From assembly GCA_003218535.1 (NCBI GenBank), contig QHNV01000081.1, positions 1-33,664 on the forward strand: 33,664 nucleotides of DNA, read 5' to 3'. Under the pieces are notes generated by a model. The model was not told the origin of the DNA, did no database searches, and saw only the letters and a list, made by a program, of their open reading frames with translations. Both the position numbers and the translations under genes were made by a program. Positions within the stretch are counted from its first letter, which is position 1. Each line of letters opens with the position of its first letter. Source of the DNA: Verrucomicrobiota bacterium (GTDB lineage: Bacteria; Verrucomicrobiota; Verrucomicrobiia; Chthoniobacterales; UBA10450). This document shows, in pieces, positions 1-33,664 of the stretch.

Positions 1-61
1 ATAAAAGCGCGACCGCGATAAGCAAAAGGAACAGCAGATTTTCGAAATGGGCGGCAATCAC
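1..61 (-). CDS. Partial membrane protein, N-terminus only
   Basis: A minus-strand reading frame runs off the left edge of the window. Starting from a GTG at 61 it encodes about 20 residues, IAAHFENLLFLLLIAVALL after the start, which reads as the beginning of a hydrophobic transmembrane helix. A second in-frame GTG at 88 would add nine residues. No convincing ribosome binding site is visible for either start. The family cannot be recognised from so little sequence; a small inner-membrane protein is the simplest reading. The stretch from 89 to 206 shows nothing recognisable. Confidence 0.35.
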   Translation of the reverse strand, partial: MIAAHFENLLFLLLIAVALL

Positions 62-206
62 GTTTTGTGCATTGTTAAATCGTTGCACCGTTACATCGAT
101 TCACAAATCACCATTCTCGATTCACATGCTTTCACTTTGCGGTTTATCGCCGAGCCCTTTTAACGTTGCAACTTTAAACCTCTCGCAAAACGAAGGCTGC
201 GATCAG

Positions 207-449
207 CTAAAGAAAGTGCCGTCTGATGAACGCTCGCCCTGAACCTGACTTCAGATACCTCTCGAAAGCGATCGCTGTCCGTTCCTGCGCAAATGCAAAA
301 TAAGCAATAAGAATCCAGGGACGAAACTTGGCCGTATGCGGGGAACGCTCTTCATTGTGGTCTTTAAGCCGTTGTCGCAGATCGCGAGTCGATCCTACGT
401 ATGGTTGTTTTGGCTGAGAGTGCGACTTCAGCAAATAAACGTAATGCAT
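207..449 (-). CDS. GIY-YIG nuclease superfamily protein (short, UPF0213-like)
   Basis: Small 80-residue protein consisting only of a GIY-YIG catalytic domain. The first signature strand is HYVYLL (residues 2-7), the second is YVGST (17-21), followed by the conserved Arg helix RDLRQRL (22-28), His31-Asn32 and the C-terminal FERYLKSGSGRAF segment with the metal-binding Glu63. The family cleaves DNA phosphodiester bonds, but the cellular role of these stand-alone versions is not established. The frame stays open upstream to 653, but that extension would translate tRNA-Gly and repeat DNA, so the ATG at 449 is chosen. That ATG lies directly beside a GGCTGGC/GCCAGCC palindrome, so the gene appears embedded in repeat sequence. 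It may be a repeat-associated nuclease rather than a housekeeping enzyme. Confidence 0.8.
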   Translation of the reverse strand: MHYVYLLKSHSQPKQPYVGSTRDLRQRLKDHNEERSPHTAKFRPWILIAYFAFAQERTAIAFERYLKSGSGRAFIRRHFL

Positions 450-454
450 CAGGA

Positions 455-475
455 GGCTGGCCTGCCAGCCGTAGC
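455..475. repeat. Palindrome GGCTGGC-ct-GCCAGCC followed by GTAGC
   Basis: Perfect 7-bp arms at 455-461 and 464-470 with a 2-nt loop, followed by GTAGC. It sits six bases upstream of the GIY-YIG start codon. The CTGCCAGCC core also occurs in the compound element at 30365-30493 and the GTAGC tail recurs in elements at 25224, 27137, 28177, 29310 and 32230, which suggests one related repeat population. Confidence 0.6.
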
Positions 476-496
476 TTGGTGTTTTAGGGCGGTCCA

Positions 497-514
497 CCTT
501 CGCAAGGCTCCGGC
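497..514. repeat. Dispersed motif CCTTCGC-AAGGCTCCGGC
   Basis: This 18-nt segment matches 33639-33657 at the other end of the window (CCTTCGCCAAGGCTTCGGC) with one indel and one substitution. Both contain a CCTT/AAGG mini-palindrome. It lies between the GIY-YIG gene and the tRNA-Gly hairpin, and is interpreted as a fragment of a dispersed palindromic repeat. Confidence 0.45.
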
Positions 515-519
515 GCACT

Positions 520-559
520 CGCTCCAGCCTTCGCTTTGCGCTGCGCTTTAAGCGAAGGC

Positions 560-566
<7 letters not shown>
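520..566. repeat. 17-bp perfect inverted repeat overlapping the tRNA-Gly 3' end
   Basis: Arms at 520-536 and 550-566 are exact reverse complements (CGCTCCAGCCTTCGCTT and its complement) around a 13-nt spacer. The right arm includes the encoded CCA and the last acceptor-stem bases of tRNA-Gly, so the left arm is an inverted copy of that tRNA terminus. In RNA it would form a strong hairpin immediately 3' of the tRNA. It could act as terminator or processing signal, or mark an insertion of a repeat at the tRNA end. Confidence 0.75.
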
Positions 567-634
<68 letters not shown>

Positions 635-767
635 AGTTTTGGAAGGGAAACAATAATGTCAGCCACTTGCGGCGCGCAACCTTTTAGTTGTCGCGCAAAA
701 TGGAGTATCTTTGAACTAATTGAATCCAATCAGGGCCTTGGGCGCATCAGATGTTCAAAGCACTAGT

Positions 768-1400
768 ATGAGAAAATTAATCCTTGTCTGTGTTTGCTCG
801 GTTGCGCTTACCACGGCGGCGTCCGCGCAGACCCCGACCTCGTCTCCCATCCCTTCCCCAGCAGCGACAGCATCGGTTACTCCCAGCGCCTATCCCTCGG
901 ACCTCGCCGAGAGGATCCAACAAAAGGTGGAGAAAAAGTTGCACGGCCAACACGGGATCGTCATTGATTCAAGCGATCACGATGAAGATGCCGATCTTCG
1001 AAAAATGCGCGACTTCGTGGCGATTCCAATCGTGGCGATCGTGTTTCTATCAATATTCGGCGCGCCGGTGCTGATAGTGATGATGATAGGAATGTTCGCC
1101 TTTTTCATGAGCCGTATGCGGCAGCGCACCATCCGAATGATGGTAGAGAAAGGTCAGCCCGTTCCCGCAGAACTGCTCGCCCCGACGAAGCGAGCCGTAC
1201 GCCAGCGGTCGGATGTGCGTCGGGGAGTTATTTGGACCATGATTGGGCTCGGTGCGATGATTTTCTTTGGCGCCGTGAATGATTGGGAGGGCGGCATATG
1301 GTCATTAGGGCTGATTCCATTTCTAATCGGCTTGGGGTATCTCCTCGTGTGGAAATTGGAAGGCAAGAAGGACGTCCCTCCTCCGCCACCGGTACCATAG
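768..1400 (+). CDS. DUF6249-like membrane protein, first gene of a sigma factor cluster
   Basis: The ATG at 768 is preferred over an upstream TTG at 720 because it begins directly with a signal-peptide-like segment (MRKLILVCVCSVALTTAASAQ, residues 1-21). The mature part has a Thr/Ser/Pro/Ala-rich linker, a charged DHDEDADLRK stretch, a pair of hydrophobic helices in the segment FVAIPIVAIVFLSIFG... (about residues 77-112), a basic cytoplasmic loop, and further hydrophobic helices near 155-195 ending in a polyproline tail. Architecture and context fit DUF6249-type proteins, commonly encoded beside ECF sigma factors; function unknown. It ends nine bases before the sigma factor gene, so co-transcription is likely. 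Confidence 0.7.
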   Translation: MRKLILVCVCSVALTTAASAQTPTSSPIPSPAATASVTPSAYPSDLAERIQQKVEKKLHGQHGIVIDSSDHDEDADLRKMRDFVAIPIVAIVFLSIFGAPVLIVMMIGMFAFFMSRMRQRTIRMMVEKGQPVPAELLAPTKRAVRQRSDVRRGVIWTMIGLGAMIFFGAVNDWEGGIWSLGLIPFLIGLGYLLVWKLEGKKDVPPPPPVP

Positions 1401-1409
1401 GGTCGTGAC

Positions 1410-1946
1410 GTGGAGCTCACTGATGCGGACCTCATCGCGCGAGTTCTTGGTGATGACGATCAGCACGCGTTCGGCGAACTGGTGCGGCGGCATCAATCGA
1501 GCGTGCGCGGGCTGCTTCGCCAGCTCACGCGCACGGACATCGCTCTGGCAGACGATCTGGCGCAGGAGACTTTTCTCCGCGCTTACAAGAACATTCGCAG
1601 CTTTCGTGGGGAAGCGCAGTTTTCCACATGGCTTTACCGCATCGCCTACAATTGTTTTCGCGAGGATGCGCGCCGCCGCAAAGAGCTTGTGGGCGTCGAT
1701 GACGCGCAATTGCAGGCAGAGCACGATCCGCAGACAGTCGATCCCGGTTTGAGACATGATCTTATGCATGCGCTGAGCTTACTGCCGTTGCACGAGCGCA
1801 CGGCTATAGTGCTCTGTTGCCAGAACGGATTGTCGCATGACGAGGCCGCGCGTGTCCTCGACATCCCACTTGGGACGGTGAAGACGAATGTGCTCCGGGG
1901 CCGCGAAAAACTGAAGCGCACACTGGCCGCATGGGCACCAAATTGA
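1410..1946 (+). CDS. RNA polymerase sigma factor, sigma-70/ECF family (RpoE-like)
   Basis: A 178-residue ECF sigma factor. Region 2 covers about residues 22-90 and contains the DDLAQETFLRAYKN and FSTWLYRIAYNCFRED motifs, which contact core polymerase and the -10 element. Region 4 covers about 118-172, with LSLLPLHERTAIVL and a helix-turn-helix (GLSHDEAARVLDIPLGTVKT) for the -35 element. No extra C-terminal domain is present. The start is a GTG nine bases after the DUF6249-like gene, and the stop is followed four bases later by the small membrane protein at 1951. It probably directs an envelope or stress response controlled by the downstream membrane protein; the regulon is not visible here. 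Confidence 0.9.
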   Translation: MELTDADLIARVLGDDDQHAFGELVRRHQSSVRGLLRQLTRTDIALADDLAQETFLRAYKNIRSFRGEAQFSTWLYRIAYNCFREDARRRKELVGVDDAQLQAEHDPQTVDPGLRHDLMHALSLLPLHERTAIVLCCQNGLSHDEAARVLDIPLGTVKTNVLRGREKLKRTLAAWAPN

Positions 1947-1950
1947 CATA

Positions 1951-2310
1951 ATGAACGCAATGATCGACGACGAGACGTTAGACCGGCAATTGCGCGAAGC
2001 CGCGCCCTACATCGACGATGAAGGGTTCACCGCGCGCGTTATGGCCAGGTTGCCCGCAACACGACGCGAACCGCAATGGTTGCGCGCAGTGATTCTTCTC
2101 GGTGTGACAGCCCTCGGAAGCGGAGGTGCCTATTTGCTTTCCGGTGGCGGCCGCTTTGTCCGTGAAGGCATGATCCAGTTATCGAGCTTTCCGATTTGGC
2201 TGCTGCTCGTGCTGGCGTTCGGTTGCGGCCTGCTGGTCGGGGCCTTCGCTGTCATTTTCGCCATTCGTAAGACGCCAGAGGTGCGCGATGTTACGCAGCT
2301 GCGGTTTTGA
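1951..2310 (+). CDS. Small two-TM protein, probable anti-sigma factor
   Basis: A 119-residue protein with an acidic N-terminal cytoplasmic segment (DDETLDRQLREAAPYIDDEGFT, about residues 6-27), then two hydrophobic helices (about 43-65 and 80-106) and a short basic tail. It starts four bases after the ECF sigma factor stop, the usual position for a membrane anti-sigma factor. The HxxxCxxC zinc anti-sigma motif is absent, so it would belong to a non-ZAS type. Anti-sigma function is inferred from position and topology only. Its stop codon directly abuts the hairpin shared with the converging ribF. Confidence 0.6.
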   Translation: MNAMIDDETLDRQLREAAPYIDDEGFTARVMARLPATRREPQWLRAVILLGVTALGSGGAYLLSGGGRFVREGMIQLSSFPIWLLLVLAFGCGLLVGAFAVIFAIRKTPEVRDVTQLRF

Positions 2311-2336
2311 GACCGCGGCTCCGTTAAGCCGCGGTC
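2311..2336. terminator. Shared hairpin between converging sigma cluster and ribF
   Basis: Perfect 10-bp arms GACCGCGGCT (2311-2320) and AGCCGCGGTC (2327-2336) with a 6-nt loop. It begins right after the anti-sigma stop, and the ribF stop codon TAA (2324-2326) lies in its loop. Neither side has a T-run, so it is not a classical intrinsic terminator. It may instead block RNA ends or act as a weak bidirectional terminator. Confidence 0.55.
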
Positions 2337-3253
2337 AGTTCGCGCGCTTGCTTAACGTCTGCTTCGATCTGCCGCACTAGCATGTCAGTGTTCTTGAATT
2401 TCTTTTCGGGTCTCAGATAGCGGATGAATCGCACCTCAAGGTCCTGGCCGTAGATATCGCGATCGAAATCGAGTAGATGGATTTCCAGAGTGCGTTCAGA
2501 TTTGCCAGTGCTTACGGTCGGCCGATAACCAAGGTTGACCACGCCTGGATAAATAACTGTACCCAGTTTTGCTTCGGCGAGATAGACGCCATTCGGGGGG
2601 AATTGTTCGTTGTGGGCGCTTAAGTTTGCCGTGGGAAATCCGATTTTTTTTCCGAGATAATCGCCGTGCACGACGGTGCCCAAAATCGTGTATTGACGGC
2701 CAAGCATCTGTGCTGCCTTTGTTAGATCGCCTGTTTCCACAACCTGCCGGATTGTAGTACTGCTAACGAGCTCGCCATTGACTGTAACTGGCGGAATTCC
2801 GATCACGTTGAAGTCAAAGTGCGCGCCCATCTTCTTGAGCAGTTCAAGATTACCGCGCCGATTTCTCCCAAACGACCATTCATGGCCGACGCAAATTTCG
2901 CGTAGCGGGTTCGAATACTTTACTAGTTGCTGCACGAAATCCTCGGGCTCGGTGGCAGCAAATTGTTTATCAAATGTAATGATCAACAAATGGCCTACCC
3001 CAAGATCACGAATCAAAGCGATCTTGTGCGGGGTAGCGGTGAGCAAATGCGGCGCCGCTTTCGGCCGCAGCACTTTCTCCGGATGTGGATCGAATGTGAC
3101 TACGACAGGCGTTCCGTTGGCTGCCTGAGCGTGTTCCGTACAGGTGGAAATGACCGCGTGGTGTCCGAGATGGACCCCATCGAATACTCCGATCGCGAGA
3201 AAGAGCGGACCCGGCAAGCGCGATAATTCGGAGATGGATCGAAGCGTTTCCAT
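2324..3253 (-). CDS. ribF: Bifunctional riboflavin kinase / FAD synthetase
   Basis: 309 residues, the usual length of RibF. It phosphorylates riboflavin to FMN and adenylylates FMN to FAD in the cytoplasm. The N-terminal nucleotidyltransferase (FAD synthetase) domain has GVFDGVHLGHH (residues 22-32), TFDPHPEK (53-60) and SSTTIRQ (164-170). The C-terminal riboflavin kinase domain has GKKIGFPTANL (201-211), GYRPTV and the TLEIHLLDFDRDIYG segment with the catalytic Glu. It is the last gene of the nusA-infB-rbfA-nrnA-truB-ribF group, an order common in bacteria, but is separated from truB by 169 bases of repeat-like DNA, so it may also have its own promoter. Start is ATG at 3253. Confidence 0.96.
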   Translation of the reverse strand: METLRSISELSRLPGPLFLAIGVFDGVHLGHHAVISTCTEHAQAANGTPVVVTFDPHPEKVLRPKAAPHLLTATPHKIALIRDLGVGHLLIITFDKQFAATEPEDFVQQLVKYSNPLREICVGHEWSFGRNRRGNLELLKKMGAHFDFNVIGIPPVTVNGELVSSTTIRQVVETGDLTKAAQMLGRQYTILGTVVHGDYLGKKIGFPTANLSAHNEQFPPNGVYLAEAKLGTVIYPGVVNLGYRPTVSTGKSERTLEIHLLDFDRDIYGQDLEVRFIRYLRPEKKFKNTDMLVRQIEADVKQARELTAA

Positions 3254-3422
3254 TAGCGGAATGACTAAGCACCCGCCTCCGCCAGGCTAGGGCGTGGCAG
3301 ACAAATGAGGAATGATGAAATAGTGACGAAGCACCAATCACGAAAAGGCGCTACTGGTAGGATTACTCGCGCTTCAATATTCGGATTTCCTTCGGGCTTC
3401 GACATTCGGATTTCGTCGTTTT
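3254..3422. repeat. ribF-truB spacer with ATTCGGATTTC direct repeats
   Basis: The 169-base gap contains two near-identical 18-mers of the form CTTCRAYATTCGGATTTC at 3372-3389 and 3397-3414 (16 of 18 matching, 25-nt period). The rest is low-information sequence without an open frame. The element interrupts what is otherwise a compact operon. No promoter for ribF could be assigned with confidence. Confidence 0.5.
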
Positions 3423-4148
3423 TCAGGCTCCGCGCATTCTCGAAACTTCAGGAAGACTCAGCATTCGGCTGAGAATTTCTTCGCGCGGCGCGTTCTTGAT
3501 TTGATCGACAGTGATTGCGTTCACCACATCAAACCGGCCGGATTTTATCCGACGCAGCGATTTTAAGTGCCCGCCGCAGCCGAGAACCTCGCCGATGTCG
3601 TGGACATACGTGCGCACATAAAAACCTTTACTGCACAGGACGCTGAAGTCGATTTCGGGTAACGCAATCCGATCGAGGCCGTAGCGATAAACGTGGACGA
3701 GGCGCGGTTCGCGCTCCACCACTTTTCCCTGACGCGCGAGTTTGTAAAGCGGCATGCCACCGTGTTTCTTTGCGGAAACCATCGGCGGCAGCTGATAAAA
3801 ATCGCCCCGGAACTTTTCAAACGCAGCGCGAATTTGATTTTCATCCAGTTCGGGAACCGGCCGCTGCTGAACTACTTCGCCCTGTCGATCTTGGGTGTCG
3901 GTTGTCACGCCGAGCACAAACGTTCCGGCGTATTCTTTATCCTCGCTCATGAGCAAATCCTGAACCTTCGTCCCGCGTCCCACGGTGAGCAGGAGCAAGC
4001 CAGTGGCAATCGGATCGAGCGTGCCGCAGTGACCGATCTTCCTTGTTCCTAGTTTTCTCCGAGTTAATGCTACTACGTCATGTGACGTCATTCCTTCGGC
4101 TTTATCGACAAGCAGGACACCGTCAGGAGTGGCGTTTAAGGACTGCAC
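3423..4148 (-). CDS. truB: tRNA pseudouridine(55) synthase
   Basis: TruB converts U55 in the T-loop of elongator tRNAs to pseudouridine. The frame is open far upstream (to 4319), but that part overlaps nrnA. The GTG at 4148 is chosen because it is preceded by a strong GGAGG six bases away and yields a normal N-terminus reading PDGVLLVDKAEGMTSHDVV. The catalytic motif GHCGTLDPIATG (residues 39-50, Asp45 nucleophile) is intact, followed by KEYAGTFVLG and the GFYVRTYVHDIGEVLGCGGH segment. At 241 residues it is shorter than E. coli TruB and lacks most of the C-terminal PUA extension. It overlaps the 3' end of nrnA by 26 bases, implying translational coupling. Confidence 0.95.
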   Translation of the reverse strand: MQSLNATPDGVLLVDKAEGMTSHDVVALTRRKLGTRKIGHCGTLDPIATGLLLLTVGRGTKVQDLLMSEDKEYAGTFVLGVTTDTQDRQGEVVQQRPVPELDENQIRAAFEKFRGDFYQLPPMVSAKKHGGMPLYKLARQGKVVEREPRLVHVYRYGLDRIALPEIDFSVLCSKGFYVRTYVHDIGEVLGCGGHLKSLRRIKSGRFDVVNAITVDQIKNAPREEILSRMLSLPEVSRMRGA

Positions 4149-5106
4149 GAATTTCCTCCAGAACCTTTTCTTCGACTTCGGCGAGACTGCCGCGAATGCG
4201 CGCGCCGGCCGCAAGTGTATGGCCGCCGCCGCCAAATTTCTGGCAAATCGCGCAGACATCAATGGCTTCATCTTTCGAGCGCATACTGAGGCGCACCTTG
4301 CCATCAGCCAATTCTTCAAAGAAGACGGCGACGATGACGCCGCGAATTGCGCGGAGATGATCGATCAATCCTTCATTGTCTTCGGGAAGGGCAGCCAGCT
4401 CCGCAGCGGTCTTTGAGCTGAGGCTAAAACTTGCCACCCTATTGCATTCACTAAAGCGCATCGTCCGCAGCAGCTCGCGCAAAAGTTCCAGCCGGCGGCG
4501 GGGATAGCTCTCGTAGAGTTGCTGACTCAACCGCCCAACGTCAAGACCGCCGGCGCGCACCAGCTCCGCGGCAATCTCGAAAGTGAACGCACTGGTTTTT
4601 GGATATTGAAACGAGCCTGTGTCGGTAGAGATGGCAGCATAAAGATTCTCTACGATATCGTGATTGAAAGGGAGGCCCTGGCTCTTGATCTGTCTGAAAA
4701 TAATTTCGCCCGTGGCCGGCGCGCTGGGATCGATAATTACCAGATCGCCATAACTGGGATTGCTGCGGTGATGGTCGATGTTGATCCAAATTTTGGCGGA
4801 GCCAACCGCGGCGAACGCGGTGCCTAACCGGTTTTGAATCGCCGTGTCGAGTGCGATCGCAACATCGACGTCATCGGCTATAGCCGGTGGCTTGGTCAAC
4901 AATTCGGCGCGCGGCAGGAAGGAATACTTTTCGAGCATGCCTTCTTCATTCCAGACGCGCACGTTTTTGCCAAGCTGCTGGAGCGAGAGCGCGAGCGCGA
5001 GCTGGCTGCCGAGCGCGTCCCCATCGGGGCGAACGTGACTCAAGATCGCGAAATGCTGATGCTCACGAAGGGCGCGGCCGATTTCTTCGAACGTGCTGTT
5101 ATTCAC
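4123..5106 (-). CDS. nrnA: DHH-family oligoribonuclease / pAp phosphatase (NrnA-like)
   Basis: 327 residues with the DHH-DHHA1 architecture. Motif I SHVRPDGDALGS (residues 23-34, His24, Asp28, Asp30), motif II with Asp87 in ALDTA, motif III DHH (111-113) and motif IV STDTGSF (Asp161) form the binuclear metal site. The C-terminal DHHA1 domain carries the substrate-binding FGGGGHTLAAGAR. Known family members degrade nano-RNA and dephosphorylate 3'-phosphoadenosine 5'-phosphate. Its ATG overlaps the rbfA stop codon (ATGA, 5103-5106), so it is translationally coupled in the nusA operon. Placement between rbfA and truB is typical for the family. Confidence 0.93.
   Translation of the reverse strand: MNNSTFEEIGRALREHQHFAILSHVRPDGDALGSQLALALSLQQLGKNVRVWNEEGMLEKYSFLPRAELLTKPPAIADDVDVAIALDTAIQNRLGTAFAAVGSAKIWINIDHHRSNPSYGDLVIIDPSAPATGEIIFRQIKSQGLPFNHDIVENLYAAISTDTGSFQYPKTSAFTFEIAAELVRAGGLDVGRLSQQLYESYPRRRLELLRELLRTMRFSECNRVASFSLSSKTAAELAALPEDNEGLIDHLRAIRGVIVAVFFEELADGKVRLSMRSKDEAIDVCAICQKFGGGGHTLAAGARIRGSLAEVEEKVLEEIRAVLKRHS
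4155..4159 (-). promoter_or_regulatory. Ribosome binding site that fixes the truB start
   Basis: On the minus strand the sequence TGGAGGAAATTC precedes GTG at 4148. The GGAGG core is six bases from the start. It lies inside the last codons of nrnA and is the clearest Shine-Dalgarno in the operon, which decides between this GTG and far upstream ATGs. Confidence 0.75.
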
Positions 5107-5453
5107 TCGCCCTCGCCGTCGAGTTTGTCGATCTCGTTTAAAATCTCAAGCACACGCGAGCCGCGTTCGATCGAATCATCGAGATGAAAAACCAGATGCG
5201 GCGTGTATTTCAAGACGACGTGGCGGGATAGTTCAGCTTGCAGGGCGGAACGGTGCGCTTCCAGTTTATCGATCACGCTTGCTCCCGTCGCCGAGCCGAG
5301 AATGCTCACGAAAACGTGGGCGCTCTTCAGGTCCGGCGTAACATCGACAGCGTTAATGCTAACCAGCACGCCTTCGAAGTTTATTTCGCGCGCAATGATG
5401 GCGCTCAGCTCACGTTTTACCAATTCGTTTACGCGTAATTGCCGATGTTTCAT
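5103..5453 (-). CDS. rbfA: 30S ribosome-binding factor A
   Basis: 116-residue KH-like RbfA protein, of normal length. It binds the 30S precursor near the 16S rRNA 5' helix and assists late maturation and cold adaptation. The characteristic N-terminus RQLRVNELVKRELSAII and the segments VSINAVDVTPDLKSAHVFVSI and YTPHLVFHLDDSIERGSRV are visible. It overlaps nrnA by four bases. It is separated from infB by 94 bases holding a dispersed repeat, unusual inside this otherwise tight operon. Confidence 0.95.
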   Translation of the reverse strand: MKHRQLRVNELVKRELSAIIAREINFEGVLVSINAVDVTPDLKSAHVFVSILGSATGASVIDKLEAHRSALQAELSRHVVLKYTPHLVFHLDDSIERGSRVLEILNEIDKLDGEGE

Positions 5454-5467
5454 GAGGGTCGCTCTCT

Positions 5468-5543
5468 GTCATCCTGAGCGGAACGAAGCGCAGTCGAAGG
5501 ATCTCGTGAAAACATCTTTGGCTTTCGCCGCGCTCGGAATGAC
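5468..5543. repeat. GTCATCCTGAGCG...CGCTCGGAATGAC dispersed repeat inside the infB-rbfA gap
   Basis: A 76-nt element with imperfect terminal inverted repeats: GTCATCCTGAGCG on the left and the complement of GTCATTCCGAGCG on the right (11 of 13 identical). The internal sequence includes CGAAGGATCTCG. A related copy is at 33535-33610. It fills the spacer between infB and rbfA on the same polycistronic message, where it could form a long hairpin. Repeats of this type are known in several phyla, with no established function. Confidence 0.75.
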
Positions 5544-5547
5544 TAAA

Positions 5548-7803
5548 TCATAATTTCTGCGCAAATTGTTCGAGTTGGTAGCACTCGATCACGTCGCCGA
5601 CTTCATATTCACCGAAGTCACCTAATTTGATTCCGCATTCCAGCCCGGAACGCACTTCTTTAACGTCTTCCTGGAAACGCCGCAGCGTCGAAATCCCGCC
5701 GTCGTAAACCGGTTGGCGTTTTCTTAGAACGCGAGCACGCGCGGCGCGAGCGATGCGGCCATTGGTCACCAAACAACCGGCGATAATGCCCTTGCTTAGT
5801 TGGAAAATCTGTTTCACCTCCGCATGCCCGATGACTGTTTCGCGGAGCTCCGGCTCAAGTAGCCCGGCCATGGCGTCTTTGATCTGGTCGAGCAATTCGT
5901 AAATAATGCTGTAAAGCTTGATCTGCACCCCTTCGCGTTTTGCGGCTGGGACGGCCATGGCTTCGACCTTCACATTGAAACCGACCACAACCGCCTCCGA
6001 TGCGCTCGCCAGTAGAATGTCCGATTCCGAAATCGGTCCCACGGCAGAATGGATAATTTCCAGATCGACCTTTTTGCTCCCGATCTGTTTCAACGCGCCC
6101 ACGAGCGCTTCAAGCGAACCTTGGGCGTCGCATTTCAAAACAATGCGCAGGACTTTTTTCCCTCCGGCGGTTTCGAGTAGAGTTTCCAGCGTGGCGCGTT
6201 GTGGAACGAGCAGCTTGCTCGCGCGTTTTGCCTCGAGTCGTTCGTCACTTAATGCTTTCGCCGCGCGCTCCGATTCCATGACAAGGAATTCATCACCGGC
6301 ATTCGGGAGGCCGGTAAAGCCAAGCACTCTTACTGGCGTGGAAGGCCCGGCTTCCTTAACCGGTTGGCCGCGATCGTCCAAAAGCGATTTTACTTTGCCG
6401 TTGTAATCGCCACAGATAAACGGATCGCCGATTTGTAATGTTCCCATCTGGACGATCACCGTGGCAGTGGGGCCGCGTCCGGGTTCGACTTGCGCTTCGA
6501 TAACAGTGCCGCGTGGCCTAGCCGTAGGTGAGGCTTTGAGTTCCATCACTTCCGCCTGCAAAGCCATCATCTCGAGCAGGTGATCAATCCCTGTGCCTTG
6601 CGTTGCGGAGACGGGACAAACAATTGTTTCGCCGCCCCAGTCTTCCGGCATTAGACCATGTTCCTGAAGTTGTTTCTTGACCCGGTCAATGTTCGCCCCT
6701 GGAAGATCCATTTTGTTGACGGCGACCATAATCTTCACGTGCGGTGCAGCCTTGGCATGATTAATCGCTTCGACCGTCTGCGGCATAATGCCGTCGTCGG
6801 CTGCAATAACGAGGGCAACAATGTCTGTCACGTTCGCGCCGCGCGCGCGCATTGCCGTAAAAGCCGCGTGCCCGGGCGTATCAATGAAAGTGATTTTTGC
6901 TCCATTATGCTCGACGCTGTACGCGCCGATGTGTTGCGTGATCCCGCCGGCTTCTCCAGCTGCGACGCGGGTCTTGCGAATCACGTCCAGTAAGGTGGTC
7001 TTTCCATGATCGACATGTCCCATGAATGTGATAATCGGCCCGCGCGGCTTAAGTTCTTCTTCCTTTTCAATGACAGGCGGGGGCGGCGCGACGACCGGCT
7101 GTTCCACCTTATGAACGCCAGCACCTTTCTCGCGGCGCTCCTTTTCTAAAACGAATCCGTGATTCTCCGCGATTTTCGCTGCGATATCGGGTTCGATGGT
7201 TTGGTTGATATTTGCAAAAATGTTATGCGCCATCAGCTCGGCGATGAGCTGATGCGGTTTTAAGCCGAGCTCAGTCGCCAACTCCTTAACGACAATGGGC
7301 GGCTTGATGTGAATGACTTTTTGCGGTGGCGCCTCCGCCTCAGCCGCCGCCGTTCCACCATCAGCGGGCGATTTGGGCTCAGCGGCAACCTCTGGCGCTT
7401 TACCCACAGGCGCCGGCTGCGGCGTTGCAGCCGGCATGCCGGGTCCCGGCATCGTGGGTTCTATCTTTGCCTGCGCTGGCGATTCGAGTTTCGGTAGAAG
7501 CTTCGAAATCGGCGGCAGCACTGTGGTCTTTGTTTTTACCTCACCATCTTTCGATTCCTTGTGCGTTTTTGCTTTGTCGATGAGCGAAACGGAAGGCGGG
7601 ACCCTTGCTGGCTTTGGTTTCGGGGAAGGCTTCGGTGCAACTTCGTGTTCCGCTTTCGCAGCCGCAGCAGCCGTGGACGCCGTTTTCTTTTGTGGCTCCG
7701 CCTTTTTAGGCGCCGGCTTTGCCTTCGAGACGGCCAGCTTTCGCGCTATGGCGGGCTTCGCCGGTTTGCGCGTCCCGGTTTTGCTGATCGTCTTGTTTGG
7801 CAT
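5548..7803 (-). CDS. infB: Translation initiation factor IF-2
   Basis: 751 residues. It delivers initiator fMet-tRNA to the 30S subunit and promotes 50S joining with GTP hydrolysis. The first ~160 residues are a low-complexity Lys/Ala/Pro linker, followed by the IF2_N module (about 170-220). The GTPase domain shows G1 GHVDHGKTT (262-270), G3 DTPGH (308-312) and G4 NKMD (363-366). Beta-barrel domains and the C-terminal fMet-tRNA-binding domain ending in [16 protein letters not shown] follow. It lies 31 bases downstream of nusA. Start ATG at 7803 is supported by the typical basic N-terminus. A long open frame on the opposite strand over its Ala/Pro-rich region is a compositional shadow. Confidence 0.97.
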
Positions 7804-7834
7804 TATGAAAAATCTTTCTCATGGCTCGTGCATT

Positions 7835-9115
7835 TTAAGCAGAGCCAGCTTTCAGCGGTTCTTCTTTCCGCGTTACCTCTTCTCGCGGAACGGCGCTGTG
7901 AATTTCCTGCGCTTTCATTTCATCCACGGCCAAAATATCCACAAAGTCCTGCACATCAGCATCGCGCAATCCTTCAAGGTTCGTGAATCCGGATTTTACC
8001 AGGATAAGTGCCTGATCCTCAGTAATTGGCAGCGCGGCGGCGAGCGTTTGCGCGGCTTGCGCAACTTTTTGTTCGACCGCAGCCGTGGCTGAAGTGTCCT
8101 TGCCGATGTTGATCTCCCAACCGGTGAGGCGCGAGGTCAATCGTGCGTTCTGCCCTTTTTTCCCGATGGCGAGAGAAAGCTGGTCTTCGTCAACTGAAAT
8201 CTGGACGCTCTTCTTGTCGGTATCGAACACCAGATTCTTAACCTTGGCGGGTTTGAGCGCTTCCAGGACGTACTCGCGCGGGTCCGAGCTCCACCGGATG
8301 ATATCGACCTTTTCGTTGTTCAATTCGCGTACGATGTTTTTAACGCGTGAGCCGCGCATGCCGACGCATGCGCCGACTGGATCTAGTTTTTCGTTCCCGC
8401 TCCAGACCGCGATTTTCGTGCGATAACCGGCCTCGCGCGCGATTCCGCGAATCTCGACGGTACCGTCGGCGATCTCGCTTACTTCCAACTCAAAGAGACG
8501 GCGCACAAAGTTCGGATGACTGCGCGAAACTATGATTTCTGGACCACGAACGCCGTTCTCGACCGCGACGACGTAAGCGCGGAGCCGATCGCCGACATTG
8601 TAGTCTTCTACCGCCACACGTTCCCGCTGAGGCATGACTGCTTCGAATTTTCCAAGGTCCAGAATTACATCCGAGCGATCAAAGCGCCGAACCGTGCCAC
8701 TTACGATTTCTCCAGCACGATCCTTGAACTCCTCGTAGATCATTTCCTTTTCGACCTGACGAATGCGCTGCATCATTGCCTGTTTGGCGGTCTGTGCTGC
8801 GATGCGCCCAAAATTGCGCGGGGTCACTTCCATCTCGACGGCGTCGCCCACTTTGGCGTCCGCCTTGATCTTGCGCGCTTTGGCGAGCTCGATTTCGTCC
8901 TGCGGATTGCTCACATGATCAACTACGAGCAAATTCGCGAGCGCGCGGATTTCGCCGGTCTTCGGGTTGATGTCGATCCGCAAATCCCGTGATGCGCCCA
9001 CGCTTTTTTTTGAAGCTGAGAGCAGCGCGTTCGACACCGCTTCGAGCAGGATCTCGCGTTTGATTCCGCGCTCCCGCTCCAAGTAATCGAGCATGGCGAT
9101 AAATTCCGCGTTCAT
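7835..9115 (-). CDS. nusA: Transcription termination/antitermination factor NusA
   Basis: 426 residues from ATG at 9115, whose N-terminus MNAEFIAMLDYLERERGIKR is the conserved NusA start; the 16-codon upstream extension is unlikely. Order: RNA-polymerase-binding N domain (about 1-125), S1 domain (about 130-200, GEIVSGTVRRFDRSDVILDLG), then two KH domains including GACVGMRGSRVKNIVRELNNEKVDII and LAIGKKGQNARLTSRLTGWEI. A single helix-hairpin-helix C-terminal region (about 370-410) follows. NusA modulates pausing, rho termination and antitermination. It is the first gene of the operon; rimP, which usually precedes it, is absent here, and the upstream neighbour is divergent. No strong ribosome binding site is seen. 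Confidence 0.96.
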   Translation of the reverse strand: MNAEFIAMLDYLERERGIKREILLEAVSNALLSASKKSVGASRDLRIDINPKTGEIRALANLLVVDHVSNPQDEIELAKARKIKADAKVGDAVEMEVTPRNFGRIAAQTAKQAMMQRIRQVEKEMIYEEFKDRAGEIVSGTVRRFDRSDVILDLGKFEAVMPQRERVAVEDYNVGDRLRAYVVAVENGVRGPEIIVSRSHPNFVRRLFELEVSEIADGTVEIRGIAREAGYRTKIAVWSGNEKLDPVGACVGMRGSRVKNIVRELNNEKVDIIRWSSDPREYVLEALKPAKVKNLVFDTDKKSVQISVDEDQLSLAIGKKGQNARLTSRLTGWEINIGKDTSATAAVEQKVAQAAQTLAAALPITEDQALILVKSGFTNLEGLRDADVQDFVDILAVDEMKAQEIHSAVPREEVTRKEEPLKAGSA

Positions 9116-9142
9116 AAAAACATGTAGCCCGCAGACTAAAAA

Positions 9143-9165
9143 GAGTGGGACGTCAGTTCCCACTC
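9143..9165. repeat. Hairpin GAGTGGGA/TCCCACTC in the nusA leader
   Basis: Perfect 8-bp arms at 9143-9150 and 9158-9165 around a 7-nt loop, 28 bases upstream of the nusA start. The neighbouring TGTAGCCCGC (9123-9132) resembles the ends of other repeats in the window. It could be a leader structure affecting nusA or simply another repeat insertion. Confidence 0.5.
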
Positions 9166-9273
9166 CGTTCAGCGCGCGGACTAGAAAAGTAGTTTAACTC
9201 CGTTCGCCAGATCGTCAAGCTGCGCTTTGGTTTGATTTGACGTTGGAAGCTCAATATCCAACATCCCAGTCTA

Positions 9274-10584
9274 GTGAATTCGCGCGTGCAAGCCCTCTTG
9301 ATGGTGCTCTTCGTGTGGGCGGTAGTTTATCTTCCGGCGCTTGGTTCGCTCGCGATCAAGGGAGAGGAGGGACGGCGGATTTTGCCGGCGATCCGGATGC
9401 TCGAGACCGGCGATTATATTGTTCCCCAAGCCTTTATTACGGTCGCGCGACCAAGCCTCGGCTCGAGCGGGTCGACAATCGCAGCGCTAATTTGGCTAAC
9501 AAATTTCGGCATCATCGAAAAGGGCCGCCTCATCGAGATCGAGGCTCTGTACGTTTCGCTTTTCGCTTTGGCGTTCATCTGTTGGCTCACCTGGTGGGAA
9601 CAAAAGAGATCGCCCTGGCTCATCTGGATCGTGCCTTGGATTTTTCTCGGCTTCGGCTGGCTGGCGAAAGGACCAATTCACCTAATATTTTTCTATAGCA
9701 TTGCCTTGGCTGTGCTTTCGCAAGCTTCGGAATTGCGAAAGCTTTTGAACCTGCCGCATGCTATCGGGTTCATCATCATGATGTTGATCTTCGCGGCATG
9801 GGCGATTCCCTACGTGCAAATCGCCGGTGCTTCGCGTGTTGCCCATGTCTGGAATGCACAACTCTGGCTCATTGCCGCCGACTTCAGACCGCGAGGGTGG
9901 TTACTGAACATCCCGCGTAGTCTTGGTTATTTCCTACCATGGCTTCTTCTTGTGCCACTGATGGGCAGCGCGACATTTTCGTCCGAGCGCAAAACCAAAA
10001 TTACGCGCGCTTTAATTTGGGGAATCGCGGTACCGCTGTTGGTTGTGGATCTAATTCCGGGATGGCTTCCGCGTTACGGCATGCCGTTGCTCGCGCCGAC
10101 AGTTTGGCTGCTTGCCGCAATTCTTAGCGCGGAAAAGTTGAAATGGTCGCGTTGGCTCGGTGGCAGGGTACTCTTGGCAAGCGATCGACAGCGTATTGTC
10201 ATGGCGATTGCAATTTGCACATGCGCGTGTGTTTGCCTTTACGCGTTCGCGATAGTCCCGTTTCTGCAGAAACAGCAAAAAGTAAAGGCGATCGCCGCAC
10301 AAATTGATGCGCTGGTTCCAGCTTCGCAACCGCTTTACGCAGTCGATCCGGACTTTCAGCCCTTTCTTTTCTACATCGGTCGGCGGCTTATCTATGTGAG
10401 CGAAGTTGATGATCTGCCCGGTGAGGCGCGGTACTTTCTCATCCAGACATCGAAGGAACGAGAAGCGGAAACAGCGCGACAATGGCGGCCGACGCAGCCC
10501 ACGGCATTACTGCGAATAAAGGATCATCGGTACCGCAAAACGACACTTTTCTCCGTGGGAACTCCTGAAGGATTGGAGCGCTGA
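9274..10584 (+). CDS. GT39/ArnT-like membrane glycosyltransferase, internally deleted copy
   Basis: 436-residue polytopic membrane protein of the ArnT/PMT-like clan (glycosyl transfer from polyprenyl-phosphate donors), start GTG at 9274 or ATG at 9301. It shares KGEEGRRILPAIRMLETGDYIVPQ with the following gene, then jumps at residue 52/53 directly to a segment that aligns with residue 97 of that gene. It therefore lacks 45 residues containing the NPYFRKPPLVNWL and RLPSAL motifs conserved in these enzymes. Later it retains IEKGRLIEIEALYVS, LAKGP and repeated transmembrane helices. Loss of the first periplasmic-loop motif makes activity doubtful; it may be a non-functional or regulatory duplicate. 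Its stop overlaps the next start (TGATG). Confidence 0.8.
   Translation: MNSRVQALLMVLFVWAVVYLPALGSLAIKGEEGRRILPAIRMLETGDYIVPQAFITVARPSLGSSGSTIAALIWLTNFGIIEKGRLIEIEALYVSLFALAFICWLTWWEQKRSPWLIWIVPWIFLGFGWLAKGPIHLIFFYSIALAVLSQASELRKLLNLPHAIGFIIMMLIFAAWAIPYVQIAGASRVAHVWNAQLWLIAADFRPRGWLLNIPRSLGYFLPWLLLVPLMGSATFSSERKTKITRALIWGIAVPLLVVDLIPGWLPRYGMPLLAPTVWLLAAILSAEKLKWSRWLGGRVLLASDRQRIVMAIAICTCACVCLYAFAIVPFLQKQQKVKAIAAQIDALVPASQPLYAVDPDFQPFLFYIGRRLIYVSEVDDLPGEARYFLIQTSKEREAETARQWRPTQPTALLRIKDHRYRKTTLFSVGTPEGLER
9313..9425. repeat. Gene-conversion tract, copy 1
   Basis: 113 bases identical to 10620-10732 except for one substitution (gag/gaa), while sequences on both sides, and the remainder of the two genes, are strongly diverged. 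The tract ends precisely where the 45-codon deletion in this copy begins. This pattern is expected from recent recombination between the tandem paralogues, or from a local assembly error. Confidence 0.85.
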
Positions 10585-12008
10585 TGTCCCGCATTTCCGC
10601 AGTTCTGATCGTGGTGGCGGTGTGGGCGGTAGTTTATCTTCCGGCGCTTGGTTCGCTCGCGATCAAGGGAGAAGAGGGACGGCGGATTTTGCCGGCGATC
10701 CGGATGCTCGAGACCGGCGATTATATTGTTCCACAGGTAGGAAATAATCCGTATTTCCGGAAGCCGCCGCTGGTGAACTGGCTGGTGGCAGGGTCGTTTA
10801 AAATTTTTGGGGTACGAAATGAATGGACGGCCCGCTTGCCCTCGGCGCTTGCAGTGCTCGCAGTGGCCATCGCGTTTGTGACCATTGCGCGCGCGAGCCT
10901 TGGATCCGGCGGCTCGACCGTCGCGGCACTCATTTGGCTGACCAATGTTGGAATGATAGAGAAGGGCCGGTTGATCGAGATTGAAGCGCTCTACGTTTCG
11001 CTTTCCGGCCTTGCCATCATTTTTTGGTTGAGTTTTTGGAATCAGAAGAAATCCCAGTGGCTTGTTTGGATTCCGCCCGCGATATTTCTAGGACTTGGCA
11101 TGCTCGCGAAGGGCCCAACACTTCTCGTATTTTTTTACGGCATCGTGCTGGCTGTTCTTTGGCGGACCAAGAATTGGCAGCTGCTATTTCAGCCGGCGCA
11201 TTTTGTCGCGCTCGGAATCATGTTCGCCATTCTTGCGGCATGGGCTGTTCCATTTGCCAAGACCACGACGATGGAGCTGGCGATGCACAAATGGTCAATT
11301 CAATTCAGCGAACGTCTCAAGGGCACCAACTTCCAATTTTTAAACTGGATCCAAAATGTCCCTCGCGCCTTGGTGTATTTTCTGCCGTGGCTCACCCTGG
11401 TTCCGTTCATACGTTTTTCAAAATTTCACGACGATATGCGGCGACAACTTGCGCACGGCCTAGCCTGGGGAACGCTGGTACCGTTCCTTGCCGTAAATCT
11501 TGTGCCTGGGGCGGTCGCGCGCTATAGCATGCCATCTCTGGTTCCGGCTTCATGGCTGCTGGCAATGACCTTTGCCGGCGGCGCCTTGCGTTGGCCTGGC
11601 AAACTGCATGTGGGAAACGAACGCGCATGGGCGAAGGTGGCGACTGCTTTTGTTGGACTTGCGCTCATCGTCGGCGGAATCGGCTACCCACTTGCAGCGC
11701 TCGCCTTGCATAACAGGCAGCAGGTAACAAGAGTCGCGGCGACAGTTAACGGCATCGTGCCAGCCAGCGAGAAACTGTATGTGGTAAATCCGCACTATCA
11801 GCCCGTTCTTTTCTACGTGAAGGCACCGCTTGAATACGTACACAGCATCACAGACCTTCCGGTTGAGACACATTATTTTCTCGTTCGCGCGGAAAAGAGG
11901 AAGGAAGCAGCGACCACGGAAAAGTGGAATCCCCGCCGGACGCATGAACTTGCTCGCGTCAGGGATTACAGCAAACGCGAGATGATCCTTTTCGAGGTTA
12001 GTTCTTAA
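10584..12008 (+). CDS. GT39/ArnT-like membrane glycosyltransferase
   Basis: 474-residue integral membrane protein resembling ArnT/GT39 glycosyltransferases, which transfer sugars from undecaprenyl-phosphate carriers on the periplasmic side, for example to lipid A or other glycans; the actual substrate is unknown. Signatures are the first-loop acidic segment KGEEGRRILPAIRMLETGDYIVP (with E30, E31), NPYFRKPPLVNWL (about 55-67), RLPSALAVLAV (about 84-94), IEKGRLIEIEALY and LAKGP. About ten hydrophobic helices follow, then a soluble C-terminal part reading ...PLEYVHSITDLPVETHYFLV. The ATG at 10584 overlaps the preceding stop by one base. This copy looks intact. Confidence 0.85.
   Translation: MSRISAVLIVVAVWAVVYLPALGSLAIKGEEGRRILPAIRMLETGDYIVPQVGNNPYFRKPPLVNWLVAGSFKIFGVRNEWTARLPSALAVLAVAIAFVTIARASLGSGGSTVAALIWLTNVGMIEKGRLIEIEALYVSLSGLAIIFWLSFWNQKKSQWLVWIPPAIFLGLGMLAKGPTLLVFFYGIVLAVLWRTKNWQLLFQPAHFVALGIMFAILAAWAVPFAKTTTMELAMHKWSIQFSERLKGTNFQFLNWIQNVPRALVYFLPWLTLVPFIRFSKFHDDMRRQLAHGLAWGTLVPFLAVNLVPGAVARYSMPSLVPASWLLAMTFAGGALRWPGKLHVGNERAWAKVATAFVGLALIVGGIGYPLAALALHNRQQVTRVAATVNGIVPASEKLYVVNPHYQPVLFYVKAPLEYVHSITDLPVETHYFLVRAEKRKEAATTEKWNPRRTHELARVRDYSKREMILFEVSS
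10620..10732. repeat. Gene-conversion tract, copy 2
   Basis: Partner of 9313-9425: 112 of 113 bases identical. In this copy the coding sequence continues uninterrupted beyond the tract. Confidence 0.85.
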
Positions 12009-12015
12009 AGGAAGA

Positions 12016-12054
12016 TTGACAGGCTAACAAATCGGAATTGGTTAGCATGCTAAC
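12016..12054 (+). promoter_or_regulatory. MarR-type promoter/operator region
   Basis: TTGACA at 12016-12021 is a good -35 box. A perfect 14-bp palindrome GTTAGCATGCTAAC lies at 12041-12054, and an additional GCTAAC half site at 12023-12028 forms a second inverted pair with GTTAGC. The palindrome overlaps the expected -10 region and is 14 bases upstream of the marR start, so it is a likely autoregulatory operator for the marR-adaptor-pump operon. Repressor binding is inferred. Confidence 0.7.
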
Positions 12055-12068
12055 TAATTTCGGTTCAC

Positions 12069-12626
12069 ATGACCTCGGACTGGGAAACAATTGGCCCGTT
12101 GCTCCACGGCACTGCTCGTGCATGGCGGCAGAAACTAGACGAGCGCCTCAGACCCATGGGCTTGAGCCAGGCAAAATGGCGCACGCTTCTGCACCTGTCT
12201 CTTGCTCGAGACGCGCTTACTCAGGCGGAGATTGCAGCGCGGCTGGGGATTGAAGAGCCTACCGTTGTATCGCTGTTGCGCCGACTGGAGAAAGAAGATT
12301 GGATCACGCGCACAAATTCTCCGCATGATCGCCGCTGCAAAATGGTGCTGTTGGGCCGGCGCGCGCAGCAGGTAATCCCACAGATCAACGCAACAGCCGA
12401 GAAACTTCGGCACGAACTATTGGCTGGTATCCCAAAGTCGGATCTCCAAACGTGCATGGGAGTGTTGGCGCGCATTCGGGGACGGGCGGAGAAAACCGAG
12501 CGACGCCAGTCCTTCACTCGCCAGTCTGTGGCTCGCGCTTTCGTCGAGCACAACGGCCAGACCAAACAGGGATATTCGATTCCGAGAAAAAGCGCAATTT
12601 CGCGGCGCAACGGAGGGTTAAAATGA
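12069..12626 (+). CDS. MarR-family transcriptional regulator
   Basis: 185-residue winged-helix regulator. N-terminal dimerisation helix (about 5-30), winged HTH (about 45-110) with LTQAEIAARLGIEEPTVVSLLRRLEKEDWI as recognition region and the wing motif TNSPHDRRCKMVLL containing the conserved D-R. A basic, Ser/Arg-rich C-terminal tail (about 145-185) is longer than in typical MarR proteins. It is first in an operon with an RND adaptor and pump, overlapping the adaptor start by four bases (ATGA). It probably represses this efflux operon through the palindrome at 12041 and is released by a toxic ligand; the ligand is unknown. Confidence 0.9.
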   Translation: MTSDWETIGPLLHGTARAWRQKLDERLRPMGLSQAKWRTLLHLSLARDALTQAEIAARLGIEEPTVVSLLRRLEKEDWITRTNSPHDRRCKMVLLGRRAQQVIPQINATAEKLRHELLAGIPKSDLQTCMGVLARIRGRAEKTERRQSFTRQSVARAFVEHNGQTKQGYSIPRKSAISRRNGGLK

Positions 12627-13858
12627 AACTTAACACGCCGGTAAGTAGTCCAAAGACATTAGACCGCCGCACTTCCCAGCGCCCGCAGTTTCAAATGAAA
12701 CGTACCCGTACAGCCAATCAGAGGGTTCCGAAGTGGGCGTACTTGCTTTTTATCATCTTGGCAGCGTTTGTCTGTTACCGGATCTTTCAACACAGGGCAA
12801 GCGAGGTTAAAGCCGCTCAGCCGCCGGGTCGTCCTGTGACTGCAGCCAAAGCCATCACAAAGGATGTGCCGATTTACCTCGATGAGATCGGCACATGTGC
12901 AGCGTACGAGACCGTGCAGGTGCAGGCGCAGGTGAGCGGCAAGATCATCGAGCGCCTTTTTCAAGACGGCTCGGACGTGAAGAAAGAAGATCCCCTTTTT
13001 ACAATCGATCCGCGTCCGTATCAGGCCGCTCTCGACCAGGCAAAGGCGCAAGCCGCACTAGACCAGGTGACGCTGAAGCGACAAGAAGATCTTCGCGCGA
13101 GAAAGGTCATAGCGCAGCAAGACTACGACACTGCTGTGGCGAATGCACAGAAGTCTCAGGCAGCGGCGGAGGCTGCCCAGGTGAACCTCGATTATTGCTA
13201 CATCAAGTCGCCCATTAACGGACGAGTCGGTCTCCGCAATGTTGACGTTGGCAACTTGGTTGGACCCTCGACTCCGCCACTCGTCACAATCCAGGGTTTG
13301 GATCCGATTTACACCGACTTCACCGTGGCCGAGAACGATCTGCCGCTTGTGCGAAAATATCTCGGCGGCCCAAACGTGAAAGTGGAAACATACCTGGCAG
13401 ACGGGTCGATCACCCCGCGCATGGGCGATTTGTATTTTATCGATAACGCAGTGCAGCCCGGCTCGGGAACGGTGAAAGTCCGCGGAGTCACGGCGAATGC
13501 TGATCGCGCGCTGTGGCCGTCGGAATTTGTCCTTGTCCGTTTCATTCTGGACACGCTCAAGAACGCCACGCTTGTGCCGTCGCAGGCCGTCCAGGTTAGC
13601 CAGAGTGGGCCGTTTGTTTTTGTGGTAAAGCCTGACAACACTGTTGAACTTCGGGCGGTGAAACCAGGTCAACGCCAGGACGGCGATCTTGTCGTGATTG
13701 AGAGCGGCGTGAAACCCGGCGAGACTGTTGTTGTCACCGGCCAGCTCGCGCTTTCGCCAGGGGCGAAAGTGGCGCCGCAACCGTATGCTGCTGAGACGTC
13801 GGGCACGCTTCAGTCCCGACAGATCGGGACTTCAAAAAGCCCAACCTCGTATGAATGA
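12623..13858 (+). CDS. RND efflux periplasmic adaptor subunit (AcrA/MdtA-like, HlyD family)
   Basis: 411 residues from ATG at 12623, preceded by GGAGGG with suitable spacing and overlapping the marR stop; the longer upstream frame is rejected. A single N-terminal transmembrane anchor (about 38-55) replaces a lipoprotein signal. Then come the beta-barrel/lipoyl segment (VQVQAQVSGKIIERLFQDGSDVKKEDPLFTID), a coiled-coil hairpin (about 130-180), the second lipoyl half (YIKSPINGRVGLRNVDVGNLV) and membrane-proximal beta domains. It bridges the inner-membrane pump to an outer-membrane channel. Its 3' end holds an 8-bp hairpin, and the pump start codon lies inside its last codons. Confidence 0.94.
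   Translation: MKLNTPVSSPKTLDRRTSQRPQFQMKRTRTANQRVPKWAYLLFIILAAFVCYRIFQHRASEVKAAQPPGRPVTAAKAITKDVPIYLDEIGTCAAYETVQVQAQVSGKIIERLFQDGSDVKKEDPLFTIDPRPYQAALDQAKAQAALDQVTLKRQEDLRARKVIAQQDYDTAVANAQKSQAAAEAAQVNLDYCYIKSPINGRVGLRNVDVGNLVGPSTPPLVTIQGLDPIYTDFTVAENDLPLVRKYLGGPNVKVETYLADGSITPRMGDLYFIDNAVQPGSGTVKVRGVTANADRALWPSEFVLVRFILDTLKNATLVPSQAVQVSQSGPFVFVVKPDNTVELRAVKPGQRQDGDLVVIESGVKPGETVVVTGQLALSPGAKVAPQPYAAETSGTLQSRQIGTSKSPTSYE
13812..13831. repeat. Hairpin AGTCCCGA/TCGGGACT in adaptor 3' end
   Basis: Perfect 8-bp arms (13812-13819 and 13824-13831) with a CAGA loop inside the last codons of the adaptor gene, about 20 bases before the pump start. It encodes the odd C-terminal SRQIGTSK stretch and looks like an inserted small palindrome. 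It may modulate translation of the pump. Confidence 0.5.
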
Positions 13859-16800
13859 CGCGGAGGAACATGACGGCGAACGCGAAGTAAGAGATCGGGA
13901 TCGCGTTAGGTCAAGATCGTTCACCGAAGATCAGCCCAAGCCGACGGCAAAGTTAATTCAAGTCGAAGGTTCGGGGCTCTCCGGGCCGTTTATTCGGCGG
14001 CCCGTGATGACCGTGCTGCTGACGCTCTCCGTGATTGTCGCCGGTCTCGCGACTTACGGAAAACTTGCCGTCAACGATCTGCCCGCAGTGGATTATCCGG
14101 TTATTCAAGTTACCTGCTCGTATCCCGGCGCAGACCCCACGACGATGGCCAACAACATCGCGACGCCGTTGGAGAAGCAATTCTTGCAAATCCCCGGTCT
14201 GGACATCATCACCAGCAATAGCACGCAGAGCAACACGTCGCTGACGTTGCAGTTCGTGCTCAGCAAAAGCATCACCGACGCCGCAACCGACGTGCAGGCT
14301 GCGATCCAGCGTGCCACGGGGAAATTGCCAATCGATCTGCCGAGTCCGCCAACCTTTACAAAAACCAACCCGAACGACCAGGCCGTTTACTTGTTAGGCC
14401 TGATGTCAGACACGCTGACCGACTGGGACCTGTACAAGTACGCGTCCACGGTTGTGGCGCAGCGCATCAACATTCTGCCGGGTGTTTCGCAGGTGAACAT
14501 TTACGGAGTGCAGGGCGCGGTTCGAATCAAGGCCGATCCATCGGCGCTGGCTGTGCGCGGTCTGACGATGGATGATCTGGCCAGCGCGATCAAAGCGGGC
14601 ACAGTCTATTCCGGTGCAGGGCAATTCGATGGTGCGCATCGCACCTTTGTCCTTCAGCCCAATGGACAGATCGATAAGGCTGAGGGATATCGCAATCTGA
14701 TCGTGGCGCGCAACCCGAACGGTTTGCCGGTTTACTTGCGCGACGTCGCTGATGTGTACCAGGGCGTTCAGGACGAACGCATCTCGCGCTTTTTCTGGAT
14801 GCGCGGTTTTAAACCGCCCGGCTCGGTGGTCGTGCTTGCGGTTTCACGGCAGGCGGGCGCAAACGCAGTGGAAGTGGCTAACTCCGTCAAAGCACTGTTC
14901 CCTGAGCTGCGTGCAAGCTTGCCGGGCTCGATCAAATTCACGCCGGTGTTCGACCGTTCGCAAACGATCGTCAATTCCGCTGACGAAGTGAAATGGACGC
15001 TGATGATCGCGTTCGTGCTGGTAGTGATGGTTATCTACGTGTTTCTCGGTCGCGCTACCGACACGCTGATTCCGGCTGTGGCGTTGCCAATGTCGTTGCT
15101 GCTCACCGTGGCCGTGATGTACATGCTCAATTTCTCCATCAACAATCTGACTTTGATGGCGCTGACCCTGGCCATTGGTTTCCTTGTCGATGACGCCATT
15201 GTGTTTTTGGAAAACGTGGTGCGCCGTGCCGAGCATGGTGAGTCGATCTTGCAAGCAACCTTTAACAGTGCCGGCGAAATTTCCTTCACGATCCTGTCGA
15301 TGACGCTGTCACTCGCTGCGGTTTTCATCCCGTTGGTTTTCATCCCTGGACTGCTTGGCCGCATCTTCCGCGAGTTTTCCGTCACGATCATCGTGGCGAT
15401 TCTCGCCTCAGGGCTTGTGTCGCTCACGCTTACCCCGTTGATGTGCGCGCGCATCTTGGGTGAGCGCAGGGCCGGCCACAAACGCGCCTGGATGGAACGG
15501 CACACCAGTAACTTCATCAAACGCGTCATCGCTGGCTACGGCCGGGTCCTCGACAAGTTTCTCGATCGCGCATGGCTCACAGTGCCGATCCTGATCATCT
15601 GCATTCTTGGTCTCTGGTTCTTCTTCAGCCATCTGCCGTTCACGTTATTGCCGCCGGGCGACAGTGGTTTCATTCGCGGCGTGTTTATCGCGCAGGAAGG
15701 TTCGTCGCCGGCGCAGATGCGCGCTTATCAAACGGAAGTCAATAAGAAACTCCAAGCGGATCCAGCCGTTGGGCAATTTTTCACGCTCGCTGGTTTCTCG
15801 TCGCGCAGCGCATTGTCGCAGGGGCTGCTGTTTCTTTTTCTGAAGCCGCGCGGTGAACGTCCGCCTATCGATCAAATCATTTTGCGACTGCAAAAATCGC
15901 TTGGCTCAATTCCTGGCATGACAGCAGTGTTAACGCCCAGCCCGGTGCTGCAAATCAGTGTTGGTGCCACGAGCCAGACCCAGGGGCAATACGCGTACAC
16001 TATTAGCGGCATCGTGCCGGGTGATGTTTACGCCGTGGCCGACCAACTGCTGAAAAAACTGAAACAGTTTAAAGGCTTCCTCAGTGTCCGCTCCGATTAC
16101 TACCACGATACGCCAAATCTCCGGATCGACATGAATCGGGACCGCGCTGCCACCTACGGCGTTTCTACTTCAGCAATCCAAAGCCTGTTACGCAACGCTT
16201 ACTCGCAAAACTACGTCTATCTCATCAAGGAACCGGACGACCAATACCAGGTTATTCTCGAAGTCAAAGACAAGGAGCGGGCGCACCCTGGGGACTTGGA
16301 CGATCTCTACGTCCGCAGCAGCACCAGTGGGAATTTCAGCGCGAGCGGCTCAGGCGGAGGAACCATAGCGACGACCACAGGTAATATGACGAATCTCGTT
16401 CCGCTGCGTGTTGTAACATCAACCAAAGAAGTTATTGGTCCGCAAGCTGTGAATCATTTGAATCAGTTCACAAGCGTTACGTTCAATTTCAACCTGTTGC
16501 CAAACGTCGCCATCGGCGATGCGACCAAGTTTATCGAGGACGCCTTCGCGCAAATCCACCCGCACTATCCGACCGTGCAGGGCATCTTCCAGGGGGAAAC
16601 ACTCGTGTTCCAGCAATTGTTCCGCTCTCTGCCTTTGCTGTTACTCGCTGCCGTTTTCATCATGTATGTGATCCTGGGAATCCTTTACGAGAGCTATGTG
16701 CACCCGTTCACGGTTTTGTTTCCAGCAATTGTGCCCGCCGTAGTCGGCGGACTGGCTACATTGTATCTCTTCCACTCAGTGCTTTCGCTTTATAGCGTCA

Positions 16801-17216
16801 TCGGCCTTTTCCTCTTGTTAGGCATCGTGAAGAAGAACGGAATCATGGTGGTCGATTTTGCTTTGCAACGAATCGACGAAGGCTGGGACCTGCGCTCGGC
16901 GATTCACGAAGCGAGCATGGAACGGTTTCGTCCCATTATGATGACAACGCTTGCCGCGCTTATGGGCGCGGTGCCGATTGCGCTCGGGTTCGGCCAGGAC
17001 GCCGCATCGCGTCGCCCGCTCGGGCTCGTCATCGTTGGCGGCCTCATTTTCTCGCAACTAATAACGCTCTTTGTGACTCCAGTCATTTATCTCTGGCTTG
17101 AATGGTTTCAGGAGCACGTGCTCGACAAGGTACCGTTCCTTCGAAGCGCTCACTATCATCACGAGGACGAAGCTGGGAGAGGACAGTTGCGACCCGAGCC
17201 AGCGGGCGCCCGTTGA
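13851..17216 (+). CDS. RND-family multidrug efflux permease (HAE-1, AcrB/MdtB-like)
   Basis: 1121 residues from ATG at 13851 (overlapping the adaptor stop), a little longer than AcrB because of a charged N-terminal extension (residues 1-40). TM1 follows SGPFIRRPVMTVLLTLSVIVAG. The proton-relay Asp pair is present as FLVDDAIVF (D447, D448) in TM4. The porter and docking domains are recognisable by sequences such as YPGADPTTMANNIATPLE and the second-half FQGETLVFQQLFRSLPLLLL. A Ser/Gly-rich insert (GNFSASGSGGG) lies near residue 830. It exports drugs or toxic compounds using the proton gradient. No outer-membrane channel gene follows, so a TolC-like protein must come from elsewhere. Confidence 0.96.
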   Translation: MNDAEEHDGEREVRDRDRVRSRSFTEDQPKPTAKLIQVEGSGLSGPFIRRPVMTVLLTLSVIVAGLATYGKLAVNDLPAVDYPVIQVTCSYPGADPTTMANNIATPLEKQFLQIPGLDIITSNSTQSNTSLTLQFVLSKSITDAATDVQAAIQRATGKLPIDLPSPPTFTKTNPNDQAVYLLGLMSDTLTDWDLYKYASTVVAQRINILPGVSQVNIYGVQGAVRIKADPSALAVRGLTMDDLASAIKAGTVYSGAGQFDGAHRTFVLQPNGQIDKAEGYRNLIVARNPNGLPVYLRDVADVYQGVQDERISRFFWMRGFKPPGSVVVLAVSRQAGANAVEVANSVKALFPELRASLPGSIKFTPVFDRSQTIVNSADEVKWTLMIAFVLVVMVIYVFLGRATDTLIPAVALPMSLLLTVAVMYMLNFSINNLTLMALTLAIGFLVDDAIVFLENVVRRAEHGESILQATFNSAGEISFTILSMTLSLAAVFIPLVFIPGLLGRIFREFSVTIIVAILASGLVSLTLTPLMCARILGERRAGHKRAWMERHTSNFIKRVIAGYGRVLDKFLDRAWLTVPILIICILGLWFFFSHLPFTLLPPGDSGFIRGVFIAQEGSSPAQMRAYQTEVNKKLQADPAVGQFFTLAGFSSRSALSQGLLFLFLKPRGERPPIDQIILRLQKSLGSIPGMTAVLTPSPVLQISVGATSQTQGQYAYTISGIVPGDVYAVADQLLKKLKQFKGFLSVRSDYYHDTPNLRIDMNRDRAATYGVSTSAIQSLLRNAYSQNYVYLIKEPDDQYQVILEVKDKERAHPGDLDDLYVRSSTSGNFSASGSGGGTIATTTGNMTNLVPLRVVTSTKEVIGPQAVNHLNQFTSVTFNFNLLPNVAIGDATKFIEDAFAQIHPHYPTVQGIFQGETLVFQQLFRSLPLLLLAAVFIMYVILGILYESYVHPFTVLFPAIVPAVVGGLATLYLFHSVLSLYSVIGLFLLLGIVKKNGIMVVDFALQRIDEGWDLRSAIHEASMERFRPIMMTTLAALMGAVPIALGFGQDAASRRPLGLVIVGGLIFSQLITLFVTPVIYLWLEWFQEHVLDKVPFLRSAHYHHEDEAGRGQLRPEPAGAR

Positions 17217-17245
17217 TGCAGAATTTAACTGTTTGACGCTGTAAC

Positions 17246-18253
17246 GTGGCGAAGCTCATGCGCGCGATGGTTCTCGACAAGCCATCGCGGCCACTGCAGC
17301 TGCGCGATGTGTCAAAACCAAAGCCGGGCAGGGGACAACTGCTCGTGCGTGTTGCGACATGCGCGATGTGCCGGACCGATCTTCACGTCGTCGATGGTGA
17401 GTTGCCCGACCCGAAATTGCCGTTGATTCTCGGACATCAAATCGTCGGACGGGTCGAAGAGATCCCCGAAGGAGCAAATTCGAAATTCCAGATCGGCGAT
17501 CGTGTCGGCATCCCCTGGCTGGGCTGGACCGATGGGGAATGTGTCTATTGTCGTTCTAATCGGGAGAATCTTTGCGACCGCGCACGTTTCACCGGTTACA
17601 CGATCGACGGCGGCTATGCCGAATTCGCCGTGGCTGATTCGCGATTTTGTTTTCATCTGCCCGACGGTTACAACGATGCCGATGTCGCGCCGCTCCTTTG
17701 CGCGGGGTTGATCGGCTATCGGTCATATCGCAAAACTGGTGACGCCCGTCGGCTCGGCATTTACGGGTTCGGTAACGCCGCTAACTTAATCGCGCAGGTA
17801 GCGCTTCATGAGGGTCGCGAGCTTTTCGTGTTTACGCGGCCCGGCGACAAAGACACTCAGAAGTCTGCAAAGAAGTTGGGTGCGAAATGGGTCGGTAGTT
17901 CCGATGAAGAGCCACCTGAAAAACTCGACGCCGCAATTATTTTCGCATCCGTTGGCCCGCTTGTTCCTGCGGCGCTGCATGCGCTTGCTAAGGGCGGTAT
18001 CGTCGTCTGCGGCGGGATTCACATGAGCGACATCCCATCGTTTCCGTATGCCGATCTTTGGGGCGAGCGGGTGATCACTTCTGTAGCAAACTTGACCCGC
18101 CGCGATGCCGAGGAATTTCTCGAGATCGCGCCGCGCGTTCCGGTACAAACGAAGACGGAAACCTTCCCGTTGGAACAAGCGAATATTGCACTCGATAGAT
18201 TTCGCTCCGGTAAATTGAAAGGCACCGCTGTTCTGATTCTCAATGCAAATTGA
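17246..18253 (+). CDS. Zinc-dependent alcohol dehydrogenase (AdhA-type, MDR family)
   Basis: 335-residue medium-chain dehydrogenase oxidising or reducing alcohols/aldehydes with NAD(P). The catalytic zinc site is visible as CRTDLH (about 42-47), LGHQIVG (His with Gln instead of the more common Glu) and LLCAGLIGYRS. The Rossmann motif is GIYGFGNAANLIAQVA. The structural-zinc loop reads WTDGECVYCRSNRENLC: three cysteines are kept, but the usual first Cys is Asp. Start codon is GTG at 17246, 29 bases after the RND pump, same strand. It may be read through from the efflux operon but has no evident functional link to it. Repeat DNA follows. Confidence 0.9.
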   Translation: MAKLMRAMVLDKPSRPLQLRDVSKPKPGRGQLLVRVATCAMCRTDLHVVDGELPDPKLPLILGHQIVGRVEEIPEGANSKFQIGDRVGIPWLGWTDGECVYCRSNRENLCDRARFTGYTIDGGYAEFAVADSRFCFHLPDGYNDADVAPLLCAGLIGYRSYRKTGDARRLGIYGFGNAANLIAQVALHEGRELFVFTRPGDKDTQKSAKKLGAKWVGSSDEEPPEKLDAAIIFASVGPLVPAALHALAKGGIVVCGGIHMSDIPSFPYADLWGERVITSVANLTRRDAEEFLEIAPRVPVQTKTETFPLEQANIALDRFRSGKLKGTAVLILNAN

Positions 18254-18296
18254 GATCACCGGTAAGGCGCCGCAGCGGATTGCCAAGTGTTGTACA

Positions 18297-18366
18297 GGCG
18301 GCTGTGTCAGCCGCCTAATTGTTGGTTCGGCACATAATAGGTAGGGGCGATTGACCTCAATCGCCC
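18297..18366. repeat. Two hairpins: GGCGGCTG/CAGCCGCC and GGGCGATTGA/TCAATCGCCC
   Basis: Hairpin one is 18297-18315 with 8-bp perfect arms and a TGT loop; hairpin two is 18345-18366 with 10-bp perfect arms and a 2-nt loop. They lie between the convergent alcohol dehydrogenase and pilT genes and could also stop transcription from either side, although T-runs are lacking. The gap 18254-18535 contains no coding frame. Confidence 0.65.
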
Positions 18367-18373
18367 AGTAGCT

Positions 18374-18430
18374 CTGTAGTCGCTTCGCTGTGCGAAGCGT
18401 TGTGCGCCGCCCACAAGGCGGCGGCTACAG
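18374..18430. repeat. REPIN-like inverted doublet, CTGTAG family
   Basis: Left unit: CTGTAG (18374) followed by CGCTTCGC-tgt-GCGAAGCG. Right unit, in inverse orientation: GCCGCC-cacaa-GGCGGC followed by GGCTACAG (18423-18430). The same design, CTGTAG(C/T)CG plus a stem with a TGT/ACA loop, paired head to head, recurs at 29310-29367 and in degenerate form at 22996-23075. Confidence 0.75.
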
Positions 18431-18535
18431 CAAAAGGGTTCAGGCCTGCGGCGGTATAGCACAGCCAAGGCCGGTGAACCGCACCTACCTCGGATCTCGC
18501 AGCGATCGCTATGCGCTGTAGCTAACGATTGGTTC

Positions 18536-19702
18536 TCAGCGCGCTCGGCTTAGCACTCGGGTGGCGACCGGTTTGATAAAATTGCCGGGGAGCCGCTTCT
18601 CGTCGTCCGGGACTGAGCCGGCGGCGTAGGCGAGGGCTTCTTCTTCTGGCGCGAGAAATGGTTTGAACCGGTTCTTGTCGATGGCCTTCATGAAGGCTTC
18701 ATGGGCGGAGACTATTCCCTTTTCCAGCGATGCCCAGATGACATCATCCATGAATTGCATTCCCTGAGCTCTTCCGGAAACGATCACGTCCTGGAGCTTT
18801 TGGGTCGCGCCTTCGCGGATGATTGCGGCGACGGCAGCGTTGGCGATCAGAATTTCATTGACGGCGATGCGCCCCGGCCGATCCACTCTCTTTAAGAGCA
18901 ATTGTGCAACGACGCCACGAAGCGAGTTTGCAAGCATGGCACGCGCCTGCGACTGCCGTTCGGCAGGGAAAGCATCTATCATGCGATCCACTGTCTTGCG
19001 AGCATTGTTCGTGTGCAGCGTGCCGATCACGAGAAGGCCTGTCTCGGCCGCGGTCAGGGCGAGTGAGATCGTTTCCAAGTCCCGCATCTCGCCTATCAGC
19101 ACGATATCGGTATCCTCACGCAGCGCCGCCTTGAGGGCAGCGGGAAACGTAATCGAATCGCTCGGCACTTCCCTCTGTGTAATGATGCTCCGCTTATTAT
19201 CGTGGACGAACTCGATCGGTTCCTCAATCGTCACGACGTGCTTGGAAAAGTTTTGATTAATGAAGTCGATTAGCGCGGCTTGCGTGGTGGTTTTACCGGA
19301 GCCCGTTGGACCGGTGACGAGAACAAGCCCGCCGCGTAAATGCGCAAACTCTTTTACTACTACCGGGATGCCTAGCTCCTCGAGACTCGCAATCTTCGTG
19401 GGGATCAACCGAAAGGCCGCAGCGTAACCATTCGACTGTTTATAGTAATTGGTGCGAAATCGAGAGTGCTCATCCATTGCATAGGCAAAATCGAGATCGC
19501 CCCGTTGCTCGAAGAGGTCCCAGTTATGGGAGCCACAAATTTCACTCATCATTTGTGCAGCTTCCTCGTGCGAAATCGGCTCAGCTCGGATAGGCATGAT
19601 GTCTCCATGCTTCCGTATTTTCGGCGGTTGCCTCTCTCCGATATGCAAATCGGACGCCCCCTGCTGGACGACGATGTCAAGAAATTGATCCAGGTAAGCC
19701 AT
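18536..19702 (-). CDS. PilT/VirB11-family ATPase (type IV pilus retraction-like), copy A
   Basis: 388-residue secretion/pilus ATPase. N-terminal PAS-like domain (about 1-110, containing GASDLHIGERQPPKIRKHG), Walker A GPTGSGKTT (131-139), Asp box REDTDIVLIGEMRD, His box GLLVIGTLHTNNA and an arginine/core C-terminal domain (MQFMDDVIWASLEKGIVSAHEA). An extra C-terminal tail of about 45 residues (EEEALAYAAGSVPDDEKRL...) is more like PilU-type paralogues. It probably depolymerises type IV pili or drives twitching. It follows the second PilT gene by 14 bases, same strand, so the two form an operon. No pilin or pilus assembly genes are in the window. Confidence 0.92.
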   Translation of the reverse strand: MAYLDQFLDIVVQQGASDLHIGERQPPKIRKHGDIMPIRAEPISHEEAAQMMSEICGSHNWDLFEQRGDLDFAYAMDEHSRFRTNYYKQSNGYAAAFRLIPTKIASLEELGIPVVVKEFAHLRGGLVLVTGPTGSGKTTTQAALIDFINQNFSKHVVTIEEPIEFVHDNKRSIITQREVPSDSITFPAALKAALREDTDIVLIGEMRDLETISLALTAAETGLLVIGTLHTNNARKTVDRMIDAFPAERQSQARAMLANSLRGVVAQLLLKRVDRPGRIAVNEILIANAAVAAIIREGATQKLQDVIVSGRAQGMQFMDDVIWASLEKGIVSAHEAFMKAIDKNRFKPFLAPEEEALAYAAGSVPDDEKRLPGNFIKPVATRVLSRAR

Positions 19703-19716
19703 TTTCAGGACCGCGG

Positions 19717-20820
19717 TTACATCTTTAAGTGTTGCCGTACGACCAGTTTTTGGTCGGCGCGCGTGTACGCTTCTTCTGCGCTAATCAGCCCGGTCTCATA
19801 GAGATCAATTAATGCATCATCCATCAAACGCATTCCCTGTTTTTTGCCGGTCTGAATTATGCCGGGCAGCATGTAGGTTTTTGCCTCGCGAATCACGTTG
19901 GCCACAGCCGGCGTATTGGTGAGAATCTCCAGCGCGAGCACCCGACCGGTCCCATCCTTTTTTGGTATCAGTTGGTGGCTCATCACGCCGCGCAGCGATT
20001 CAGCCACCATCACCCGGATGTGTTCCTGTTGATCTGGCGGAAACACGTCCAATAATCGATCAAGTGTGCGCGAAGCGTTACTGGTGTGCAGTGTTGCCAA
20101 AACAAGATGCCCGGTTTCGGCCGCAGTGATGGCGAGTGAAATTGTTTCTAAGTCGCGCATCTCGCCCACCATGATCACGTCTGGATCTTCCCGGAGCGCA
20201 GCACGCAGTGCCGTGGCGAAAGATTCTGTGTGTGTAAATACCTCGCGTTGGCTGACGTGGCAGTTTTTCGAAGCGATGACGTATTCGATCGGGTCTTCCA
20301 GCGTGATAATGTGATCGCGGCGCTCCGTATTGATTTGCGCGATCATCGCTGCAAGCGTGGTCGATTTGCCGGTTCCTACCGAGCCTGTTGCTAAAACCAG
20401 CCCGTTCTGATAGCGGGTGAGTATTTTGAGGTGCTGAGGCAGCCCCAGTTCGTCCATCGTCCGCACCTTTGAGTTGATGACCCGAAAGACAATTTCCATC
20501 CCGAGTCGCTGCCGGACCACACTTGTCCGAAATCGGGCGAACTTGTTTTCATAAGCAAAGTCGGAATCGCCGCGGGTATCGAGCTCCTGCTTGTACACTT
20601 TCGGCATGAAGTCTTCTGCCAAAGCTACCGTCTGCTGACTGGTCAGGCGCGGCGCATCCGGCCACATTGGCTGCAAGGTTCCATTTACCCGCCAGATCGG
20701 TGGCGCGGCCACACCCAGATGAACGTCCGACGCGTCCGCCTTTTGCCCCATCTCAAGATAGTCATCCACGTGAGGGAGCGGATGCGATGCGACCGGAGGA
20801 GCTGAAATGTTCAGGGTCAT
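19717..20820 (-). CDS. pilT: PilT-family ATPase (type IV pilus retraction-like), copy B
   Basis: 367 residues from ATG at 20820; a TTG at 20862 would add 14 residues and cannot be excluded because neither start has a clear Shine-Dalgarno. N-terminal domain with KADASDVHLGVAAPPIWRVNG (about 27-47), Walker A GSVGTGKS (146-153; note Val-Gly where Thr-Gly is usual), Asp box REDPDVIMVGEMRD, His box LVLATLHTSNA and C-terminal MRLMDDALIDLYETGLISAEEAY. It is more canonical in length than copy A and is the first gene of the pair. PilT hexamers power pilus retraction at the inner membrane. The symbol is given for the family rather than proven orthology. Confidence 0.92.
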   Translation of the reverse strand: MTLNISAPPVASHPLPHVDDYLEMGQKADASDVHLGVAAPPIWRVNGTLQPMWPDAPRLTSQQTVALAEDFMPKVYKQELDTRGDSDFAYENKFARFRTSVVRQRLGMEIVFRVINSKVRTMDELGLPQHLKILTRYQNGLVLATGSVGTGKSTTLAAMIAQINTERRDHIITLEDPIEYVIASKNCHVSQREVFTHTESFATALRAALREDPDVIMVGEMRDLETISLAITAAETGHLVLATLHTSNASRTLDRLLDVFPPDQQEHIRVMVAESLRGVMSHQLIPKKDGTGRVLALEILTNTPAVANVIREAKTYMLPGIIQTGKKQGMRLMDDALIDLYETGLISAEEAYTRADQKLVVRQHLKM

Positions 20821-20878
20821 AGGGTTGCCGAGATCATTATGTAATTCAAACTGCCGGCGCAAATCCTAAAACGCCCCA

Positions 20879-21268
20879 TTATTTGCTCGAGGAGCGGCTT
20901 TGACCGCCAGAACCTATTACGCGGCTTTTAACTATCTCAGTAATCACCGGGCGAACCAGGCTCGCCGCGATTTTTAGCGCGCCGAGGGCAAAACCGGTTT
21001 CCACCAGCCGTTTTTTCTTTTTCTCACCGCTTTTGGCATTGATGTAAATTTTTTTCTTTCGCATTGGCGCAAACGCGATGAGAGCACCCACAGCGGCAGC
21101 CGCCGTCAACCAGGAAGCTGTTTGTTCTCTGAAAGATCTTCGCAGTTTTCCGGCGAAATCGAGTTCGTAATGCAGACCGCGTAGATCGCGCGTTACGCGC
21201 TCGCGTGAATGAGCAATCGCGGATGTTAGCTCGTCGATTGAGTCGTCGTGTCCAGGTTCTTCAGCCAT
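20879..21268 (-). CDS. YqjK-like small membrane-associated protein
   Basis: 129 residues from ATG at 21268; the open frame extends to 21493, but that part overlaps the Holin-X gene in another frame. The N-terminal half is charged with predicted helices (DELTSAIAHSRERVTRDLRGLHYELDFAGKLRRSFREQ), followed by a hydrophobic segment TASWLTAAAAVGALIAFAP (about 50-68), a very basic loop with KKKIYINAKSGEKKKKR and a second weak hydrophobic part. Its place after DUF883 and Holin-X genes mirrors yqjK in the E. coli yqjDEK operon. Similarity to YqjK is structural and positional only. It overlaps the previous gene by 43 bases. Confidence 0.7.
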   Translation of the reverse strand: MAEEPGHDDSIDELTSAIAHSRERVTRDLRGLHYELDFAGKLRRSFREQTASWLTAAAAVGALIAFAPMRKKKIYINAKSGEKKKKRLVETGFALGALKIAASLVRPVITEIVKSRVIGSGGQSRSSSK

Positions 21269-21657
21269 TCGCGGTCTTTCTTTAATTCCAATGCCGTGAC
21301 GTGAAAGAGCGGCTTGATCATTTGGCTGCGGGCGACCAAGAGCAAGATTAACCCGATCACGAAATGGAGCACGGCAGTTGCTAATGCTATCCATAGCCAG
21401 GAAATCCCGGCAACATGCGCCAATCCAGCAACCACGCTCGCAACCAGAAAGCCATAGCCGAACCCAAAAAGTATTAGCGCCAGAATCAAACAACTTACCA
21501 GCACCAGCACTTGCACGAGCGCCGCTTTCGATTCTTGAGCGACAAGAGCAAAGCGGCTCTCAAAAAACTCCGTCAACGCGCTGGCGAGCGCGAACAGATT
21601 TTCGAGCAAACCAGCATGTCCCGCCGGATTACGGGATCGAGAAGGCTTGCTGGTCAT
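21226..21657 (-). CDS. Holin-X / YqjE-like phage-holin-family membrane protein
   Basis: 143 residues. A soluble N-terminal helix (ENLFALASALTEFFESRFALVAQESKAAL, about 19-47) precedes two long transmembrane helices (about 48-80 and 84-112), ending in a charged cytoplasmic tail. This layout matches the putative Actinobacterial Holin-X/YqjE family. Despite the holin name these are chromosomal envelope proteins, not lysis genes; no phage genes are nearby. It lies 16 bases downstream of the DUF883 gene and overlaps the YqjK-like gene, so the three are an operon, probably linked to stationary-phase or osmotic stress as inferred from E. coli. Confidence 0.82.
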   Translation of the reverse strand: MTSKPSRSRNPAGHAGLLENLFALASALTEFFESRFALVAQESKAALVQVLVLVSCLILALILFGFGYGFLVASVVAGLAHVAGISWLWIALATAVLHFVIGLILLLVARSQMIKPLFHVTALELKKDREWLKNLDTTTQSTS

Positions 21658-21673
21658 TCCGGTCGCAGCGCGA

Positions 21674-21997
21674 CTAACGCCGGAAAATCAGGCCCAGCAC
21701 AAATCCGATCCCAAGAGCGGTCAGGACAGCCCTGGTCGGGTTCTCGCGCACGTATTGCTCCGCGTCTTCCTGAAATGTGCGGACGCGGTCCCTTGCATCG
21801 CCCAAGGCATGTTCGGCTTTGTCACGTGCTTCCCCCCAGGCTTGTTCAGCCTTGCCGCGGTACTCGCCCGCGATTGCGCCCGCCGCCGCGCGCAAGTCTT
21901 CAGCCGCCTTGCGAGCATGCGTCCTGCTGCTTTCCAATTTTTCCTGTGCATCCGCCTTGGCGGACGATTTTTGTTCTGCTTTGTTCTCTTCAGCCAT
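21674..21997 (-). CDS. DUF883 (ElaB/YqjD) family membrane-anchored protein
   Basis: 107 residues. A long Ala/Glu/Arg-rich amphipathic helix (about 10-85) ends in the C-terminal anchor NPTRAVLTALGIGFVLGLIFRR, which is the hallmark of ElaB/YqjD proteins. E. coli YqjD associates with ribosomes and the inner membrane in stationary phase; the same role here is inferred. The ATG at 21997 is preceded by GGAG at eight bases' spacing. First gene of the DUF883/Holin-X/YqjK-like module. Confidence 0.85.
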   Translation of the reverse strand: MAEENKAEQKSSAKADAQEKLESSRTHARKAAEDLRAAAGAIAGEYRGKAEQAWGEARDKAEHALGDARDRVRTFQEDAEQYVRENPTRAVLTALGIGFVLGLIFRR

Positions 21998-22141
21998 TGG
22001 TAATCTCCAGTTGATTTCGCTTTAGTATCTGCGCGCTTTGCATAATCGGCAAACGCCGAGTTTTCGCTGAAGCGTGCTTCTTTCTGTGAACGCTTTATCC
22101 GTTTAACGACTCAACGCTTCAACGACGGGCGTCAGCGCGGC

Positions 22142-22360
22142 CTACTGCTCACGGAAAATGATTCGCGCTTTTGTCAGATCGTAAGGTGACAGCTCCAGCG
22201 AAACCTTGTCTCCCGGCACGATCCTAATGAAATGTTTCCGCATTTTTCCAGAGATATGTGCAAGCACGTTGCGCTGGCCCGGAAGATCGACACGAAACAT
22301 CGTACCCGGCAACACTTGGGTTACCATGCCCTCAGTCACGATTGGTCCTTCCTTCGCCAT
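22142..22360 (-). CDS. infA: Translation initiation factor IF-1
   Basis: 72 residues, the canonical length. OB-fold S1-like protein that occupies the 30S A site during initiation. The start [24 protein letters not shown], the middle [32 protein letters not shown] and the end IIFREQ are typical, with the usual acidic Glu after Lys in the N-terminus. It stands alone rather than in a ribosomal-protein cluster. A consensus TATAAT lies only seven bases before the ATG (see promoter), suggesting a leaderless message. The 144-base spacer downstream (21998-22141) contains AACGCTT/AACGACTC-type low-complexity repeats and no gene. Confidence 0.97.
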
Positions 22361-22367
22361 GTCGCGA

Positions 22368-22395
22368 ATTATACCCTTGAATAGCTGTCGCTCAA
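22368..22395 (-). promoter_or_regulatory. Promoter of infA, spaced for a leaderless transcript
   Basis: On the minus strand: TTGAGC (22395-22390), 16-base spacer, TATAAT (22373-22368), then TCGCGAC and the ATG at 22360. A start site 6-8 bases after the -10 would fall at or just before the ATG. No Shine-Dalgarno is present within that interval. Confidence 0.6.
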
Positions 22396-22419
22396 ATTGG
22401 CGTATGAAGGCTCGAAAAG

Positions 22420-24354
22420 CTATTGGATCTGATCGAGCGAAACTGCGGGTAAGTAGTCCCTCAGTTCTTCACGCTTCCACCATGCGCCGGTTTGCCGATG
22501 TTCCCGCAAAGTTGTAAAACGATAGCGATAAAACAGTGCGCGCATGTAGCGCGGTGGTTCGCGCGGGAATGGATTCTTCGCGAGCAATCGACTGACATCT
22601 CGCGAACCTTGCAGTAACCGGATAATTAATCCGCCTAACCAGGGATTTTCTCGAGGTGTTCCTAAAGCGGCGAACCACATTTGCCAATCGAGTCGGGGCT
22701 GGTGCGGCGCGCACCAGCCGGGCGCGCGCACCACGTCGCCCGGTTTCCACTTAAATTCGTAAGGTAGCCAGTCGAATCCGTCGGTGCTTCCTTCGATCAC
22801 AATTTCGTCGCGATCCTTGGTCATTACGCGAAAGAGTCCGTAGCCGTTCACGATCCGAAATGGTTCCATATGTCCGTAAGCCGCGATGATTGGTCGCGGC
22901 CAATCTGCGTCGGGCTTGAACGCGGTGAAAGTCAGCCACGCGTTAATCGGCAGTGTGATGATTAACAGCGCGACAGTCGCAAACATTGACGATCGCCGTA
23001 GCCACGTCCCTGTGGGACGCAGAGCGCTGATCTTTTTAACGAGTTTGCGCGGCGCCGCCCACACGGCGACTACAGAATCATCAATCAGTAAGAGACACAG
23101 CGCAAGCGTGAGCAGATTGAAGAAGCAATAGTTGCCGGTGAGCGCGATTACGATTTGCAAAAAAATCATCAATCCAGCGGCAAGGAGCCGTGGCCGGCGC
23201 GGTGCCCAAATGAAAAACGGAACGATGATTTCTACGACGAGACAAAACGCGACCGAAAAATGTTTAAACCACTCCGGACTTTTATCGGCCCACCATCCGA
23301 AAACGGTGGGCAACGGTTGGGACCAGTAATGATAATCAAGTGCTGTCAGGTTCCACCAGCAGTCGTCGCCACTGGTCAGCTTTACGACGCCCGACATGAG
23401 CATCAGTTTAAAAAGAAGAAATTTAAGCAAAAACAGCGCTGGCCGCGACATCGTAACCGAGCTCGGCTCGTCCGCCGCTGCTTTGGCGAAGCCGGATGCC
23501 CCTGGCCACCACATCAATTCCCTCGGCAAAAGTCGCCACGGCGCGAAAAAAATCGACAAAAAGCCGGTTTCCAGCAGCAAAATATCCCATTGGAAACTGA
23601 GGAAAGTTTGCCCGGCGATTGTTAGCGAAAGATAGAACGCAAAAAGTGCGGTCAGCGAAACGGCTGGCGCGATTCCAGAAATTAATAGCAATGACAAAAC
23701 CACTCCGCCCCCGCATAGAAAATGGAGAAAACCATTACTGGAATTGAACCAGCACAGCGTGGGTAGCAGCGAGTAGGCCCGCGCTCCGAATCGTTCATAA
23801 ACCGCGGGTAGAAATTGATTGATCGGCGAGACTCCGTCGCTACCGACTAGGCCATCGACCTGTACCCAAAGCGAGACGAACGCGATTAAGTAAATGAGGC
23901 CAACCGCGCGAAGAAACCAGCGCCGCGCCCAAAAATAAGTCGGCGGCCGGACGTCGTTACCCCAAAGCACACGTGTAACTGCAGACGCCGATTTTCGGTG
24001 ACGGGCAACTAACTTATACGCAAGCTCGGAGACCGCGGCGAACCCGGCGACGTGATCGTAACTCCACGCCAGCCATTTTTTGGAAGATCCATATCGCAAC
24101 GAGCGATAGACCGCTTCAGCGGCAGAAAATACTTCGCCATCGGGTTCGATAAACCGCATCGCCTGCTTGAAATCATCGCGCGAAATTTCAGGGAAGTGGT
24201 CTGCGACTTCCTGGTAAGTAGCGTAATCGACGTAGCCCGCAGTGATGACGCGCCAGTGTTCGATCCATAACCGGCAAAAATCACATTCACCATCCCAGAT
24301 CAGCAGCGGCTTTGCCGGAGGACTGGCGACGCGCGGATGGCGTTCGTTAGTCAT
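22420..24354 (-). CDS. DCC (DUF393) domain fused to lipase maturation factor family membrane protein
   Basis: 644 residues from ATG at 24354. Residues 16-130 are a DCC/DUF393 thioredoxin-like module with [16 protein letters not shown] (CxxC-type Cys24 and Cys27). From about 145 the protein is polytopic, resembling the lipase maturation factor (LMF1) family: [58 protein letters not shown] and the conserved C-terminal [13 protein letters not shown]. Eukaryotic LMF1 helps lipases fold in the ER; bacterial function is unknown. The fused redox domain suggests a role in disulfide or redox chemistry at the membrane, which is inference. Residues about 427-453 are encoded by a repeat-like insertion. 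Confidence 0.85.
22996..23075. repeat. Degenerate REPIN-like doublet inside the LMF coding region
   Basis: Left unit: CCGTAG at 22996 with CGTCCC-tgt-GGGACG (23005-23019). Right unit in inverse orientation: GCCG-cccaca-CGGC (23054-23067) followed by GACTACAG (23068-23075). This matches the CTGTAG-plus-stem design of 18374-18430 and 29310-29367. It encodes the stretch around [28 protein letters not shown] between two hydrophobic helices without breaking the frame. Confidence 0.6.
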
Positions 24355-24357
24355 AAA

Positions 24358-24440
24358 CGCCGAACGTCCAACGTTCAACGCTCAACGTCCAATTCAGAAT
24401 CCGAATTGGACGCTAGATGTTCGACGGTTGGCATCCGGCG
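24358..24440. repeat. Palindromic AACGTCCAA-type element
   Basis: Inner 10-bp perfect arms CGTCCAATTC (24386-24395) and GAATTGGACG (24403-24412), flanked by outer CGCCG (24358) and CGGCG (24436-24440), with repeated AACGTCC/AACGTTC words on the left. It fills nearly all of the gap between the LMF gene and exonuclease III, leaving the LMF start three bases from its edge. Confidence 0.65.
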
Positions 24441-24445
24441 TTTTC

Positions 24446-25210
24446 CTAATCTTTGAACTCGGCCCAAACTGGGGCATGATCCGAGGGCTCTTTCCCTTTG
24501 CGCATTTCGCGATCGATTCCGGCATCTATGCACCTTTGCGCCAAGCTTTCACTTGCAAGGATTGCGTCGATACGCAGTCCACGATTTTTTTCAAATGCGC
24601 GCATTTGATAGTCCCACCAACTGAAGAGCCCGCTTTCTCGATGATGCAGACGAAGCGTGTCGCGCAGGTCCAGTTCATAAAGCTCGCGGAAAGCCCGTCG
24701 TTCATCCTCCGAGCACATGATCGCGCCGCGCCACAAATCTGGAGCGTAAACATCAATATCTTCCGGGGCCACGTTGAAATCGCCGCACACTACCAGCGCG
24801 GCACTTTTTTCTTTCGATAAGCAGTCTCGCAGGCGGCGGTACCAAGTCAGTTTGTATCCGTACGCAGGCGATCCGACTGCCTGGCCGTTAGGCGCATAAA
24901 TCGAAAAGACCCGCACATGATCGATGGTCGCTGCGATCACTCGTGCCTGCGGATCGATGACTTCGTCGCAAAGCGACGGGCGTACATCGCGCAGTTCTGT
25001 TTTCGCTAGGATCGCGACTCCGTTATAAGACTTCTCGCCGTGGTAGGCGGAATGATAGCCGATGGCTTGCAGGGCAAGCTCGGGAAATTGGTCATCGCGA
25101 CATTTCGTTTCTTGGAGACAAACAATATCCGGCCGTGTGGCCTCGAGCCAAGAGAAAAGGCGATCTTGGCGCCTTCGCAGCGAATTGATGTTCCATGAGA
25201 CGATCTTCAT
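24446..25210 (-). CDS. xth: Exodeoxyribonuclease III
   Basis: 254 residues from ATG at 25210; the 18-codon longer frame would translate repeat DNA and is rejected. The protein is an AP endonuclease/3' exonuclease of the EEP superfamily acting in base-excision repair. Motifs: MKIVSWNINSLRRR (1-14), LQETKC with the metal ligand Glu34, YGYKLTWYRRLRDCL, CGDFNVAPEDIDVY (Asp/Asn catalytic pair), LRIDAILAS and the terminal SDHAPVWAEF. All catalytic residues are visible. Flanked on both sides by palindromic repeats, it is probably a single-gene transcription unit. Confidence 0.95.
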   Translation of the reverse strand: MKIVSWNINSLRRRQDRLFSWLEATRPDIVCLQETKCRDDQFPELALQAIGYHSAYHGEKSYNGVAILAKTELRDVRPSLCDEVIDPQARVIAATIDHVRVFSIYAPNGQAVGSPAYGYKLTWYRRLRDCLSKEKSAALVVCGDFNVAPEDIDVYAPDLWRGAIMCSEDERRAFRELYELDLRDTLRLHHRESGLFSWWDYQMRAFEKNRGLRIDAILASESLAQRCIDAGIDREMRKGKEPSDHAPVWAEFKD

Positions 25211-25223
25211 CCGCTGTAGCAAA

Positions 25224-25284
25224 TGTAGCGCACGCGTCCCCGCTTGCGATGTTCCGTGGCGCAAGCGGGCACAGTTGCGCTACA
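25224..25284. repeat. GTAGCGC-type nested inverted repeat
   Basis: Outer arms TGTAGCGCA (25224-25232) and TGCGCTACA (25276-25284); inner arms CCCGCTTGCG (25239-25248) and CGCAAGCGGG (25260-25269). Both pairs are perfect. The right outer arm provides the TAG stop codon of the beta-CASP ribonuclease gene. Outer GTAGCGC arms recur at 32230-32341. Confidence 0.8.
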
Positions 25285-26656
25285 GTTCTAACTCAACACC
25301 CGGTGTTGGCACAATTAGGTCTGAGCCGGGAAGCTCTGACGTCAGCTTGCATCGCATCCACTCGACGGCCGGCGGATCGCCGTGCACGAGCACAATTGTT
25401 TTCGGTGAGAGTTTCTTGGCGTAATCGATTAACGATTCGCGTGCCGCGTGGGCGCTGAACTGGAATTGCTCAATGTTGCAACGGACGCGCTGGGTTGGGC
25501 CGTCCGGATCGAGCGCAACCTCACCCCCTGCAGGCGTGTCGCGTAGAAGACCGGCAGGCGATTCCGGATTGGCGTATCCAACAAAAAAGATAGAGTGCTG
25601 TGGATTGTCGACCAGTCGCTGAGCAAAAACATTGGAAAGCGTTTTCGGAATCATCATCCCGCTGGAGAGGGCGTAAACGCGGCCAGCTCGCAACGGCGCA
25701 TCCCGCACGGTTTCGTCATTGAGAATGAATGGCGCCGCGTCTTTCAAGAGTTGCAGACGCGGCAATTGCCGACGTGTCACATGCGCACGACGATCGTAGG
25801 TGTCGGTCATTTTCGAGCTGAGGCCACCAATATAAATTGGAAAATCGGCTAGGAGCCGTTCACGGCGAAATTTGTAAAGCATCGCCAGGATCTCCTGGGT
25901 TTTTCCGAGCGCGAAAACTGGTATGAGTACACAAGCGCCTCGGTTGAAGGCCGTAGCGATTGCGTCCGCCAGACGTCGCTCTTCGCCAAGGCGCGTCCAA
26001 TTTTCCGGCTTTGCGTGATCACCTCGCGTGCTTTCCATAATCAAGATGTCGATCTTCTTTTCCGGAAAAATCGCTGCTTCCATGATTGTTTGATCATCAA
26101 AATTGACGTCGCCGGTGTAAAAGATCGTTTGCCCCTCGCCGCGGAGCAGAATTCCAGTCGAACCGAGTACGTGTCCGGCGTCGAAAAACTCGAATGTCAG
26201 CGCGTCTCTTTCGCGGTTGTGCGCGCGTTCGCCAAAAATCGACATGCGTTGATTGACCGGGCACCAACGCCAACGCTCCGATGCTCGATCCGTCTCGCGA
26301 TGCGTAAAGAACGGATACGACATTTCTCCGATTTCCTGGCGCTGTCGCGTCATCACGTTGACCGAGTTGTGCAAGAGCGTATTGCCAATGTCAGCCGTGG
26401 CCTCAGTCATGAAAATGCGCGCATTTGGAAAGCGCCGCATCAATATGGGTAAGGTGCCGATATGGTCCTGATGGGCGTGCGAGATTAGGGCTGCTTCGAT
26501 TTTGCGGTCTGCAATGGCTTTGAAATTCGGCAACGCGTCTTCGCCCACGTTTTTGGGATGCATCCCGCAATCGAGTATCAGCTCGTGACCAGCAATCTCC
26601 AGGTAGTACGAGTTCGCGCCGATTTCGGTGTGGCGGGTGAGATTAATGAATTTCAA
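25280..26656 (-). CDS. MBL-fold beta-CASP ribonuclease (RNA exo/endonuclease)
   Basis: 458 residues starting at TTG 26656. Metallo-beta-lactamase core with HAHQDH (60-65), GHVLGS (His162) and TGD (Asp183), then the beta-CASP insertion and RMMBL end with FSAHAARESL and LVHGD as motifs B/C region. The family (YsxB/CPSF-like, MBL exonucleases) processes RNA; the specific target is unknown. The gene starts nine bases after the S23-like gene on the same strand, so the two are probably co-transcribed. Its stop codon is formed by the arm of a palindromic repeat. Confidence 0.9.
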   Translation of the reverse strand: MKFINLTRHTEIGANSYYLEIAGHELILDCGMHPKNVGEDALPNFKAIADRKIEAALISHAHQDHIGTLPILMRRFPNARIFMTEATADIGNTLLHNSVNVMTRQRQEIGEMSYPFFTHRETDRASERWRWCPVNQRMSIFGERAHNRERDALTFEFFDAGHVLGSTGILLRGEGQTIFYTGDVNFDDQTIMEAAIFPEKKIDILIMESTRGDHAKPENWTRLGEERRLADAIATAFNRGACVLIPVFALGKTQEILAMLYKFRRERLLADFPIYIGGLSSKMTDTYDRRAHVTRRQLPRLQLLKDAAPFILNDETVRDAPLRAGRVYALSSGMMIPKTLSNVFAQRLVDNPQHSIFFVGYANPESPAGLLRDTPAGGEVALDPDGPTQRVRCNIEQFQFSAHAARESLIDYAKKLSPKTIVLVHGDPPAVEWMRCKLTSELPGSDLIVPTPGVELEL

Positions 26657-26663
26657 TTCGCTC

Positions 26664-26674
26664 TCTTACTCTTG
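26664..26674. repeat. Left arm of inverted repeat around the S23-like gene
   Basis: TCTTACTCTTG here is the exact reverse complement of 27103-27113. It includes the last codons and stop of the S23-like gene. Confidence 0.6.
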
Positions 26675-27070
26675 CTCCGGAGGAAGCGAGTAAGTTCCTG
26701 GCTCTTCAGCAATGCAGGAGGCGAGGCTGCTGATCAGGCCCATCAACATTGAGACAACTTCAAGCAGTTGCTGTTTACCAGATCTTATCGCGACCTCATC
26801 GCATAATTGCTTGGCGACCAAAACATCTAGGCACGCTGCGCATTCCAGCGCTGAGCCCCGGGCAAAATCAAGAAAGCGGCAGCGATCTTTAACCGCGAAC
26901 TTGCCGTTACCCTCGGCAATATTGAGCGGGACGCTGGTCGAGGCGCGATCCAGTTGCTCTTTCACGGCAGCTTTGCCTTCCACTTTCGAGGCTAACTCCG
27001 TGGCCCAACTTACAAACTTAAGCGAAGCTTGGTATACGTTAAGTTTCTCGTGATCAAATCTGACGTTCAT
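26666..27070 (-). CDS. Four-helix-bundle protein, 23S rRNA intervening-sequence (S23) family
   Basis: 134 residues. Typical S23 signature: FDHEKLNVYQASLKFVSWATEL (about 5-26), LDRASTSVPLNIAEGNGKFAVKDRCRFLDFARGSALECAACLDVL (about 40-84), then two further helices. Family members were first found in intervening sequences of 23S rRNA genes and are structurally related to the Avd accessory protein of diversity-generating retroelements. No rRNA or reverse transcriptase is in this window, and the function is unknown. It lies upstream of and close to a beta-CASP ribonuclease gene. The gene is bracketed by inverted TCTTACTCTTG/CAAGAGTAAGA copies, and its terminal codons (EQE, stop) are part of one of them. 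Confidence 0.9.
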   Translation of the reverse strand: MNVRFDHEKLNVYQASLKFVSWATELASKVEGKAAVKEQLDRASTSVPLNIAEGNGKFAVKDRCRFLDFARGSALECAACLDVLVAKQLCDEVAIRSGKQQLLEVVSMLMGLISSLASCIAEEPGTYSLPPEQE

Positions 27071-27080
27071 TAGGTCAGAA

Positions 27081-27116
27081 TGAGTAAGAGCAAGTGTAAG
27101 AACAAGAGTAAGAACG
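27081..27116. repeat. AGTAAGAGCAAG low-complexity tract with right arm of the S23 inverted repeat
   Basis: Iterated GAGTAAGAGCAAG/GTGTAAGAACAAG words on the plus strand. The CAAGAGTAAGA at 27103-27113 pairs with 26664-26674. The tract lies just upstream of the S23-like start at 27070 and could pair with the mRNA 3' end. Confidence 0.6.
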
Positions 27117-27128
27117 CTTCCCAGAGCG

Positions 27129-27137
27129 CCGCTACAG
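27129..27137. repeat. CCGCTACAG, left arm flanking the dipeptidase gene
   Basis: Exact reverse complement of 28177-28185. It contains the dipeptidase stop codon (TAG on the minus strand, 27132-27134). Confidence 0.65.
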
Positions 27138-28175
27138 CCACTTTTTGAAGATCCGCAGCCAATTGCCGCGAAGGATTTTTTCGATTTGCTCGTCGGAAAA
27201 ACCGCGCTCGATGAGTTTGCGGGTCAAATTTCGCGCGTGCGAATGATTTGTTAGATCGGGAATGAAATGTGGCGTGGTCAACTTCGCGGCGAGCTCGGCT
27301 CGCACGCTCTCCGGCAGCTGCTGGAAGAGGTACTCGCAAAAATCAAAACCGATCCCGACGCCGCCGATTCCCGTAAGGCCTATAACGTGCTCGATATGGT
27401 CGACATAACGATCGATGGTGCTCGTTTCAGGGTCGGGACTAACGAGAATCGCATTTACACCGATAACACCACCGCGTTGGCCGATGATCTTGATTTGCTC
27501 GTCGCTGATGTTGCGCTCGATGTCATAAAACTTTCGCACGTTGGTGTGTGAAACAACAAGCGGTTTGCTCGTAAGATCGACAATGTCCTCAAATCCCTTT
27601 GGATTGATATGGGCAAGATCGATAACGATCCCGAGGCGCTCGCATTCGCGCACGAGGTCGCGGCCAAAATTCGTCAGGCCGTCGCGTGGCGAACCGCTTG
27701 GCTTAAAGATTCCGCCGCTGCCAGCGGCGTTACGGCGCGCATGCGTCAAACTAACCGATCGCACACCGAGTTCGTAAAACGCGCGAAGTAAATTCAAATC
27801 CTCGCCTAACGGCTCCACGCCTTCCATCGTGATGACCAGCGCGATTTTATTTTCGGCGCGAGCTTGCTCGATCTCGGCAAACGTTTTGCAAATCGCGAAC
27901 CGCTCCGTTTGCTCCACCTCCGCGTACAGCCGCGCGACCTGATCCAGCGCGACACGCAAACCCATTTCCGGCATGTAGCGATCTTCGATATAAATCGCCA
28001 CCCCGAGCACGCCGATACCGCCGGCTTTAAATTCTGGCAAAAACTGCGAGACGAGAACGCCAGGCCGATCACGCTTTTCATACAAATCGATCAGCAGATC
28101 GAAGTGAAAATCGACAAGCCCACTCGCGTGAAGCCGGTCGATTCGTTTTTCGACGGATTCTTCGTTACCAGTCAT
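27132..28175 (-). CDS. Membrane dipeptidase family protein (peptidase M19)
   Basis: 347 residues, start ATG at 28175. TIM-barrel metallodipeptidase; family members hydrolyse dipeptides, some with D-amino acids. Zinc-ligand and catalytic motifs are visible: VDFHFD (His24, Asp26), the bridging Glu in TMEGVEPL, DLAHINP, SHTN, and GIGFDF near the C-terminus. No signal peptide, so it is probably cytoplasmic despite the family name. The C-terminus IEKILRGNWLRIFKKWL is typical. A 9-bp inverted repeat (CCGCTACAG/CTGTAGCGG) brackets the gene almost exactly, and the left arm supplies its TAG stop. Confidence 0.92.
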   Translation of the reverse strand: MTGNEESVEKRIDRLHASGLVDFHFDLLIDLYEKRDRPGVLVSQFLPEFKAGGIGVLGVAIYIEDRYMPEMGLRVALDQVARLYAEVEQTERFAICKTFAEIEQARAENKIALVITMEGVEPLGEDLNLLRAFYELGVRSVSLTHARRNAAGSGGIFKPSGSPRDGLTNFGRDLVRECERLGIVIDLAHINPKGFEDIVDLTSKPLVVSHTNVRKFYDIERNISDEQIKIIGQRGGVIGVNAILVSPDPETSTIDRYVDHIEHVIGLTGIGGVGIGFDFCEYLFQQLPESVRAELAAKLTTPHFIPDLTNHSHARNLTRKLIERGFSDEQIEKILRGNWLRIFKKWL

Positions 28176-28176
28176 T

Positions 28177-28220
28177 CTGTAGCGGCCTATGACCGCCGAA
28201 TTTGTCCGCGGATCACGCGG
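28177..28220. repeat. CTGTAGCGG arm plus CCGCG/CGCGG hairpin upstream of the dipeptidase
   Basis: CTGTAGCGG at 28177-28185 starts one base upstream of the dipeptidase start codon. It is followed by CTATGACCGCC and by a small hairpin CCGCG-gatca-CGCGG (28206-28220). The remaining bases to the nadA stop at 28290 show no gene. Confidence 0.6.
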
Positions 28221-28289
28221 ATGTCACGAAGAGATCGGCGGCTGCATTGCAATGAGAGATTGCGGGAAAGGGTTTGAGGGAGACGTTCC

Positions 28290-29273
28290 TTACCTGCTCA
28301 GCTCGAGCATGCGCAGGATCGGTATCTCCGCGTGTTTGCGCACCGGCTCGGGCAACGTGATCTCCGGCTCCATGTTGAGGAGTGCGTCGTAAGCTTTCTC
28401 CAGCGTATTCATCTTCATGAACCGGCATTCGCCACAAAAGCAATTGTCTGTCGGGCCGGGAATGAATGTTTTATCGGGAATCTCTTTGCTCAGTCGATGC
28501 AACAACCCAGCTTCGGTTACGACAATGATCTCGTGGGCAGGCGATTCTTTGCAAAAGCTCACCATCTTTTCGGTCGAACAAACTTCGTCAGCCAGCATGC
28601 GCACGGCGTAGGTACATTCCGGGTGCGCAACAACCGGCGCACCCGGGTATTGTTCGCGGATTTTGTTTATGCTGCGCGCGGTGAACTCGACATGGACGTA
28701 ACAGGTGCCCTGCCACAAATCCATCTTGCGTCCTGTCCGTTCCATCACCCATGCGCCGAGGTTTTGGTCTGGAACAAAGAGAATATTTCGATCAGCCGGC
28801 GCGGCGCGCACGATCTTGTCGGCGTTGCCGCTGGTGCAAATTACATCGGCCAGCGCTTTCACGCCGGCGCTACAATTGATATAAGCGATCACGTAATAAT
28901 TTTTGTCTGCGTGCGCTTTCAAAAACTCTGCCAGCTTTTCCGGCGGACACGATTCGGAGAGGGAACAGCCCGCCTCCAGATCCGGCAAAATCACGCGTTT
29001 GTTTGGATTAATGATCTTGGCTGTCTCTGCCATGAAATGGACGCCGCAAAACAGAATCACATCAGCGTCGGTTTTGGCTGCCTGGTAACTCAGGCCCAGC
29101 GAGTCGCCGACAAAATCCGCAACGTCCTGCAACTGCGGCACCTGATAGTTATGCGCGAGAATAATGGCGTTTCGCTCATGCTTGAGCTCTTGCAGCGCTT
29201 CGGCAAGATCGACACTTGGGCGAACTCGTCCGACGGTGGGCTCGACGTCGAAGTTTGTACCCGCGGTTACCAT
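28290..29273 (-). CDS. nadA: Quinolinate synthase
   Basis: 327 residues. It condenses iminoaspartate with dihydroxyacetone phosphate to quinolinate in NAD synthesis, using a [4Fe-4S] cluster. Motifs: ILAHNYQ (38-44) and GDSLGLS; candidate cluster ligands are Cys103 (LEAGCSLSESC), Cys191 (WQGTCYVH) and a cysteine in NCFCGECRFMKMN (278-289). HPEC near 217-220 and the end region MKMNTLEKAYDALLNM are typical. The partner genes nadB and nadC are not in the window. A near-full-length plus-strand frame over the same region is a shadow. Start ATG at 29273; an AT-rich stretch (CAATATTCC) lies just upstream. Confidence 0.96.
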   Translation of the reverse strand: MVTAGTNFDVEPTVGRVRPSVDLAEALQELKHERNAIILAHNYQVPQLQDVADFVGDSLGLSYQAAKTDADVILFCGVHFMAETAKIINPNKRVILPDLEAGCSLSESCPPEKLAEFLKAHADKNYYVIAYINCSAGVKALADVICTSGNADKIVRAAPADRNILFVPDQNLGAWVMERTGRKMDLWQGTCYVHVEFTARSINKIREQYPGAPVVAHPECTYAVRMLADEVCSTEKMVSFCKESPAHEIIVVTEAGLLHRLSKEIPDKTFIPGPTDNCFCGECRFMKMNTLEKAYDALLNMEPEITLPEPVRKHAEIPILRMLELSR

Positions 29274-29309
29274 CGAGGAATATTGCAGTTTTCGGGATTT
29301 TTACAACGC

Positions 29310-29367
29310 CTGTAGCCGTCGCTCTGTGAGCGACGCGCGTGCGCCTCGCACAGCGAGGCGGCTACAG
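29310..29367. repeat. REPIN-like inverted doublet, CTGTAG family (best copy)
   Basis: Left unit CTGTAGC followed by CGTCGCTC-tgt-GAGCGACG (29317-29335). Right unit GCCTCGC-aca-GCGAGGC (29343-29359) followed by GGCTACAG (29360-29367). The right CTACAG provides the TAG stop codon of aroE (29362-29364). The gap between nadA and aroE is essentially this element plus the nadA upstream region. Confidence 0.8.
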
Positions 29368-30291
29368 AGCCGCGCGCATCGCGTCGATCGGCGCTTCGCG
29401 CTCGAACCAAATGGAAAAAGAGAGAGCGCCTTGATATAGCAATAGTGACAGCCCATTTGCGCCGCGTGCGCCAGCTTCATCTGCTGCGCGAAGCAGAGAC
29501 GTCCTCGATGGCCCATATACGCAATCGAAAATCATGTGATGCGGCGCAATCAACCGAGCCGGGATTGGCGCTGGGTCGCTCAAATTCATTCCCAGCGGCG
29601 TGGCATTAACGATCAGATCGATGTCGGCCAGCTGCGGGCGCATTGCCGATTCATCCCACGCCACGGCTTCAAGGCGCGCTGCCGGACCTAGCACGCGCGG
29701 TCCCGTGAGAAAAGGCCGCAACTGCTCCACAAGCGCACTCGCTTTTTCCGGAGTGCGATTGACCAGAACAACGCGCTCACAATTTTCGAGCGCGCATTGC
29801 CAGGCGATGACGCGACCGGTACCGCCGCCTGCACCAAGAATCATCACTCTAAGATCGCGCACGTCGACCGAGAATTCGCTGCGAATCGCTCGCAGGAATC
29901 CTTCGCCATCGGTATTTGAACCAATGAGTTTCTTATCGCGAACACGAATCGTATTTACTGCTCCCACGCGAGTCACAGATTCGTCTGCTTCATCGATTTG
30001 AGTGAACGCCGCGATCTTATGCGGGACAGTCAGATTGATTCCCACAAAATCGCGTTTGCGCAAAAACAGCAGCGCCGATCGCAGTTCGTTGGAGCGAATG
30101 TGAAAGCGCGCGTATTGAGTTTTGATCTCACAGGCGCGTAGCGCGGCGTTTTGCATTTGCGGCGAGAGCGAATGCGCGACCGGATCACCAAAAACGCCGA
30201 GTCGAATCGGCGGATCAATATCGCGGGTTACTTCGTCCCACTTCTCAAGATCAGCCAGCGTGTAGCGCTCCGTAGTGTGCTTTTGCTCCAT
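29362..30291 (-). CDS. aroE: Shikimate dehydrogenase
   Basis: 309 residues from ATG at 30291; the upstream open frame to 30429 translates the neighbouring compound repeat and is rejected. The enzyme reduces 3-dehydroshikimate with NADPH in aromatic amino acid synthesis. Substrate-site motifs GVFGDPVAHSLSPQMQNAAL, NLTVPHK (catalytic Lys), GAVNTI and NTDGEGF are present, as is the NADP motif LGAGGGTGRV with VNRTPEKA after the second strand. ATPLGMN and GLSLLLYQGALSF complete the pattern. An N-terminal extension of about 27 residues (MEQKHTTERYTLADLEKW) is unusual. The stop codon comes from a repeat arm. Confidence 0.95.
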   Translation of the reverse strand: MEQKHTTERYTLADLEKWDEVTRDIDPPIRLGVFGDPVAHSLSPQMQNAALRACEIKTQYARFHIRSNELRSALLFLRKRDFVGINLTVPHKIAAFTQIDEADESVTRVGAVNTIRVRDKKLIGSNTDGEGFLRAIRSEFSVDVRDLRVMILGAGGGTGRVIAWQCALENCERVVLVNRTPEKASALVEQLRPFLTGPRVLGPAARLEAVAWDESAMRPQLADIDLIVNATPLGMNLSDPAPIPARLIAPHHMIFDCVYGPSRTSLLRAADEAGARGANGLSLLLYQGALSFSIWFEREAPIDAMRAAL

Positions 30292-30364
30292 CGCTTGAGC
30301 ATCGAGGGATTTTGTATTTGTGGCAAAGTGGGCGTGGCCGAATACGCGTAGATCGCAAAGCTCT

Positions 30365-30493
30365 GGAGAGCGCAGGCTGCCAGCCTGCAGTCGTCGGCAG
30401 TTTGCCGACGACATCCTTTGTGCGCGCAATGCTAATCACGCGAAGAGCTTTTCGGCACGCTGCCGAAAAGAATAGGCTGGCAGCCTGTGCTCC
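30365..30493. repeat. Compound palindromic element with two inner hairpins
   Basis: Outer 14-bp identical inverted arms CAGGCTGCCAGCCT (30373-30386, complement at 30474-30487), themselves palindromic, with GGAG/CTCC at both ends. Inner hairpins: TCGTCGGCA-gtt-TGCCGACGA (30391-30411) and CTTTTCGGCA-cgc-TGCCGAAAAG (30448-30470). The whole is 129 bases between divergent aroE and glnS. The same nested layout occurs at 32230-32341. Confidence 0.8.
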
Positions 30494-30519
30494 CCAGAAG
30501 AAACTCGCACGCGCGAAAG

Positions 30520-30548
30520 TTGTCCATCTGGGCGTTCGCCGATAGTTT
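30520..30548 (+). promoter_or_regulatory. Possible glnS promoter
   Basis: TTGTCC (30520-30525), 17-base spacer, TAGTTT (30543-30548), 11 bases before the glnS ATG. The -10 is a weak match, and the implied leader is only about 4-5 nt. Offered as the best candidate only. Confidence 0.3.
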
Positions 30549-30559
30549 TCCTCGTTACA

Positions 30560-32233
30560 ATGACAGACAAAACTGCAACGCCCTCGGATTTTATTCGCGA
30601 CATTGTCGCGGAAGACATTCGCACCGGGAAGTACGACAAGATCGTGACTCGCTTTCCGCCTGAGCCTAACGGCTACCTGCATATCGGTCACGCAAAATCG
30701 ATTTGCCTCAACTTCGGGATCGCGCGCGAGTTCGGCGGGATTTGCAACATTCGCATGGACGATACCAACCCGATAAAGGAGGAAGCGGAATATGTCGACT
30801 CAATCATGACTGACGTACGTTGGCTCGTCGATGGTTGGGCGGACAAACATGTCGGTGGCGCACCATTTTACGCATCGGATTATTTTGACCGTTTCTACGA
30901 CTACGCGGTCGATCTTATACGCAAAGGCAAGGCTTACGTTTGCGAGATGACTCCCGAGGAAACGGACGCATATCGCCGGCTTGGGAAAGCGAGTGGCTTT
31001 CGCGATCGTTCTGTCGAAGAAAATCTCGATCTCTTTGCGCGAATGAAGGCAGGCGAGTTTCCGGACGGCGCGCGCACGTTGCGGGCAAAGATCGACGTAA
31101 ATGCCGCGAACATCTGGCTGCGTGACCCGGTGTTGTATCGCATCCGGCACGCATCGCATCATCGCACCGGCGACAAATGGTGCATTTATCCGATGTACGA
31201 TTGGGCGCATACGCTTAGCGACTACGTTGAGGGCATCACGCACTCGGTTTGCACGCTGGAGTTCGAAGTGCACCGGCCGCTCTATGATTGGATTCTTGAC
31301 GCGCTGGAATTGCCGGATCCGCGCCCGCATCAATATGAATTTGCGCGGCTCAATCTCACTTATTCCGTCATGAGCAAGCGCAAACTGATTCAGTTGGTGA
31401 ACGAAAAACTTGTTAATGGCTGGGACGATCCGCGGATGCTTACTATTTCCGGATTGCGGCGACGCGGGGTGACTGCGAGCGCTCTACGCGCGTTCGCCTA
31501 CAACATTGGCATCACGAAATATCCGAGCATGACTGAGATGGCTGTGCTGGAACACACCATGCGCGACGAATTGAATCGTGCTGCCACCCGCCGGCTTGCT
31601 GTCCTGCGGCCGATCAAAGTTGTGCTGACGAATTATCCCCAGGATAAAATCGAAAAACTCGACGCAATCAATAATCAGGAGGATCCAAATGCTGGAACGC
31701 GCAAGATTCCGTTCAGTCGCGAGCTTTACATCGAGAATGACGATTTCATGGAGACGCCGCCACCGAAATATTTTCGACTCCGGTCCGGTGGCGAAGTGCG
31801 GCTCAAATACGCTTACATCATCAAGTGCGATGAAGTCGTGAAGGATGAGGCTGGCAACGTGACTGAGCTTCGCTGCACTGTCGATCTGGACAGCAAATCA
31901 GGCGGACCGACTGCTGGTCGCAAAATAAAAGGCACGATACATTGGATAAGCGCGGCGAAGGCGATCGATGCGGAGGTCCGATTGTATGACCGGCTGTTCA
32001 GCGTTCCTGAACCCGACTCAGGCGGCGATTTCAAATCGTTCATTAATCCAAATTCGCTCCAAGTGGTTACCGCAAAATGCGAACCCTCGCTTGCAGGCGC
32101 GCGTCCCGAAGAGCGCTACCAATTCGAGCGTCTCGGGTATTTCGCGCTCGATCCGGATTCGACTCCGCAAAAACAAATCTGGAATCGCACGATTACGCTG
32201 CGGGACACCTGGGCCAAAGAAGCGAAAAGGTAG
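30560..32233 (+). CDS. glnS: Glutamine--tRNA ligase
   Basis: 557 residues, the usual length of bacterial GlnRS. It attaches glutamine to tRNA-Gln. Class I motifs: HIGH at 41-44 in PPEPNGYLHIGHAKS and the KMSKS equivalent VMSKRKL (about residue 272). The GlnRS-type features NIRMDDTNPIKEEAEYV, YPMYDWAHTLSDYVEGITHSVCTLEF and RPHQYEFARLNL separate it from GluRS, and the C-terminal two beta-barrel anticodon domains are complete (KIPFSRELYIENDDF, YIIKCDEVVKD, GTIHWISA). Start ATG at 30560. Its stop TAG is within the GGTAGCGC arm of the repeat at 32230. It converges on gltX. Confidence 0.97.
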   Translation: MTDKTATPSDFIRDIVAEDIRTGKYDKIVTRFPPEPNGYLHIGHAKSICLNFGIAREFGGICNIRMDDTNPIKEEAEYVDSIMTDVRWLVDGWADKHVGGAPFYASDYFDRFYDYAVDLIRKGKAYVCEMTPEETDAYRRLGKASGFRDRSVEENLDLFARMKAGEFPDGARTLRAKIDVNAANIWLRDPVLYRIRHASHHRTGDKWCIYPMYDWAHTLSDYVEGITHSVCTLEFEVHRPLYDWILDALELPDPRPHQYEFARLNLTYSVMSKRKLIQLVNEKLVNGWDDPRMLTISGLRRRGVTASALRAFAYNIGITKYPSMTEMAVLEHTMRDELNRAATRRLAVLRPIKVVLTNYPQDKIEKLDAINNQEDPNAGTRKIPFSRELYIENDDFMETPPPKYFRLRSGGEVRLKYAYIIKCDEVVKDEAGNVTELRCTVDLDSKSGGPTAGRKIKGTIHWISAAKAIDAEVRLYDRLFSVPEPDSGGDFKSFINPNSLQVVTAKCEPSLAGARPEERYQFERLGYFALDPDSTPQKQIWNRTITLRDTWAKEAKR

Positions 32234-32341
32234 CGCCCGCTTCCAGCGGGCAGTGTTCGGCATCTTTGCCAAACACAAATTATAAACGCAAAGAAGCGTT
32301 CGGCAGGATACCGAACGCGGCATGCTGGAAGCATGCGCTAC
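32230..32341. repeat. Compound GTAGCGC palindromic element with inner hairpins
   Basis: Outer arms GTAGCGC (32230-32236) and GCGCTAC (32335-32341). In order inside: CCCGCT-tcc-AGCGGG, GTGTTCGGCA/TGCCAAACAC (one mismatch), an AT-rich centre, GCGTTCGG/CCGAACGC, and GCATGCT-gga-AGCATGC. The element fills the 111-base gap between the converging glnS and gltX and could terminate both transcripts. Confidence 0.8.
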
Positions 32342-32344
32342 CCA

Positions 32345-32632
32345 TTAGAATCTCGTTAGCGCGCGATCAATGCGCGCGAGGACTTTGTCTTTTCCAAGAA
32401 CTTCGAGCAAGTGATACAGACTCGGTCCCACGTTGCTGCCAGTCACGGCGAGGCGCGTGGGATGAACGATCGCGCCGACCTTCACGCCTAGATTTGCGGC
32501 TGCGCTTTTCACTGTCGCTTCAATTTCAGCAGCATCGAATTTCTTTAGAGGACTTAGCGCGTCGCGAACAGCTTCGAGTCTTGGCTTGTTCTCAGGGGTG
32601 AAATGTTTTGCTAACTCGACTTCAACCTCGCG
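32345..32632 (-). pseudogene. gltX: C-terminal remnant of gltX (anticodon-binding domain), out of frame
   Basis: In a different frame from the main gltX ORF, the minus strand encodes about 95 residues reading EVEVELAKHFTPENKPRLEAV... then FDAAEIEATVKSAAANLGVKVGAIVHPTRLAVTG and SLYHLLEVLGKDKVLARIDRAL, ending in TAA at 32345. This is the C-terminal part of the GluRS anticodon-binding domain. By comparison with typical GluRS, roughly 40 residues that should lie between ...FYDLAVAR and this segment are missing, and the frame changes at the junction near 32630. It cannot be translated with the upstream part without a frameshift. Confidence 0.75.
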
Positions 32633-33528
32633 ACAGCAAGGTCGTAAAACTCGGCATCACTGAGCTCGCGCGCATATTCGCCATTCAACCAGTGGAGTTT
32701 GTCAGGGTCGAATGTCGCCGAGCTGCGTCCGATATTCTTGAGATCAAAAATCCGGATGACTTCGTCTACGTCGATCTTCTCCCGATTGTCTTTTGGTGAC
32801 CAACCGAGCAGACAGAGGTAATTGCGGACGGCCGCCGGGAGATAACCGCGACGGATGTAATACTCCACCCGCGCGCCTTCGTCGCGTTTGCTCATCTTCG
32901 ATCCGTCGCGGTTTAGGATGAGCGGGATGTGCGCGTAATGCGGCGGCGTCGCGCCGAGCGCGCGAAAAATTTCGATGTGCTTCGGTGTGTTGGAGAGATG
33001 ATCTTCGCCCCGGATCACGTGGGAGATTTTCATTTCCAGATCGTCGATCACATTCACAAAATGAAAAATCCACGAACCATCCGGCCGGCGAATGGTCATG
33101 TCGGGGTGCGTAGCCGGATTGCTCAGATCGAAGTCGATTTTGCCGCACACGACGTCGTCTACAATGACGTGCTCGTGCGGTGAGCGAAATCGCAGCGCAC
33201 CCTGGTCCTCGAAAATGTGACCGGCGTCCTGAAGTTTTTTCAGGTAACGCTCGTAAAGTTCTGTGCGCTCGCTCTGCAGGTAGGGTCCGAATTCGCCGCC
33301 GGCATGCGGGCCTTCGTCCCAGTTCAGGCCCAGCCATTGTAGCCCTTCGTAAATGGCGGTCATCGCTTCTTCGGTGTTTCGCTTGATATCCGTATCTTCG
33401 ATGCGCAGCACGAATTTCCCGCCGTGATGTCGCGCAAACAGCCAATTGAACAGCGCAGTGCGCGCCCCGCCTATATGTAGGTAGCCAGTAGGCGAGGGGG
33501 CGAAACGGACGCGGATGTCAGGATTCAT
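32611..33528 (-). CDS. gltX: Glutamate--tRNA ligase, truncated by frameshift/deletion
   Basis: 305-residue ORF containing the catalytic domain: PSPTGYLHIGGARTALFNWL (HIGH equivalent at 18-21), RIEDTD, HVIRGEDHLSNTPKH, and KMSKR at 211-215. The stem-contact region FDPDKLHWLNGEYARELSD is present, after which a TAG stops the frame. Normal GluRS proteins are about 460-500 residues; the anticodon-binding C-terminus continues in another frame (32345-32632) with internal sequence missing. The segment between HIGH and KMSKS is also short, with no Cys-rich zinc-like insert. As gltX is essential, either another copy exists or the break is a sequence/assembly error. Start is ATG at 33528. Confidence 0.85.
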   Translation of the reverse strand: MNPDIRVRFAPSPTGYLHIGGARTALFNWLFARHHGGKFVLRIEDTDIKRNTEEAMTAIYEGLQWLGLNWDEGPHAGGEFGPYLQSERTELYERYLKKLQDAGHIFEDQGALRFRSPHEHVIVDDVVCGKIDFDLSNPATHPDMTIRRPDGSWIFHFVNVIDDLEMKISHVIRGEDHLSNTPKHIEIFRALGATPPHYAHIPLILNRDGSKMSKRDEGARVEYYIRRGYLPAAVRNYLCLLGWSPKDNREKIDVDEVIRIFDLKNIGRSSATFDPDKLHWLNGEYARELSDAEFYDLAVARLKSS

Positions 33529-33534
33529 TCAATT

Positions 33535-33610
33535 GTCATCCTGAGCGAAAGCGAAGGATCTCGCAACATCCTCGATAGCGTGTGAGGTCCCTCGCTGCGG
33601 TCACGATGAC
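33535..33610. repeat. GTCATCCTGAGCG dispersed repeat, second copy
   Basis: Begins GTCATCCTGAGCGAAAGCGAAGG and ends GGTCACGATGAC, forming degenerate terminal inverted repeats. It matches the element at 5468-5543 in its left end and in CGAAGGATCTCG. It lies seven bases upstream of the gltX start. Confidence 0.7.
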
Positions 33611-33637
33611 GAGGTTGTTCAGCCACAGATTACACCA

Positions 33638-33657
33638 GCCTTCGCCAAGGCTTCGGC
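33638..33657. repeat. GCCTTCGCCAAGGCTTCGGC repeat near the right edge
   Basis: Palindrome GCCTT-cgcc-AAGGC followed by TTCGGC; related to 497-514 and to the CCAGCCTTCGC arm of the tRNA-Gly hairpin. It may continue beyond the window. Confidence 0.5.
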
Positions 33658-33664
33658 TTGGCAA

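Follow-up and report, generated by a model that had tools for sequence, protein, structure and literature searches.

Exchangeable gene bodies and a hybrid glycosyltransferase pair at a conserved locus beside nusA in uncultured soil Verrucomicrobia

ArnT is the best studied relative of the membrane glycosyltransferases of the PMT_2/GT39 type, and the lysine of its YFEKP motif is required for activity (PMC5377068). Integration with one homologous side and an illegitimate second join, accompanied by duplication of a short segment of the recipient, is known from transformation and conjugation (PMC3240628, PMC3784515), and the same idea of integration has been applied to Rhs and T6SS loci with a constant 5' and a variable 3' part (PMC5361080). 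Here we describe a tandem of glycosyltransferase (GT) genes, copy 1 and copy 2 (Table 1), in a window of 33,664 nucleotides, contig C32 of a 2.69-Mb draft genome (269 contigs) with MAGs of soil Verrucomicrobia as close relatives. By Pfam, both copies are PMT_2-type membrane glycosyltransferases. Copy 2 shares with the PMT_2/GT39 enzymes the matches to PF13231 (64.1 bits, cut-off 26.1) and PF02366 and, in the first periplasmic loop, the YFxKP motif (motif as in PMC5377068), whereas copy 1 lacks this motif and its PF13231 match, at 27.3 bits, is barely over the cut-off. Copy 2 was considered as an ArnT and rejected, reaching 53.6 bits with the equivalog model against a cut-off of 567 bits; copy 1 gave no match to this model, and a sequence search of solved structures returned no significant match.

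Table 1. Features of the GT locus and its two flanking genes (positions in the window)
Feature	Position	Strand	Basis
nusA, conserved left neighbour	7835..9163	-	Pfam NusA_N and KH; synteny in relatives
Native intergenic region upstream of copy 1	9164..9273	+	Gap-free alignment with the sequence preceding the only such gene of G017
Copy 1, hybrid gene, 436 aa, without 45 conserved codons	9274..10584	+	Sequence
Copy 1 head, codons 1-13, native type, GTG start	9274..9312	+	36/42 nt identical to G017
113-bp tract, copy 1 member	9313..9425	+	Lone mismatch to 10620-10732 at 9366
Join of tract and foreign body; site of the 45 missing codons	9426..9429	+	Sequence alignment
1,307-bp unit between corresponding tract ends	9426..10732	+	Removal restores a single 475-codon gene
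Copy 1 body, B type, stop at 10582-10584	9430..10584	+	Sister of G073 (100/98)
Stop/start overlap TGATG of copies 1 and 2, GGAG upstream	10582..10586	+	Sequence
Copy 2 head, codons 1-12, non-native type	10584..10619	+	Nearest heads G081, G079, G080: 32, 31, 30 of 42 nt
113-bp tract, copy 2 member	10620..10732	+	Base-by-base comparison
Copy 2 body, A type, native	10733..12008	+	Sister of G017; 83% nt identity over body
Copy 2 codons missing in copy 1, residues 52-96, with YFRKPPL and RLPSAL	10737..10871	+	17 positions near-invariant across 64 relatives
marR-type regulator, conserved right neighbour	12069..12626	+	Pfam MarR; synteny in relatives

The gene order nusA, GT, marR, hlyD, acrB is conserved among the 34 congeners searched wherever a contig shows it, and in nearly all of them the slot between nusA and marR holds a single GT gene. 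The exceptions are G015, where the slot gives a broken reading, G030, whose contig starts inside the GT gene, and G024, which has several GT copies spread over different contigs. In the wider family there are two more GT tandems, one in G081 (an A-like followed by a B-like gene) and one in G062. The 5' third of the slot gene is nearly constant and the 3' two-thirds, here called the body, come in exchangeable types, two of which we name A and B.

Elsewhere in the window other features were observed. Directly upstream of marR (12030-12065) lies a palindrome, GGTTAGCATGCTAACTAATT, retained in most relatives read (e.g., G017, G009, G010 and contig C349 of G024), which is likely an operator of the MarR regulator. 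The HlyD/AcrB-type pump (12452-17216) has an AcrB that is 96% identical to those of G008 and G025, and a translation factor gene (5548-7803) is just 80% identical to that of G008; the pump genes too seem to have been exchanged between lineages. An adjacent pair of type II/IV secretion ATPase genes (T2SSE) occupies 18536-20862, a pairing also found in several relatives. A full-length glutamyl/glutaminyl-tRNA synthetase-like gene (30560-32233) is accompanied on the opposite strand by a short class I synthetase-like gene of 305 aa (32611-33528), possibly a GluQ-type enzyme.

The initial annotation had drawn attention to a stretch of near-identity between the two copies, and a base-by-base check bears this out, with 112 of 113 bases matching in runs of 53 and 59 bp. 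Its borders are sharp: on the left the tract starts directly after four mismatches (9309-9312), and on the right there are mismatches at 9426 and 9429. The flanks are diverged as had been described, with a third-codon identity of the copies that drops to 0.35-0.45 in most windows downstream of the tract. At 75% identity, one mismatch or none over 113 bases has a probability of 3e-13, and even at 88% it is no more than 9e-6. Over the same stretch the best matches of other relatives reach 97-99 of 111, and the tandem pairs of G081 and G062 are merely 0.6-0.79 identical. The relatives compared included no homologues whose two copies are alike to the same degree over their whole length, a pattern that would have spoken against this picture. 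Since the tract differs at one position only, the tract and the rearrangement are, by this measure, recent.

On either side of the tract, each gene is a composite. Copy 1 has a native upstream region and head joined to a body of another type, the latter being 63-67% identical in amino acids to B-type genes and 44% to copy 2; GC content does not set this body apart (0.536; copy 2, 0.542; nusA, 0.552). Copy 2 is full length, has its own ATG and a native body, and its head matches that of G017 at only 25 of 42 nt, the closest heads belonging to g14 genomes. At the join in copy 1, the codons CCC CAA (four to six bases) match neither A nor known B sequences and differ from the CCA CAG of copy 2, and no microhomology could be recognised. 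Given the TGATG overlap with GGAG upstream, copy 2 may be translated by coupling to copy 1, in which case an open frame in copy 1 would be favoured as well.

The composite structure has its counterpart in the relatives, where exchange of the body at this locus is well supported by alignments and trees: amino acid identity between A and B genes is ~0.8 over codons 14-140 and 0.2-0.55 beyond. In trees of the body (the region past codon 97, with the same result when repeated on codons 141-474), copy 2 belongs to the A group, where it pairs with G017. Copy 1 belongs to a B group, which also contains G001, G020, G023, contig C349 of G024 and G030, and pairs there with G073 from another genus; a grouping of both copies with G017 was rejected (p-AU 3e-40). 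The nusA tree places the window with G017 (100/100), the nearest species to this genome, and rejects window plus G073 (p 2e-5). In this tree the B-body genomes are scattered among A-body ones, and a B clade was rejected (p 3e-83). Specifically, G001 and G020 have B bodies, yet their nusA lies among those of the A-body genomes G013, G010 and G033, and an A placement of their bodies was rejected (p 2e-5). The body type has changed at least three times within the genus. Comparison of G001 with G013, G033 and G010 gave identities of 95-97% for nusA, 57, 57 and 57% for GT, 73, 72 and 74% for marR, and 75-91% for hlyD; judged by these values, the break is local and confined to GT and marR. Fused genes are also found, with a 5' part of A type and a 3' part of B type (L063 and L065, from G079 and G080). 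They correspond to the first gene of G081 up to about codon 255 and to its second gene past about codon 260 (L091, L092), as would be expected of a tandem pair collapsed by recombination. The second gene of G081 is spread over two contigs, which share a 23-base overlap within it. L080 of G035 (also L036) is a further mosaic in which codons 91-180 are B-like, with ~0.9 amino acid identity to G001, and the later part is unlike B.

The gap in copy 1 is in frame and corresponds to residues 52-96 of copy 2; the remainder is open over 436 codons, with neither frame breaks nor internal stop codons as signs of a pseudogene; on both points alignment and translation agree with the earlier reading. All relatives with a readable 5' part retain these 45 codons, and no second copy with the same deletion was seen in a family-wide search of 83 genomes. 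The lost residues had been described as conserved, and they are present in every full-length relative; those that are near-invariant include Y57, K60, P61, P62 and L63. The motif YFxKPPL occurs in copy 2 and in nearly all relatives and is absent from copy 1. By shared motif and position, K60 of copy 2 would be the counterpart of the lysine of the ArnT motif. For the two copies, structure prediction had only three to four usable sequences and gave pLDDT values of 39 and 50; in the low-confidence model of copy 2, helices span residues 62-75 and 80-106. Copy 1 should thus have lost most of a predicted membrane helix, with the topology of the remainder disturbed. Because YFxKPPL, other near-invariant residues and most of this helix are gone, copy 1 is probably inactive. 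Elsewhere in its body, a pair of compensating frameshifts near 9855-9905 (QLWLIAADF in place of QFSGRLAGEGF) was considered and rejected, since the variant is common to G073 and the second G081 gene. In place of the QLW..xDF shared by these three (9850-9905; L087, L092), every other type carries QFSGRLxG, a loop that is conserved and whose arginine is invariant; the substrate may have changed in the QLW..xDF sub-group.

Removal of 9426-10732 by script leaves a 475-codon frame of the same length as the G017 gene, to which it aligns without gaps (identical nucleotides: head 38/45, tract 99/114, body 1054/1266). Because the flanks are colinear with the G017 gene once the 1,307-bp unit is taken out, we propose, at a probability of roughly 0.6, that the pair arose by a single insertion into a native A-type gene that duplicated the 113-bp tract, so that one event would explain both the tract and the deletion. 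The slot from nusA to marR would ordinarily carry one PMT_2/GT39-type gene, with codons ~14-140 nearly constant and the 3' part swapped between lineages, and a fragment from a relative, in which a foreign start segment comes after a B-type body, would recently have entered it. One side would have been joined by homology within the constant 5' part and the left side illegitimately, directly after the native tract, this join being what appears as the 45-codon "deletion"; the 113-bp repeats would be two copies of the native tract. Copy 1 would then owe its promoter region, start and tract to the native gene and continue into a B-type body minus 45 codons, and copy 2 would be a full-length gene with native body and foreign start. 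Catalysis would fall to copy 2, which probably takes its sugar from a polyprenyl-phosphate carrier and transfers it on the outer side of the inner membrane. Copy 1 is most likely catalytically dead and would be no more than a leader that lies upstream of copy 2 and is coupled to it in translation. A scan for promoters and terminators gave matches at the level of shuffled sequence, and a donor search of genome contigs yielded only two real relatives (L036, L037) and no tandem. Several observations count against the insertion. Among the sampled relatives none has the donor order of B body then A gene, and the G081 tandem is in the reverse order; the copy 1 body has no close donor (best 67% amino acid identity over the full body); and the join bases fit neither type.

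Such an insertion would share with homology-facilitated illegitimate recombination and transformation-made tandem duplications the combination of one homologous and one non-homologous join and a short duplication of the recipient, although those are known from laboratory selection and here the event is read from sequence only, at a junction where microhomology is not recognisable. The GT locus also has the conserved 5' part, exchanged 3' part and topological conflict with a flanking gene by which Rhs-like loci are recognised, and it shares with them the conserved 5' seam and, on the insertion reading, the displaced older body kept downstream. It differs from them in that the displaced body is full length with its own start (downstream remnants lacking a start, as in Rhs-like loci, were not found at the locus), in that the product is a sugar transferase and not a toxin, and in the clean replacement found in most genomes.

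With gene conversion of tandem paralogues the pair has in common a near-identical, sharply bounded tract between diverged copies, and this had been the original interpretation. The sharp tract stands, while conversion as the whole story is not supported, and the copies are more than a standing tandem of simple paralogues: the congeners have single genes, the bodies belong to different lineages, the upstream region and start of copy 1 are native, and a gap-free 475-codon gene is left without the 1,307 bp. The tract can instead be a duplicated target, a reading that empty-site colinearity and the lack of any congener with a standing tandem favour on sequence grounds. A fuller version, in which conversion copied the tract within a standing tandem of B-type and A-type genes and a separate in-frame deletion removed 45 codons at its end, we regard as rather unlikely. 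Full-length A/B-like tandems do exist (G081 and G062), the codons CCC CAA could be remnants of the B parent, and conversion could have ended inside the B gene, given that the join bases are unlike A or known B. However, two events are needed that happen to end no more than 6 bp apart, the tandem ancestor is seen in no congener, and the native head of copy 1 and foreign head of copy 2 are left unexplained. An artefact is less probable still. Strain variants could have been joined by the assembler through the shared tract, since this is a draft in 269 contigs, the exact runs of the tract are within k-mer range, and co-occurring variants are likely given the variation in body type. Yet a misjoin mediated by the tract swaps only sequence outside both tracts, and the upstream region and head of copy 1 and the body of copy 2 all match the lineage of the window. 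The two odd joins, at 9426 and at the TGATG overlap, are internal to the unit and have no repeat in common. Unless gap filling introduced an error, they must therefore come from real reads, and at least one strain would carry the hybrid molecule.

The initial annotation had also suggested that copy 1 might be a degenerate paralogue with a changed role. Its degenerate nature as an enzyme is probable, as argued above. A changed role, e.g., as a regulatory or partner subunit, is extremely unlikely, and we see no positive evidence for it, nor anything that would indicate adaptation after the loss. The open frame and a body that evolves no faster than that of G073 could be read in its favour. However, the rearrangement is young, so the openness of copy 1 says little: in simulations, 0.45-0.9% neutral change leaves the frame open in about 13-61%, and the overlap with copy 2 itself favours an open frame, which is therefore weak evidence for function. 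Faster evolution of the copy 1 body relative to its intact, full-length sister was not seen (end branches of 0.29 for copy 1 and 0.29 for G073), and equal lengths are as expected of a recent loss; copy 1 has still lost 17 near-invariant residues together with most of a predicted helix. We also consider very improbable a standing system that diversifies a surface-modifying transferase, in which tandem body cassettes under one promoter recombine through the constant 5' tract. If it were true, a cell would have either the hybrid-plus-native operon or, after excision of the 1,307 bp, the native gene alone, and its surface glycans would change with the switch, e.g., as a defence against phages.

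The finding is real and recent and is explicable by known kinds of recombination. Where a short near-identical tract borders a deletion, the two can be traces of a single failed insertion instead of conversion. Of greater interest is the exchange across the locus, through which an odd gene pair becomes a well-delimited example of genes being exchanged in modules, at a single conserved slot next to nusA in soil Verrucomicrobia that are uncultured. The rear portion of a gene for membrane sugar transfer is replaced together with the adjoining marR while the neighbours stay unmoved, and both tandem intermediates (the window and G081) and fused products (G079 and G080) are visible.
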